This document shows, piece by piece, positions 1-38,512 of a stretch of DNA of 38,512 bases (the stretch's first letter is position 1; every line of letters begins with the position of its first letter). The notes below the pieces were generated by a model. It worked only from the letters and a program-made list of their open reading frames with translations. It was not told where the DNA came from and ran no database searches. This DNA comes from a virus, in IMG/VR virus record IMGVR_UViG_3300032268_001152, positions 1-38,512 of that record; one strand, given 5' to 3'. Position numbers and translations under genes: made by a program.

Positions 1-1
1 G

Positions 2-1267
2 ACAGTACTATCTACTGATATTTCCGCTGAGGCTTCTCGTGCGGCGTCTGCTGAGGCAGGTCTCTCTACAGATCTCTCTTCTGAGGCTTCCAGAGCAGGA
101 TCAGTTGAGACAGTACTATCTACTGATATTTCTGCAGAAGCATCACGTGCGGGTTCTGTCGAGACAGTTCTAAGCACCGATATTTCCGCTGAGGCTTCTC
201 GTGCACAGTCTGCTGAGGCAGGTCTCTCTACGGATCTCTCATCTGAGGCTTCTCGTGCAGGATCTGTTGAGACAGTTCTAAGCACCGATATTTCCGCTGA
301 GGCTTCTCGTGCAGGTTCAGTTGAGGTGGTTCTTTCTACGGATATCTCCGCTGAGGCTTCCCGTGCGCAGTCTGCAGAGGCAGTGCTTTCCACGGATCTC
401 TCTTCTGAGGCATCACGTGCAGGATCCGTTGAGGTGGTTCTCTCAACAGACCTCTCTTCTGAGGCTTCCAGAGCAGGTTCAGTTGAGACAGTGCTTTCTA
501 CAGACCTCTCTTCCGAGGTTTCTAGAGCACAGTCTGCAGAGGCTGTACTTTCTGGTACAATAAGCTTCTTCATATCAAATACAGACCCAGTTGCAATCGA
601 CTCCCTCACAGAGCTACTATCAGCTTTCCAGTCAGCTGATCAGGATCTCAGTGGAACAATGTTCGAACTTGCAAGTGGACTATCTTCAGATATCTCCGCT
701 GAGGCTTCTCGTGCAGGATCTGTTGAGACAGTTCTAAGCACAGATATCTCTTCCGAGGCATCACGTGCGGGATCCGTTGAGACAGTGCTTTCAACTGATA
801 TCTCTTCTGAGGCTTCACGTGCAGCATCTGCTGAGGTGGTTCTCTCTACAGACATCTCTTCTGAGGCTTCTAGAGCAGGTTCAGTTGAGACAGTGCTTTC
901 ATCTGATATCTCTTCCGAGGCATCGCGTGCGGGTTCTGTCGAAACAGTTCTCTCTACAGACATCTCTGCAGAGGCTTCTAGAGCAGGTTCAGTTGAGGTG
1001 GTCCTCTCTACAGACATCTCCGCTGAGGCTTCTAGGGCGGCATCTGTTGAGACAGTTCTAAGCACAGACATCTCCGCTGAGGCTTCTAGAGCAGGTTCAG
1101 TTGAGACAGTTCTAAGCACAGATATTTCCGCAGAGGCTTCTAGAGCAGGATCTGTCGAGACAGTGCTCTCTTCGGACATCTCTGCAGAGGCATCACGCGC
1201 AGGTTCAGTTGAGGTGGTTCTCTCAACAGACATCTCTTCCGAGGCTTCTCGTGCACTGTCTGCTGAG
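2..1267 (+). repeat. 21 in-frame 54-bp tandem repeats in the fibre gene
   Basis: Ten complete 54-bp units occupy 2-541 and eleven occupy 674-1267; a degenerate partial unit follows from 1268. The 132-bp interruption between blocks is not a multiple of 54. Variation concentrates at a few positions: unit residue 1 (T, V or A), residue 5 (T or S), residue 9 (A or S), and residues 15 and 17 (G/A/Q/L and V/A). Codons vary between copies, so this is an old, protein-constrained repeat and not a recent slippage product. Eighteen residues equal five alpha-helical turns (an 11+7 coiled-coil period), which would suit a stiff shaft; that structural reading is inference. The array starts before the window. 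Confidence 0.9.
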
Positions 1268-1666
1268 ACATCTCTTTCATCGAGAATTTCTGTTATAGAG
1301 CCAGTCCAGTACTTGGGCTCAACAGTAAATGCAGGAGATGGAGGCCCAACAACAGCTATCATTGATCCTAATCTTGCTGCTTGGCTTGATGAATTAGGTC
1401 CAGGCGTCTTCTATGCAATGTTCTCAGTCATGGCAGCAGGATCCATCGGCGGCATGATCCAGGACGTTCGAGTTGCAGGATCTTGGGATGGAACAGCAGT
1501 CACAGTTGATGACGTGATGGTCTTCAACAAGAAGTACATGGGCTCAGCTACATTGCTTGATGCCGATGTGCTTACAGACGGAACATTCTCAGTCGATCAG
1601 GGCGCTGAGAACGTGGGCTTCAACTGGATGGTTGAGCGCATCAAGATCTCGTTCGTCGCAGCGTGA
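2..1666 (+). CDS. Tail fibre protein with 18-residue repeat shaft (5' end outside window)
   Basis: The frame is open from base 2, so 554 codons of a longer gene are visible; an internal ATG at 326 lies inside the repeat and is not a credible start. Residues 1-180 and 225-422 of the visible part are copies of an 18-residue unit of the type TVLSTDISAEASRAGSVE. A 44-residue non-repeat segment (bases 542-673) separates the two blocks. The last ~130 residues are a non-repetitive, Gly/Val/Asp-rich domain ending KISFVAA, likely the distal tip or a trimerisation domain. Similar E-A-x-R-A repeats are common in phage tail-fibre shafts, so a fibrous homotrimeric adhesin is the likely role (inference). 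The gene ends at a strong terminator and faces two lectin-like genes on the other strand. Confident as a fibrous structural protein; which fibre it is cannot be told. Confidence 0.75.
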   Translation, partial: TVLSTDISAEASRAASAEAGLSTDLSSEASRAGSVETVLSTDISAEASRAGSVETVLSTDISAEASRAQSAEAGLSTDLSSEASRAGSVETVLSTDISAEASRAGSVEVVLSTDISAEASRAQSAEAVLSTDLSSEASRAGSVEVVLSTDLSSEASRAGSVETVLSTDLSSEVSRAQSAEAVLSGTISFFISNTDPVAIDSLTELLSAFQSADQDLSGTMFELASGLSSDISAEASRAGSVETVLSTDISSEASRAGSVETVLSTDISSEASRAASAEVVLSTDISSEASRAGSVETVLSSDISSEASRAGSVETVLSTDISAEASRAGSVEVVLSTDISAEASRAASVETVLSTDISAEASRAGSVETVLSTDISAEASRAGSVETVLSSDISAEASRAGSVEVVLSTDISSEASRALSAETSLSSRISVIEPVQYLGSTVNAGDGGPTTAIIDPNLAAWLDELGPGVFYAMFSVMAAGSIGGMIQDVRVAGSWDGTAVTVDDVMVFNKKYMGSATLLDADVLTDGTFSVDQGAENVGFNWMVERIKISFVAA

Positions 1667-1706
1667 TCTTACAGAGTGAACTAGCTCGAGAGGGCTAGAC
1701 ACTCGA

Positions 1707-1745
1707 ACGGGACCTCAGAAATGGGGTCCCGTTTTCTTTTTCTCT
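1707..1745 (+). terminator. Intrinsic terminator after the tail fibre gene
   Basis: A perfect 8-bp GC-rich stem (ACGGGACC at 1707-1714 pairing with GGTCCCGT at 1725-1732) encloses a 10-nt loop and is followed by a T-rich tract (TTTTCTTTTTCTCT). It lies about 40 bases after the fibre stop codon. A smaller 5-bp hairpin (CTAGC 1681-1685 with GCTAG 1694-1698) precedes it. In the minus direction the hairpin is not followed by a T tract, so it should act mainly on plus-strand transcripts. Confidence 0.88.
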
Positions 1746-1768
1746 AATTTGTGTCAGACTAGATGGCC

Positions 1769-2029
1769 CTACATTACACCAATAATTCTATAGGCGACTT
1801 TTATGTAGGGTGATGATGAACCCACAACAAGCGTCCAGACTCCTGAGACACCTGTGAGACTCTTCACGTAGACATTTGCATTCTGATTATTACCAGGAGT
1901 TCCATCTCCCAGGGGAGTGAGGCATACTGAAGGCATACTGGGATAGAAGCATCCAAAAACGACTGATGCCTCACTATTAGTATCAGTTGTGATTGATCCC
2001 TGCTCTATCTTAAAGTTTAGATCAGCCAC
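1769..2029 (-). CDS. Small H-type-lectin-like tail protein (86 aa)
   Basis: The start is GTG at 2029, chosen because AGGAG lies 6 bases upstream and the preceding gene ends only 3 bases before it. The short beta-rich protein contains FGCFYPSMPSVCLTPLGD followed by Asn-rich and Tyr/Val strands and ends VAYRIIGVM. The pattern of an aromatic-Pro-x-x-Pro strand, then a strand carrying NVYVKSLTG, then WTLVVGSS resembles the H-type lectin or gp53-like C-terminal domains that form the tips of phage fibres. It is the downstream partner of the 112-aa gene and ends convergently with the fibre gene. A free-standing receptor-binding or fibre-tip module is the best guess; no catalytic motif is seen. Confidence 0.6.
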   Translation of the reverse strand: MADLNFKIEQGSITTDTNSEASVVFGCFYPSMPSVCLTPLGDGTPGNNQNANVYVKSLTGVSGVWTLVVGSSSPYIKVAYRIIGVM

Positions 2030-2032
2030 ACA

Positions 2033-2371
2033 TCACTCCTCTTGAATGTAGATGGCCTGAATGGATATTTTGCCAGTTATTGGTGCTGAAGTCTTAATGA
2101 CTGCTCCTGTCTTGTTGACAGAGTAGGCATAGACATTTACGCTTCCCACATTTGATGACTGGGTCATGATATTAGCAACTACAGCAGGTATTTCTGAGAA
2201 TGGAATTGTGAAACTCACTGAGACTTGATCGGAGTCTACAATGTCAACAATAAGTGTTTCCATCTCAATGGATCGATCACTTATGAGCTTAAAGACTGGC
2301 TCATTTCTAACTAGAGAGTACTTCTTCTGGTACCTTCCTAGATCTCTAAGTTTGACTCTGAGACAGCCCAT
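2033..2371 (-). CDS. Small lectin-like tail protein (112 aa)
   Basis: The ATG at 2371 has AGGAG 6 bases upstream. The N-terminal ~40 residues are basic (GCLRVKLRDLGRYQKKY). The rest is beta-rich with VSFTIPFSEIPAVVANI, a strand pair around GSVNVYAYSVNKTGAV, and the ending GKISIQAIYIQ. This order of a Phe-x-x-Pro strand, a turn containing NKTGAV, then a final aromatic strand resembles the H-type lectin fold often found at phage fibre ends. It shares this layout, but little sequence, with the 86-aa gene after it. The two probably form one operon driven from the promoter candidate at 2404-2412. Function as a receptor-binding accessory is inferred from fold resemblance and position only. Confidence 0.6.
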   Translation of the reverse strand: MGCLRVKLRDLGRYQKKYSLVRNEPVFKLISDRSIEMETLIVDIVDSDQVSVSFTIPFSEIPAVVANIMTQSSNVGSVNVYAYSVNKTGAVIKTSAPITGKISIQAIYIQEE

Positions 2372-2611
2372 TCACTTCTCCTAAGATAGTAATATCTTCT
2401 CTAAGTATATCAATAAGAAATAATTCTAGTGAGATAGAACTATATCTAATTCTCTGGTTCAGATATGAGATAAGATAGTTCTAAGAGGTATGAATGTACA
2501 TTCTACAATTTTTATTGTACATGATGACCTAACAACTCTAGGATATAGAAAGTTCAGATAAGAATTAATATTTGCTCTAAGGTGAGACTTAGAAGCTTAG
2601 GATAAATTATT
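2372..2611. promoter_or_regulatory. Divergent intergenic region with nested inverted repeats
   Basis: This 240-bp AT-rich gap separates the minus-strand lectin-like pair from the plus-strand glycan island. It contains ATGTACA (2494-2500) and its exact reverse complement TGTACAT (2516-2522), with centres 22 bp apart, and a second, overlapping inverted repeat TACAAT-TTTT-ATTGTA (2504-2519). These could be a protein-binding site or a small RNA hairpin. No convincing sigma70 promoter or T4-type late octamer (TATAAATA) was found for the gene at 2612. AGGA 9 bases upstream of its ATG is a plausible ribosome-binding site. Confidence 0.4.
2404..2412 (-). promoter_or_regulatory. Candidate extended -10 promoter for the two lectin-like genes
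   Basis: Read on the minus strand the bases give TGATATACT, an extended -10 element (TGn followed by TATACT). No good -35 hexamer is present at 16-18 bp spacing, as is usual for extended -10 promoters. A start about 7 bases downstream would leave a leader of roughly 26 bases containing the AGGAG ribosome-binding site of the gene starting at 2371. Confidence 0.4.
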
Positions 2612-4531
2612 ATGTTCACAAATAGCCCATTTAAGTCATCTTCAGGTCCTGAGATTGATAAGACTTCTCAGGTAGTTTTTGTTTCAGATCTTTTTGTCGA
2701 GGATTATGTCGGTGGAGCAGAGCTAACATCTCAGGCACTGATTGATGCATCTCCTCTCAGGATTCAGAAGCTTAGGTCAAAGGATGTCAACCTAGAGGTG
2801 ATGGAGGCACTAGCTGACAAGCACTGGATCTTTGGAAACTTTAGTCAGATGAAGATGGATCTAATTCCAACAATCATTGCGAATCTAGAGTACTCAGTTC
2901 TAGAGTATGACTATAAGTTTTGCAGCTGGAGATCACCTCAGAAGCATGAGGCAACAACTGGTGCTCCCTGTGATTGCAACAATCAGATGATTGGAAAGCT
3001 AATCTCAGCTTTCTATTATGGTGCAAAGTCACTCTGGTGGATGTCTGAGAAGCAGATGGAAGAGTACCACAATCGCTTTCCATTCCTTGATCAGAAGAAC
3101 AATACTGTTCTAAGTAGCGTCTTTGATGATAAGTTCTTTGCAGCTGTGAAGATCCTCAGGGAGACAAGAAAGGACTCTGACAGATCTGGGTGGGTGGTTC
3201 TCGGATCAGAGTCCTGGGTGAAAGGATTTGATGACGCAAAGAAGTACTGTGAGGACAACAGTCTCAAGTATGATGTTCTGTGGAATGTTCCGTATGCCCA
3301 GGTACTTGAGCGTCTATCGTCTGCTGAAGGATTTGTCTACCTTCCAAAGGGATGGGACACATGTCCTAGAATGGTTATTGAGGCAAAACTGCTAGGGTGC
3401 AAGCTCATTCTCAATGATAATGTTCAGCACAAGGACGAGGAGTGGTTCACATCATCAGATACAGTTGAGACCGAGTCATATCTCTATGCTGCCAGAAAGT
3501 CATTCTGGGAAGGAATTAAGAACGCAATGGAATGGAATCCTACAATAAGCGGTTACACCACCACGAAGGACTGCATAAAGTCCGACTATCCGTGGAGACA
3601 GTCAATTAAGTCACTCCTAGGGTTCTGCAATGAGGTTGTTGTTGTGGACGGTGGCTCAAAGGATGGAACTCTCGAGGAGCTTAGAAAGTGGTCTGAGACC
3701 GAGCCAAAGCTCAAGGTTCATCTAGTTGAGAGGGATTGGAGTCATCCTAGGTTTGCTGTATTTGATGGAGCACAGAAGGCAGAGGCAAGAAAGCGCTGCA
3801 CATCTCAGTTCCTTTGGCAGATGGATGCTGATGAGGTGGTTCACGAGAGTGACTATGAGAAAATTGTTCATCTCTGTAAGAATTTCCCTTCTCAGGCTGA
3901 TCTCATCTCCTTGCCTGTTGTAGAGTTCTGGGGTGGGTCAGACAAGGTAAGGATGGATATCAATCCGTGGAAGTGGCGCCTATCCAGGAACGTTCCAAAT
4001 ATCACACATGGTATTCCAGCCCAGTTAAGAAAGAGTGACGCAGAGGGTCATCTGTATGCCTCTCCGGGAACAGATGGTTGTGACTATGTTCACTCGGAGA
4101 CAGGTGAGCTCATTCCTCACGCTTCATTCTACACAGCAGATGTTCATAATGCGAGAATGGCAGCTCTCTCAGGGCATCCACAGGCTCAGAAGGACTACGA
4201 GGCGTGGTTCAAGAGCATTGTTGCTGCTCTTCCTGGTGTCTATCACTACTCATGGTTCAGCCTTCCAAGAAAGATTAGGACCTACAGAGACTACTGGTCT
4301 CAGCACTGGCAGAGCCTCTATAACATCAAGCAGGAGGACACTGCTGAGAACAACATGTTCTTCCAGCGCGCTTGGTCAGATGTGACCGATGCTGACATTG
4401 AGACGCTTTCAGTCAGACTTCGGGATGAGATGGGCGGTTGGATATTCCACTCACCTGTTGACTTCTCAAGGCCCACACCACACATTAGCATGGATGGAAT
4501 GACACATCCCGGTGTCATGGTCTCAAAGTGA
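2612..4531 (+). CDS. Two-domain glycosyltransferase (GT4-like plus GT2-like fusion)
   Basis: A 639-residue protein that appears to join two transferases. Residues ~20-300 look GT-B/GT4-like: a Rossmann start QVVFVSDLFVEDYVGGAE (the GGAE element at 34-37), a FVYLPKGWDTCPRM segment and a VIEAKLLGC helix near residue 255, corresponding to the nucleotide-sugar-binding region. Residues ~325-600 look GT-A/GT2-like: VVVDGGSKDGT around residue 346 and the metal-binding WQMDADE at 402-408. A bifunctional enzyme adding two sugars in sequence is possible (inference). It is the first gene of the plus-strand island, preceded by the divergent region. Its base composition matches the structural genes more than the AT-rich genes that follow. 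Donor and acceptor are unknown. Confidence 0.75.
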   Translation: MFTNSPFKSSSGPEIDKTSQVVFVSDLFVEDYVGGAELTSQALIDASPLRIQKLRSKDVNLEVMEALADKHWIFGNFSQMKMDLIPTIIANLEYSVLEYDYKFCSWRSPQKHEATTGAPCDCNNQMIGKLISAFYYGAKSLWWMSEKQMEEYHNRFPFLDQKNNTVLSSVFDDKFFAAVKILRETRKDSDRSGWVVLGSESWVKGFDDAKKYCEDNSLKYDVLWNVPYAQVLERLSSAEGFVYLPKGWDTCPRMVIEAKLLGCKLILNDNVQHKDEEWFTSSDTVETESYLYAARKSFWEGIKNAMEWNPTISGYTTTKDCIKSDYPWRQSIKSLLGFCNEVVVVDGGSKDGTLEELRKWSETEPKLKVHLVERDWSHPRFAVFDGAQKAEARKRCTSQFLWQMDADEVVHESDYEKIVHLCKNFPSQADLISLPVVEFWGGSDKVRMDINPWKWRLSRNVPNITHGIPAQLRKSDAEGHLYASPGTDGCDYVHSETGELIPHASFYTADVHNARMAALSGHPQAQKDYEAWFKSIVAALPGVYHYSWFSLPRKIRTYRDYWSQHWQSLYNIKQEDTAENNMFFQRAWSDVTDADIETLSVRLRDEMGGWIFHSPVDFSRPTPHISMDGMTHPGVMVSK

Positions 4532-5256
4532 ACAATAAATTTGTATTCGTCACACCTGCCTATAACTGCCAGGAGAAGATTGTCCAGACTGTAAGGTCAG
4601 TCTTCTCACAGTCTTACAGTGACTGGAGAATTGTAGTGTACGACGATATGTCCACTGATAACACAGCACAGGTTGTTTCGGATATGTCAAAGTCTTTGGG
4701 TCTTGGTGATAGGCTTAAGGTTGTCACAAGGACAGAGAAGCACGGCGAGGTGAGAAACACACTGGACGCTGTTGAGTCAATTGATGACTCAGAGATAGTG
4801 TGTAGACTCGATGCGGGTGACTGGCTCACAGAGAATGATGCCCTTTATATCCTAAATGATGCTTACAACAATTCAAATGCTGCTGTCATGTGGACAATGC
4901 ACAGGTGGTCCTACACAAGCACAAATATCTCAGGGCCATTGAAGAGTGATGATGTGTACTCACATCAGTGGGTATCAAGTCATCTCAAGACCTTTAGAAG
5001 ATCATCTCTGAGGGGCATCAATAAGAAGAATTTTCTGGACGATCAAGGAAATTACATTATGATTGCCTGTGATCAGGCAGTATTTCTTCCCATGATGCAC
5101 AAGGCAATAAAGGAAGAGAGAACCCTTGTCTTTATACCCATGGTGATGTACCATTACGACATAGATCTAAAGAACCCAACACTGTTCAAGAGTGAGAGGT
5201 CTATAAATCAAAAGATGTCTGCAGAGAGAATAAGGGAGAGAGGGTTCATAGAGTGA
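4528..5256 (+). CDS. Family 2 glycosyltransferase
   Basis: A 242-residue GT-A enzyme of the inverting GT2 family. It opens with the typical FVTPAYNCQEKI strand-turn, has YDDMSTDNT at 38-46 for nucleotide binding, and CRLDAGDW at 92-99, whose D95-A-G-D98 is the DxD-like metal site. The GTG start overlaps the previous stop codon as GTGA, implying translational coupling. No membrane segment is seen, so it should act in the cytoplasm on a soluble or host-membrane-linked acceptor. The sugar is not predictable. Confidence 0.82.
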   Translation: MNNKFVFVTPAYNCQEKIVQTVRSVFSQSYSDWRIVVYDDMSTDNTAQVVSDMSKSLGLGDRLKVVTRTEKHGEVRNTLDAVESIDDSEIVCRLDAGDWLTENDALYILNDAYNNSNAAVMWTMHRWSYTSTNISGPLKSDDVYSHQWVSSHLKTFRRSSLRGINKKNFLDDQGNYIMIACDQAVFLPMMHKAIKEERTLVFIPMVMYHYDIDLKNPTLFKSERSINQKMSAERIRERGFIE

Positions 5257-6155
5257 AGATTCAGTTCGAGAATGTTGATTTTCAGTCGAGATCTGGACCA
5301 AATGGCTTTGGTCTAAAGCTTGCTCGAGAATTGACAAAGTTGGGCCACACAGTCGTGGGTGAAAGTCCTGATGTTCGTCTCACATTCATAAACGGATCCA
5401 ATACTTTTAGTCCCAATGTTCTTAGACTTGATGGAATTTATTTCAACTCTGAACAGGACTGGCAGAGAATGAATGCTCCAATAAGAGCGAGCTATGAATT
5501 TGCTGATGCTGTGGTCGTTCAAAGTGAGTTTAATAGAAAGCTCACAGAGAAGTATTTTGGAAAGAGGGAAGGAATTTATGTCATTCACAATGGAACTGAC
5601 ACCGAACTGATTGGCAAGATACCACCCGCAGTGTTGGGTGAAGGAATTCCAAGGGAAAGAGTGTGGATGTGTGCATCTGCCTGGAGACCTCACAAGCGTC
5701 TCTCTGACAATATTCGTCTTTTTCTTGAGCTATCAAACAAGGACGATATTCTTCTAGTCGCAGGCAAGGATGCAATTCAATATGCAGGGCAGATCGATGA
5801 TCATCGGGTTAAATTTCTTGGAGACCTCAACTGGGAGTCCATGATCTCCTGCATGAAGGCTTCATCAAAGTTCATACATCTCTCTTGGCTTGATCACTGT
5901 CCAAATGTTGTTGTGGATGCGAATGCCTGTGGTTGCACAGTTTTCTGCTCATCATCGGGAGGAACTCAAGAGGTTGCAGGAAAGAGTGCGGTTATTATCA
6001 AGGAGGATGAGTGGGATATGTCTCCAACGAAGCTCTACAATCCTCCAAATCTAGACTACTCAAAGACATCCTCTAATTTAGAACATAACATAAGTGTGAA
6101 AATAATAGAATCATGCAGGCAGTACATTGAGATTTTAGTCGGAGTAATTCAGTGA
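5253..6155 (+). CDS. Family 4-like glycosyltransferase
   Basis: A 300-residue GT-B transferase. The N-terminal half has SRSGPNGFGLKLARELTKLGH, the acceptor-domain glycine loop and helix of GT4 enzymes. The linker contains YVIHNGTDTELI at 109-120, and the C-terminal half has WRPHKRL at 144-150, a common donor-phosphate-binding signature. The normal E-x7-E region is altered: the segment reads DHCPNVVVDANACGC, with D at the expected Glu positions. It starts at GTG in a GTGA overlap and ends in another, so it is coupled to both neighbours. Family assignment is fairly secure; specificity is unknown. Confidence 0.78.
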   Translation: MKIQFENVDFQSRSGPNGFGLKLARELTKLGHTVVGESPDVRLTFINGSNTFSPNVLRLDGIYFNSEQDWQRMNAPIRASYEFADAVVVQSEFNRKLTEKYFGKREGIYVIHNGTDTELIGKIPPAVLGEGIPRERVWMCASAWRPHKRLSDNIRLFLELSNKDDILLVAGKDAIQYAGQIDDHRVKFLGDLNWESMISCMKASSKFIHLSWLDHCPNVVVDANACGCTVFCSSSGGTQEVAGKSAVIIKEDEWDMSPTKLYNPPNLDYSKTSSNLEHNISVKIIESCRQYIEILVGVIQ

Positions 6156-7072
6156 AGATATTTGTTCTTGCTCCAAAGGAAGACTGGATCTGTGATAGAC
6201 AGGCACAAGAGTGGAACTCAGCAAATCCTCATTTATGCACAGATAACATGCAAGGTGCAGATATAATTTGGCTCCTTGCAGGATGGTGCTGGAATCAAGT
6301 TCCAATTCAAATTCTTGCATCAAAAAAAATAGTATTAACAGTTCATCATATTGTTCCTGAAAAGTTTGTAGAACAAAAAATATCAGAGTTTCTTTATAGG
6401 GACAATTTTGTCGATGTGTACCATGTTCCCAATGACACCACACGTGATCACATTAGACAGTTCACTACTAAAAAAATAGTTGTTATTCCATTTTGGTTTG
6501 ATTCATCAACTTGGAGCCCTCTTGACAAGAAAAATTCAAGAAAATCTCTAAATCTAAAAGAGGAAGATTTTATAATTGGAAGTTTTCAAAGAGATACTGA
6601 GGGTGAGTCTGGCCTACCAAAGCTTGAAAAAGGTCCAGATCTTTTTTGCAATCTCATTCAGAAAATAAAGAATGAGAAATTAATAGAAAATCCTCGTATT
6701 CTTCTTGGTGGATGGAGAAGATCATATGTCATAGATCGTCTCAAAAAGATGAATATTGACTACACATACTTTGAGCTTGTTCCACTTGAAACTATTAAGA
6801 AAATGTATGCTTCCTGTGATCTGTATGTTGTCTCATCTAGATATGAGGGAGGTCCTCAAGCAGTTCTAGAGGCTTCAGCTATGAATGTTCCAATTATTTC
6901 TAGGGATGTTGGGATTGCTAAGTCAGTTCTCAGTCCTAGCTGTGTAATGGACATACCAATAGAATTCTCTATTCCATCATCTGAATCAATAGTGAAAAAC
7001 TATAATACAGTTCTTGGATATGAGATTCATAATTTAAAGAAGAATTTTATAGAAATGTTTGAGAGCGTCTAA
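6152..7072 (+). CDS. Family 4 glycosyltransferase
   Basis: A 306-residue GT-B enzyme with GTG start overlapping the previous stop (GTGA). The C-terminal domain carries SSRYEGGPQAVLEASAMNVP near residue 230, the classical GT4 motif with the E-x7-E pair, preceded by ASCDLYVV. The central segment VVIPFWFDSSTWSP replaces the usual N-G-V-D linker. The N-terminal acceptor domain is short. From this gene onward the DNA becomes noticeably AT-richer. Likely a retaining transferase of the glycan pathway; donor and acceptor unknown. Confidence 0.82.
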   Translation: MKIFVLAPKEDWICDRQAQEWNSANPHLCTDNMQGADIIWLLAGWCWNQVPIQILASKKIVLTVHHIVPEKFVEQKISEFLYRDNFVDVYHVPNDTTRDHIRQFTTKKIVVIPFWFDSSTWSPLDKKNSRKSLNLKEEDFIIGSFQRDTEGESGLPKLEKGPDLFCNLIQKIKNEKLIENPRILLGGWRRSYVIDRLKKMNIDYTYFELVPLETIKKMYASCDLYVVSSRYEGGPQAVLEASAMNVPIISRDVGIAKSVLSPSCVMDIPIEFSIPSSESIVKNYNTVLGYEIHNLKKNFIEMFESV

Positions 7073-7106
7073 ACTAGAGATAAGAAATGCAGAAGCAGGT
7101 AATAAG

Positions 7107-7868
7107 ATGAATATTATGAATGATGTTTTTGAAACCAATATCCCATCGCCTACCGGCAATATTAAGAAGACACACATCATTAAAAAGCTTGATGAATTGA
7201 ACTTTCCAGTGAAAGACATCTCACTTGGAAAGTTTGATTATATTGGTGAATTTACTGCAAAAAAGCAGAGAAGCCCTGACTCCGAACTTTTTAGCAAAGC
7301 AGGCGCTTTTTATCGTCCAAATTATGAGAGAGGAATGTTAATTTATTCTCTTATAAAGAAGTATAACATCAAGTCCTACCTTGAAATAGGATACGGAAGG
7401 GGTTACTCCTGCTTTTGTGCAGCTCTTGCAATGTCTGAGTGTGGGAATGACGGAAAAGTATTTACAGTAGATCCCGCGCTGTCACAGGAACAGGTTCAGG
7501 GTCTCACTCAAGTATTTCCAGCTGATTGGTTCCAGAGAATAAACTTTTTTAAAAGCACATCAGACGAGTTCTTTCAAAATAAGGGTCTTAAAGAAACATT
7601 TGACATGATCTATATTGACGGAGATCACAGATACGAAGCAGTCAAAAATGACTGGATCAACTCTAGGACAAGGTTTAATAAGATCGCACTATTTGATGAT
7701 TATCACTTGCCCGATAAGTCCCAGAAGGATATTGAAGTTGCAAGTGTTGTTGATGCAATTTATGACCATGAGAAGGAGCTAATCATTACTGACAGGCGAA
7801 TCTTTCACGATGATAGAGGATACACAGACGATCAGATAAATTATGGTCAAGTATTGATAGTAAAGTGA
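7107..7868 (+). CDS. Class I SAM-dependent methyltransferase (Methyltransf_24-like)
   Basis: The start is placed at ATG 7107, with AGGT 7 bases upstream; a TTG at 7059 would also be in frame and overlap the previous gene. The 253-residue product has YLEIGYGRGYS at 91-101 (SAM-binding motif I: E93, G95, G97, G99), FTVDP at 119-123 for the ribose-binding acidic residue, and DMIYIDGDHRYEAVKNDW at 166-183 followed by ALFDDYH. The IDGDHxY signature is typical of the family often found in LPS and nonribosomal-peptide sugar methylation. O-methylation of a sugar in the phage glycan is the likely job (inference from context). Its stop overlaps the next GTG. Confidence 0.75.
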   Translation: MNIMNDVFETNIPSPTGNIKKTHIIKKLDELNFPVKDISLGKFDYIGEFTAKKQRSPDSELFSKAGAFYRPNYERGMLIYSLIKKYNIKSYLEIGYGRGYSCFCAALAMSECGNDGKVFTVDPALSQEQVQGLTQVFPADWFQRINFFKSTSDEFFQNKGLKETFDMIYIDGDHRYEAVKNDWINSRTRFNKIALFDDYHLPDKSQKDIEVASVVDAIYDHEKELIITDRRIFHDDRGYTDDQINYGQVLIVK

Positions 7869-8599
7869 TTTCTATGAGTGATAAGAAGTGTTTTTACTTA
7901 GACGGTCATATAAGTGTTGATCTTGTAAAAACAAATGAAATTCTAAGTGTCCTAGAAGACATAGAAAGAGGAGATATAAAAGAAGGCTTTAATCTCCTTA
8001 AGAAGTACGATGGGACAGATGATCTTAGACCTTCTGCACATGAGTACAGCAAAATATTTTTTAACTTTCTATTTCAAAATCACCTAAATCAAAAGATTAA
8101 TCTTCTAACGGGCAAGGATATGGTTCTATACCATATTCAAGTTAGAAGATTTTTTAAGGGATCAAGTTATATGCCGTGGCATAGAGACTCGTACCTAATT
8201 GATGATAGATCTGTAGGAAATATTCCACCTGCTTACAAGATAATTTTTTATCCAAAGTTTAGTGAGACCTCTACAAAAAGATTGACAGTTTTAAGAGGAA
8301 GTCACAATATTTTTCCTCCTTCAATTCACAGTAGTGAATTTATAAGTCCTGGATTTAGTAAGTTTGATAAGCAGCTTTTCAATATTCTAAAAATGGATGA
8401 TATTCACTCTGATAACTCAAAGATACTTCTATTTGACACTTCACTACTTCACAACGTTGTCAACAATGATGATGATAGTCCAAACACAAGATTAATATAC
8501 TCATTTCTAGAGCGTGACCAAATAACAGATGAAATGTTAATTCCGCCTCATGATAAGATAGTGACAGAATTTCTAAATTTTCAAAATTCAAAGATCTGA
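7865..8599 (+). CDS. Phytanoyl-CoA hydroxylase-like Fe(II)/2-oxoglutarate oxygenase
   Basis: A 244-residue double-stranded-beta-helix protein. The iron ligands are visible as H106-x-D108 in MPWHRDSY and a distal H196 in LLHNVVNND. R209 in NTRLIYSF is placed to bind 2-oxoglutarate. LRGSHNIFPPSIH in the middle fits the PhyH family. Numbering is from the GTG at 7865, which overlaps the previous stop; an ATG at 7874 is an equally possible start. Such enzymes hydroxylate or desaturate small substrates, and in this setting they may modify a sugar or its amino-acyl substituent. The substrate is not known. Confidence 0.72.
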   Translation: MISMSDKKCFYLDGHISVDLVKTNEILSVLEDIERGDIKEGFNLLKKYDGTDDLRPSAHEYSKIFFNFLFQNHLNQKINLLTGKDMVLYHIQVRRFFKGSSYMPWHRDSYLIDDRSVGNIPPAYKIIFYPKFSETSTKRLTVLRGSHNIFPPSIHSSEFISPGFSKFDKQLFNILKMDDIHSDNSKILLFDTSLLHNVVNNDDDSPNTRLIYSFLERDQITDEMLIPPHDKIVTEFLNFQNSKI

Positions 8600-8601
8600 C
8601 A

Positions 8602-9339
8602 GTGACACAGACAAAATTTGCAATAAGCATAGATGATATCACACCACACCCAAAGTCTTCTATTAGAGTACTTGACAGGTGTTTTGAGTTAATATCAGAG
8701 TTTCCTGATATTAAATTCAATTTATTTGTTCCAACTGCTTACTGGAGAACAATGCCATCTCCAATAGAAAGCATTTGTGAGCGACCATTAAATCTCTCAG
8801 AGTTTCCTGAATTTTGTGATTCTCTAAGAAGTCTTCCATTCAATAATTTTGAAATAGGACTACACGGTCACTTTCATGGAATTCCAGGTGTGTCTAACAA
8901 TGATGAGTTTAGATCAATTGGGTTTAAGGAGGCAGAAAATAAATTCAATCAAATGTTTGATGAAATTTATACAGCACGTCTCGACAATCACGTGAGGACG
9001 ATTTTTAGGCCGCCCGCATGGAGAATGTCTCCTGATGCAATAAATGCAGCATTTAGCTGCGGTATCAGTCTTTTAACACTTTCTCCAAAAGAGTACGCTC
9101 AGCAAACTTACTACAATGCACATAAGACTTCTGGAAAATTTACACTTTATGATGCAAATCCTCCATTTGATGAGCTATGTGAGAGTTTGTCAGACTCTAA
9201 GAAGTATGAAGTTGTTTATCATGCTTGTGAGTGGGACAAAAATTACCTAAGCAAGGATCTCACATTTCAGCTTAAGAATTGGATAAAGAAAAATTCTGAG
9301 AGACTGCAATTTTCATTTTTAAGTGGGATAGATCTATGA
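8602..9339 (+). CDS. Polysaccharide-deacetylase-like (NodB/DUF2334-type) protein
   Basis: A 245-residue protein with the order of motifs expected for metal-dependent carbohydrate deacetylases: SIDD with D11-D12 near the N-terminus, HGHFHG with H88-x3-H92 (zinc ligands), and FRPPAW at 135-140 (substrate groove). A late H in VVYHACEWD may be the catalytic histidine. Removal of N- or O-acetyl groups from a sugar is the likely reaction. The GTG start follows the previous stop by 2 bases, and its own stop overlaps the next ATG. It sits between an oxygenase and a glycosyltransferase in a tailoring block. No signal peptide is seen, so cytoplasmic action is expected. Confidence 0.68.
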   Translation: MTQTKFAISIDDITPHPKSSIRVLDRCFELISEFPDIKFNLFVPTAYWRTMPSPIESICERPLNLSEFPEFCDSLRSLPFNNFEIGLHGHFHGIPGVSNNDEFRSIGFKEAENKFNQMFDEIYTARLDNHVRTIFRPPAWRMSPDAINAAFSCGISLLTLSPKEYAQQTYYNAHKTSGKFTLYDANPPFDELCESLSDSKKYEVVYHACEWDKNYLSKDLTFQLKNWIKKNSERLQFSFLSGIDL

Positions 9340-10112
9340 CTTCTAAAAATTCTCTAACTGTTTATTTTGTGTCCTGTGCAACACCAAAGCTTGATGAAAT
9401 TGTCATTAGGAGCTTTAATAAGTTCTCTAAAAATTCAAATTTTGATGTTAAGTTTTTGATAGTTGAAAATACTGATTTTAATCTTAGACAGTATCTTGAA
9501 TCATGTGGTCTAATTGATAACTGTACTGTAATATCTAATAACAAAACTCAGCTCACTTACTCTTATGGTCATGGAGACGGATTAGAGTTTGCAAAGCATT
9601 TAATTGACACAGACTATGTTTTTACATGTCATAGTGATACTTGTGTGTCATCTTACAGTTTTTTTGATGAAATAGAAAAGTGTATTAATGAAGATGTAGA
9701 TCTTGCAGGCGTATGTGAGGATACACATCCAGACAGGGTGAGAGCATATCACTGTTCAGGTCTTCTTGTAAAGACAAATCTTTTCAAGACCATCTCATTA
9801 ATGCCTGATCTTCCAAAGATTGATACAACAGATCTTTTAACAGTTCACTGCAGGAATAGCAGTCTTAAGATGAAGCTTTTTAGAAATACATACAACGATT
9901 CAAATTTGTGTGATATCTGTAATTCACCTTTTAGAGAAATGGGTAAATCTTGTGGAGTTGATAGATGTCTAGACTCTAATGACAGTGTGATGTTCATTCA
10001 TCAAGGACGAGGAACATCAAAAATGTCTGGTGCTTATAATGCTGCAGCTAACAAAAAGGTATCGACTGATGAGTGGATAGATTTGTGCAATCAAATTATC
10101 TCATCAAATTAA
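9336..10112 (+). CDS. GT-A (family 2-like) glycosyltransferase
   Basis: A 258-residue protein starting in an ATGA overlap. The N-terminus (LTVYFVSCATPKLDEIVIRSF, 21 positions from residue 7) has the GT-A strand-helix layout, with FLIVENTD at 40-47 as the second strand. YVFTCHSDTCV at 94-104 supplies a DxD-like metal site (H99-S-D101). GLLVKTNLF after the acidic region is a typical acceptor-loop segment of GT2 relatives. The C-terminal part contains several cysteines (CDICNSPFREMGKSCGVDRC), unusual for the family and perhaps a small metal-binding element. Specificity is unknown. Confidence 0.62.
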   Translation: MTSKNSLTVYFVSCATPKLDEIVIRSFNKFSKNSNFDVKFLIVENTDFNLRQYLESCGLIDNCTVISNNKTQLTYSYGHGDGLEFAKHLIDTDYVFTCHSDTCVSSYSFFDEIEKCINEDVDLAGVCEDTHPDRVRAYHCSGLLVKTNLFKTISLMPDLPKIDTTDLLTVHCRNSSLKMKLFRNTYNDSNLCDICNSPFREMGKSCGVDRCLDSNDSVMFIHQGRGTSKMSGAYNAAANKKVSTDEWIDLCNQIISSN

Positions 10113-10115
10113 TTT

Positions 10116-10781
10116 ATGGGCAAGTCAGACCCACATATTTTCCAATTTTATAGACATCAAATTCCAGATCAAGAGTATCAAAAGGTCGCTTTTTTAGGGT
10201 TCTCTGGGCCTAGCTCATTTACTAATTCAATTCGTTCAAAACAAAAACACTTCTTTGATTTGACACTTGAAAACTGGAACATAAATGATAAGACGTGGAA
10301 TTTACAAAATGACTATGACTTTGTAATCTGCACAAGATGTCCTTATTTTTCCAAGAATCCAAAGCAATTTATTCAAAATTGCATCTCAATGACTCAAAAA
10401 AGTCAAAATGCTGCTATATTTCTTGATTGGGGTCTTGGAGATCACTGGCGCTTTGAAAACTTTAAAATAGGATGGATAAAAAATGGAGATCATGAGTTTG
10501 CATACAACAAAGACAATCTCCTATGGTCCTGCATTTGGAAAGATGAATTTTTAGAAAATAGTGAATTCATTAAGTTTTGTGAAAGAGTAAAAAAGTTCAA
10601 TTATTTTGATGTCAAGAATGCAATTATTGAAGAAGTTCCTGTAATTCTAAACTTAGACAATGACAAATTTTTAAAAGACAAGGGTTATCAATTAAAGTGT
10701 GATCTATTGTCTCTTTGGGAAGATCAACCACAACTTTACATTTCTCTATTGATTCAAAAGAGCTACAATACTACATTATGA
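10116..10781 (+). CDS. Unrecognised protein, possibly a degenerate methyltransferase
   Basis: A 221-residue protein not firmly recognised. It shows a Rossmann-like start VAFLGFSGPSSFTNSI, a YDFVICTRCPYF strand and an AAIFLDWGLGDHWRF strand-loop, the spacing expected of motifs I, IV and V in class I methyltransferases. The glycine-rich motif I is not canonical. It is rich in Trp and aromatic residues. It follows a glycosyltransferase by 3 bases and overlaps the oxidoreductase start (ATGA), so it belongs to the same operon. It may modify a sugar or be a catalytically dead partner; neither can be shown. Confidence 0.5.
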   Translation: MGKSDPHIFQFYRHQIPDQEYQKVAFLGFSGPSSFTNSIRSKQKHFFDLTLENWNINDKTWNLQNDYDFVICTRCPYFSKNPKQFIQNCISMTQKSQNAAIFLDWGLGDHWRFENFKIGWIKNGDHEFAYNKDNLLWSCIWKDEFLENSEFIKFCERVKKFNYFDVKNAIIEEVPVILNLDNDKFLKDKGYQLKCDLLSLWEDQPQLYISLLIQKSYNTTL

Positions 10782-11809
10782 TAAATCGGTATCGAATAGG
10801 CTTTTATGGGTTTGGAAAGCGTGCAAGAAATATCTACCTTCCTCTGATCAGAAAATTTGAAGAAAAGTATGAGGTCTCTGGTTTCTTTAGAAGAAATTCT
10901 AATTTAGCAATAGGAGATTCACAATTACTTAATTTAGAGTATCACAAGAATCCAAGCGATCTCTTCAAATGCTCGGATGCTATTATTATCTCTGTTCCAG
11001 AAGCAGCTCAAGAGGATTGCTTGCAATCCGTCTCTAGTTTTGAAGGAACAGTTCTTCTTGAGACTCCTGTGAGTAGCCCAAGAGCTGTAGAATTGTCCAA
11101 AGGAATGAAGGTGGGTGTAATAGAACAGTGGATACACACACCTGTTGAACATATCAAGTCTATAATATACAGCACAGGAACACTCGAAAGACCGAGAATT
11201 GTCCAGAATAATTTTCGATCATATGACTATCATGCAATAGCACAGATGAGGTCTTATTTGAGTGCAAAGACGCCTAGATTAGTTTCATGTTTTGCATCTT
11301 CTGTTAACCTTCCACGGCACTTTGGAAACAGCGGAGATCTCTTAAAAGAGCAGTTAGAGACGTTTGATATGTCAACAATTCAGATGACAGATGGCGCTCT
11401 AATTCAGCATAATTTTTCATATGCACATAAAACAAGCCCATTAAGGGGAATTCAAAGTATGAATTGCATTTCCAGCAATGGAAGTATTTTGACAGGAAGA
11501 ATTCAAGATAAGACAAATGATTGCGAAATATTCGATGTCAGAATTCTTGAAAATGAAAATGTCAAGACTCACAACGCTGTAATAGAATACGAAGAAGGCC
11601 AGATGTCATCCATCACTTTAAGTTCTCTTGGAATAGCATGGAACACACCTCTCATTGGACTAAATGATCAGGAAATAGCAATTTCTAAAGTCTTAGAGAA
11701 TGCAGAAAGGGGTGCTTTATACAGCACTAAAGATGCATTTATAGATTCAATGATGATGAGAGCTATAAAAATAGCAGGTCAAAATAACGAAATTGTGAGA
11801 TTTCAATGA
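10778..11809 (+). CDS. Gfo/Idh/MocA-family oxidoreductase
   Basis: The start is set at ATG 10778, which forms an ATGA overlap with the previous stop and begins directly before the dinucleotide fold; an in-frame ATG at 10715 would add 21 residues before the fold. The 343-residue length fits the family. RIGFYGFGKRARNIY at 6-20 is the NAD(P)-binding glycine motif. AIIISVPEAAQED and the following LLETPVSSP correspond to the conserved region after the fold, though the usual EKP is ETP. QWIHTPVEHIKSII starts the alpha/beta substrate domain. Members oxidise or reduce sugar hydroxyls, often in making unusual nucleotide sugars. The substrate here is unknown. Confidence 0.75.
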   Translation: MINRYRIGFYGFGKRARNIYLPLIRKFEEKYEVSGFFRRNSNLAIGDSQLLNLEYHKNPSDLFKCSDAIIISVPEAAQEDCLQSVSSFEGTVLLETPVSSPRAVELSKGMKVGVIEQWIHTPVEHIKSIIYSTGTLERPRIVQNNFRSYDYHAIAQMRSYLSAKTPRLVSCFASSVNLPRHFGNSGDLLKEQLETFDMSTIQMTDGALIQHNFSYAHKTSPLRGIQSMNCISSNGSILTGRIQDKTNDCEIFDVRILENENVKTHNAVIEYEEGQMSSITLSSLGIAWNTPLIGLNDQEIAISKVLENAERGALYSTKDAFIDSMMMRAIKIAGQNNEIVRFQ

Positions 11810-12762
11810 AGATCTACTTTAACAGAAGGCCTGTTGAAGGTCCCTGGGGCGGTGGATCAAAAGTGCTCAAGGCGTTGATAGATGAGTCGATTGCTAGAGG
11901 ACATACAGTTCTTTATGAAGATCAGTTAAGATTCGACAAGTCAATTGATGTGCTGTTCTGTGTAGATCCTCGTCCGAGCTCCCTGGTGACATTCCGTGAC
12001 ATCCTAAATCATAGAATGATCAATCACCATGCCTTGATGGTCCAACGCATAGGTGACCTCGGAACACATGGCAAACCTGATTTGTTTGAACTAGTTTCTC
12101 AAACAGTCAAATATTCAGACATTGCAATATTTCCAAGTGTTTGGGCACTAGATTATCTAAACAACAAGACACTAAGATCATTTGTAATACCAAATGCTCC
12201 TCACACTAAATTCACTAGTTTAGATAATAAGTTAGTTCCATTTCTTGAAGGAGACAAAATAAAGATTGTGTCTCATCATTGGTCAAATAATTCAATGAAG
12301 GGATTTGATCTCTACAAATCTCTTGATCTTTTCATAAGACAAAAGAGGCTTATTAATAGAGAGTTCACCTTCATTGGAAGGCATCCAGAAGGAACAATTT
12401 TTGATAGACAGCTTGATCCTCTTGACATAGAGGGTCTTGTTAGTGAAATTCCAAAGCACAATGTGTATGTCACTGCTTCTAAACTTGAAGCAGGTGCAAA
12501 TCATGTTTTGGAGGCAATATCACTAGGACTTCCTGTTCTATACCACAAGGACGGTGGTAGCATAAACGAATACTGCTTAAATTATGGAATGCAGTATGAT
12601 AACTTTGATCAACTTATCAACATTTTAAAAGATGATGCTCTTCTAAAGTCACTCATCGATAGAGTGAATTCAAATAGACCAAAAAGAAATTTGAACAATA
12701 TGGCTTCCGAATATCTAGAATTAATCGAGTTAGAACTAGAGAGAAAAAATAATGGCAGGTAA
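11806..12762 (+). CDS. Family 4-like glycosyltransferase
   Basis: A 318-residue GT-B protein with ATGA-coupled start. The N-terminus has GPWGGGSKVLKALIDESIAR, the acceptor-domain glycine loop plus helix. VIPNAPH is the interdomain segment, SHHWSNNSMKGFDLY replaces the usual K-G phosphate motif, and SKLEAGANHVLEAISLGLP near 225-243 is the donor-binding E-x7-E element. Its 3' end overlaps the next gene by 11 bases. The assigned family is well supported; the transferred sugar is not. Confidence 0.8.
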   Translation: MKIYFNRRPVEGPWGGGSKVLKALIDESIARGHTVLYEDQLRFDKSIDVLFCVDPRPSSLVTFRDILNHRMINHHALMVQRIGDLGTHGKPDLFELVSQTVKYSDIAIFPSVWALDYLNNKTLRSFVIPNAPHTKFTSLDNKLVPFLEGDKIKIVSHHWSNNSMKGFDLYKSLDLFIRQKRLINREFTFIGRHPEGTIFDRQLDPLDIEGLVSEIPKHNVYVTASKLEAGANHVLEAISLGLPVLYHKDGGSINEYCLNYGMQYDNFDQLINILKDDALLKSLIDRVNSNRPKRNLNNMASEYLELIELELERKNNGR

Positions 12763-13474
12763 TAATATATTGCACAATGTTTCATTTGATCTAGACACTA
12801 GAAAAGAAATTTCTCAAGAAATTTTAAATTGTATTTCATCTGTGAACAAAACATCTGATTTTGAGATCCTAGTTGTAGGATCGCCAAATGCCTGGGAAGT
12901 TCAGGACATTGATGAGGAAATTTCTATGCGATCACATTTACTGTGCCTTGATCTTTCTGAAAAGACTAATTTTGAAGTTGTTGAGAAAAAATATAAGACT
13001 GCAAATCACATAGTGACTAATTTTTTCAATCACGAATTTAAAAAAAAGTTTGATATAATTGTAAGTCGATGGATGTTTCATCACTTAACGTCATTAGAAA
13101 AAAGACTTTTTTACAGTAAGTGCAAGTCAATTCTAAACTCCAGTGGGTGTTGCATAGTAGTTGACTATTTTTTTAATGACTTCTTGAGTATTGAAGAAAG
13201 AATTAAAGTTGGAATAGAGCATATGTCATACAGAAGGGTCAATGCAGATCCACCTTTTAGTGACCCAAGTGATGAAAAGCTAATAAAACAGATCATAAAT
13301 GCAGAAGTTGCAAATCACAGAGGCGGAAAAATGGATTCCGTAAAGAATGTGACACAATATTCTGAAGAATCTAATTTTTATACGACATCCAAACTTACAA
13401 TAGATTCACTCAAATACGACAGACCTGATCTTTGGGGTCAATACAAGCTGACTTCATTCATGAAAAATGAGTAA
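12752..13474 (+). CDS. Class I SAM-dependent methyltransferase-like protein
   Basis: A 240-residue protein with a degenerate motif I (ILVVGSPNAWEV), an acidic strand end LLCLDLSE for the SAM ribose, and IIVSRWMFHHLTSLEKR followed by GCCIVVDYFF, which closely match the motif IV helix and strand of class I methyltransferases. The missing G-x-G-x-G makes catalysis uncertain. It overlaps its upstream neighbour by 11 bases and its downstream neighbour by 8. Methylation of a sugar in the island's glycan is the contextual guess. Confidence 0.58.
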   Translation: MAGNNILHNVSFDLDTRKEISQEILNCISSVNKTSDFEILVVGSPNAWEVQDIDEEISMRSHLLCLDLSEKTNFEVVEKKYKTANHIVTNFFNHEFKKKFDIIVSRWMFHHLTSLEKRLFYSKCKSILNSSGCCIVVDYFFNDFLSIEERIKVGIEHMSYRRVNADPPFSDPSDEKLIKQIINAEVANHRGGKMDSVKNVTQYSEESNFYTTSKLTIDSLKYDRPDLWGQYKLTSFMKNE

Positions 13475-14642
13475 ATTAGATAAGAAAATAGCAGTTTTTG
13501 CGGGCGATTTATTTTGGAGCAGTATTCCTTATGACTCTCTAAATGTCTATAGAGAAGTCTCTAGGCAATATAACTGCTCACTTGTCATGTTTGAAAACGA
13601 CTTAAGACTTACAAAAAACTTTTCTGGAAATGAAAAGTTTTATTTTGACAAGTCTTTGTTTGCATCTTGTAGTGGTTTAAGAACAGTAAGAAATTGGAAT
13701 GATTTTAAGATTCTAACAAATGATTACGATGCAATTCTGTCAGGTCCAAAACTCTTTCCAAAAACAAGAAGGCCAGGCATAACTTTAAATGATGTGAAAC
13801 CCAATTGGATTCTTTGGGACATAGGCGGTGCAGACATTCTCACTGACTGTTCATCAATTCGTCCTTATTCATCATTAGTGAAAGGTCCTGTGTGGAAGTC
13901 ATGGTGTGAGAGAATTTACCATGGATCTTCTGCACATGTCGTAGGATCAACACATTATGATTACTATTATGACACATTCTCAGGAGTTGGTAAGCCTATA
14001 AGTTGCAATGAGTTTTTTAAAAAATACGAATTAGATGTAAGCAAGTCAACGCTCTTAATTGCTCCATCAAACCCATCATCTCACACAAGTCAGCTTCTTG
14101 AAAACATGAAGAATATTGATAGATTGATTGACTTGTGTGAGAAGAATAGAATTCAAATTCTTCTAAAGACATATCCTCATGACTATGTTTATCATGAAAA
14201 AGATGGACAAGGCACAGGAGTCTATAAAAGACAGTCAGTTCACAATAGTGAAAAAACGCAGTTTCAGTTTTTTAATGAGATGTATAAGTCCATAAAGGTA
14301 ATTGAGAGTCAGGACCACTTTAGCGCAATAAAATACAGTGATTATTTGTTCAATATGTCTGGAAGCCATATTGCATGGGAAACTGCATTTTCTAAATGTA
14401 GAAGCTTTTCAATGAATTACTCAAGTCAAAAGTACTTTGGAGGTGTTCAGTACTTACCCCCATACATCAAATTTCCAGATGATATCGTAAATTCTGAGAT
14501 TCAAGAATTAGATTCTTTTATAAGTCTAAAGAATGATCAGAATTCATTGATTAAAGAAAAAATGTCACCATGGATTTCAAAGACGTTATTTGAGAATCAA
14601 GTCAATCATGCACTTGATAAAATTCTAAACAACACACTATAA
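13467..14642 (+). CDS. GT-B-like transferase, possibly CDP-glycerol/polysialyltransferase type
   Basis: A 391-residue protein of uncertain family. The N-terminal half contains AVFAGDLFWSSIPYDS and WILWDIGGADIL; the C-terminal half contains LLIAPSNPSSHT, then IQILLKTYPHDYVY, then IKYSDYLFNMSGSHIAWETA. The late S-D-x-x-x-x-x-S-G-S-x-x-x-E arrangement resembles the donor-binding end of CDP-glycerol glycerophosphotransferases and related capsule transferases. The H-x-Y-x-H residues around YPHDYVYHEKDG may be catalytic. It directly precedes the NeuB-like gene, which would fit a transferase using a CMP-activated sugar, but this is inference. No transmembrane helix is apparent. Confidence 0.48.
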   Translation: MSKLDKKIAVFAGDLFWSSIPYDSLNVYREVSRQYNCSLVMFENDLRLTKNFSGNEKFYFDKSLFASCSGLRTVRNWNDFKILTNDYDAILSGPKLFPKTRRPGITLNDVKPNWILWDIGGADILTDCSSIRPYSSLVKGPVWKSWCERIYHGSSAHVVGSTHYDYYYDTFSGVGKPISCNEFFKKYELDVSKSTLLIAPSNPSSHTSQLLENMKNIDRLIDLCEKNRIQILLKTYPHDYVYHEKDGQGTGVYKRQSVHNSEKTQFQFFNEMYKSIKVIESQDHFSAIKYSDYLFNMSGSHIAWETAFSKCRSFSMNYSSQKYFGGVQYLPPYIKFPDDIVNSEIQELDSFISLKNDQNSLIKEKMSPWISKTLFENQVNHALDKILNNTL

Positions 14643-14667
14643 TTCTGTAAGTAAAAATGGTGATAAC

Positions 14668-15354
14668 GTGGTAGAGATTATATCTGAGATTGGAATTAAT
14701 CATAATGGTGACTTTCGTCTTATTGAAGAGCTAATAAGACAATCATCTGCAGGAGGATCTGATTTTGCTAAGTTTCAATTGTACTCTTCTGAAAGAGTTT
14801 TCGGAGATGATTCTAGAAAGAAGAATGAGTTTACCTTTGATCAGGTAAAGACAATTAAGCAAATTTGTGATGCTTATGATATAAATTTTTTTGCATCTGT
14901 TTTTGATGAAGAAAAACTAAATTGGTGTTGCGATCTTAATGTAAGTCACATTAAGATTGCGAGTAGAACTTTAAAAAAAGAACCTACGCTTTGCAAAGAG
15001 ATTATTCAGAAAAATTTAAAGACTTATATTTCTCTTGGAATGTGGGAGGATGAACTTCCATTTATTAATAAGAACGTTTTTTATTTCAACTGCATCTCTA
15101 AGTACCCAACAAGTATTTTAGATCTAAAGAATGTCAATTTTTTGCCATATCAAAATAATGTTGTCGGTTATAGTGATCATTCTTATGGAATTGCTAGCTG
15201 TCTGAACCAAATAGCAAAAGGTGCATCAATCATTGAAAAGCATTTTACTCTAAACAAAGGCATGGTTGGAAATGATCACGTAGGATCAATGACCTTAGAT
15301 GAACTTAAGATTCTAAGAGAATTAGGTGATCAGATATCTTTTCTTAATAGATAA
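14668..15354 (+). CDS. neuB: NeuB-like nonulosonate (sialic-acid family) synthase, SAF domain absent
   Basis: A 228-residue TIM-barrel protein with the NeuB signatures in order: EIGINHNGD at 7-15, AKFQ at 34-37, FFASVFD at 74-80, HIKIAS at 94-99, the Y-P-T triplet at 146-148, VGYSDHSYG at 166-174, IEKHFTL at 189-195 and NDHVGS at 202-207. NeuB enzymes condense phosphoenolpyruvate with an N-acetylated hexosamine to give a nine-carbon acid. Typical members are ~340-350 residues and carry a C-terminal SAF (antifreeze-like) domain, which is missing here: the gene stops soon after the barrel. The GTG at 14668 is the only start that keeps the first motif. The neuA gene lies two genes downstream. 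Confidence 0.8.
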   Translation: MVEIISEIGINHNGDFRLIEELIRQSSAGGSDFAKFQLYSSERVFGDDSRKKNEFTFDQVKTIKQICDAYDINFFASVFDEEKLNWCCDLNVSHIKIASRTLKKEPTLCKEIIQKNLKTYISLGMWEDELPFINKNVFYFNCISKYPTSILDLKNVNFLPYQNNVVGYSDHSYGIASCLNQIAKGASIIEKHFTLNKGMVGNDHVGSMTLDELKILRELGDQISFLNR

Positions 15355-15370
15355 GTGAGAATATTAATTT

Positions 15371-16219
15371 ATGAAGTCTCTTGTATGTGGAATGCCTGTG
15401 GGTCCCGATGAGGATAGAGGTATTAAGTTTGCAATAAACTGTATTGATATAAGCCTTAAGAGAGCTTCAAGCTCTGTTCATACAGTTTGGCATCTAATGT
15501 TAGATCCGCTTATAGACAATAATGAGAATAAAAAAAAGTTTATTGATCTATTTGGAGATCGTATTAAATTTTTCTCATTAGAAAAAGATAGCGCATTAAA
15601 GAGGGTAAAAGATAAGTGTGGTGATGTTCACGGACATTTACTTGATGCTCTAGCGCAGACTGCAGACTCCGAGTACTTTTGTATTCATGACTCTGATATT
15701 GTTTTTCTTAAGAAGAATTGGGATGAGTATCTTATTGGTCTTTTTGAATCAGATAAAGATTTGATTGTTGTCGGTCCTGAGTCTCCTCTCTCTGATGGGT
15801 GGAGAAATGTGCCAACTTCAATGATTGTTGCTTTTAAGACACATGACTTTAAGCAGCTAGGAATAACACTAAACAAGACTTATTCATCTCTTTCTAAGTT
15901 TCCGAATGCAGGAATAAATGCAGGAGGATCTGTGACAGTCGATAAAAACAATCAAAAATACTGGAACAGAGAATTAGGAGCCAAGGTATATCTTGAAACA
16001 GGATATGAGCTTGTTCCCGCTCTAGTAGACTCTGGAAAGAAATGGATAACTCTAAAGACTAAGCTAGGTGACAATAAGACACAGTGGTATTATGACCTAG
16101 ACAATAAACTTTTTGCATCGCATATGACAGGATCATTTGTAAGACCCTGGGGAAGCAATGTTAGAAAACTTTGGTCTGAAAGAATTGAAAAAGAGATTGA
16201 AGAGGAATCATCTATATGA
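15371..16219 (+). CDS. GT-A glycosyltransferase-like protein
   Basis: A 282-residue protein with [11 protein letters not shown] at 102-112, giving a D107-S-D109 metal-binding motif in the position expected of GT-A enzymes. [20 protein letters not shown] and [13 protein letters not shown] follow as likely donor- and acceptor-binding loops, and [11 protein letters not shown] near the end may be the C-terminal metal or substrate contact. The ATG start lies 16 bases after the neuB-like stop with only a weak ribosome-binding site. The stop overlaps the next ATG (ATGA). Placed between neuB and neuA genes, it may use the sugar they make; this is not shown by sequence. Confidence 0.62.
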
Positions 16220-16932
16220 CAAATAAAGTTTTGGCGATTATTCTTGCTCGTGGTGGATCAAAAGGCATTCCAAAAAAGAATATTAAGGAAATATGCGGTA
16301 AGCCACTTATTGCATACACTATAGAAGCTGCTCTATCGAGCGGTACTTTTGATAAAGTTGTGGTGAGCACAGACTCACATGAGATAGCATCAGTTGCAAA
16401 ATCTTTCGGTGCAACAGTTCCATTTATGAGACCTAATGAGCTGTCTCAGGATCATGTGTGGTCGCGTGATGCTTTACGTCATGCTGTTCTTGAGTGTGAA
16501 AAAGAATACGGAACATTATATGACTATGTTGTAGAATTGCCTTGTGTAGCACCTTTAAGAAATGACACTCACATAAGAGAAGCAGTAAACAAACTCATAC
16601 AGACAGGTGCTGATAGTGTTATTTCTGTTTGCAAAATGCAAGACAAGCATCCTGTTCGAATGAAGAGAATTGTTGAAGACACAATTCAAGATTTTTGTAA
16701 GGAATTTCCTGAAGGTGAAGGATCAAGAAGACAAGATCTTGATCCTTGTTATATAAGAAATGGTGCAATCTATGCAATGACAAGAAAATGCATAGTGGAT
16801 GACTTTTCTAGAAACGGAAGCGTTTCTAGACCTTATATTATGGATGAGATTCATTCTGTGAACATTGACTCAATGATAGATTATTATCTTGCTGAATCAA
16901 TTATAAGGTTAAAGAATGAAAGTAAGATTTGA
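16216..16932 (+). CDS. neuA: CMP-nonulosonate (N-acetylneuraminate-type) cytidylyltransferase
   Basis: A 238-residue nucleotidyltransferase close to the usual ~230 for NeuA-type enzymes. [16 protein letters not shown] at 8-23 is the CTP-binding loop. [15 protein letters not shown] at 48-62, MRPNELSQD at 71-79 and LPCVAPLR at 108-115 follow the family order, and IRNGAIYA lies in the sugar-binding half. It activates a nonulosonic or related acid as a CMP-sugar. With the NeuB-like enzyme nearby, CMP-activation of a sialic-acid-like sugar is the best reading, though CMP-Kdo-type or other acylneuraminate relatives cannot be excluded. The 3' end overlaps the next gene by 17 bases. Confidence 0.82.
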
Positions 16933-17842
16933 TTGTCCTTTAGACTTTCTCTCTGAATCAGATATTTCTAATTTTCTAGAAAAAAATAAGCTGCAGATTG
17001 ACAGTCTCAACCCTGACATCATTGTAGTAAATCCAGGAACTAGTAGATTTTTGGATAAGAAATATTTTTCTGAATTTCATGACTTGAAGTTTGTATGCAC
17101 TCCTTCGACGGGTGTCAATCACATAGACACAAAATATCTTGATAGTCTAGGAGTAAAGTACTATTGTCTGCTTGATAACAGGCCTGTGCTTGATGACATA
17201 CATGCATCTGCAGAATTCACATGGATTCATATAATGAATCTACACAGAAAGTTTTTAGATGCTGTTCACTCTATTGATTCTTGGAGATCAAGTGAAAATG
17301 AGGCATTATTAAGATCTAATGAGCTACATCAAAAGACGATTGGTATAATTGGTATGGGAAGAATTGGAAATAAAATTGCCAATTATGCCAGCAGCTTTGG
17401 AATGAATATAAAGTTTTATGATCCGTACGTTGATGTTTGCACATCAATTAAAAGGTCAGAAAAAGTCAAGTCATTAGATGAGTTGTGTGTTTGTGACGTG
17501 ATTTCCATCAACTGTTATCTTACAAATGAAACAAGAGAAATAATAACATATGGATCACTTGACAATTTAAGAAAAGGGTCTATTGTCGTCAATACATCGA
17601 GGGGTGAAGTTGTCGATGAAAATTACATTGCTCATCTTGTGACAAATAGAGATATACTTTATGGTGCAGATGTTCTCCAGGGAGAGCAAAATCTAGATAA
17701 GCTTTTTAGTTCACCGCTCTATAGACTCTCAAAATTAATGCCGAATAGAGTAACACTAACACCACATGTTGCTGGTGCTACAAAAGAAAGCCAAACAAAA
17801 GCACTTCAGGCAGTCATAGATGTTATTAGAGGACAAATATGA
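16916..17842 (+). CDS. D-isomer 2-hydroxyacid dehydrogenase (phosphoglycerate dehydrogenase-like)
   Basis: A 308-residue NAD-dependent dehydrogenase without extra regulatory domains. The cofactor motif IIGMGRIG is at 144-151. The catalytic set is present: R229 in [11 protein letters not shown]257 in ADVLQGE with D252, and H284 in [19 protein letters not shown] at 62-71 contributes to carboxylate binding. AAGG 7 bases before the ATG supports the start despite the 17-base overlap with neuA. In this setting it may oxidise or reduce a 2-keto or 2-hydroxy acid precursor of the glycan (inference). No serine-biosynthesis genes surround it, so the usual serA role is unlikely. Confidence 0.75.
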
Positions 17843-18507
17843 ATAAGGTTACTGTTGGCATTTGTTGCTATCAACAAAAAAAGTGGCTGTATAGATGTCT
17901 AAGAAGTCTTGCATCTCAAAAGAATATTCATAAAAATGATTTTGAAGTAATTGTTGTAAATGATGAGCCTGGAACTGAGATAGAAATTGATGAAATTACT
18001 TCAAGATTAAGTGATCTTATCAACATAAGAGTCATTCACAATAGACAAAATTTAGGTCTACCGGCTTCTTTAAATAAGATTTTGGTGAATGCAAGAGGAA
18101 GATATTTTGTAAGAGTTGATGCTGATGATTACGTCTCAGAGCAATTTTTGTATTTTTTGATGACATTCTTAGAAATGAATAGGAAGCATCAATCAGTTGC
18201 ATGTGATTATAAAAAAGTTGATTATGTAGGCAACATAATTGAAACTCACGTGGACGCTTGTGAACATCCAATTGCTTGTGGAATAATGTTCACATATGAG
18301 TCTCTATGTGAAGTAGGACTTTATAATGAAAAGTTTAAAATGAGAGAAGGACACGAATTGTTGTCCAGATTTAAAGAGAAATTTAGGCTTTTCAATCTGC
18401 CAGTGCCTCTGTACAGATATAGAATGCACGATTCTAATAGAACACTAAACAGAGATGAAGTTTCTGTTTATGATAATGAGCTTTCATCAATTTCTCAAAA
18501 GGATTAA
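17839..18507 (+). CDS. Family 2 glycosyltransferase
   Basis: A 222-residue GT-A enzyme with ATGA-coupled start. VTVGICCYQQKKWLYRCLRS at 4-23 is the opening strand and helix, IVVNDEPG at 38-45 replaces the common VDDGS, NRQNLGLPASLNK at 68-80 is the standard N-x-G-x-x-x-x-x-N segment, and FVRVDADDYV at 90-99 holds the DxD metal site. At 222 residues it is short for GT2 and lacks an extra C-terminal domain. Sugar specificity unknown. Confidence 0.85.
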   Translation: MNKVTVGICCYQQKKWLYRCLRSLASQKNIHKNDFEVIVVNDEPGTEIEIDEITSRLSDLINIRVIHNRQNLGLPASLNKILVNARGRYFVRVDADDYVSEQFLYFLMTFLEMNRKHQSVACDYKKVDYVGNIIETHVDACEHPIACGIMFTYESLCEVGLYNEKFKMREGHELLSRFKEKFRLFNLPVPLYRYRMHDSNRTLNRDEVSVYDNELSSISQKD

Positions 18508-18509
18508 TA

Positions 18510-19394
18510 ATGTCTGTTAATAAGGTCAACATTGGTGTCGTCGGTAACGGTTTTGTTGGATCTGCTCTTGTTAGTGGATTTTCTCTTCATGTCGACGATA
18601 TTCTCATTTATGATAGAGATTCGAAGAGATCAACCCACAGTCTTGAACAAATTGTAAGAGACTGTAGTGTGATATTTGTCTCTGTTCCTACACCAATGTT
18701 TGAGTCAGGTGAGTGTGATCTATCGATTGTCTATAGTGCTGTGAGTGACTATCATTCTATAAGAAATTCTTTAGAACAATCAGAGCGAATATCAAATCAA
18801 GTAATTGTGATTAGATCAACAATAGTTCCAGGAACAATGGAAAAACTGTCAGAGAAGTATCCAGATGTAAAGTTTGTTTTTAATCCTGAGTTTCTAACTG
18901 AAAGAAGAGCACGTCTAGACTTTATAAATGCATCTCGAATTGTTCTGGGCGGAAATGATGAGGAAGCACTTAGCACTGTTGAAAGAATTTATAGAATAAG
19001 ATTTCCCTATATTCCAATTGTTAAGACAGACTTTTCAACTGCACAGCTAATCAAATACATGGCAAATTGTTTCTTTGCAACAAAGGTCTCATTTATGAAT
19101 GAGATGTATCAAGTCTGCATAGCTTCAGGAGGCGACTGGGATACTGCTGTTAAGGGACTTATGCTTGATGGTAGAATTGGAAATTCTCACATAGATGTTC
19201 CTGGTCACGATGGTGATTTTGGATTTGGCGGCAAGTGCTTTCCAAAGGATATCAATGCAATGATCAAGAGATGTGAAGAACTTGGTGTAGAACCTTCTGT
19301 GTTAAAAGGTGCTTGGAATAAAAATAAGCAAGTTCGAAAGAATCTTGACTGGTATGATATTCCCGGCGCTGTTACAAAGACAGAAAAAGATTGA
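18510..19394 (+). CDS. UDP-glucose/GDP-mannose 6-dehydrogenase family protein, C-terminal domain missing
   Basis: A 294-residue NAD-dependent dehydrogenase. GVVGNGFVGSAL at 9-20 is the cofactor loop, FVSVPTPM at 56-63, IRSTIVPGT at 101-109, FNPEFLTE at 124-131 (catalytic Glu), QLIKYMAN at 179-186 (catalytic Lys182) and GFGGKCFPKD at 238-247 (catalytic Cys243) are all intact. Usual members have ~390-450 residues and a third, UDP-binding C-terminal Rossmann domain; this protein ends about where that domain would begin. It should oxidise a nucleotide hexose to a uronic acid if it can still bind substrate. A short form acting as an oligomer, or with a partner, is possible. Two bases separate it from the previous stop. 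Confidence 0.78.
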   Translation: MSVNKVNIGVVGNGFVGSALVSGFSLHVDDILIYDRDSKRSTHSLEQIVRDCSVIFVSVPTPMFESGECDLSIVYSAVSDYHSIRNSLEQSERISNQVIVIRSTIVPGTMEKLSEKYPDVKFVFNPEFLTERRARLDFINASRIVLGGNDEEALSTVERIYRIRFPYIPIVKTDFSTAQLIKYMANCFFATKVSFMNEMYQVCIASGGDWDTAVKGLMLDGRIGNSHIDVPGHDGDFGFGGKCFPKDINAMIKRCEELGVEPSVLKGAWNKNKQVRKNLDWYDIPGAVTKTEKD

Positions 19395-19405
19395 AGGACT
19401 CAGGA

Positions 19406-20272
19406 ATGAAAAAAATACTTGTAACAGGTGGTCTAGGATTTGTTGGTTCACACTTGGTTGAACACCTTCTTGTGAATGTCAATGCAGAGATAACTGTAAT
19501 CGACAGTCTTGTGTCAGAAAGTTCCACCAAAGAAAATATGCGGCCAGGTGTAAGATACTGGATTGATGATATTTCAAATCTAAATTCATACAAGTATTCA
19601 GAAGAAAAGTTTGATACTATTTTTCACCTTGCTGCTCTTGCAAGAATCCAGCCAAGTTTTAAGGATCCTCTAAGCTATCTTTCAATTGATATGATGGGTA
19701 CTTCTCATGTTCTTGAGTTTGCTAGGATTAGAGGCTCAAATGTAGTTTATGCAGGAAGTAGCTCAGCATATGGAGGTCCAATGCTTAATCCGTATGCATT
19801 TGCAAAATATACAGGTGAGCAGGTGTGTGAGATGTATTCAAAAGTATATGGAATGAATACAGTCATAGCTAGATTCTTTAATGTGTATGGTGTAAGACAG
19901 CCAGTGTCAGGACCCTATGCGACAGTTGTTGGTATATTTGAAGATCAAAAGAAAAATGATCGACCTCTCACAGTTACAGGAGATGGTGAGCAGAGAAGAG
20001 ACTTCACTCACGTTTCAGATATTGCTGCAGGTCTTTTAGCACTTTCAAAGGGAGACCACACAGGAGATATCTACAATCTTGGCACGGGAAAGAATCTCTC
20101 TATTAATGAGCTTGCCAGACTTTTTAATCCATCTGAGATACAGTATTTACCACAGCGTCCAGGTGAGGCAAGAAATACTCTTGCTGACATTGTTGAGACT
20201 ACTTCAAAGCTAGGCTGGGTACCAAAAGTCAATATCGAGGATTACGTAAGTCAATTTCTTTTGTCAAAGTGA
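19406..20272 (+). CDS. NAD-dependent nucleotide-sugar epimerase/dehydratase (extended SDR)
   Basis: The start is set at ATG 19406, with AAGGA suitably upstream; a TTG at 19391 overlapping the previous stop is a possible alternative. The 288-residue product has ILVTGGLGFVGSHL at 4-17 (NAD binding), FHLAALA at 73-79, a SSSAYGG segment at 118-124 and the catalytic Y130-x3-K134 in PYAFAKYTGEQ. ARFFNVYGVRQ and RDFTHVSDIA match UDP-sugar epimerases. It is slightly shorter than the usual ~310-330. With the upstream dehydrogenase it could make or epimerise a UDP-uronic acid or act as a 4-epimerase. It is the last gene before the promoter at 20295. Confidence 0.8.
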   Translation: MKKILVTGGLGFVGSHLVEHLLVNVNAEITVIDSLVSESSTKENMRPGVRYWIDDISNLNSYKYSEEKFDTIFHLAALARIQPSFKDPLSYLSIDMMGTSHVLEFARIRGSNVVYAGSSSAYGGPMLNPYAFAKYTGEQVCEMYSKVYGMNTVIARFFNVYGVRQPVSGPYATVVGIFEDQKKNDRPLTVTGDGEQRRDFTHVSDIAAGLLALSKGDHTGDIYNLGTGKNLSINELARLFNPSEIQYLPQRPGEARNTLADIVETTSKLGWVPKVNIEDYVSQFLLSK

Positions 20273-20294
20273 AAGACTTGAATCGTATTGATTC

Positions 20295-20323
20295 TTGAAT
20301 ATTTTGTACCCTGATGTTATAAT
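20295..20323 (+). promoter_or_regulatory. Strong sigma70-like promoter with extended -10
   Basis: TTGAAT (20295-20300), a 17-bp spacer and a perfect TATAAT (20318-20323) form a near-consensus promoter. TG at 20315-20316 adds an extended -10 (TGTTATAAT). The expected transcription start, 6-8 bases after the -10, falls on or next to the A of the ATG at 20330, implying a leaderless or nearly leaderless mRNA for the nuclease gene. The -10 sits inside the inverted repeat at 20307-20330. Confidence 0.75.
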
Positions 20324-20330
20324 CAGGGTA
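20307..20330. repeat. Perfect 9-bp inverted repeat spanning the -10 and the start codon
   Basis: TACCCTGAT (20307-20315) and its exact reverse complement ATCAGGGTA (20322-20330) flank the six bases GTTATA. The right arm ends on the A of the nuclease start codon, and the whole element covers the -10 box. In DNA it could be an operator. In a transcript reading through from the glycan island it would fold into a hairpin hiding the start codon. It is not a normal terminator, as no T tract follows on either strand. Confidence 0.75.
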
Positions 20331-21187
20331 TGACATCTGAAACAGAAAATAAAATCTCTCTTCCTGTTCTACCAACTGGAAAGCCACACATCTCTTTCTC
20401 TGAGGTGAAGTGTTGGAAAGAATGTTCCTGGAGACATAAGCTCATTCACATTGAAAAGGTTGATGTGTTTGAGCCGTCTCCTTTTCTTCCATTTGGAACA
20501 GCTGTCCATGCTGGTTGTGAGTCTCTTCTTGAGACAAATTTGGTTGATAGAGAGACTCTAATTTCCAACTTCAAGAAAGAATGGGACAAGAGTAATTTTG
20601 ACGACCCTGCTTGGATTTCAAAGCAGCCTGGTTGGTATAAGCACGCTCCTTTTGAGACATGGGCCAAGTGGGCAAATGAGATGTGGAATGACGTGATTCC
20701 ATTTCTTGATAGCACTTTTCCAGGTTGGGAAATTTTCAAAGCAGAAGAAGATCTATATGAGGACATAGACGATCTTAATGTTAAGTTCAAGGGATTCATT
20801 GACGGTGTTATAAAGATTCCTAATAAGAAGGGAACAGGATATCAATACTGGATTATCGACTGGAAGACAGCGCAGTCTTACGGATGGAAACGGGAGAAGA
20901 AGCAGGACATCTTAATGACGTCTCAGCTTATTCTATACAAGCATTTTTGGGCTAAAAAGCACGGAATTCCACTGACAGACATCAGGTGCGGATTTATTCT
21001 TCTTAAGCGCGCTGCAAAGCCAGGTAAAATTTGTGAACTTGTTCCAGTTTCAGTAGGACCAAAGTCTATCGAAAAGGCAACAAAAATTGTCAAGAGTATG
21101 ATAAGTTCAGTTAGAAAAGGCTTCTATCTCAAGAATAGACACTCATGTGGATTTTGTCAGTTTAATAATACAGCACACTGTCCCTGA
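20330..21187 (+). CDS. PD-(D/E)XK nuclease, Cas4/RecB-like with four-cysteine Fe-S signature
   Basis: A 285-residue nuclease. HISFSEVKCWKECSWRHKL at 20-38 is the RecB-like N-terminal helix. H60 sits in PFGTAVHAG. D158 in GFIDGV and D177-x-K179 in WIIDWKTA are the metal-binding core, followed by Q199-x3-Y203 in SQLILYKH. Cysteines at 28/32 and at 273, 276 and 284 (CGFC then HC) match the Cas4/AddB 4Fe-4S layout. The family degrades or trims DNA ends; a phage recombination or host-DNA processing role is likely. ATG 20330 is forced: a stop at 20312 blocks upstream extension and no later start keeps the first motif. No ribosome-binding site precedes it; AGGG abuts the ATG. It is not a glycan gene. 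Confidence 0.8.
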   Translation: MTSETENKISLPVLPTGKPHISFSEVKCWKECSWRHKLIHIEKVDVFEPSPFLPFGTAVHAGCESLLETNLVDRETLISNFKKEWDKSNFDDPAWISKQPGWYKHAPFETWAKWANEMWNDVIPFLDSTFPGWEIFKAEEDLYEDIDDLNVKFKGFIDGVIKIPNKKGTGYQYWIIDWKTAQSYGWKREKKQDILMTSQLILYKHFWAKKHGIPLTDIRCGFILLKRAAKPGKICELVPVSVGPKSIEKATKIVKSMISSVRKGFYLKNRHSCGFCQFNNTAHCP

Positions 21188-21241
21188 GATTTACCAGGCG
21201 ACATATTTTGTTAGTTTTGCTGTTAGGAGTGAGTTCATAGA

Positions 21242-22486
21242 ATGAAGAAGAAGATCTTAATGCTTTCTGATCACGCCCTCTCTACTTCTGGAGTCGGATG
21301 CCAAAGTAGATACCTAATCGAAGGATTAGCTAAGAAGGGTAATTGGTCTGTTCGCCAATTTGGCGCAGCAATTAAGCATGCCAATTACAATGTAATAAAA
21401 GTTACGGATGACTTTATCATAAAGCCTGTTGATGGTTTTGGGTCTCCTGATCTTCTTAGACAGACACTTGCCGTTGAGCGTCCTGATGTCCTCCTACTTT
21501 TCACAGATCCTAGATTCTTTATCTGGGTCTGGGAAATGGAAGATGAAATTCATCAGATCTGTCCAATAGCATACTGGCACGTGTGGGACAATTTGCCTGT
21601 CCCAACCTTTAACAAGGTTCTTTATGAGTCAACTGATCTCATAAATTGTCATTCTCATTTGACTTATAATTTTGTCAAGGATATTGGTCCAGGCAAGACA
21701 AATTTCATACCTCACGCTCTACCACAAGAGGTTTTCTTCCCAATTCAGAACAAGGAAGAAATTAAAAAGCACAAGATTCAACTGCTTGGCGAGAAGCGAA
21801 AGGATCACTTTGTTCTTTTTTGGGTCAATAGAAACGCTAAGAGAAAGCGCCCTGGAGACCTTCTTTGGGCATGGAAAGAGTTTGTGAGCATGACTGTGCA
21901 AAAGCACGGTGAGTGTAATGCAACACTTCTAATGCACACCCAGCCTAATGATCAAGAAGGGCCAAATCTATATGCAGTCGCAGAGATGCTCGGAATCTCT
22001 GACAGTGTTGTATTTTCACCTGAGAGAATAGATTTTTCAAAGATGAATGTTCTCCACAACATTTCAGATGCATGCATTAATATTAGCTATGCTGAAGGAT
22101 TCGGACTCTCAACTCTAGAGTCAATGCAGTGCGGAAAGCCAGTAATTGCTCTCAAGACAGGCGGTTTGACACGTCAAGTTGTTGATCACAGGGACGAGTC
22201 TGAAAATGGTGTCTCACTCCCAGTAGAGTTTCAATCAATGGTAGGCTCCCAGCAGGTGCCATTTATTTATGAAGACTATTGCTCTGCTAACACAACAGCA
22301 AATGCAATCTCGAAGCTTTATGAGATGTCTCCAGAAGAAAGAGATGTACTAGGATCTAAGGCAAGAAATTATGCCCTATCACAGTTCAATCTTCAGAACA
22401 CTATTGATGATTGGGATAGGACACTCACAGATCTAACAGAAAACTGGAAGAATAATTTGAAGTCCTGGGAAGTGAAGGAGATCTGA
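21242..22486 (+). CDS. Family 4 glycosyltransferase
   Basis: A 414-residue full-length GT-B enzyme. The acceptor domain begins ILMLSDHALSTSGVGCQSRY and contains IAYWHVWDNLPVP. The donor domain has FWVNRNAKRKRP (phosphate contact) and YAEGFGLSTLESMQCGKP near residue 283 (E-x7-E element), then ALKTGG. A 54-base gap with TTAGGAG about 11 bases before the ATG separates it from the nuclease. Its composition resembles the structural genes rather than the AT-rich island. Closeness to virion genes suggests, but does not prove, glycosylation of virion proteins. Confidence 0.85.
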   Translation: MKKKILMLSDHALSTSGVGCQSRYLIEGLAKKGNWSVRQFGAAIKHANYNVIKVTDDFIIKPVDGFGSPDLLRQTLAVERPDVLLLFTDPRFFIWVWEMEDEIHQICPIAYWHVWDNLPVPTFNKVLYESTDLINCHSHLTYNFVKDIGPGKTNFIPHALPQEVFFPIQNKEEIKKHKIQLLGEKRKDHFVLFWVNRNAKRKRPGDLLWAWKEFVSMTVQKHGECNATLLMHTQPNDQEGPNLYAVAEMLGISDSVVFSPERIDFSKMNVLHNISDACINISYAEGFGLSTLESMQCGKPVIALKTGGLTRQVVDHRDESENGVSLPVEFQSMVGSQQVPFIYEDYCSANTTANAISKLYEMSPEERDVLGSKARNYALSQFNLQNTIDDWDRTLTDLTENWKNNLKSWEVKEI

Positions 22487-23649
22487 TGAAGAGAGTACTA
22501 CTAAGAGGACCATTCCTCACGGTTTCTGGATATGGGGTTCACGCAAGACAAGTTGCAAGATGGGCTCTTCAAAATCCCGACTGGGACGTAAAGTTTCAGA
22601 CACTTGGTTGGGGTATTACTCCCTGGATTCTTGACAAGAATGCAGAGATGGGCCTCGCAGGTAAAATCATGGAGAGATCAATTTCCCATGAGAACATTGT
22701 TGGTTTTGATCTTTCAATACAAGTTCAACTTCCAAATGAGTGGGATTCAAGACTTGCAAGAACAAATATTGGTGTAACTGCTGCAGTTGAAACTGATAAG
22801 TGCAATCCTCAGTGGATTGATTGCTGCAATAAAATGAATGCTGTTGTTGTTCCATCAAGTCATACGAAGAAGACTCTTATGAATAGTGGAAAGGTAACTT
22901 CACCGATACACGTGATTCCTGAGAGTTTTTATGATGAGATACTTCACAGCAGAAGTTTAAGTACAAACTTTAACTTTTCTACAAGTTTCAACTTTCTTGT
23001 ATTTGGACAGATAACTGGTAGCAATCCTGAGAATGATCGAAAGAATCTTTTCTACACTCTTAAGTGGATGTTTGAAGAGTTTAAGGATGAAAAGGATGTA
23101 GGTATTGTATTTAAGGCCAACTCTGGAAAGATGACAAGAATTGATAGGGCAGTTACAACAAAGTTTGTAACTCAAATTGTTAAAGAAGTCAGAGCTTCAG
23201 AATTTCCAAGAATTCATCTCGTTCATGGAAATATGAAGAATGAGGAGATGATTGACTTGATGACTCATCCATCAGTGAAGTGTATGGTTTCACTCACAAG
23301 AGGCGAGGGATACGGTCTACCTCTTCTAGAGTCCGCTGCCGTGGGCCTTCCTATTATTGCAACAAATTGGTCTGGACACACAGACTTCCTCGATGAGGAA
23401 AATTACCTTCCAATTGATTACAGTCTCGTAAATGTTCATGAGTCCAGAATTGATGGAAAGATTTTTATCCCAGGATCTAAATGGGCAATGCCTTCTGAGT
23501 CTGATGCAAAGAAGAAGATGAGAAAGTTCTATCAAAAGTCTAATACTGTAAAGTATAAGGCGACAGAAATGTCAAAGAGAATTAGAAAAGACTACAGCTT
23601 TGCATCTGTCTCAAAGATGTATGATCAAAAATTAGCAGATTTCATTTGA
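22486..23649 (+). CDS. Family 4-like glycosyltransferase
   Basis: A 387-residue GT-B protein whose ATG overlaps the previous stop (TGATG). The N-terminus RVLLRGPFLTVSGYGVHARQ shows the acceptor glycine loop. The linker HVIPESFYDE, the segment FGQITGSNPENDRKN (in place of the usual R-x4-K phosphate site), and TRGEGYGLPLLESAAVGLP near residue 271 give the GT4 donor site, followed by ATNWSGHTDFL. The pair with the upstream transferase is likely to act in series. It immediately precedes a small membrane protein and the sigma-like gene. Confidence 0.83.
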   Translation: MKRVLLRGPFLTVSGYGVHARQVARWALQNPDWDVKFQTLGWGITPWILDKNAEMGLAGKIMERSISHENIVGFDLSIQVQLPNEWDSRLARTNIGVTAAVETDKCNPQWIDCCNKMNAVVVPSSHTKKTLMNSGKVTSPIHVIPESFYDEILHSRSLSTNFNFSTSFNFLVFGQITGSNPENDRKNLFYTLKWMFEEFKDEKDVGIVFKANSGKMTRIDRAVTTKFVTQIVKEVRASEFPRIHLVHGNMKNEEMIDLMTHPSVKCMVSLTRGEGYGLPLLESAAVGLPIIATNWSGHTDFLDEENYLPIDYSLVNVHESRIDGKIFIPGSKWAMPSESDAKKKMRKFYQKSNTVKYKATEMSKRIRKDYSFASVSKMYDQKLADFI

Positions 23650-23650
23650 T

Positions 23651-23974
23651 ATGGACTGGAAGCTATCAATAATTATTTTACTGAGTTTAGGACTCGCTGT
23701 TTCAACCTATTATTTGGCAAAATTTTCACTTATTATTCTAAGGATTCAGGAAGCAATTGAAGAGTCTCTTGATGTAATTGATGAGAGATATCAGTCAATT
23801 AGCAAGATATTAGAGATACCGCTTTTTTATGATAGTCCTCAGATAAGACAAGTAATAAATGATATAAAAATAACTAGAGACACACTTCTGAAAGTTGCAA
23901 AACGTTTTGCAACTGTAGCAGTAGATGAAACAGACGACCAACAAGAGGACGTCTCTAATGACAAGAAAAATTAA
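23651..23974 (+). CDS. Small single-pass membrane protein of unknown function
   Basis: A 107-residue protein starting 1 base after the previous stop. Residues ~5-28 (SIIILLSLGLAVSTYYLAKF) form a clear hydrophobic helix. It is followed by a charged, helix-rich region likely to form a coiled coil (IQEAIEESLDVIDERYQSI) and an acidic, Gln/Asp-rich tail ending NDKKN. It overlaps the sigma-like gene by 17 bases. No family is recognised. A spanin or lysis role was considered, but no lipobox or proline-rich pattern supports it. Confidence 0.62.
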   Translation: MDWKLSIIILLSLGLAVSTYYLAKFSLIILRIQEAIEESLDVIDERYQSISKILEIPLFYDSPQIRQVINDIKITRDTLLKVAKRFATVAVDETDDQQEDVSNDKKN

Positions 23975-24695
23975 GAAGAGAATAAAGCGTAAGCCGGGAG
24001 AAGTGGGTTGTCTGTATTTCACAGAAAAAACTCAAGATGCAATTATCAAGTTTCAAAATGATAAATGTGAATCAAGTAAAAATTTAGTTTTCTTAGAACA
24101 GATACAGCCTGCTTTTGATTCCTTAGTAGAAAATTTGATACTTGTCTACGGATTTAAGTCTTCTCACGACTCATTTGATGATTTAAAGTCAGACTGCGTC
24201 TCATTTTTATATGAGTCACTCAATAAATGGTCACCAGAAAAAGGGACAAAAGCATTTTCGTATTACAATGTTGTCGCAAAAAACTGGCTAATCATAAGAT
24301 CAAGAAAACATCAAAAACAGAATAAGCGTCATATATCTTTAGATGCACCTGAGTCTCTCACGCAGGAACAACTCTATACTATTGAGACATATGATGTAAT
24401 GCCTGCGCCAGATGAAATTCTCATAAGTCAGAATATTAGAAATGACATAAGTGATCTTCTTACAGAGATTGAAAAGTCAGTTTCCAGTGAGACCGAAACT
24501 TCTTGTATAAAAGCAATTATAACTGTTTTTGAAAACATAGATGAGCTTGACTTTCTAAACAAGAGGGCGATCTTGATATATGTCAGAGATATATCTGGTC
24601 TCTCATCAAAGAGACTGTCAGTCGCGATGTCATCTATAAGAAAACACTATAAGCGTCTAACAAATGGAGACGAGAGATTTGATCTCTTGTTCTGA
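23958..24695 (+). CDS. Sigma-factor-like protein (T4 gp55 late-sigma type)
   Basis: The ATG at 23958 has AGAGGA about 8 bases upstream; an in-frame ATG at 23925 lies deeper in the previous gene. The 245-residue product has a very basic N-terminus (TRKIKKRIKRKPGEVG). Residues ~72-122 read FDDLKSDCVSFLYESLNKW, then SPEKGTKAFSYYNVVAKNWL, then IRSRKHQKQ, the layout of sigma region 2 (core-binding helix plus -10 recognition helix). The C-terminal half is helical, with DISGLSSKRLSVAMSSIRKHY perhaps a helix-turn-helix. T4 gp55 (185 residues) directs late transcription with gp33 and gp45. This protein is longer and may do the same. The flanking structural genes fit a late-gene regulator. Confidence 0.62.
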   Translation: MTRKIKKRIKRKPGEVGCLYFTEKTQDAIIKFQNDKCESSKNLVFLEQIQPAFDSLVENLILVYGFKSSHDSFDDLKSDCVSFLYESLNKWSPEKGTKAFSYYNVVAKNWLIIRSRKHQKQNKRHISLDAPESLTQEQLYTIETYDVMPAPDEILISQNIRNDISDLLTEIEKSVSSETETSCIKAIITVFENIDELDFLNKRAILIYVRDISGLSSKRLSVAMSSIRKHYKRLTNGDERFDLLF

Positions 24696-24697
24696 AA

Positions 24698-25069
24698 ATG
24701 TCAACTGAAAAATTAGAAAAGTCACTTGATAATTCCGATAAGCTCAAGAGAAAGATATCAGAGTTCTCTGATATCTTGGATGAACTGTCTTCTACAGAAG
24801 ACAAAAAGAAGCTTCTATGGAAAGAGATATATGAAAATGCTCTCACAGACCGTGAGAATGCTGGAATGCTATTTACAGATGCTTGGTCGAGAATGTCTGC
24901 GGGAACTGCAGAACACATCTCACTCGGACCAACTCTTACAAAGTACATGGAGCGAATGAGCAAGTCAAATGAGCAAATTCTTAGACTTGCTGAATTAATA
25001 AGCAAGATACAGGAGAATGACTCAAAGATAGATCCTGATGATGTTTTTGCATCAATAAGCGGAGAGTGA
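24698..25069 (+). CDS. Helical protein, possible small terminase subunit
   Basis: A 123-residue, highly charged, helical protein. The segment LTDRENAGMLFTDAWSRMSAG, then LGPTLTKYMERMSKSNEQIL, then RLAELISKI has the amphipathic helix and M-x-x-x-N-x-x-I-L pattern seen in the central coiled-coil domain of T4 gp16-type small terminases. No helix-turn-helix is obvious, and the T4 protein is longer (164). It starts 2 bases after the sigma-like gene and precedes the first baseplate gene. The large terminase is not in the window. Assignment is tentative. Confidence 0.4.
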   Translation: MSTEKLEKSLDNSDKLKRKISEFSDILDELSSTEDKKKLLWKEIYENALTDRENAGMLFTDAWSRMSAGTAEHISLGPTLTKYMERMSKSNEQILRLAELISKIQENDSKIDPDDVFASISGE

Positions 25070-25070
25070 A

Positions 25071-26750
25071 ATGGCAAGGATAGGCAGAACCGATCCGATA
25101 AGAATACCTGGAGGTAATCAAAGTACAAATATTGCCGCAGAAGTATCTTCGCTTAGATCTCAAGCACCATCTCAAGGACCGTTTTCAAGAGCTATTGTGT
25201 TTGAAGTTCTTGGAGACATCTCTAGACGAACTGATGAAGAGCTGACAGCACTTGCTGCATCTGTATCGGGTGGTATAGATGCACTGCGAAGAGCGCCTAG
25301 GAACAGCTTAATAGTAAAAGCTGTTGCAGGAAAAGGATCAAGCATACCGACAGATAGCACACTATGTTATCCCTTTTTCCCTCCTCACTTTGGAATGCCT
25401 ATTAAGCCTGGTGAGCAGGTTTGGGTGATGAAAGAAAACTCAGACTCTGTCTCACCTTACAGTTACTGGATTACAAGAGTAGCTGAGCCAAACTTCGTTG
25501 ATGATATAAATTACACGCATGCTGAGAGAAGATTTGACCTATATGTCGACAAGGTCACGTCTGAAAGTGCTTCTTCTATCGAGGGAGACAGAGCTGGAGA
25601 AGAAGTCAATCCATTTAATGGGCTCAAAGATGAGGGAAAGACTCCAGGCCCACCAGCGTTTAATAATACGCCTGAGGGAGACGACAGAGCGGATGCAACA
25701 TTGTCTTCTAATACACCTGAAGAGGCTGACATAAATCCATACGATCAGATTTATACGGGCTCTTTTGCGATGCAGTCATTTAAGATGGAGCCTGTCCCAA
25801 GGTTCACAAAGCGCCCAGGAGATCTTGTAATCCAAGGTTCCAACAATACACTTATTTGTCTAGGACAAGATAGAGGGTGGAATTTTGAGAATAGACCAGA
25901 TGGAGCAGAGCACAGCAACGCTTATACAGATGTAGATGCTTCAGGAGCTGCTGTTGAACCTATTCCTGACTTTTGTGGAACAATTGATATTGTCTCTGGT
26001 CGTGGAAGATTCTATCCGCAGACGCCTCCAGATCCAGACAACAATCTAATAAAAGACACATCTCCCAGAGTTATTACTAACATACGTGGTAATTTTGAAA
26101 CAGACAAAAATCCTGCATCTTATATAAATGATGCTGTTAGATCTTCTGTTCCTTATAATCGTTTAGATAGACCTCAAGAGGGAGATCCTGACTTTTTAAC
26201 AGATGCAAGTCGAATCTATGTGTCTATGAGAACTGATGGAGATGCAAATTTTAACATCACTTCAGACATCATTCCTCCTTTGTTTGAAGGTGAGCTTTCA
26301 AATATTGTAGAGAGTCCGTTTGTTGTAATAAAGTCCGACGAGGTAAGAATAGTTGCTCGAAAAGAGACTGATAGAGGATCAATAAACGGAAGTGTAAGAA
26401 TCATTAAAGAGGGAACTGTTGGAGAAGATGCAGCTTCTATATACCTACTCCCAGATGGAACTGTTCAATTAACAGGAACCAAGATCTACATGGGTCAAGC
26501 AGATCAAGGTGCTGGACCAGGCGAAGGAAGCTCTGAGCCTTATATAAAATACTCTGAGCTTGAGTCACTTCTTACGAAGGTATTTGATAATATCGATCAA
26601 TTCTGCCAAAAGCTTCTAACACACACTACTCCAGGATACGGTGCGCCATCTGTCCAAATAGTTCAGGGTGCCACACAGCTTCAAACAGAAATTCAGCAGA
26701 GGAAGCAAGAGATCGAGAATCTAAAGTCTTCTAGAATATTTGGAGAGTGA
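25071..26750 (+). CDS. Baseplate hub/central spike-like protein (gp5-like, no lysozyme domain seen)
   Basis: A 559-residue structural protein. Residues ~78-140 (NSLIVKAVAGKGS, then CYPFFPPHFGMPIKPGEQVW and VMKE) look like the OB-fold domain of gp5/VgrG-type hub proteins. A Pro/Glu/Asp-rich segment (175-225) may be a flexible linker. The region ~405-475 (VIKSDEVRIVARKETDRGS, then ASIYLLPDGTVQLTGTKIYM) has the alternating strand pattern of a spike beta-helix. The C-terminus ends in a coiled coil (LQTEIQQRKQEIENLKSSR). The gp5 lysozyme domain of T4 is not recognised. Length and position before gp25- and gp6-like genes support a baseplate centre role. Confidence 0.58.
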   Translation: MARIGRTDPIRIPGGNQSTNIAAEVSSLRSQAPSQGPFSRAIVFEVLGDISRRTDEELTALAASVSGGIDALRRAPRNSLIVKAVAGKGSSIPTDSTLCYPFFPPHFGMPIKPGEQVWVMKENSDSVSPYSYWITRVAEPNFVDDINYTHAERRFDLYVDKVTSESASSIEGDRAGEEVNPFNGLKDEGKTPGPPAFNNTPEGDDRADATLSSNTPEEADINPYDQIYTGSFAMQSFKMEPVPRFTKRPGDLVIQGSNNTLICLGQDRGWNFENRPDGAEHSNAYTDVDASGAAVEPIPDFCGTIDIVSGRGRFYPQTPPDPDNNLIKDTSPRVITNIRGNFETDKNPASYINDAVRSSVPYNRLDRPQEGDPDFLTDASRIYVSMRTDGDANFNITSDIIPPLFEGELSNIVESPFVVIKSDEVRIVARKETDRGSINGSVRIIKEGTVGEDAASIYLLPDGTVQLTGTKIYMGQADQGAGPGEGSSEPYIKYSELESLLTKVFDNIDQFCQKLLTHTTPGYGAPSVQIVQGATQLQTEIQQRKQEIENLKSSRIFGE

Positions 26751-26753
26751 AAA

Positions 26754-27053
26754 ATGCCATTAGCAGTTTCTAAAATAGAGCTTCAACAGTCAATAACACA
26801 GGCTTTCCTAACAATTAATAACTCAGGCGCTGCAGATGGATCTGACCCAGAGTCAAACATTAGAGTATTAGCTGCAGCGCTCACTGATGCAATACATCAG
26901 TATATAACTTCTGCAAATGTTGATATCACACAAGTAATATCAACAGTTCCTCCTGGCACACCTGTTTCAACTGTAGGGAGTCCAGTTGCTCAATCAGGTG
27001 CGACAATAGCACCATCTGTTGCAACTCATGCAGGATTCGGACGTCTGATTTAG
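26754..27053 (+). CDS. Small baseplate-region protein of unknown function
   Basis: A 99-residue protein starting 3 bases after the gp5-like gene, with GGAG upstream. The first 55 residues are helical (SKIELQQSITQAFLTI, AALTDAIHQYI); the last 45 are Pro/Gly/Val/Thr-rich, ending THAGFGRLI. The size and position recall T4 gp5.4, but none of the His/Cys metal residues or PAAR motifs of that tip protein are present. Probably a minor virion protein, inferred from position alone. Confidence 0.55.
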   Translation: MPLAVSKIELQQSITQAFLTINNSGAADGSDPESNIRVLAAALTDAIHQYITSANVDITQVISTVPPGTPVSTVGSPVAQSGATIAPSVATHAGFGRLI

Positions 27054-27068
27054 ATAAGCAGCATAGTT

Positions 27069-27088
27069 ATTCTCTGAATTTAGAGAAT
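27069..27088 (+). other. Short hairpin between the 99-aa gene and the gp25-like gene
   Basis: ATTCTCT (27069-27075) and its reverse complement AGAGAAT (27082-27088) enclose a 6-base loop. AT-rich and without a T tract, it is unlikely to be a strong terminator. It ends 13 bases before the next ATG, so it could affect RNA processing or translation of the gp25-like gene. It occupies most of the only gap above 20 bases in this cluster. Confidence 0.4.
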
Positions 27089-27101
27089 GATGGAATAGAT
27101 A

Positions 27102-27593
27102 ATGTCTGTTAGAAAAAAGTATGATTTCTCATCTGTGGGTGAGAGCAAAGAAGACTTTGACGCAAGAAAAACAAAAGCGTCTCAGGACATTATTCAAATT
27201 CCAATTGGAATAAAAGTTCCAGTTGAGTTAGGCGAGTCAAATGATGGCCTTCTTAAGATGCACACTGACATTGAAAAAGTGTTGGCAGACAACTTTAGAA
27301 ATATGATAATGACAAATTATGGAGAGCGATTAGGCCTCTATGATTTTGGAGCAAATCTTACAGAGCTTGCTTTTGAACTAGGTACTGATGATTTTGATGC
27401 CGAAGCTATTAGAAGGATTCGACGCACAACTCAAAAGTACATGCCCTTTATACAACTTCTAACATTTGAGCCACTAGTTGATAGAGTTAACAATAAAGAA
27501 GTGGCCAAAGTCGGAGTTCGAATTACTTACAAGGTTAGTGCTGTCTCTCAAAAAGAGCGTATGATTGAGGTCTTAATATACACAGCAGGATGA
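27102..27593 (+). CDS. 25: Baseplate wedge protein, gp25-like
   Basis: A 163-residue protein with the GPW/gp25 domain. DIEKVLADNFRNMIMTNYGERLGLYDFGANLTELAFE spans residues 56-92; the core elements are the T-N-Y-G-E-R turn at 71-76, F-G at 82-83 and L-x-x-L-x-F-E after it. EAIRRIRRTTQKYMPFIQL is the following helix. gp25 is part of the conserved wedge core in contractile tails and contacts the sheath start. T4 gp25 is 132 residues; the extra ~30 here are at the N-terminus. The gene lies directly before the gp6-like gene, the arrangement found in several T4-related phages. Confidence 0.85.
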   Translation: MSVRKKYDFSSVGESKEDFDARKTKASQDIIQIPIGIKVPVELGESNDGLLKMHTDIEKVLADNFRNMIMTNYGERLGLYDFGANLTELAFELGTDDFDAEAIRRIRRTTQKYMPFIQLLTFEPLVDRVNNKEVAKVGVRITYKVSAVSQKERMIEVLIYTAG

Positions 27594-27594
27594 A

Positions 27595-29442
27595 ATGACA
27601 GTAGATATTAAAAAACAGCTGAGAAAAGAGAGAAATAGAACCTTTCTTGCAAAGGACTTTGACTCTTTTAGATCAGAGCTTCTATCTTATGCCAAGACTT
27701 ACTTTCCAGATAAGATTAAAGACTTTTCTGAGGCATCACTTGGCGGTTTATTTCTTGACATGGCAGCATCTGTCGGTGACAGTCTTTCATTCTATTTAGA
27801 TCACCAATTTACCGAACTTAATCCGCTTACTGCTGTTGAGAGAAAAAACATACTCCTACATCTTAGAAATGCAGGCGTAAAGCCAGTGGGATCAAGTCCC
27901 TCAGCAGTCCAGATAAAGTTCTATATAAAAGTCCTGTCTGAGCAAAAAGCATCAGGAGAGTTCGGCCCAAAGACAAGCTCACTTCCCGTTATAAGAATGG
28001 GAACTGTCTGTAAGTCAACGACAGGAATAAGTTTTAATCTTGTTGAGGATTTAGATTTTGCCTCACTTAATTCAGACGGCGAATACAATGCAAATGTGAC
28101 AGTCGCAGCATCAGATAGCGCAGGAAATCCATCACAGTTTGTGATGTCGATGACAGGTCTTGCAGTATCTGGAAATGAGACAATTGATCAATTTAATGTA
28201 AGCAATCAGCATCTACCCTTTAGAGAATTGACACTTCTCAATTCAGACATAAGTGACATAATCTCTATTTCGGATGGATCAGGAAACGAGTACTTTCAAG
28301 TAGAAACGTTGTCTCAGGACACAGTGTTTAGGGCTGTAAACAATCTTGATTCTGACAACAAGCTTGTGAAGATGAATGTTGAAATTGTTCCTGCACCTAG
28401 GAGATTTATTTCTAATTTTGATCCAACAACAAGACTGACAACAGTGCGATTTGGATCAGGTGATGCTGATACACTTGACAACGATATAGTTCCAGACCCC
28501 AGTGAGCTTTCACTTCCCCTGTATGGTAAAAAGCAATTTACAAGATTTTCAATAGATCCTAGCTCACTCCTTAAGACACAAACCCTGGGAATAAGCCCAA
28601 AGGGCACAACAATTTCCATAAGATACAGATACGGTGGTGGTTTATCTCACAACGTTGCTGCTGGTTCTATAAGAATTTTAAATACATTGAACATGGACTT
28701 TAGGAATTCTCCAGCTGCAGCAGAAGCAACAGCTGTGAGAGCGAGTATTGAGGTAAAGAATCTGGATCCCGCAAGAGGAGGCGACTCTGCTCCAACTCTC
28801 GAGGACCTTAGAACAAGAATTCCAAGCGCCCGTCAGATGCAGTCAAGAATTGTGAGCAAGCAGGATCTTCTTTCTAGAATCTATACCATGCCCAATGAGT
28901 TTGGAAGAGTGTTTAGAGCAGGAATATCAGACAACCCAATAAATCCACTCTCAGCGCAGCTTTATCTAATAAGCAGAGACAGATTCGGAAACCTCACGCT
29001 ATCACCCGACGCGCTAAAGAAAAATCTAAGCACATATTTGAATGAGTTCCGTCTGATATCTGATGCCATTGATATTCTTGATGCAAGAGTTTCTAACTAC
29101 ACAGTTAGATTTGGCATAATGACGCTTCCAACAGCAAATAAAAACGGCGTAGTTCAGAACGTGATATCTAGGATTAAGAACACCTTGAAGGTTGAGAATT
29201 TTCAAATAGATCAGCCAATTGTTATTGATGACATCATAAATGTGATAATCAATACCCAGGGTGTTGTGTCACTTATAAGTCTAGACATTCTTCCAAAGAC
29301 AGAATCAGAGGAGAATCGAACATATTCAAATTTCTATTTTGATTTCGAGGCATCAACTAGAAACAAGATCATCACTGCACCTCGTGGAACAATTTTTGAG
29401 CTAAAGTACCCCGACTACGATATTGTCGGTACTGCAGTCTGA
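27595..29442 (+). CDS. 6: Baseplate wedge protein, gp6-like
   Basis: A 615-residue protein beginning 1 base after the gp25-like gene. The N-terminus FDSFRSELLSYAKTYFPDKI, then FSEASLGGLFLDMAASVGDSLSFYLDHQF has the pattern of gp6/gpJ baseplate wedge proteins. ERKNILLHLRNAGVKPVGSSPSAVQ follows as in the family. The C-terminal half carries the helical and strand segments RIPSARQMQSRIVSKQDLL and a late VIDDIINVIINTQGVVSL. T4 gp6 has 660 residues and forms the ring around the hub as a dimer. The assignment is well supported by sequence pattern and by the gp25-gp6 order. Confidence 0.82.
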   Translation: MTVDIKKQLRKERNRTFLAKDFDSFRSELLSYAKTYFPDKIKDFSEASLGGLFLDMAASVGDSLSFYLDHQFTELNPLTAVERKNILLHLRNAGVKPVGSSPSAVQIKFYIKVLSEQKASGEFGPKTSSLPVIRMGTVCKSTTGISFNLVEDLDFASLNSDGEYNANVTVAASDSAGNPSQFVMSMTGLAVSGNETIDQFNVSNQHLPFRELTLLNSDISDIISISDGSGNEYFQVETLSQDTVFRAVNNLDSDNKLVKMNVEIVPAPRRFISNFDPTTRLTTVRFGSGDADTLDNDIVPDPSELSLPLYGKKQFTRFSIDPSSLLKTQTLGISPKGTTISIRYRYGGGLSHNVAAGSIRILNTLNMDFRNSPAAAEATAVRASIEVKNLDPARGGDSAPTLEDLRTRIPSARQMQSRIVSKQDLLSRIYTMPNEFGRVFRAGISDNPINPLSAQLYLISRDRFGNLTLSPDALKKNLSTYLNEFRLISDAIDILDARVSNYTVRFGIMTLPTANKNGVVQNVISRIKNTLKVENFQIDQPIVIDDIINVIINTQGVVSLISLDILPKTESEENRTYSNFYFDFEASTRNKIITAPRGTIFELKYPDYDIVGTAV

Positions 29443-29454
29443 TAGGAGAGATTA

Positions 29455-30999
29455 ATGTATCTCATATTGACATCGAGTAAGGATACATACATCACCAACA
29501 AAATTATCAACAGTGCATTTAGAGCTGTTGATTCAAATGTCGGTCGTGCAGGAACCCTTGATCTTTTTAAACTTTACAGTGAATCAATAATTTCAGGTGA
29601 GACTGATCCCGTAGAAGTCTCTAGGATTCTGATAAAATTTGAGTATAATGTTCTGAGTGCCCTCACATCATCTGAGATTGATATCACAAACCCATCATTC
29701 AAGTGCTATCTTCACATGAAGGATGTTCTTGGCACACAGTCTGTTCCGAGAAATTTTAATCTCATTGCTTTTCCGCTCTCTATGTCGTTTGATGAGGGTG
29801 ACGGAAGAGATGTAGGCTCATTTTCTGATATTGATGTATGCAACTTCATAACATCTTCTTACTCTAATGGAATTGCATACACGTGGAATACGCAAGGTGC
29901 AAATAAGCAGGGTCTGCTGGGATCAAGTGATATTGATATTATTAGCTCTGGAAATATAGGATCCGGTATAGAGAATTTTGGTGTTAGTCAAAATTTCTAC
30001 GATGGAACTGAAAATCTTGTTCTTGATGTAACAAAAATAGTATCCGCATCACTTTCAGGTCTAATTCCAAACAATGGGTTTAGGATATCATTTACTCCCA
30101 CAGAGGAGACAGACTTTAAATCTAGGTTTGTTAAGAGATTTGCATCAAGACACGCAAAGAACATCTTCAATAGACCAACACTTCACGTCCTTTATGACGA
30201 CTCGATACAAGATAATCACTCAAATTTTGAATTCGATTCAACAGGCTCTCTCTTCCTTTCAAGTTATCGTAGGGGAGCACCTGCAAACTTACTGTCTGGA
30301 ACAGCCTTGGTTCCAGTTGTAGGTGAGAATTGTTTAAGTCTTACTCTTCGTACGGGATCTTACTCGATCACTGTACCTGCCTCAATGTTCACTGGAAGCA
30401 CAACAGGACAGGGAACTGAGGGCCTCTACTTCGCTTCTCTTGCAATACCACTCGCTGAGCCGACAATTATTTTTCCAAGCTCATCTATTAAAGACTTTGC
30501 TATAAAGAGTGGATCTCTAACTTTTGATGAGATATGGCACTCAAATGACGGATCTATCGGATTTTATACAGGCTCTTTGACTGTCAAGTCTCCTCTAAGA
30601 ACAGCATTTATAAATGCACAGAATAGTGCACCTGTGTTAAAGGTCACAAATCTATCAGGAGAGTATAAGAATTCTGATAAGGTTAAAGTTAGACTTTTTG
30701 GTCTTGATACAAAAAATTACCAGAATAAGCCAGCTAAGCTTCTTCAAAAAGTAAAGAGCGAAATATTTGATCAAGTCTACTATCGCGTAGTTGACACAGA
30801 CACAGGAAATGTCGTGATTCCTTTCACAAAGAGTGGTAATATAACAAGGTGCTCAGTAGACTCAGAAGGGATGTATTTCAATTTCAGGATGGATGCACTC
30901 TTTCCTGGAAGGGTCTACCACTTTGAATTTTCTGTCACAAGTGCAGGTGTTGAGACAGTGATAGCGCAGAAGAGCTCAAGATTCAAGGTCAGTCAATAA
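29455..30999 (+). CDS. Structural protein with DNRLRE-like N-terminal domain
   Basis: A 514-residue protein with TAGGAG upstream of the ATG. The first ~230 residues resemble DNRLRE-type beta domains: SKDTYITN near residue 9, then NVGRAGTLDLF, then SRILIKFEYN, then WNTQGANKQGLLGSSD, and LVLDVTKIVSASL followed by GFRISFTP. The second half has repeated beta segments with ASRFKVSQ at the end. DNRLRE domains occur in cell-surface and adhesion proteins. In this position it is probably a baseplate or peripheral tail protein. Its stop overlaps the next ATG by 1 base. No T4 homologue is recognised between gp6 and gp7. Confidence 0.55.
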   Translation: MYLILTSSKDTYITNKIINSAFRAVDSNVGRAGTLDLFKLYSESIISGETDPVEVSRILIKFEYNVLSALTSSEIDITNPSFKCYLHMKDVLGTQSVPRNFNLIAFPLSMSFDEGDGRDVGSFSDIDVCNFITSSYSNGIAYTWNTQGANKQGLLGSSDIDIISSGNIGSGIENFGVSQNFYDGTENLVLDVTKIVSASLSGLIPNNGFRISFTPTEETDFKSRFVKRFASRHAKNIFNRPTLHVLYDDSIQDNHSNFEFDSTGSLFLSSYRRGAPANLLSGTALVPVVGENCLSLTLRTGSYSITVPASMFTGSTTGQGTEGLYFASLAIPLAEPTIIFPSSSIKDFAIKSGSLTFDEIWHSNDGSIGFYTGSLTVKSPLRTAFINAQNSAPVLKVTNLSGEYKNSDKVKVRLFGLDTKNYQNKPAKLLQKVKSEIFDQVYYRVVDTDTGNVVIPFTKSGNITRCSVDSEGMYFNFRMDALFPGRVYHFEFSVTSAGVETVIAQKSSRFKVSQ

Positions 31000-33900
31000 T
31001 GAGAAAGTCAGGAAATACATTTGCTCCCGGATCGAGCCTCTTTACACCAAGTATTGTTAGAGGTCTTACGGGTGATCAGTCCGCTCTTATAAATGTAACT
31101 GCTGCAAGTCTAAGTGGATCAACTCAAAATACAACATCGTCATTTAGATATGACCCACCTGGAAGTCCAATAAAGTCCACGCAGCAGATCTCAATTGACT
31201 GGTCAAAATTTGAAAATCACACATTTTTTAATTCTGCTGAGGCAAAAGTCAACACAGCGTTTGATGTCATTATTAACACGTATCCGTTTGACGGAAGCAA
31301 GTCTGAGCTACTAAGCTTCTTCGATGGTCTGACAGGATTTGAAAAGTATGTCTACGATCTATTTCCAAAGAGCAGGGGATTCCTTCACTTCTCTGGGAGC
31401 ACGGGACCACAGGCAGGGTCCTATATCAAAATCATTGATAGCGCTGGAACATCTGCCCCATCAATTTCTAGAAACACAAGTGCAAAGTCTGTTCTAGATC
31501 AGGGTGAAAATCCCATATCGTACGATTTTCAGCTACATATACCATCAGGAACATCGCAGGGTAACCAGGTTGTCATTCAGAGACTTCGAAATTCTAATTT
31601 TGGTATTACCTTAGCCCTAAGCCAGACGCTGTCCACAGATCATTCTGGGACGCTACTGATGCTTGTGTCTTCCGGATCATCGTTCCTGAGCGCATCAATG
31701 AGCATCTCAAAGGGAGACTTTCAGCACATATGTGCGACATATGATACGACACCGGGTGTAAACAGGATAAAGCTTTATAGAAATTCAATTCTTAAGAGCA
31801 CATCCACACCCTTGGAATTGGGAGCTTTTGGATACACAGCATCTCCTTTTTACATTGGAAGTGGCTCAAATCACAGCGCGGGAACATTTGGTGGCCCAAC
31901 ATCAGGAATAGCTTTCAATCAAACACTGTCAGGAGCTATTGATGAGCTCAGAGTGTACCACAGTGCCAGGATCGAAAAAGAGCAGAATAAGTTCATAAAA
32001 CGATCAGTTTTTCCTGACTCAAATCTCAAGCTCTACTATAAGTTTAATGAGCCAACTGGGTCTTATTCAACAAATACAGCTGTTATTGATAGTAGTGGAA
32101 ACTCACTACACACATCTGTTGTAAACTTTAATCAGTCACTCCGTGAAAGCAGGGGTTTAGATGTTCCTGTCTCATATGAGAGTGTTGAAGAGTCACCTGT
32201 TCTATTTCCAGCGTATTCTGATGTAATAACACTCAATCAGAATCTCCTCTCTTCAGCTTCTGACTACGATACTAATAATCCCAATATGATCACAAAGCTT
32301 ATTCCAAGACACTATCTCATGGAAGCAAGTATTTTTGAGGGATTCGGACAGAATAGTGAGCTAGGAAACATAACAGATCCGTACTCATCAACTTCTAATA
32401 TGCCCGGAGGAGGAAAGCTAGGATCATCACAGATTATTGCATCACTTCTTTTCATCTGGGCGAAGTACTTTGATGAACTTAAAATGCATCTGGATCAGTT
32501 TGGAAAGCAGAGAAATGTCGATCCAATTGAGGAGGGAACAATTGCTAACACTTTCCTTCCCTACCTCGCTGAGACCTATGGATTTCAGCTCCCTGAAATG
32601 TTTCCGAACTCATCATATGAACAGTTTTATAACAAGACTGCAGTCAATACAGACAGTTCGATAACAAACAATAGCCTTCAATACATACAAAATCAAATCT
32701 GGAGAAGAGTCCTCAGTGACATGGTTGAGATCCTCAGGGCCAAAGGAACTATTCACAGCATAAAGTCTCTAATAAGAGATATGGGACTTAATCCTGACTC
32801 AAACTTTAGATTTAGAGAATTTGGTGGGTCTAGAACGGGAAGACTCGGCGATCAACGTGCATTGAAGACAAGCAATCTTCGATCACTTGATTTTTCTGGA
32901 TCATTTAGCACAAATATACCCGCTTATGACAGTCAAGGAATTCCATCGAATTTCCCATTTTTTAAGTCACCGGGTCTAGTCCAGGGAGGACCACTAAAAG
33001 TCTCTGATTCAAGTTTGGTTGTAAGAACAGAGCCTGGGTATCCATATCCAGGAGCTCTTCCTGTATTTGACAGAATCCTGACATCTGGATCCTGGACGTA
33101 TGAAGCGACCTATAAGATGACCCCTTCCAGGACATTAGGTGTCACCCATCCTCTCACATCATCACTTGTTAGATTTGCAACATCGGGAACAAATGTTGTA
33201 CCAACACATCTCGACAATACATTTTTGAATTTAGTAGCATTTTCAGGTTCAATAGAGGAAAACCTCACAGGCTCCTTGTCACTAATCTTTAGGGACACAT
33301 GGAGCGCGACGAGTGCACCCAAGCTTGTTCTTCCACTCACAGGTGTGAATATATTTGATGGAGACTTCTGGCATATTTCTTTTGGAAGAGAGAGAAATGA
33401 TTCTTTCTCATCATTCACATCTTCGTCTTGGTATCTGAGAGCGGGAAAGCAGGTAAGCGGTCGTCTAGTAGAGTTTTATGAAAACAGCGTTCTTTTTAAT
33501 GACTCTGTTCCATCATCATCTACAACGGGTAGCATCCTGACGACGTGGTCAAATCAGATAAACATGTCTGGAACCATGATCCACGTTGGAAATCAATTAG
33601 TTCCAAGTGATCCAACACTTCTTGGTCTTTCTTATAACGGATCACCAAACACATCTCTGGACAGATCTTCTTTCTTCGGCGGCAGAATTTTAAACATGAG
33701 ATTCTGGACAAAGCCAATGTCTATCGAAGAGACAAAAGCACACGTTCTAAATCCAACTTCACTAGGTGTCGCAGACGCAAAGAAGAACTTTAATTTCGTG
33801 AAAAGTGTCTCAGGATCATGGGAAAAAATAAGAGCAGACATTGACTTCATGCAGGAAAATGTGACATCAAATACGCAGGGAAGTCTATCAATAATTGATA

Positions 33901-34550
33901 TGAGCCAGAATCAATTTTCTTGCACAACAACAGGATTTGAGTCCAGCAAGACAATTTTCAGGCCAGAAATTATCACATATTCAACCATAAATCCAAATTT
34001 TGATCAGTCATCTGACACGAATAAGATACGTGTGAGATCCTGGCAAAGCAGTAAAAATGTTGATCTTTACGGTGGACAACAGTCTCCAATGTATCAAATT
34101 CCTGAGGACGAGGATCCAACAGACGACACTCGTTTCTCAATAGAGATAAATGCCGTTCAGGCTCTCAATGAGGACATTATAAAGATATTCTCATCTCTTG
34201 ATGCATTCGACAACTATATCGGCAGGCCAGAGCTGCAATTCTCTGATGACTATCCAGATCTTCAGAACCTACGCGATGTTTACTTCAATCGTCTAGTGGG
34301 AAAAGTTAATTTTAGCACATTCTTTGAGTTCTTCAAGTGGTTTGACACAACAGTATCTCAAATAATTGAGGGACTCATTCCTAGAAAGACAAAATTTCTC
34401 GGTGTGAATTTCGTCGTAGAGTCTCATATGCTTGAAAGACCTAAGGTGAGATACAACACACACGATATTTACGTGGGTCCAAATGACAGACACGGATCAC
34501 TGGGGCTTCTTCTAGTTCAGCAGCTTTCAGGTGACCTCAAGAGGTACTGA
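30999..34550 (+). CDS. Large baseplate wedge protein, gp7-like, with two LamG-type lectin domains
   Basis: An 1183-residue protein. Residues ~175-325 form a LamG/concanavalin-like module (YDFQLHIPSG, then FQHICATYD, then GAIDELRVYHSARIE). It is followed by a helical region with YGFQLPEMFPNSSYEQFYN and, at ~571-598, LSDMVEILRAKGTIHSIKSL plus RDMGLNP, a helix typical of gpI/gp7-type wedge proteins. A second LamG-like module spans ~699-905 (WTYEATYKMTP to GGRILNMRFW). The C-terminus has FEFFKWFDTTVSQIIEGLIP. T4 gp7 has 1032 residues and lies after gp6. Built-in sugar-binding domains are not a feature of T4 gp7 and suggest an extra contact with host or virion glycans. Confidence 0.65.
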   Translation: MRKSGNTFAPGSSLFTPSIVRGLTGDQSALINVTAASLSGSTQNTTSSFRYDPPGSPIKSTQQISIDWSKFENHTFFNSAEAKVNTAFDVIINTYPFDGSKSELLSFFDGLTGFEKYVYDLFPKSRGFLHFSGSTGPQAGSYIKIIDSAGTSAPSISRNTSAKSVLDQGENPISYDFQLHIPSGTSQGNQVVIQRLRNSNFGITLALSQTLSTDHSGTLLMLVSSGSSFLSASMSISKGDFQHICATYDTTPGVNRIKLYRNSILKSTSTPLELGAFGYTASPFYIGSGSNHSAGTFGGPTSGIAFNQTLSGAIDELRVYHSARIEKEQNKFIKRSVFPDSNLKLYYKFNEPTGSYSTNTAVIDSSGNSLHTSVVNFNQSLRESRGLDVPVSYESVEESPVLFPAYSDVITLNQNLLSSASDYDTNNPNMITKLIPRHYLMEASIFEGFGQNSELGNITDPYSSTSNMPGGGKLGSSQIIASLLFIWAKYFDELKMHLDQFGKQRNVDPIEEGTIANTFLPYLAETYGFQLPEMFPNSSYEQFYNKTAVNTDSSITNNSLQYIQNQIWRRVLSDMVEILRAKGTIHSIKSLIRDMGLNPDSNFRFREFGGSRTGRLGDQRALKTSNLRSLDFSGSFSTNIPAYDSQGIPSNFPFFKSPGLVQGGPLKVSDSSLVVRTEPGYPYPGALPVFDRILTSGSWTYEATYKMTPSRTLGVTHPLTSSLVRFATSGTNVVPTHLDNTFLNLVAFSGSIEENLTGSLSLIFRDTWSATSAPKLVLPLTGVNIFDGDFWHISFGRERNDSFSSFTSSSWYLRAGKQVSGRLVEFYENSVLFNDSVPSSSTTGSILTTWSNQINMSGTMIHVGNQLVPSDPTLLGLSYNGSPNTSLDRSSFFGGRILNMRFWTKPMSIEETKAHVLNPTSLGVADAKKNFNFVKSVSGSWEKIRADIDFMQENVTSNTQGSLSIIDMSQNQFSCTTTGFESSKTIFRPEIITYSTINPNFDQSSDTNKIRVRSWQSSKNVDLYGGQQSPMYQIPEDEDPTDDTRFSIEINAVQALNEDIIKIFSSLDAFDNYIGRPELQFSDDYPDLQNLRDVYFNRLVGKVNFSTFFEFFKWFDTTVSQIIEGLIPRKTKFLGVNFVVESHMLERPKVRYNTHDIYVGPNDRHGSLGLLLVQQLSGDLKRY

Positions 34551-35656
34551 TGACAGAGTCAGCAAGAGCGCAGCAGGGTTTTAAAACAAAAGTAAGTTCT
34601 GCTACCATAGTGACACCCCAAGAATTTTCTGGGTCAAACACACTTGAGAAATATGATCAAGGTGTGTATGTCAATAGTGTGAATTCACTTTTCGGGCCTT
34701 CTGTTGTAAAGATGCGTCCCAACAATGATTTCCTCAAGGTGAAGGATGGTAGAACTGTTCAAATAACCGAAGGATCATTTGATGACACAGAGTCTCCAAC
34801 ATCTCTTGTCCTAAGTGGAAACTCTCTGAATGTGTATGAGAAATCATACATCTCAATGAATTTCTTTAGCAAGATGAGTCCAGGTGATGCAGCAACTGAG
34901 GGAACTAAACTGTCGGGTGCAAAAATAGCTCCCTCACATTATCTTCTGGATAATGACTTTGGTCAAGCAGATCTATATCAAGATGGAAAAGCATTTGAAG
35001 AGGCAGATTCAGCAATAGATCCTGTAAGAATTGTATCGACTGATCCTTACACAATTGTAATTCCATATGAATTAGTAAATACAACAGATGCTAGGCTCCT
35101 CGATGGTGTTATTGATACTTTCGATGTAAGAAAAGAAGTCGATAGATCAGCGATAGATGTTCCATTTAGAGCAAAAGGAACACGTGGCGATCTTGTAAAT
35201 TCCGATTCTTATAGGAGATCTTATCTCGTGTTAGACGAAGTGGAAGTATTTCAAGTTCGTCAAAATTCTGACTCAAAAGCAAATCCTATTAGAGGCACAG
35301 ATCCGTTTCTAGACTCAGAAGATCAGTTTGGCATAGCAGACTTCTTTGGCATTGAGATGACTGACACAATGACGGGACCAGTTTCAAGCATAGGCTATGT
35401 AAAGCCTCCAACACAGACACTCTCGCCTTTCAAAGACGCTTCAGATGTTGAGGATGTCATCAATAGTTTTCCAACAGGCACAGTGCCTGGTTCTTTAGAC
35501 TATGAAATGAGGGCTGCAGTCGCTGCTTTGGCAGGTAATACCGCACCCGGTCACTCATATTTGAGTAGAAATCACGTTTCACTTGCGCGCGGTTTTGATT
35601 ATGATAACTGTGAGTTTGGTATTGACTCACTCGCATACGGAGGACTCTTAAAGTAA
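34550..35656 (+). CDS. Baseplate-region structural protein, position of gp8
   Basis: A 368-residue protein, start overlapping the previous stop (TGATG). It is beta-rich with TATIVTPQEF-like strands, an acidic segment around VEVFQVRQNSD, and a Gly/Ser-rich C-terminus (SLARGFDYDNCEFGIDSLAY). The length and its place after the gp7-like gene match T4 gp8 (334 residues), but no diagnostic motif was recognised, so this is positional inference. Its stop codon shares a base with the next ATG (TAATG). Confidence 0.55.
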   Translation: MTESARAQQGFKTKVSSATIVTPQEFSGSNTLEKYDQGVYVNSVNSLFGPSVVKMRPNNDFLKVKDGRTVQITEGSFDDTESPTSLVLSGNSLNVYEKSYISMNFFSKMSPGDAATEGTKLSGAKIAPSHYLLDNDFGQADLYQDGKAFEEADSAIDPVRIVSTDPYTIVIPYELVNTTDARLLDGVIDTFDVRKEVDRSAIDVPFRAKGTRGDLVNSDSYRRSYLVLDEVEVFQVRQNSDSKANPIRGTDPFLDSEDQFGIADFFGIEMTDTMTGPVSSIGYVKPPTQTLSPFKDASDVEDVINSFPTGTVPGSLDYEMRAAVAALAGNTAPGHSYLSRNHVSLARGFDYDNCEFGIDSLAYGGLLK

Positions 35657-38512
35657 TGTCCGGATATCTCAACAATCCTCCCAGAACAATTCTGATAGAA
35701 TCAGATAATCGTCCAGGTAGTTATCCCACACTCACGTCACCTGTTGACGCAGCAAGATCATCTGAGTTCAACAAGCCTTTTCGGGACACTATCACAATGG
35801 AAACTCCCGTTGTGTATGGTCGATCCAGCGTCAATTTTTCTGATGTCCCAAGTAGCTCAGACTACATCCAGATTGTTAATGCCAACGGTGTGACTAATAA
35901 GTTTGTGTTCAGCAATGCACCTTCAGCATTTGTAATTTCATCAAACACATACACAGTAGACATGAGAGGCGTGAGATCATCTGTAGGCAATGCAGAGCTG
36001 GGTCTCAATGCAAAACAGGTATCAATTAATAACGCAGCGAGAAGGTTCATCACTGCAGTCAATCTTGCAACTGGATCATTTATTACCGCGGCACCTGGAA
36101 CAAGAACAAGTGATGTAATTCTAACGCAGAATATTCCAGGCACAGCTGGAAACACATCGAGCACATCAAGCACAGTTAAAATTACTGTTTCTGATTTCAC
36201 CGGTGGGCGAGACACGCATGTGAGGTATCCATACGGAGTTCACGTATCCGACGGCAATGCTTCGATGTCTGAAGTAGTCAGGCGTGTCATTTCCACATCA
36301 AGATCAGGAACACTTGATGTACCGACATCCGGAGATGCGCGATTAGTCGAGGGTTACGCCGAACAGCACGGTTTTGGTTCTTTCTCTCCTTTCGATGAGA
36401 GCAATTCACATCAGACGTTTGGAATATCAGGCGTTCGAAGAGATTCCAATTCTTATTCATCTAAAGCATATGGAACTCAAACAGAAAATTATGATCAATT
36501 TTTAACTCGAGGATCAATTTCTGGAAGCCTTGATGAGTCGCTGCGAGTCAAGGACAAGATTGTAATTGACTTGACTCCTGTTGAAAAAACAACAATTGCT
36601 TCTAAAGACTCTCCCGGAGAAAATTTTCCGATGGCATATTTTAATTTCCAGACAAAGAAATGGGAAAGAATAGGCTTTGGAATTGATCCAACCACAGCAG
36701 GAGGTGGCACTTCAATACAGGATGAGCTGGATTCAAATTATACAGGATTTGGATTAGGTGCTTTTAGCTTTGATATGCCGACGTCTGATTTTTCTAAGAT
36801 ATCAATAATTGATCCTAATATTGCATCTACTTTTACAGGAGAAAAAAGATTAATCCTTCAGCCAGGATGGTCGACACCCACGGACATATTTGGGTTTCCA
36901 TTTCATCCAAAGTATCATGCGACATCTTCACAGGTTCTCGATACATCTACACTAATTGATAGACCGTTTATTCTTGAAAAAATAGTGTATGAATTCTCAG
37001 GTTCATCTGAGAATGCTGACTACATTCAATCTCAAGGATTTGGCAAGGGTGTATCTCATATTGGTGTTATTGGTTCAATAAGTGGTACCCTTTTTAACGG
37101 TGCCACTTTTTTCATTCTTAATCAGCGAAAAGCAAAGACCGATCAAAATTCATCATACACTAATTTTTATTATGAATATGGTGAGGGAGGTATAGGTCCA
37201 TATGATCCTCCAACAGTTAGTAATAATTTTAAGAGAGGTTATTATGAATCAGGCGGTATTCCACAAAATCGATCTTTATCGACTGGAGCATCAAATAATT
37301 ACGTAGATTCAATTAGAGACCTTGTAACATTTGCAAGAGTTGGTACAGTTTGGCCGACTTACGATCAAGAAGTCGTTGAAACTTTAGAAGAAGGATTTCC
37401 TCATCCTGCACAATTCATGGATCTTGCTGTTGTGGTTCCTGCATCTGGAACTCTTGATGGCCATTATACTGTATCTTCTAATGTAAAAACATCTACTAAT
37501 ATTCCTGCTACAGCTGTATGGGAATTTATAAGTCAAAGTGCAGGCAGTGCAATATCAGCATATGTCACGAGAGACTCATCTACAAGAAATGCTATTGATA
37601 TTCCGACAGGCAGATCAATTACAAGTGAGTTTTGTGGTCCTGAAATTACATTTGTTGCAGAATCTAATTTAGGAAATCCCACAAATAGAATAAATTACGG
37701 TATAAAAATAGATAATTTTGCTTCACCCTACTTGTTAATGCCAGGAGATAAACTTATTTTTGGCTGGCAATCATTAGTTGGTCTGGGAGGTACTTCATAC
37801 AACGGCCCTTATTTCTCTATAGGAACAGACTCTGGAAAGCTAATTCTCTACGGCTCTTACCTACGAGATGACAAGCCAGTACACAACATCTACAAGGATC
37901 AATTAAACTCTGACGCTGCACACGAGACAGTACCGCCAGGTCCATCTGCGCTTGATAGATTTGAGACAGAACCTCAGATGACATTCTCTGGAAGCATGAG
38001 GGAAGAGCACATCACTGGTACAATGTTGACCAGAAACAGTGATGGCTCTCTATCAGTCACAAATGTAAATGATTTCACTATAGGAGGTGTGAGATCTGTG
38101 AGCGCTCGAGTGAGCAATGGTAATGTGAGACAGCGTTGGTCATTTTTTAGAAATACAAGACTTGTTGATTCTGAAGAGCAGTACTATGATTCAATGCAGC
38201 CAAATCCTTTGGATGTGCTATTTCCAGACACTAGTGTGAAAGCGTATGCAACAAATACAGCTAGTTATATACTTTTAATGCTTCCTGATGAAACATATAA
38301 AATAAACGCTTCAGCACCAAATCTTGAAAATGCTATAAACACATACAGCAATAGAAGTTTTCTATTAGGTTATCCATTTTCACAAAACTTATCATCGATT
38401 CCTAGGGTAAAGAAAATAAATACAACTGTCTTTACTGGGAAACTTGTTCCATCATTTTTTGTAGATGCTTCTGATAATGTCACTTTTGGAAATACCGTTT
38501 TAAAAACGGGAC
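35656..38512 (+). CDS. Very large structural protein, 3' end outside window (at least 952 codons)
   Basis: The frame opens at ATG 35656, overlapping the previous stop by one base (TAATG), and shows no stop codon to the end of the window. The visible 952 residues start SGYLNNPPRTILIESDNRPG and are Ser/Thr/Gly/Asn-rich with regular beta strands, few cysteines and no membrane segment or signal peptide. Segments such as FQTKKWERIGFGID and KLIFGWQSLVGLGG look like beta-sandwich strands. The gene continues the baseplate cluster, so a large baseplate or tail-fibre-attachment protein is likely. No family is recognised and the C-terminal part is unseen. Confidence 0.75.
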   Translation, partial: MSGYLNNPPRTILIESDNRPGSYPTLTSPVDAARSSEFNKPFRDTITMETPVVYGRSSVNFSDVPSSSDYIQIVNANGVTNKFVFSNAPSAFVISSNTYTVDMRGVRSSVGNAELGLNAKQVSINNAARRFITAVNLATGSFITAAPGTRTSDVILTQNIPGTAGNTSSTSSTVKITVSDFTGGRDTHVRYPYGVHVSDGNASMSEVVRRVISTSRSGTLDVPTSGDARLVEGYAEQHGFGSFSPFDESNSHQTFGISGVRRDSNSYSSKAYGTQTENYDQFLTRGSISGSLDESLRVKDKIVIDLTPVEKTTIASKDSPGENFPMAYFNFQTKKWERIGFGIDPTTAGGGTSIQDELDSNYTGFGLGAFSFDMPTSDFSKISIIDPNIASTFTGEKRLILQPGWSTPTDIFGFPFHPKYHATSSQVLDTSTLIDRPFILEKIVYEFSGSSENADYIQSQGFGKGVSHIGVIGSISGTLFNGATFFILNQRKAKTDQNSSYTNFYYEYGEGGIGPYDPPTVSNNFKRGYYESGGIPQNRSLSTGASNNYVDSIRDLVTFARVGTVWPTYDQEVVETLEEGFPHPAQFMDLAVVVPASGTLDGHYTVSSNVKTSTNIPATAVWEFISQSAGSAISAYVTRDSSTRNAIDIPTGRSITSEFCGPEITFVAESNLGNPTNRINYGIKIDNFASPYLLMPGDKLIFGWQSLVGLGGTSYNGPYFSIGTDSGKLILYGSYLRDDKPVHNIYKDQLNSDAAHETVPPGPSALDRFETEPQMTFSGSMREEHITGTMLTRNSDGSLSVTNVNDFTIGGVRSVSARVSNGNVRQRWSFFRNTRLVDSEEQYYDSMQPNPLDVLFPDTSVKAYATNTASYILLMLPDETYKINASAPNLENAINTYSNRSFLLGYPFSQNLSSIPRVKKINTTVFTGKLVPSFFVDASDNVTFGNTVLKTG

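Follow-up and report, generated by a model that had tools for sequence, protein, structure and literature searches.

The start of a PD-(D/E)XK nuclease gene in a 38.5-kb virus record probably carries a cis-acting, transcript-dependent switch. It resembles the devices described at the T4 genes e, soc and I-TevI, here in a leaderless form. We analysed the whole record (hereafter the window) together with relatives drawn from IMG/VR, and computed the geometry of the start region, its recurrence, its fold, the specificity with which the hairpin arms pair and, in a second clade, a link to the orientation of the upstream gene.

A putative leaderless promoter at the nuclease gene

The nuclease matches the PDDEXK_1 profile over residues 20-280 (64.8 bits against a curated cut-off of 22), and its ATG lies 57 nt beyond the end of an epimerase gene (Table 1). 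GenBank phages searched for relatives of the window gave no DNA match and only proteins at most 32% identical. A search of solved structures with the nuclease sequence and two scans of bacterial genomes for a host link gave no match.

Table 1. Features at the start of the nuclease gene, in window positions
Feature	Position	Strand	Basis or remark
NAD-dependent (sugar) epimerase gene, upstream of the nuclease	19391..20272	+	Putative source of read-through RNA
-35 element TTGAAT	20295..20300	+	Sequence; promoter scan; similar register in relatives
Hairpin left arm	20304..20315	+	Perfect 20307-20315, G-U/A-U extension 20304-20306; in read-through RNA only
Extended -10 TGTTATAAT	20315..20323	+	TG 20315-20316, hexamer TATAAT 20318-20323; sequence, promoter scan, relatives
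Hairpin right arm	20322..20333	+	Includes the ATG; 20322-20330 perfect, 20331-20333 extension
Predicted transcription start, A of the ATG	20330	+	7 nt past the -10; relatives keep the gap at 6 nt
PD-(D/E)XK nuclease gene, 285 aa	20330..21187	+	PDDEXK_1 profile match; PHROG exonuclease families

Ahead of the gene, TTGAAT is followed by a 17-nt spacer, TATAAT, the 6 nt CAGGGT and the ATG (20330-20332). This agrees base for base with the near-consensus promoter, TTGAAT-17-TGTTATAAT, that had been described in a sequence-only reading of the same DNA. With 10 of 12 promoter matches plus the TG, it is the sole such site in a scan of 15-35 kb, and the window holds a single case of an exact TATAAT 5-7 nt ahead of an ATG. 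Transcription commonly begins some 7 nt past a -10, a position taken here by the A of the nuclease ATG. A search for a spaced Shine-Dalgarno (SD) sequence ahead of this ATG found none, as the same reading had held. The gene thus combines a -10 positioned for RNA that would begin at the start codon, an ATG and no SD, the arrangement expected of a leaderless gene.

Relatives point the same way. Among some 90 distinct IMG/VR nuclease relatives with readable upstream regions, we defined clade A as the 43 sequences closest to the window or to L005. In 14 of the 43, TATAAT stands exactly 6 nt ahead of the ATG; other members have a -10 farther upstream and an SD leader. The 6-nt arrangement appears also in L252 and in L253-L255, and SD matches are mostly poor among the leaderless loci. 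The earlier proposal that RNA from this promoter would be leaderless or nearly so is therefore well supported. A -35-like element (TTGAAT, TGTAAA or TTATAAA) recurs at near-constant register, in keeping with the sigma70-like character that had been suggested for the promoter. The promoter type suggests use of a host-type sigma and not a late sigma. The T4 late promoter TATAAATA is absent throughout the window, and a search of the window for a late sigma identified none. The protein encoded at 23925-24695 has a weak match to sigma-70 region 2 (Sigma70_r2, E 0.03). This match is below the cut-off and BLASTP gave no match to T4 gp55, so the protein is at most a tentative candidate for a late sigma factor.

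A predicted hairpin over the start codon

The -10 lies in a perfect 9-bp inverted repeat whose right arm ends on the A of the ATG, exactly as first described: TACCCTGAT (20307-20315) faces ATCAGGGTA (20322-20330) across the 6-nt loop GTTATA, so that the -10 straddles the loop and the right arm. Folding of the read-through RNA, which the sequence-only reading had proposed as a check, predicts a paired start region. With G-U allowed there are 12 pairs (20304-20315/20322-20333) at -16.5 kcal/mol (z -4.8), and 0 of 200 shuffles folded as well. Rfam gave no match at the site. The record holds no other copy of the palindrome with up to 3 mismatches allowed. Across all IMG/VR there are 32 stretches with the palindrome, by our own estimate roughly the chance level for 16 fixed bases. 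In an unrelated contig, IMGVR_UViG_3300036670_000258 (L102, L105), the palindrome ACCCTGAT-N6-ATCAGGGT occurs four times.

Perfect repeats are generally in excess in the window, where we counted 10 of at least 9 bp with short loops against about 1.5-2.3 in shuffles. The repeat as such is therefore unexceptional, and the comparative evidence bears the weight. The others lie at 1707-1734, 8690-8715, 13616-13642, 14934-14958, 16719-16748, 16808-16831, 23893-23914, 24752-24777 and 26919-26946. Most of the window's perfect repeats are within genes, and the contig of L002 has a similar excess (8 against 1.8).

Since the repeat alone is not exceptional, we asked more narrowly whether the 20 nt ahead of the -10 pair with the start region as the switch predicts, substituting native 20-mers or dinucleotide-shuffled spacers and scoring their pairing with the start. 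In the window, none of the random native 20-mers paired as well (p 0.0002). Dinucleotide-shuffled spacers gave p 0.01-0.03, and p 0.11 when just 12 nt were shuffled. The same spacer test gave p 0.008 for T4 gene e, and with native 20-mers it gave p 0.0004, 0.0056 and 0.034 for the three relatives L002, L003 and L066. Kinship among the sequences makes such p values look better than they are.

Predicted hairpins rebuilt in the nearest relatives

Only L002, L003 and L004/L066 were found in IMG/VR as members of the window's own group. Conservation of the arms by sequence was considered and rejected, as even relatives of 77-82% identity have different arms. In L002 (82% identity) UCUGUCGUGUC is paired with GACAUGACAGA and the AUG lies inside (z -4.45). 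In L003 (77%) GUGUCU/AGACAC and UGUCG/CGACA surround the AUG (z -2.8), and in L066 (70%) the pairing is UGCAUG/CAUGCA, with z only -0.8. The expectation that relatives would keep the paired arms thus held in part: their sequence is not conserved, but a hairpin masking the ATG is rebuilt with other pairings in the three nearest relatives. The proposed alignment for compensatory arm substitutions gave no signal in standard pair counts on clade B (below), and for this reason arm-swap tests were used instead.

In each of the window, L002, L003 and L066, the locus's own left arm beats those of the other three. In swaps across 65 loci, no foreign arm out of 64 equalled the own arm in the window, L002 or L003, and five did so in L066. 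The summed own-arm pairing of the four loci was reached by 0 of 1,000 permutations. Opening the AUG on the read-through RNA is predicted to cost 3.8, 9.9, 3.4 and 8.0 kcal/mol in the window, L002, L003 and L066, respectively, against 0.1-0.3 kcal/mol on RNA begun at the ATG. The cost in the window is modest because the AUG is the outermost part of the helix.

The pattern does not extend to the other eleven leaderless loci, which have no own-arm excess (523 of 2,000 permutations were as good), and about ten other leaderless relatives with same-strand neighbours have no clear hairpin. What is conserved near the window is the putative leaderless promoter. A rival explanation is that this promoter alone is functional and the read-through RNA silent simply for want of an SD. 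The hairpin would then be incidental, one of many perfect repeats and, for example, a product of template switching. Conservation of the leaderless geometry and not of the arms, the scarcity of hairpins among leaderless relatives and the excess of perfect repeats that the window shares with the contig of L002 all fit this account. Arguing against it, the masking hairpin was rebuilt with other pairings at the same site in the three nearest relatives, and clade B, described below, has a device that depends on gene context. We therefore consider an incidental hairpin unlikely, though the most probable of the rivals to the switch.

A predicted SD-burying hairpin in clade B and its link to the neighbouring gene

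The genes of clade B (about 47% identity) carry SD leaders. At most of its loci there is a long hairpin, of 12-17 bp in the best cases, in which the left arm is (A)GACCTCnCTTTY, TATAAT stands in the loop and the right arm, GAAAGnGAGGTC, buries the SD GAGG. In the arm swap, 0 of 2,000 permutations were as good. Standard pair counts on this clade found no covariation, because there is little variation in the SD arm and rows of the L144 type are offset by one base.

All of 20 rows have U-G at one pair of the clade-B helix, and U-G is frequent at others. Since such a pair is a mismatch in DNA, its invariance favours a role in RNA over a DNA operator. The operator explanation holds that a dimeric regulator, perhaps encoded by the phage, binds the palindrome over the -10 and represses the promoter. 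The near-perfect 24-bp dyad is indeed centred on the -10, a classical operator position. Counter to this, the record has no second copy, and the dyad sequence is lost in L002 and L003 with pairing retained. Taken with the G-U pairs, this makes an operator improbable. Slighter still is the chance that the hairpin splits the upstream and nuclease transcripts, either as a terminator or as a site of RNA processing, for instance by RNase III. Clade-B stems are long and stand right behind the upstream gene, as such a site would. However, no T run follows the stem, a terminator scan between the epimerase gene and the nuclease found no terminator-like site, and at most hairpin loci the right arm is the SD or the ATG itself.

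If the hairpin serves to silence read-through RNA, it is needed only where the upstream gene lies on the same strand (the DISCRIMINATING test). Where the neighbour is on the same strand, opening the SD-AUG region takes more than 6 kcal/mol extra at 17 of 22 loci; where it is on the opposite strand, this holds for 0 of 6. The p values (0.001 by Fisher, 0.003 by Mann-Whitney) are optimistic given that the loci are related. This comparison covered clade B and the outgroup and was chosen after the neighbour orientations had been seen; a 64-aa opposite-strand ORF at L095 was taken as spurious in the counts, and L092 is an exception. L135 and L136, which have opposite-strand neighbours, fall inside the hairpin-bearing group of the tree and have kept the SD arm without the long left one.

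Proposed mechanism

We infer promoter activity, the start site, leaderless translation and repression of the read-through RNA from these features. RNA reading through from the glycan array would hold both arms, and its start codon would be folded into the hairpin. With the start codon hidden and no SD present, the nuclease would not be made from this RNA. The folded AUG may also hinder restart by ribosomes that have just completed the epimerase, whose gene ends 57 nt upstream. The internal -35/extended -10 promoter, in turn, would start RNA at the A of the ATG or a few nucleotides from it. This RNA would lack the left arm and be translated as a leaderless message. Leaderless relatives that have no hairpin may depend on the missing SD alone, and the window's group would have both safeguards. 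Clade B has an SD, so the hairpin would be needed there.

The read-through switch of T4 type put forward in the sequence-only reading thus gains from the folding, the arm swaps, the recurrence, the clade-B orientation link and the precedent of T4 e; the leaderless relatives, most of which have no hairpin, weigh against it.

Other genes

Eleven related contigs were scanned for spacer pairing at starts that bear TATAAT. Pairing at p<0.01 was found at 12 of 195 non-nuclease TATAAT starts, where about 2 would be expected, and at 9 of 496 starts with control hexamers (Fisher p 0.005). RecA, DnaE-type polymerase and Mre11/SbcC-like genes are among these hits. This modest enrichment suggests that the device extends beyond the nuclease.

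Individual loci with TATAAT within an SD-burying hairpin include the starts of RecA (L196:11326, - strand), a zinc-finger nuclease-like protein (L192:16924, -), a DnaE-type polymerase with a PHP domain (L240:6801, +), an Mre11/SbcC-like protein (L249:9439, +) and a UV-endonuclease-like protein that was assigned by eye (L171:14609, -). A small gene (MSDSKIVKIGLGEA..DCDGDGIPD..) at L166:1440-1520 and L168:1435-1515, on the contigs of L154 and L156, has TATAAT inside a very long hairpin that buries both SD and ATG (-25 and -16 kcal/mol, respectively, with a 19-bp version in L166), and so is a second gene with this predicted device. Orthologues of about 400 aa at L180:9276 (-) and L214:16050 (-) have TATAAT 6 and 7 nt ahead of the ATG and are a possible second leaderless gene. 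Most other TATAAT-to-ATG gaps in these phages are longer.

Start-masking hairpins around a gene's own -10 might represent a general control layer in large marine phages, gained with same-strand read-through and lost where there is none. Such a layer would act not only at late genes but also at genes for nucleases, recombination and replication that have -35/-10 promoters, and in one lineage would have been combined with, or replaced by, leaderless starts. We offer this generalization tentatively, as plausible but somewhat short of likely. Hairpin strength set against upstream orientation would amount to a simple rule for insulating a gene within a busy transcription unit, and the orientation link also offers a way to search uncultured phages for genes of this kind.

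Comparison with known systems

The mechanism is established for the lysozyme gene e of T4, where the ribosome binding site is hidden by folding of long RNA from upstream and late promoters inside the start-region hairpin start RNA that lacks the left arm (PMC3014915). In T4 e, soc, I-TevI, I-TevII, I-TevIII and segB, and in Aeh1 mobE, a start-region hairpin silences long RNAs and promoters lie inside it; the T4 genes of this kind are termed late genes (PMC3014915, PMC2988022). The nuclease shares with T4 e a predicted read-through fold that hides the start region and a predicted promoter in the region of the left arm and loop, from which RNA started at the predicted site would lack the left arm. 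Unlike e, which has the late promoter TATAAATA, no -35 and an SD leader, the window's group has -35/-10 promoters and no leader. The SD is buried in the right arm in clade B, whereas in the window's group it is the ATG that is masked. The likeness to e and soc drawn in the sequence-only reading thus stands for the fold and the internal promoter, but not for the late promoter or the buried SD, neither of which the window has.

Homing endonuclease genes offer a second parallel: I-TevI, I-TevII, I-TevIII, segB and Aeh1 mobE are silent on early/middle read-through RNA (PMC2988022). As predicted here, these are nuclease genes silenced on read-through RNA and provided with an internal promoter. They differ in encoding homing endonucleases, in their mostly late promoters and in burying the SD; the window's gene encodes a PD-(D/E)XK exonuclease-like protein and has its ATG masked. 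A cellular parallel comes from Deinococcus-Thermus, where leaderless genes with a -10 adjoining the open reading frame and no ribosome binding site are common (PMC12340547). The -10 a few base pairs before the start codon and the absence of a ribosome binding site are shared with the window, but no hairpin covering the start is described for them. In the open-access literature we found no paper that joins a read-through hairpin to a leaderless start.

That the nuclease start would work like the e, soc and I-TevI device is well supported by computation, and its leaderless product, its -35/-10 promoter and its place at a DNA-metabolism gene would be new. The leaderless form would doubly restrict reading to promoter-born RNA, through a missing SD and a hidden start codon. 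The read-through hairpin had previously been described for few, mostly late, genes of T-even phages; distant marine phages now seem to follow the same logic, at a gene of DNA metabolism whose predicted promoter is of the -35/-10 type.
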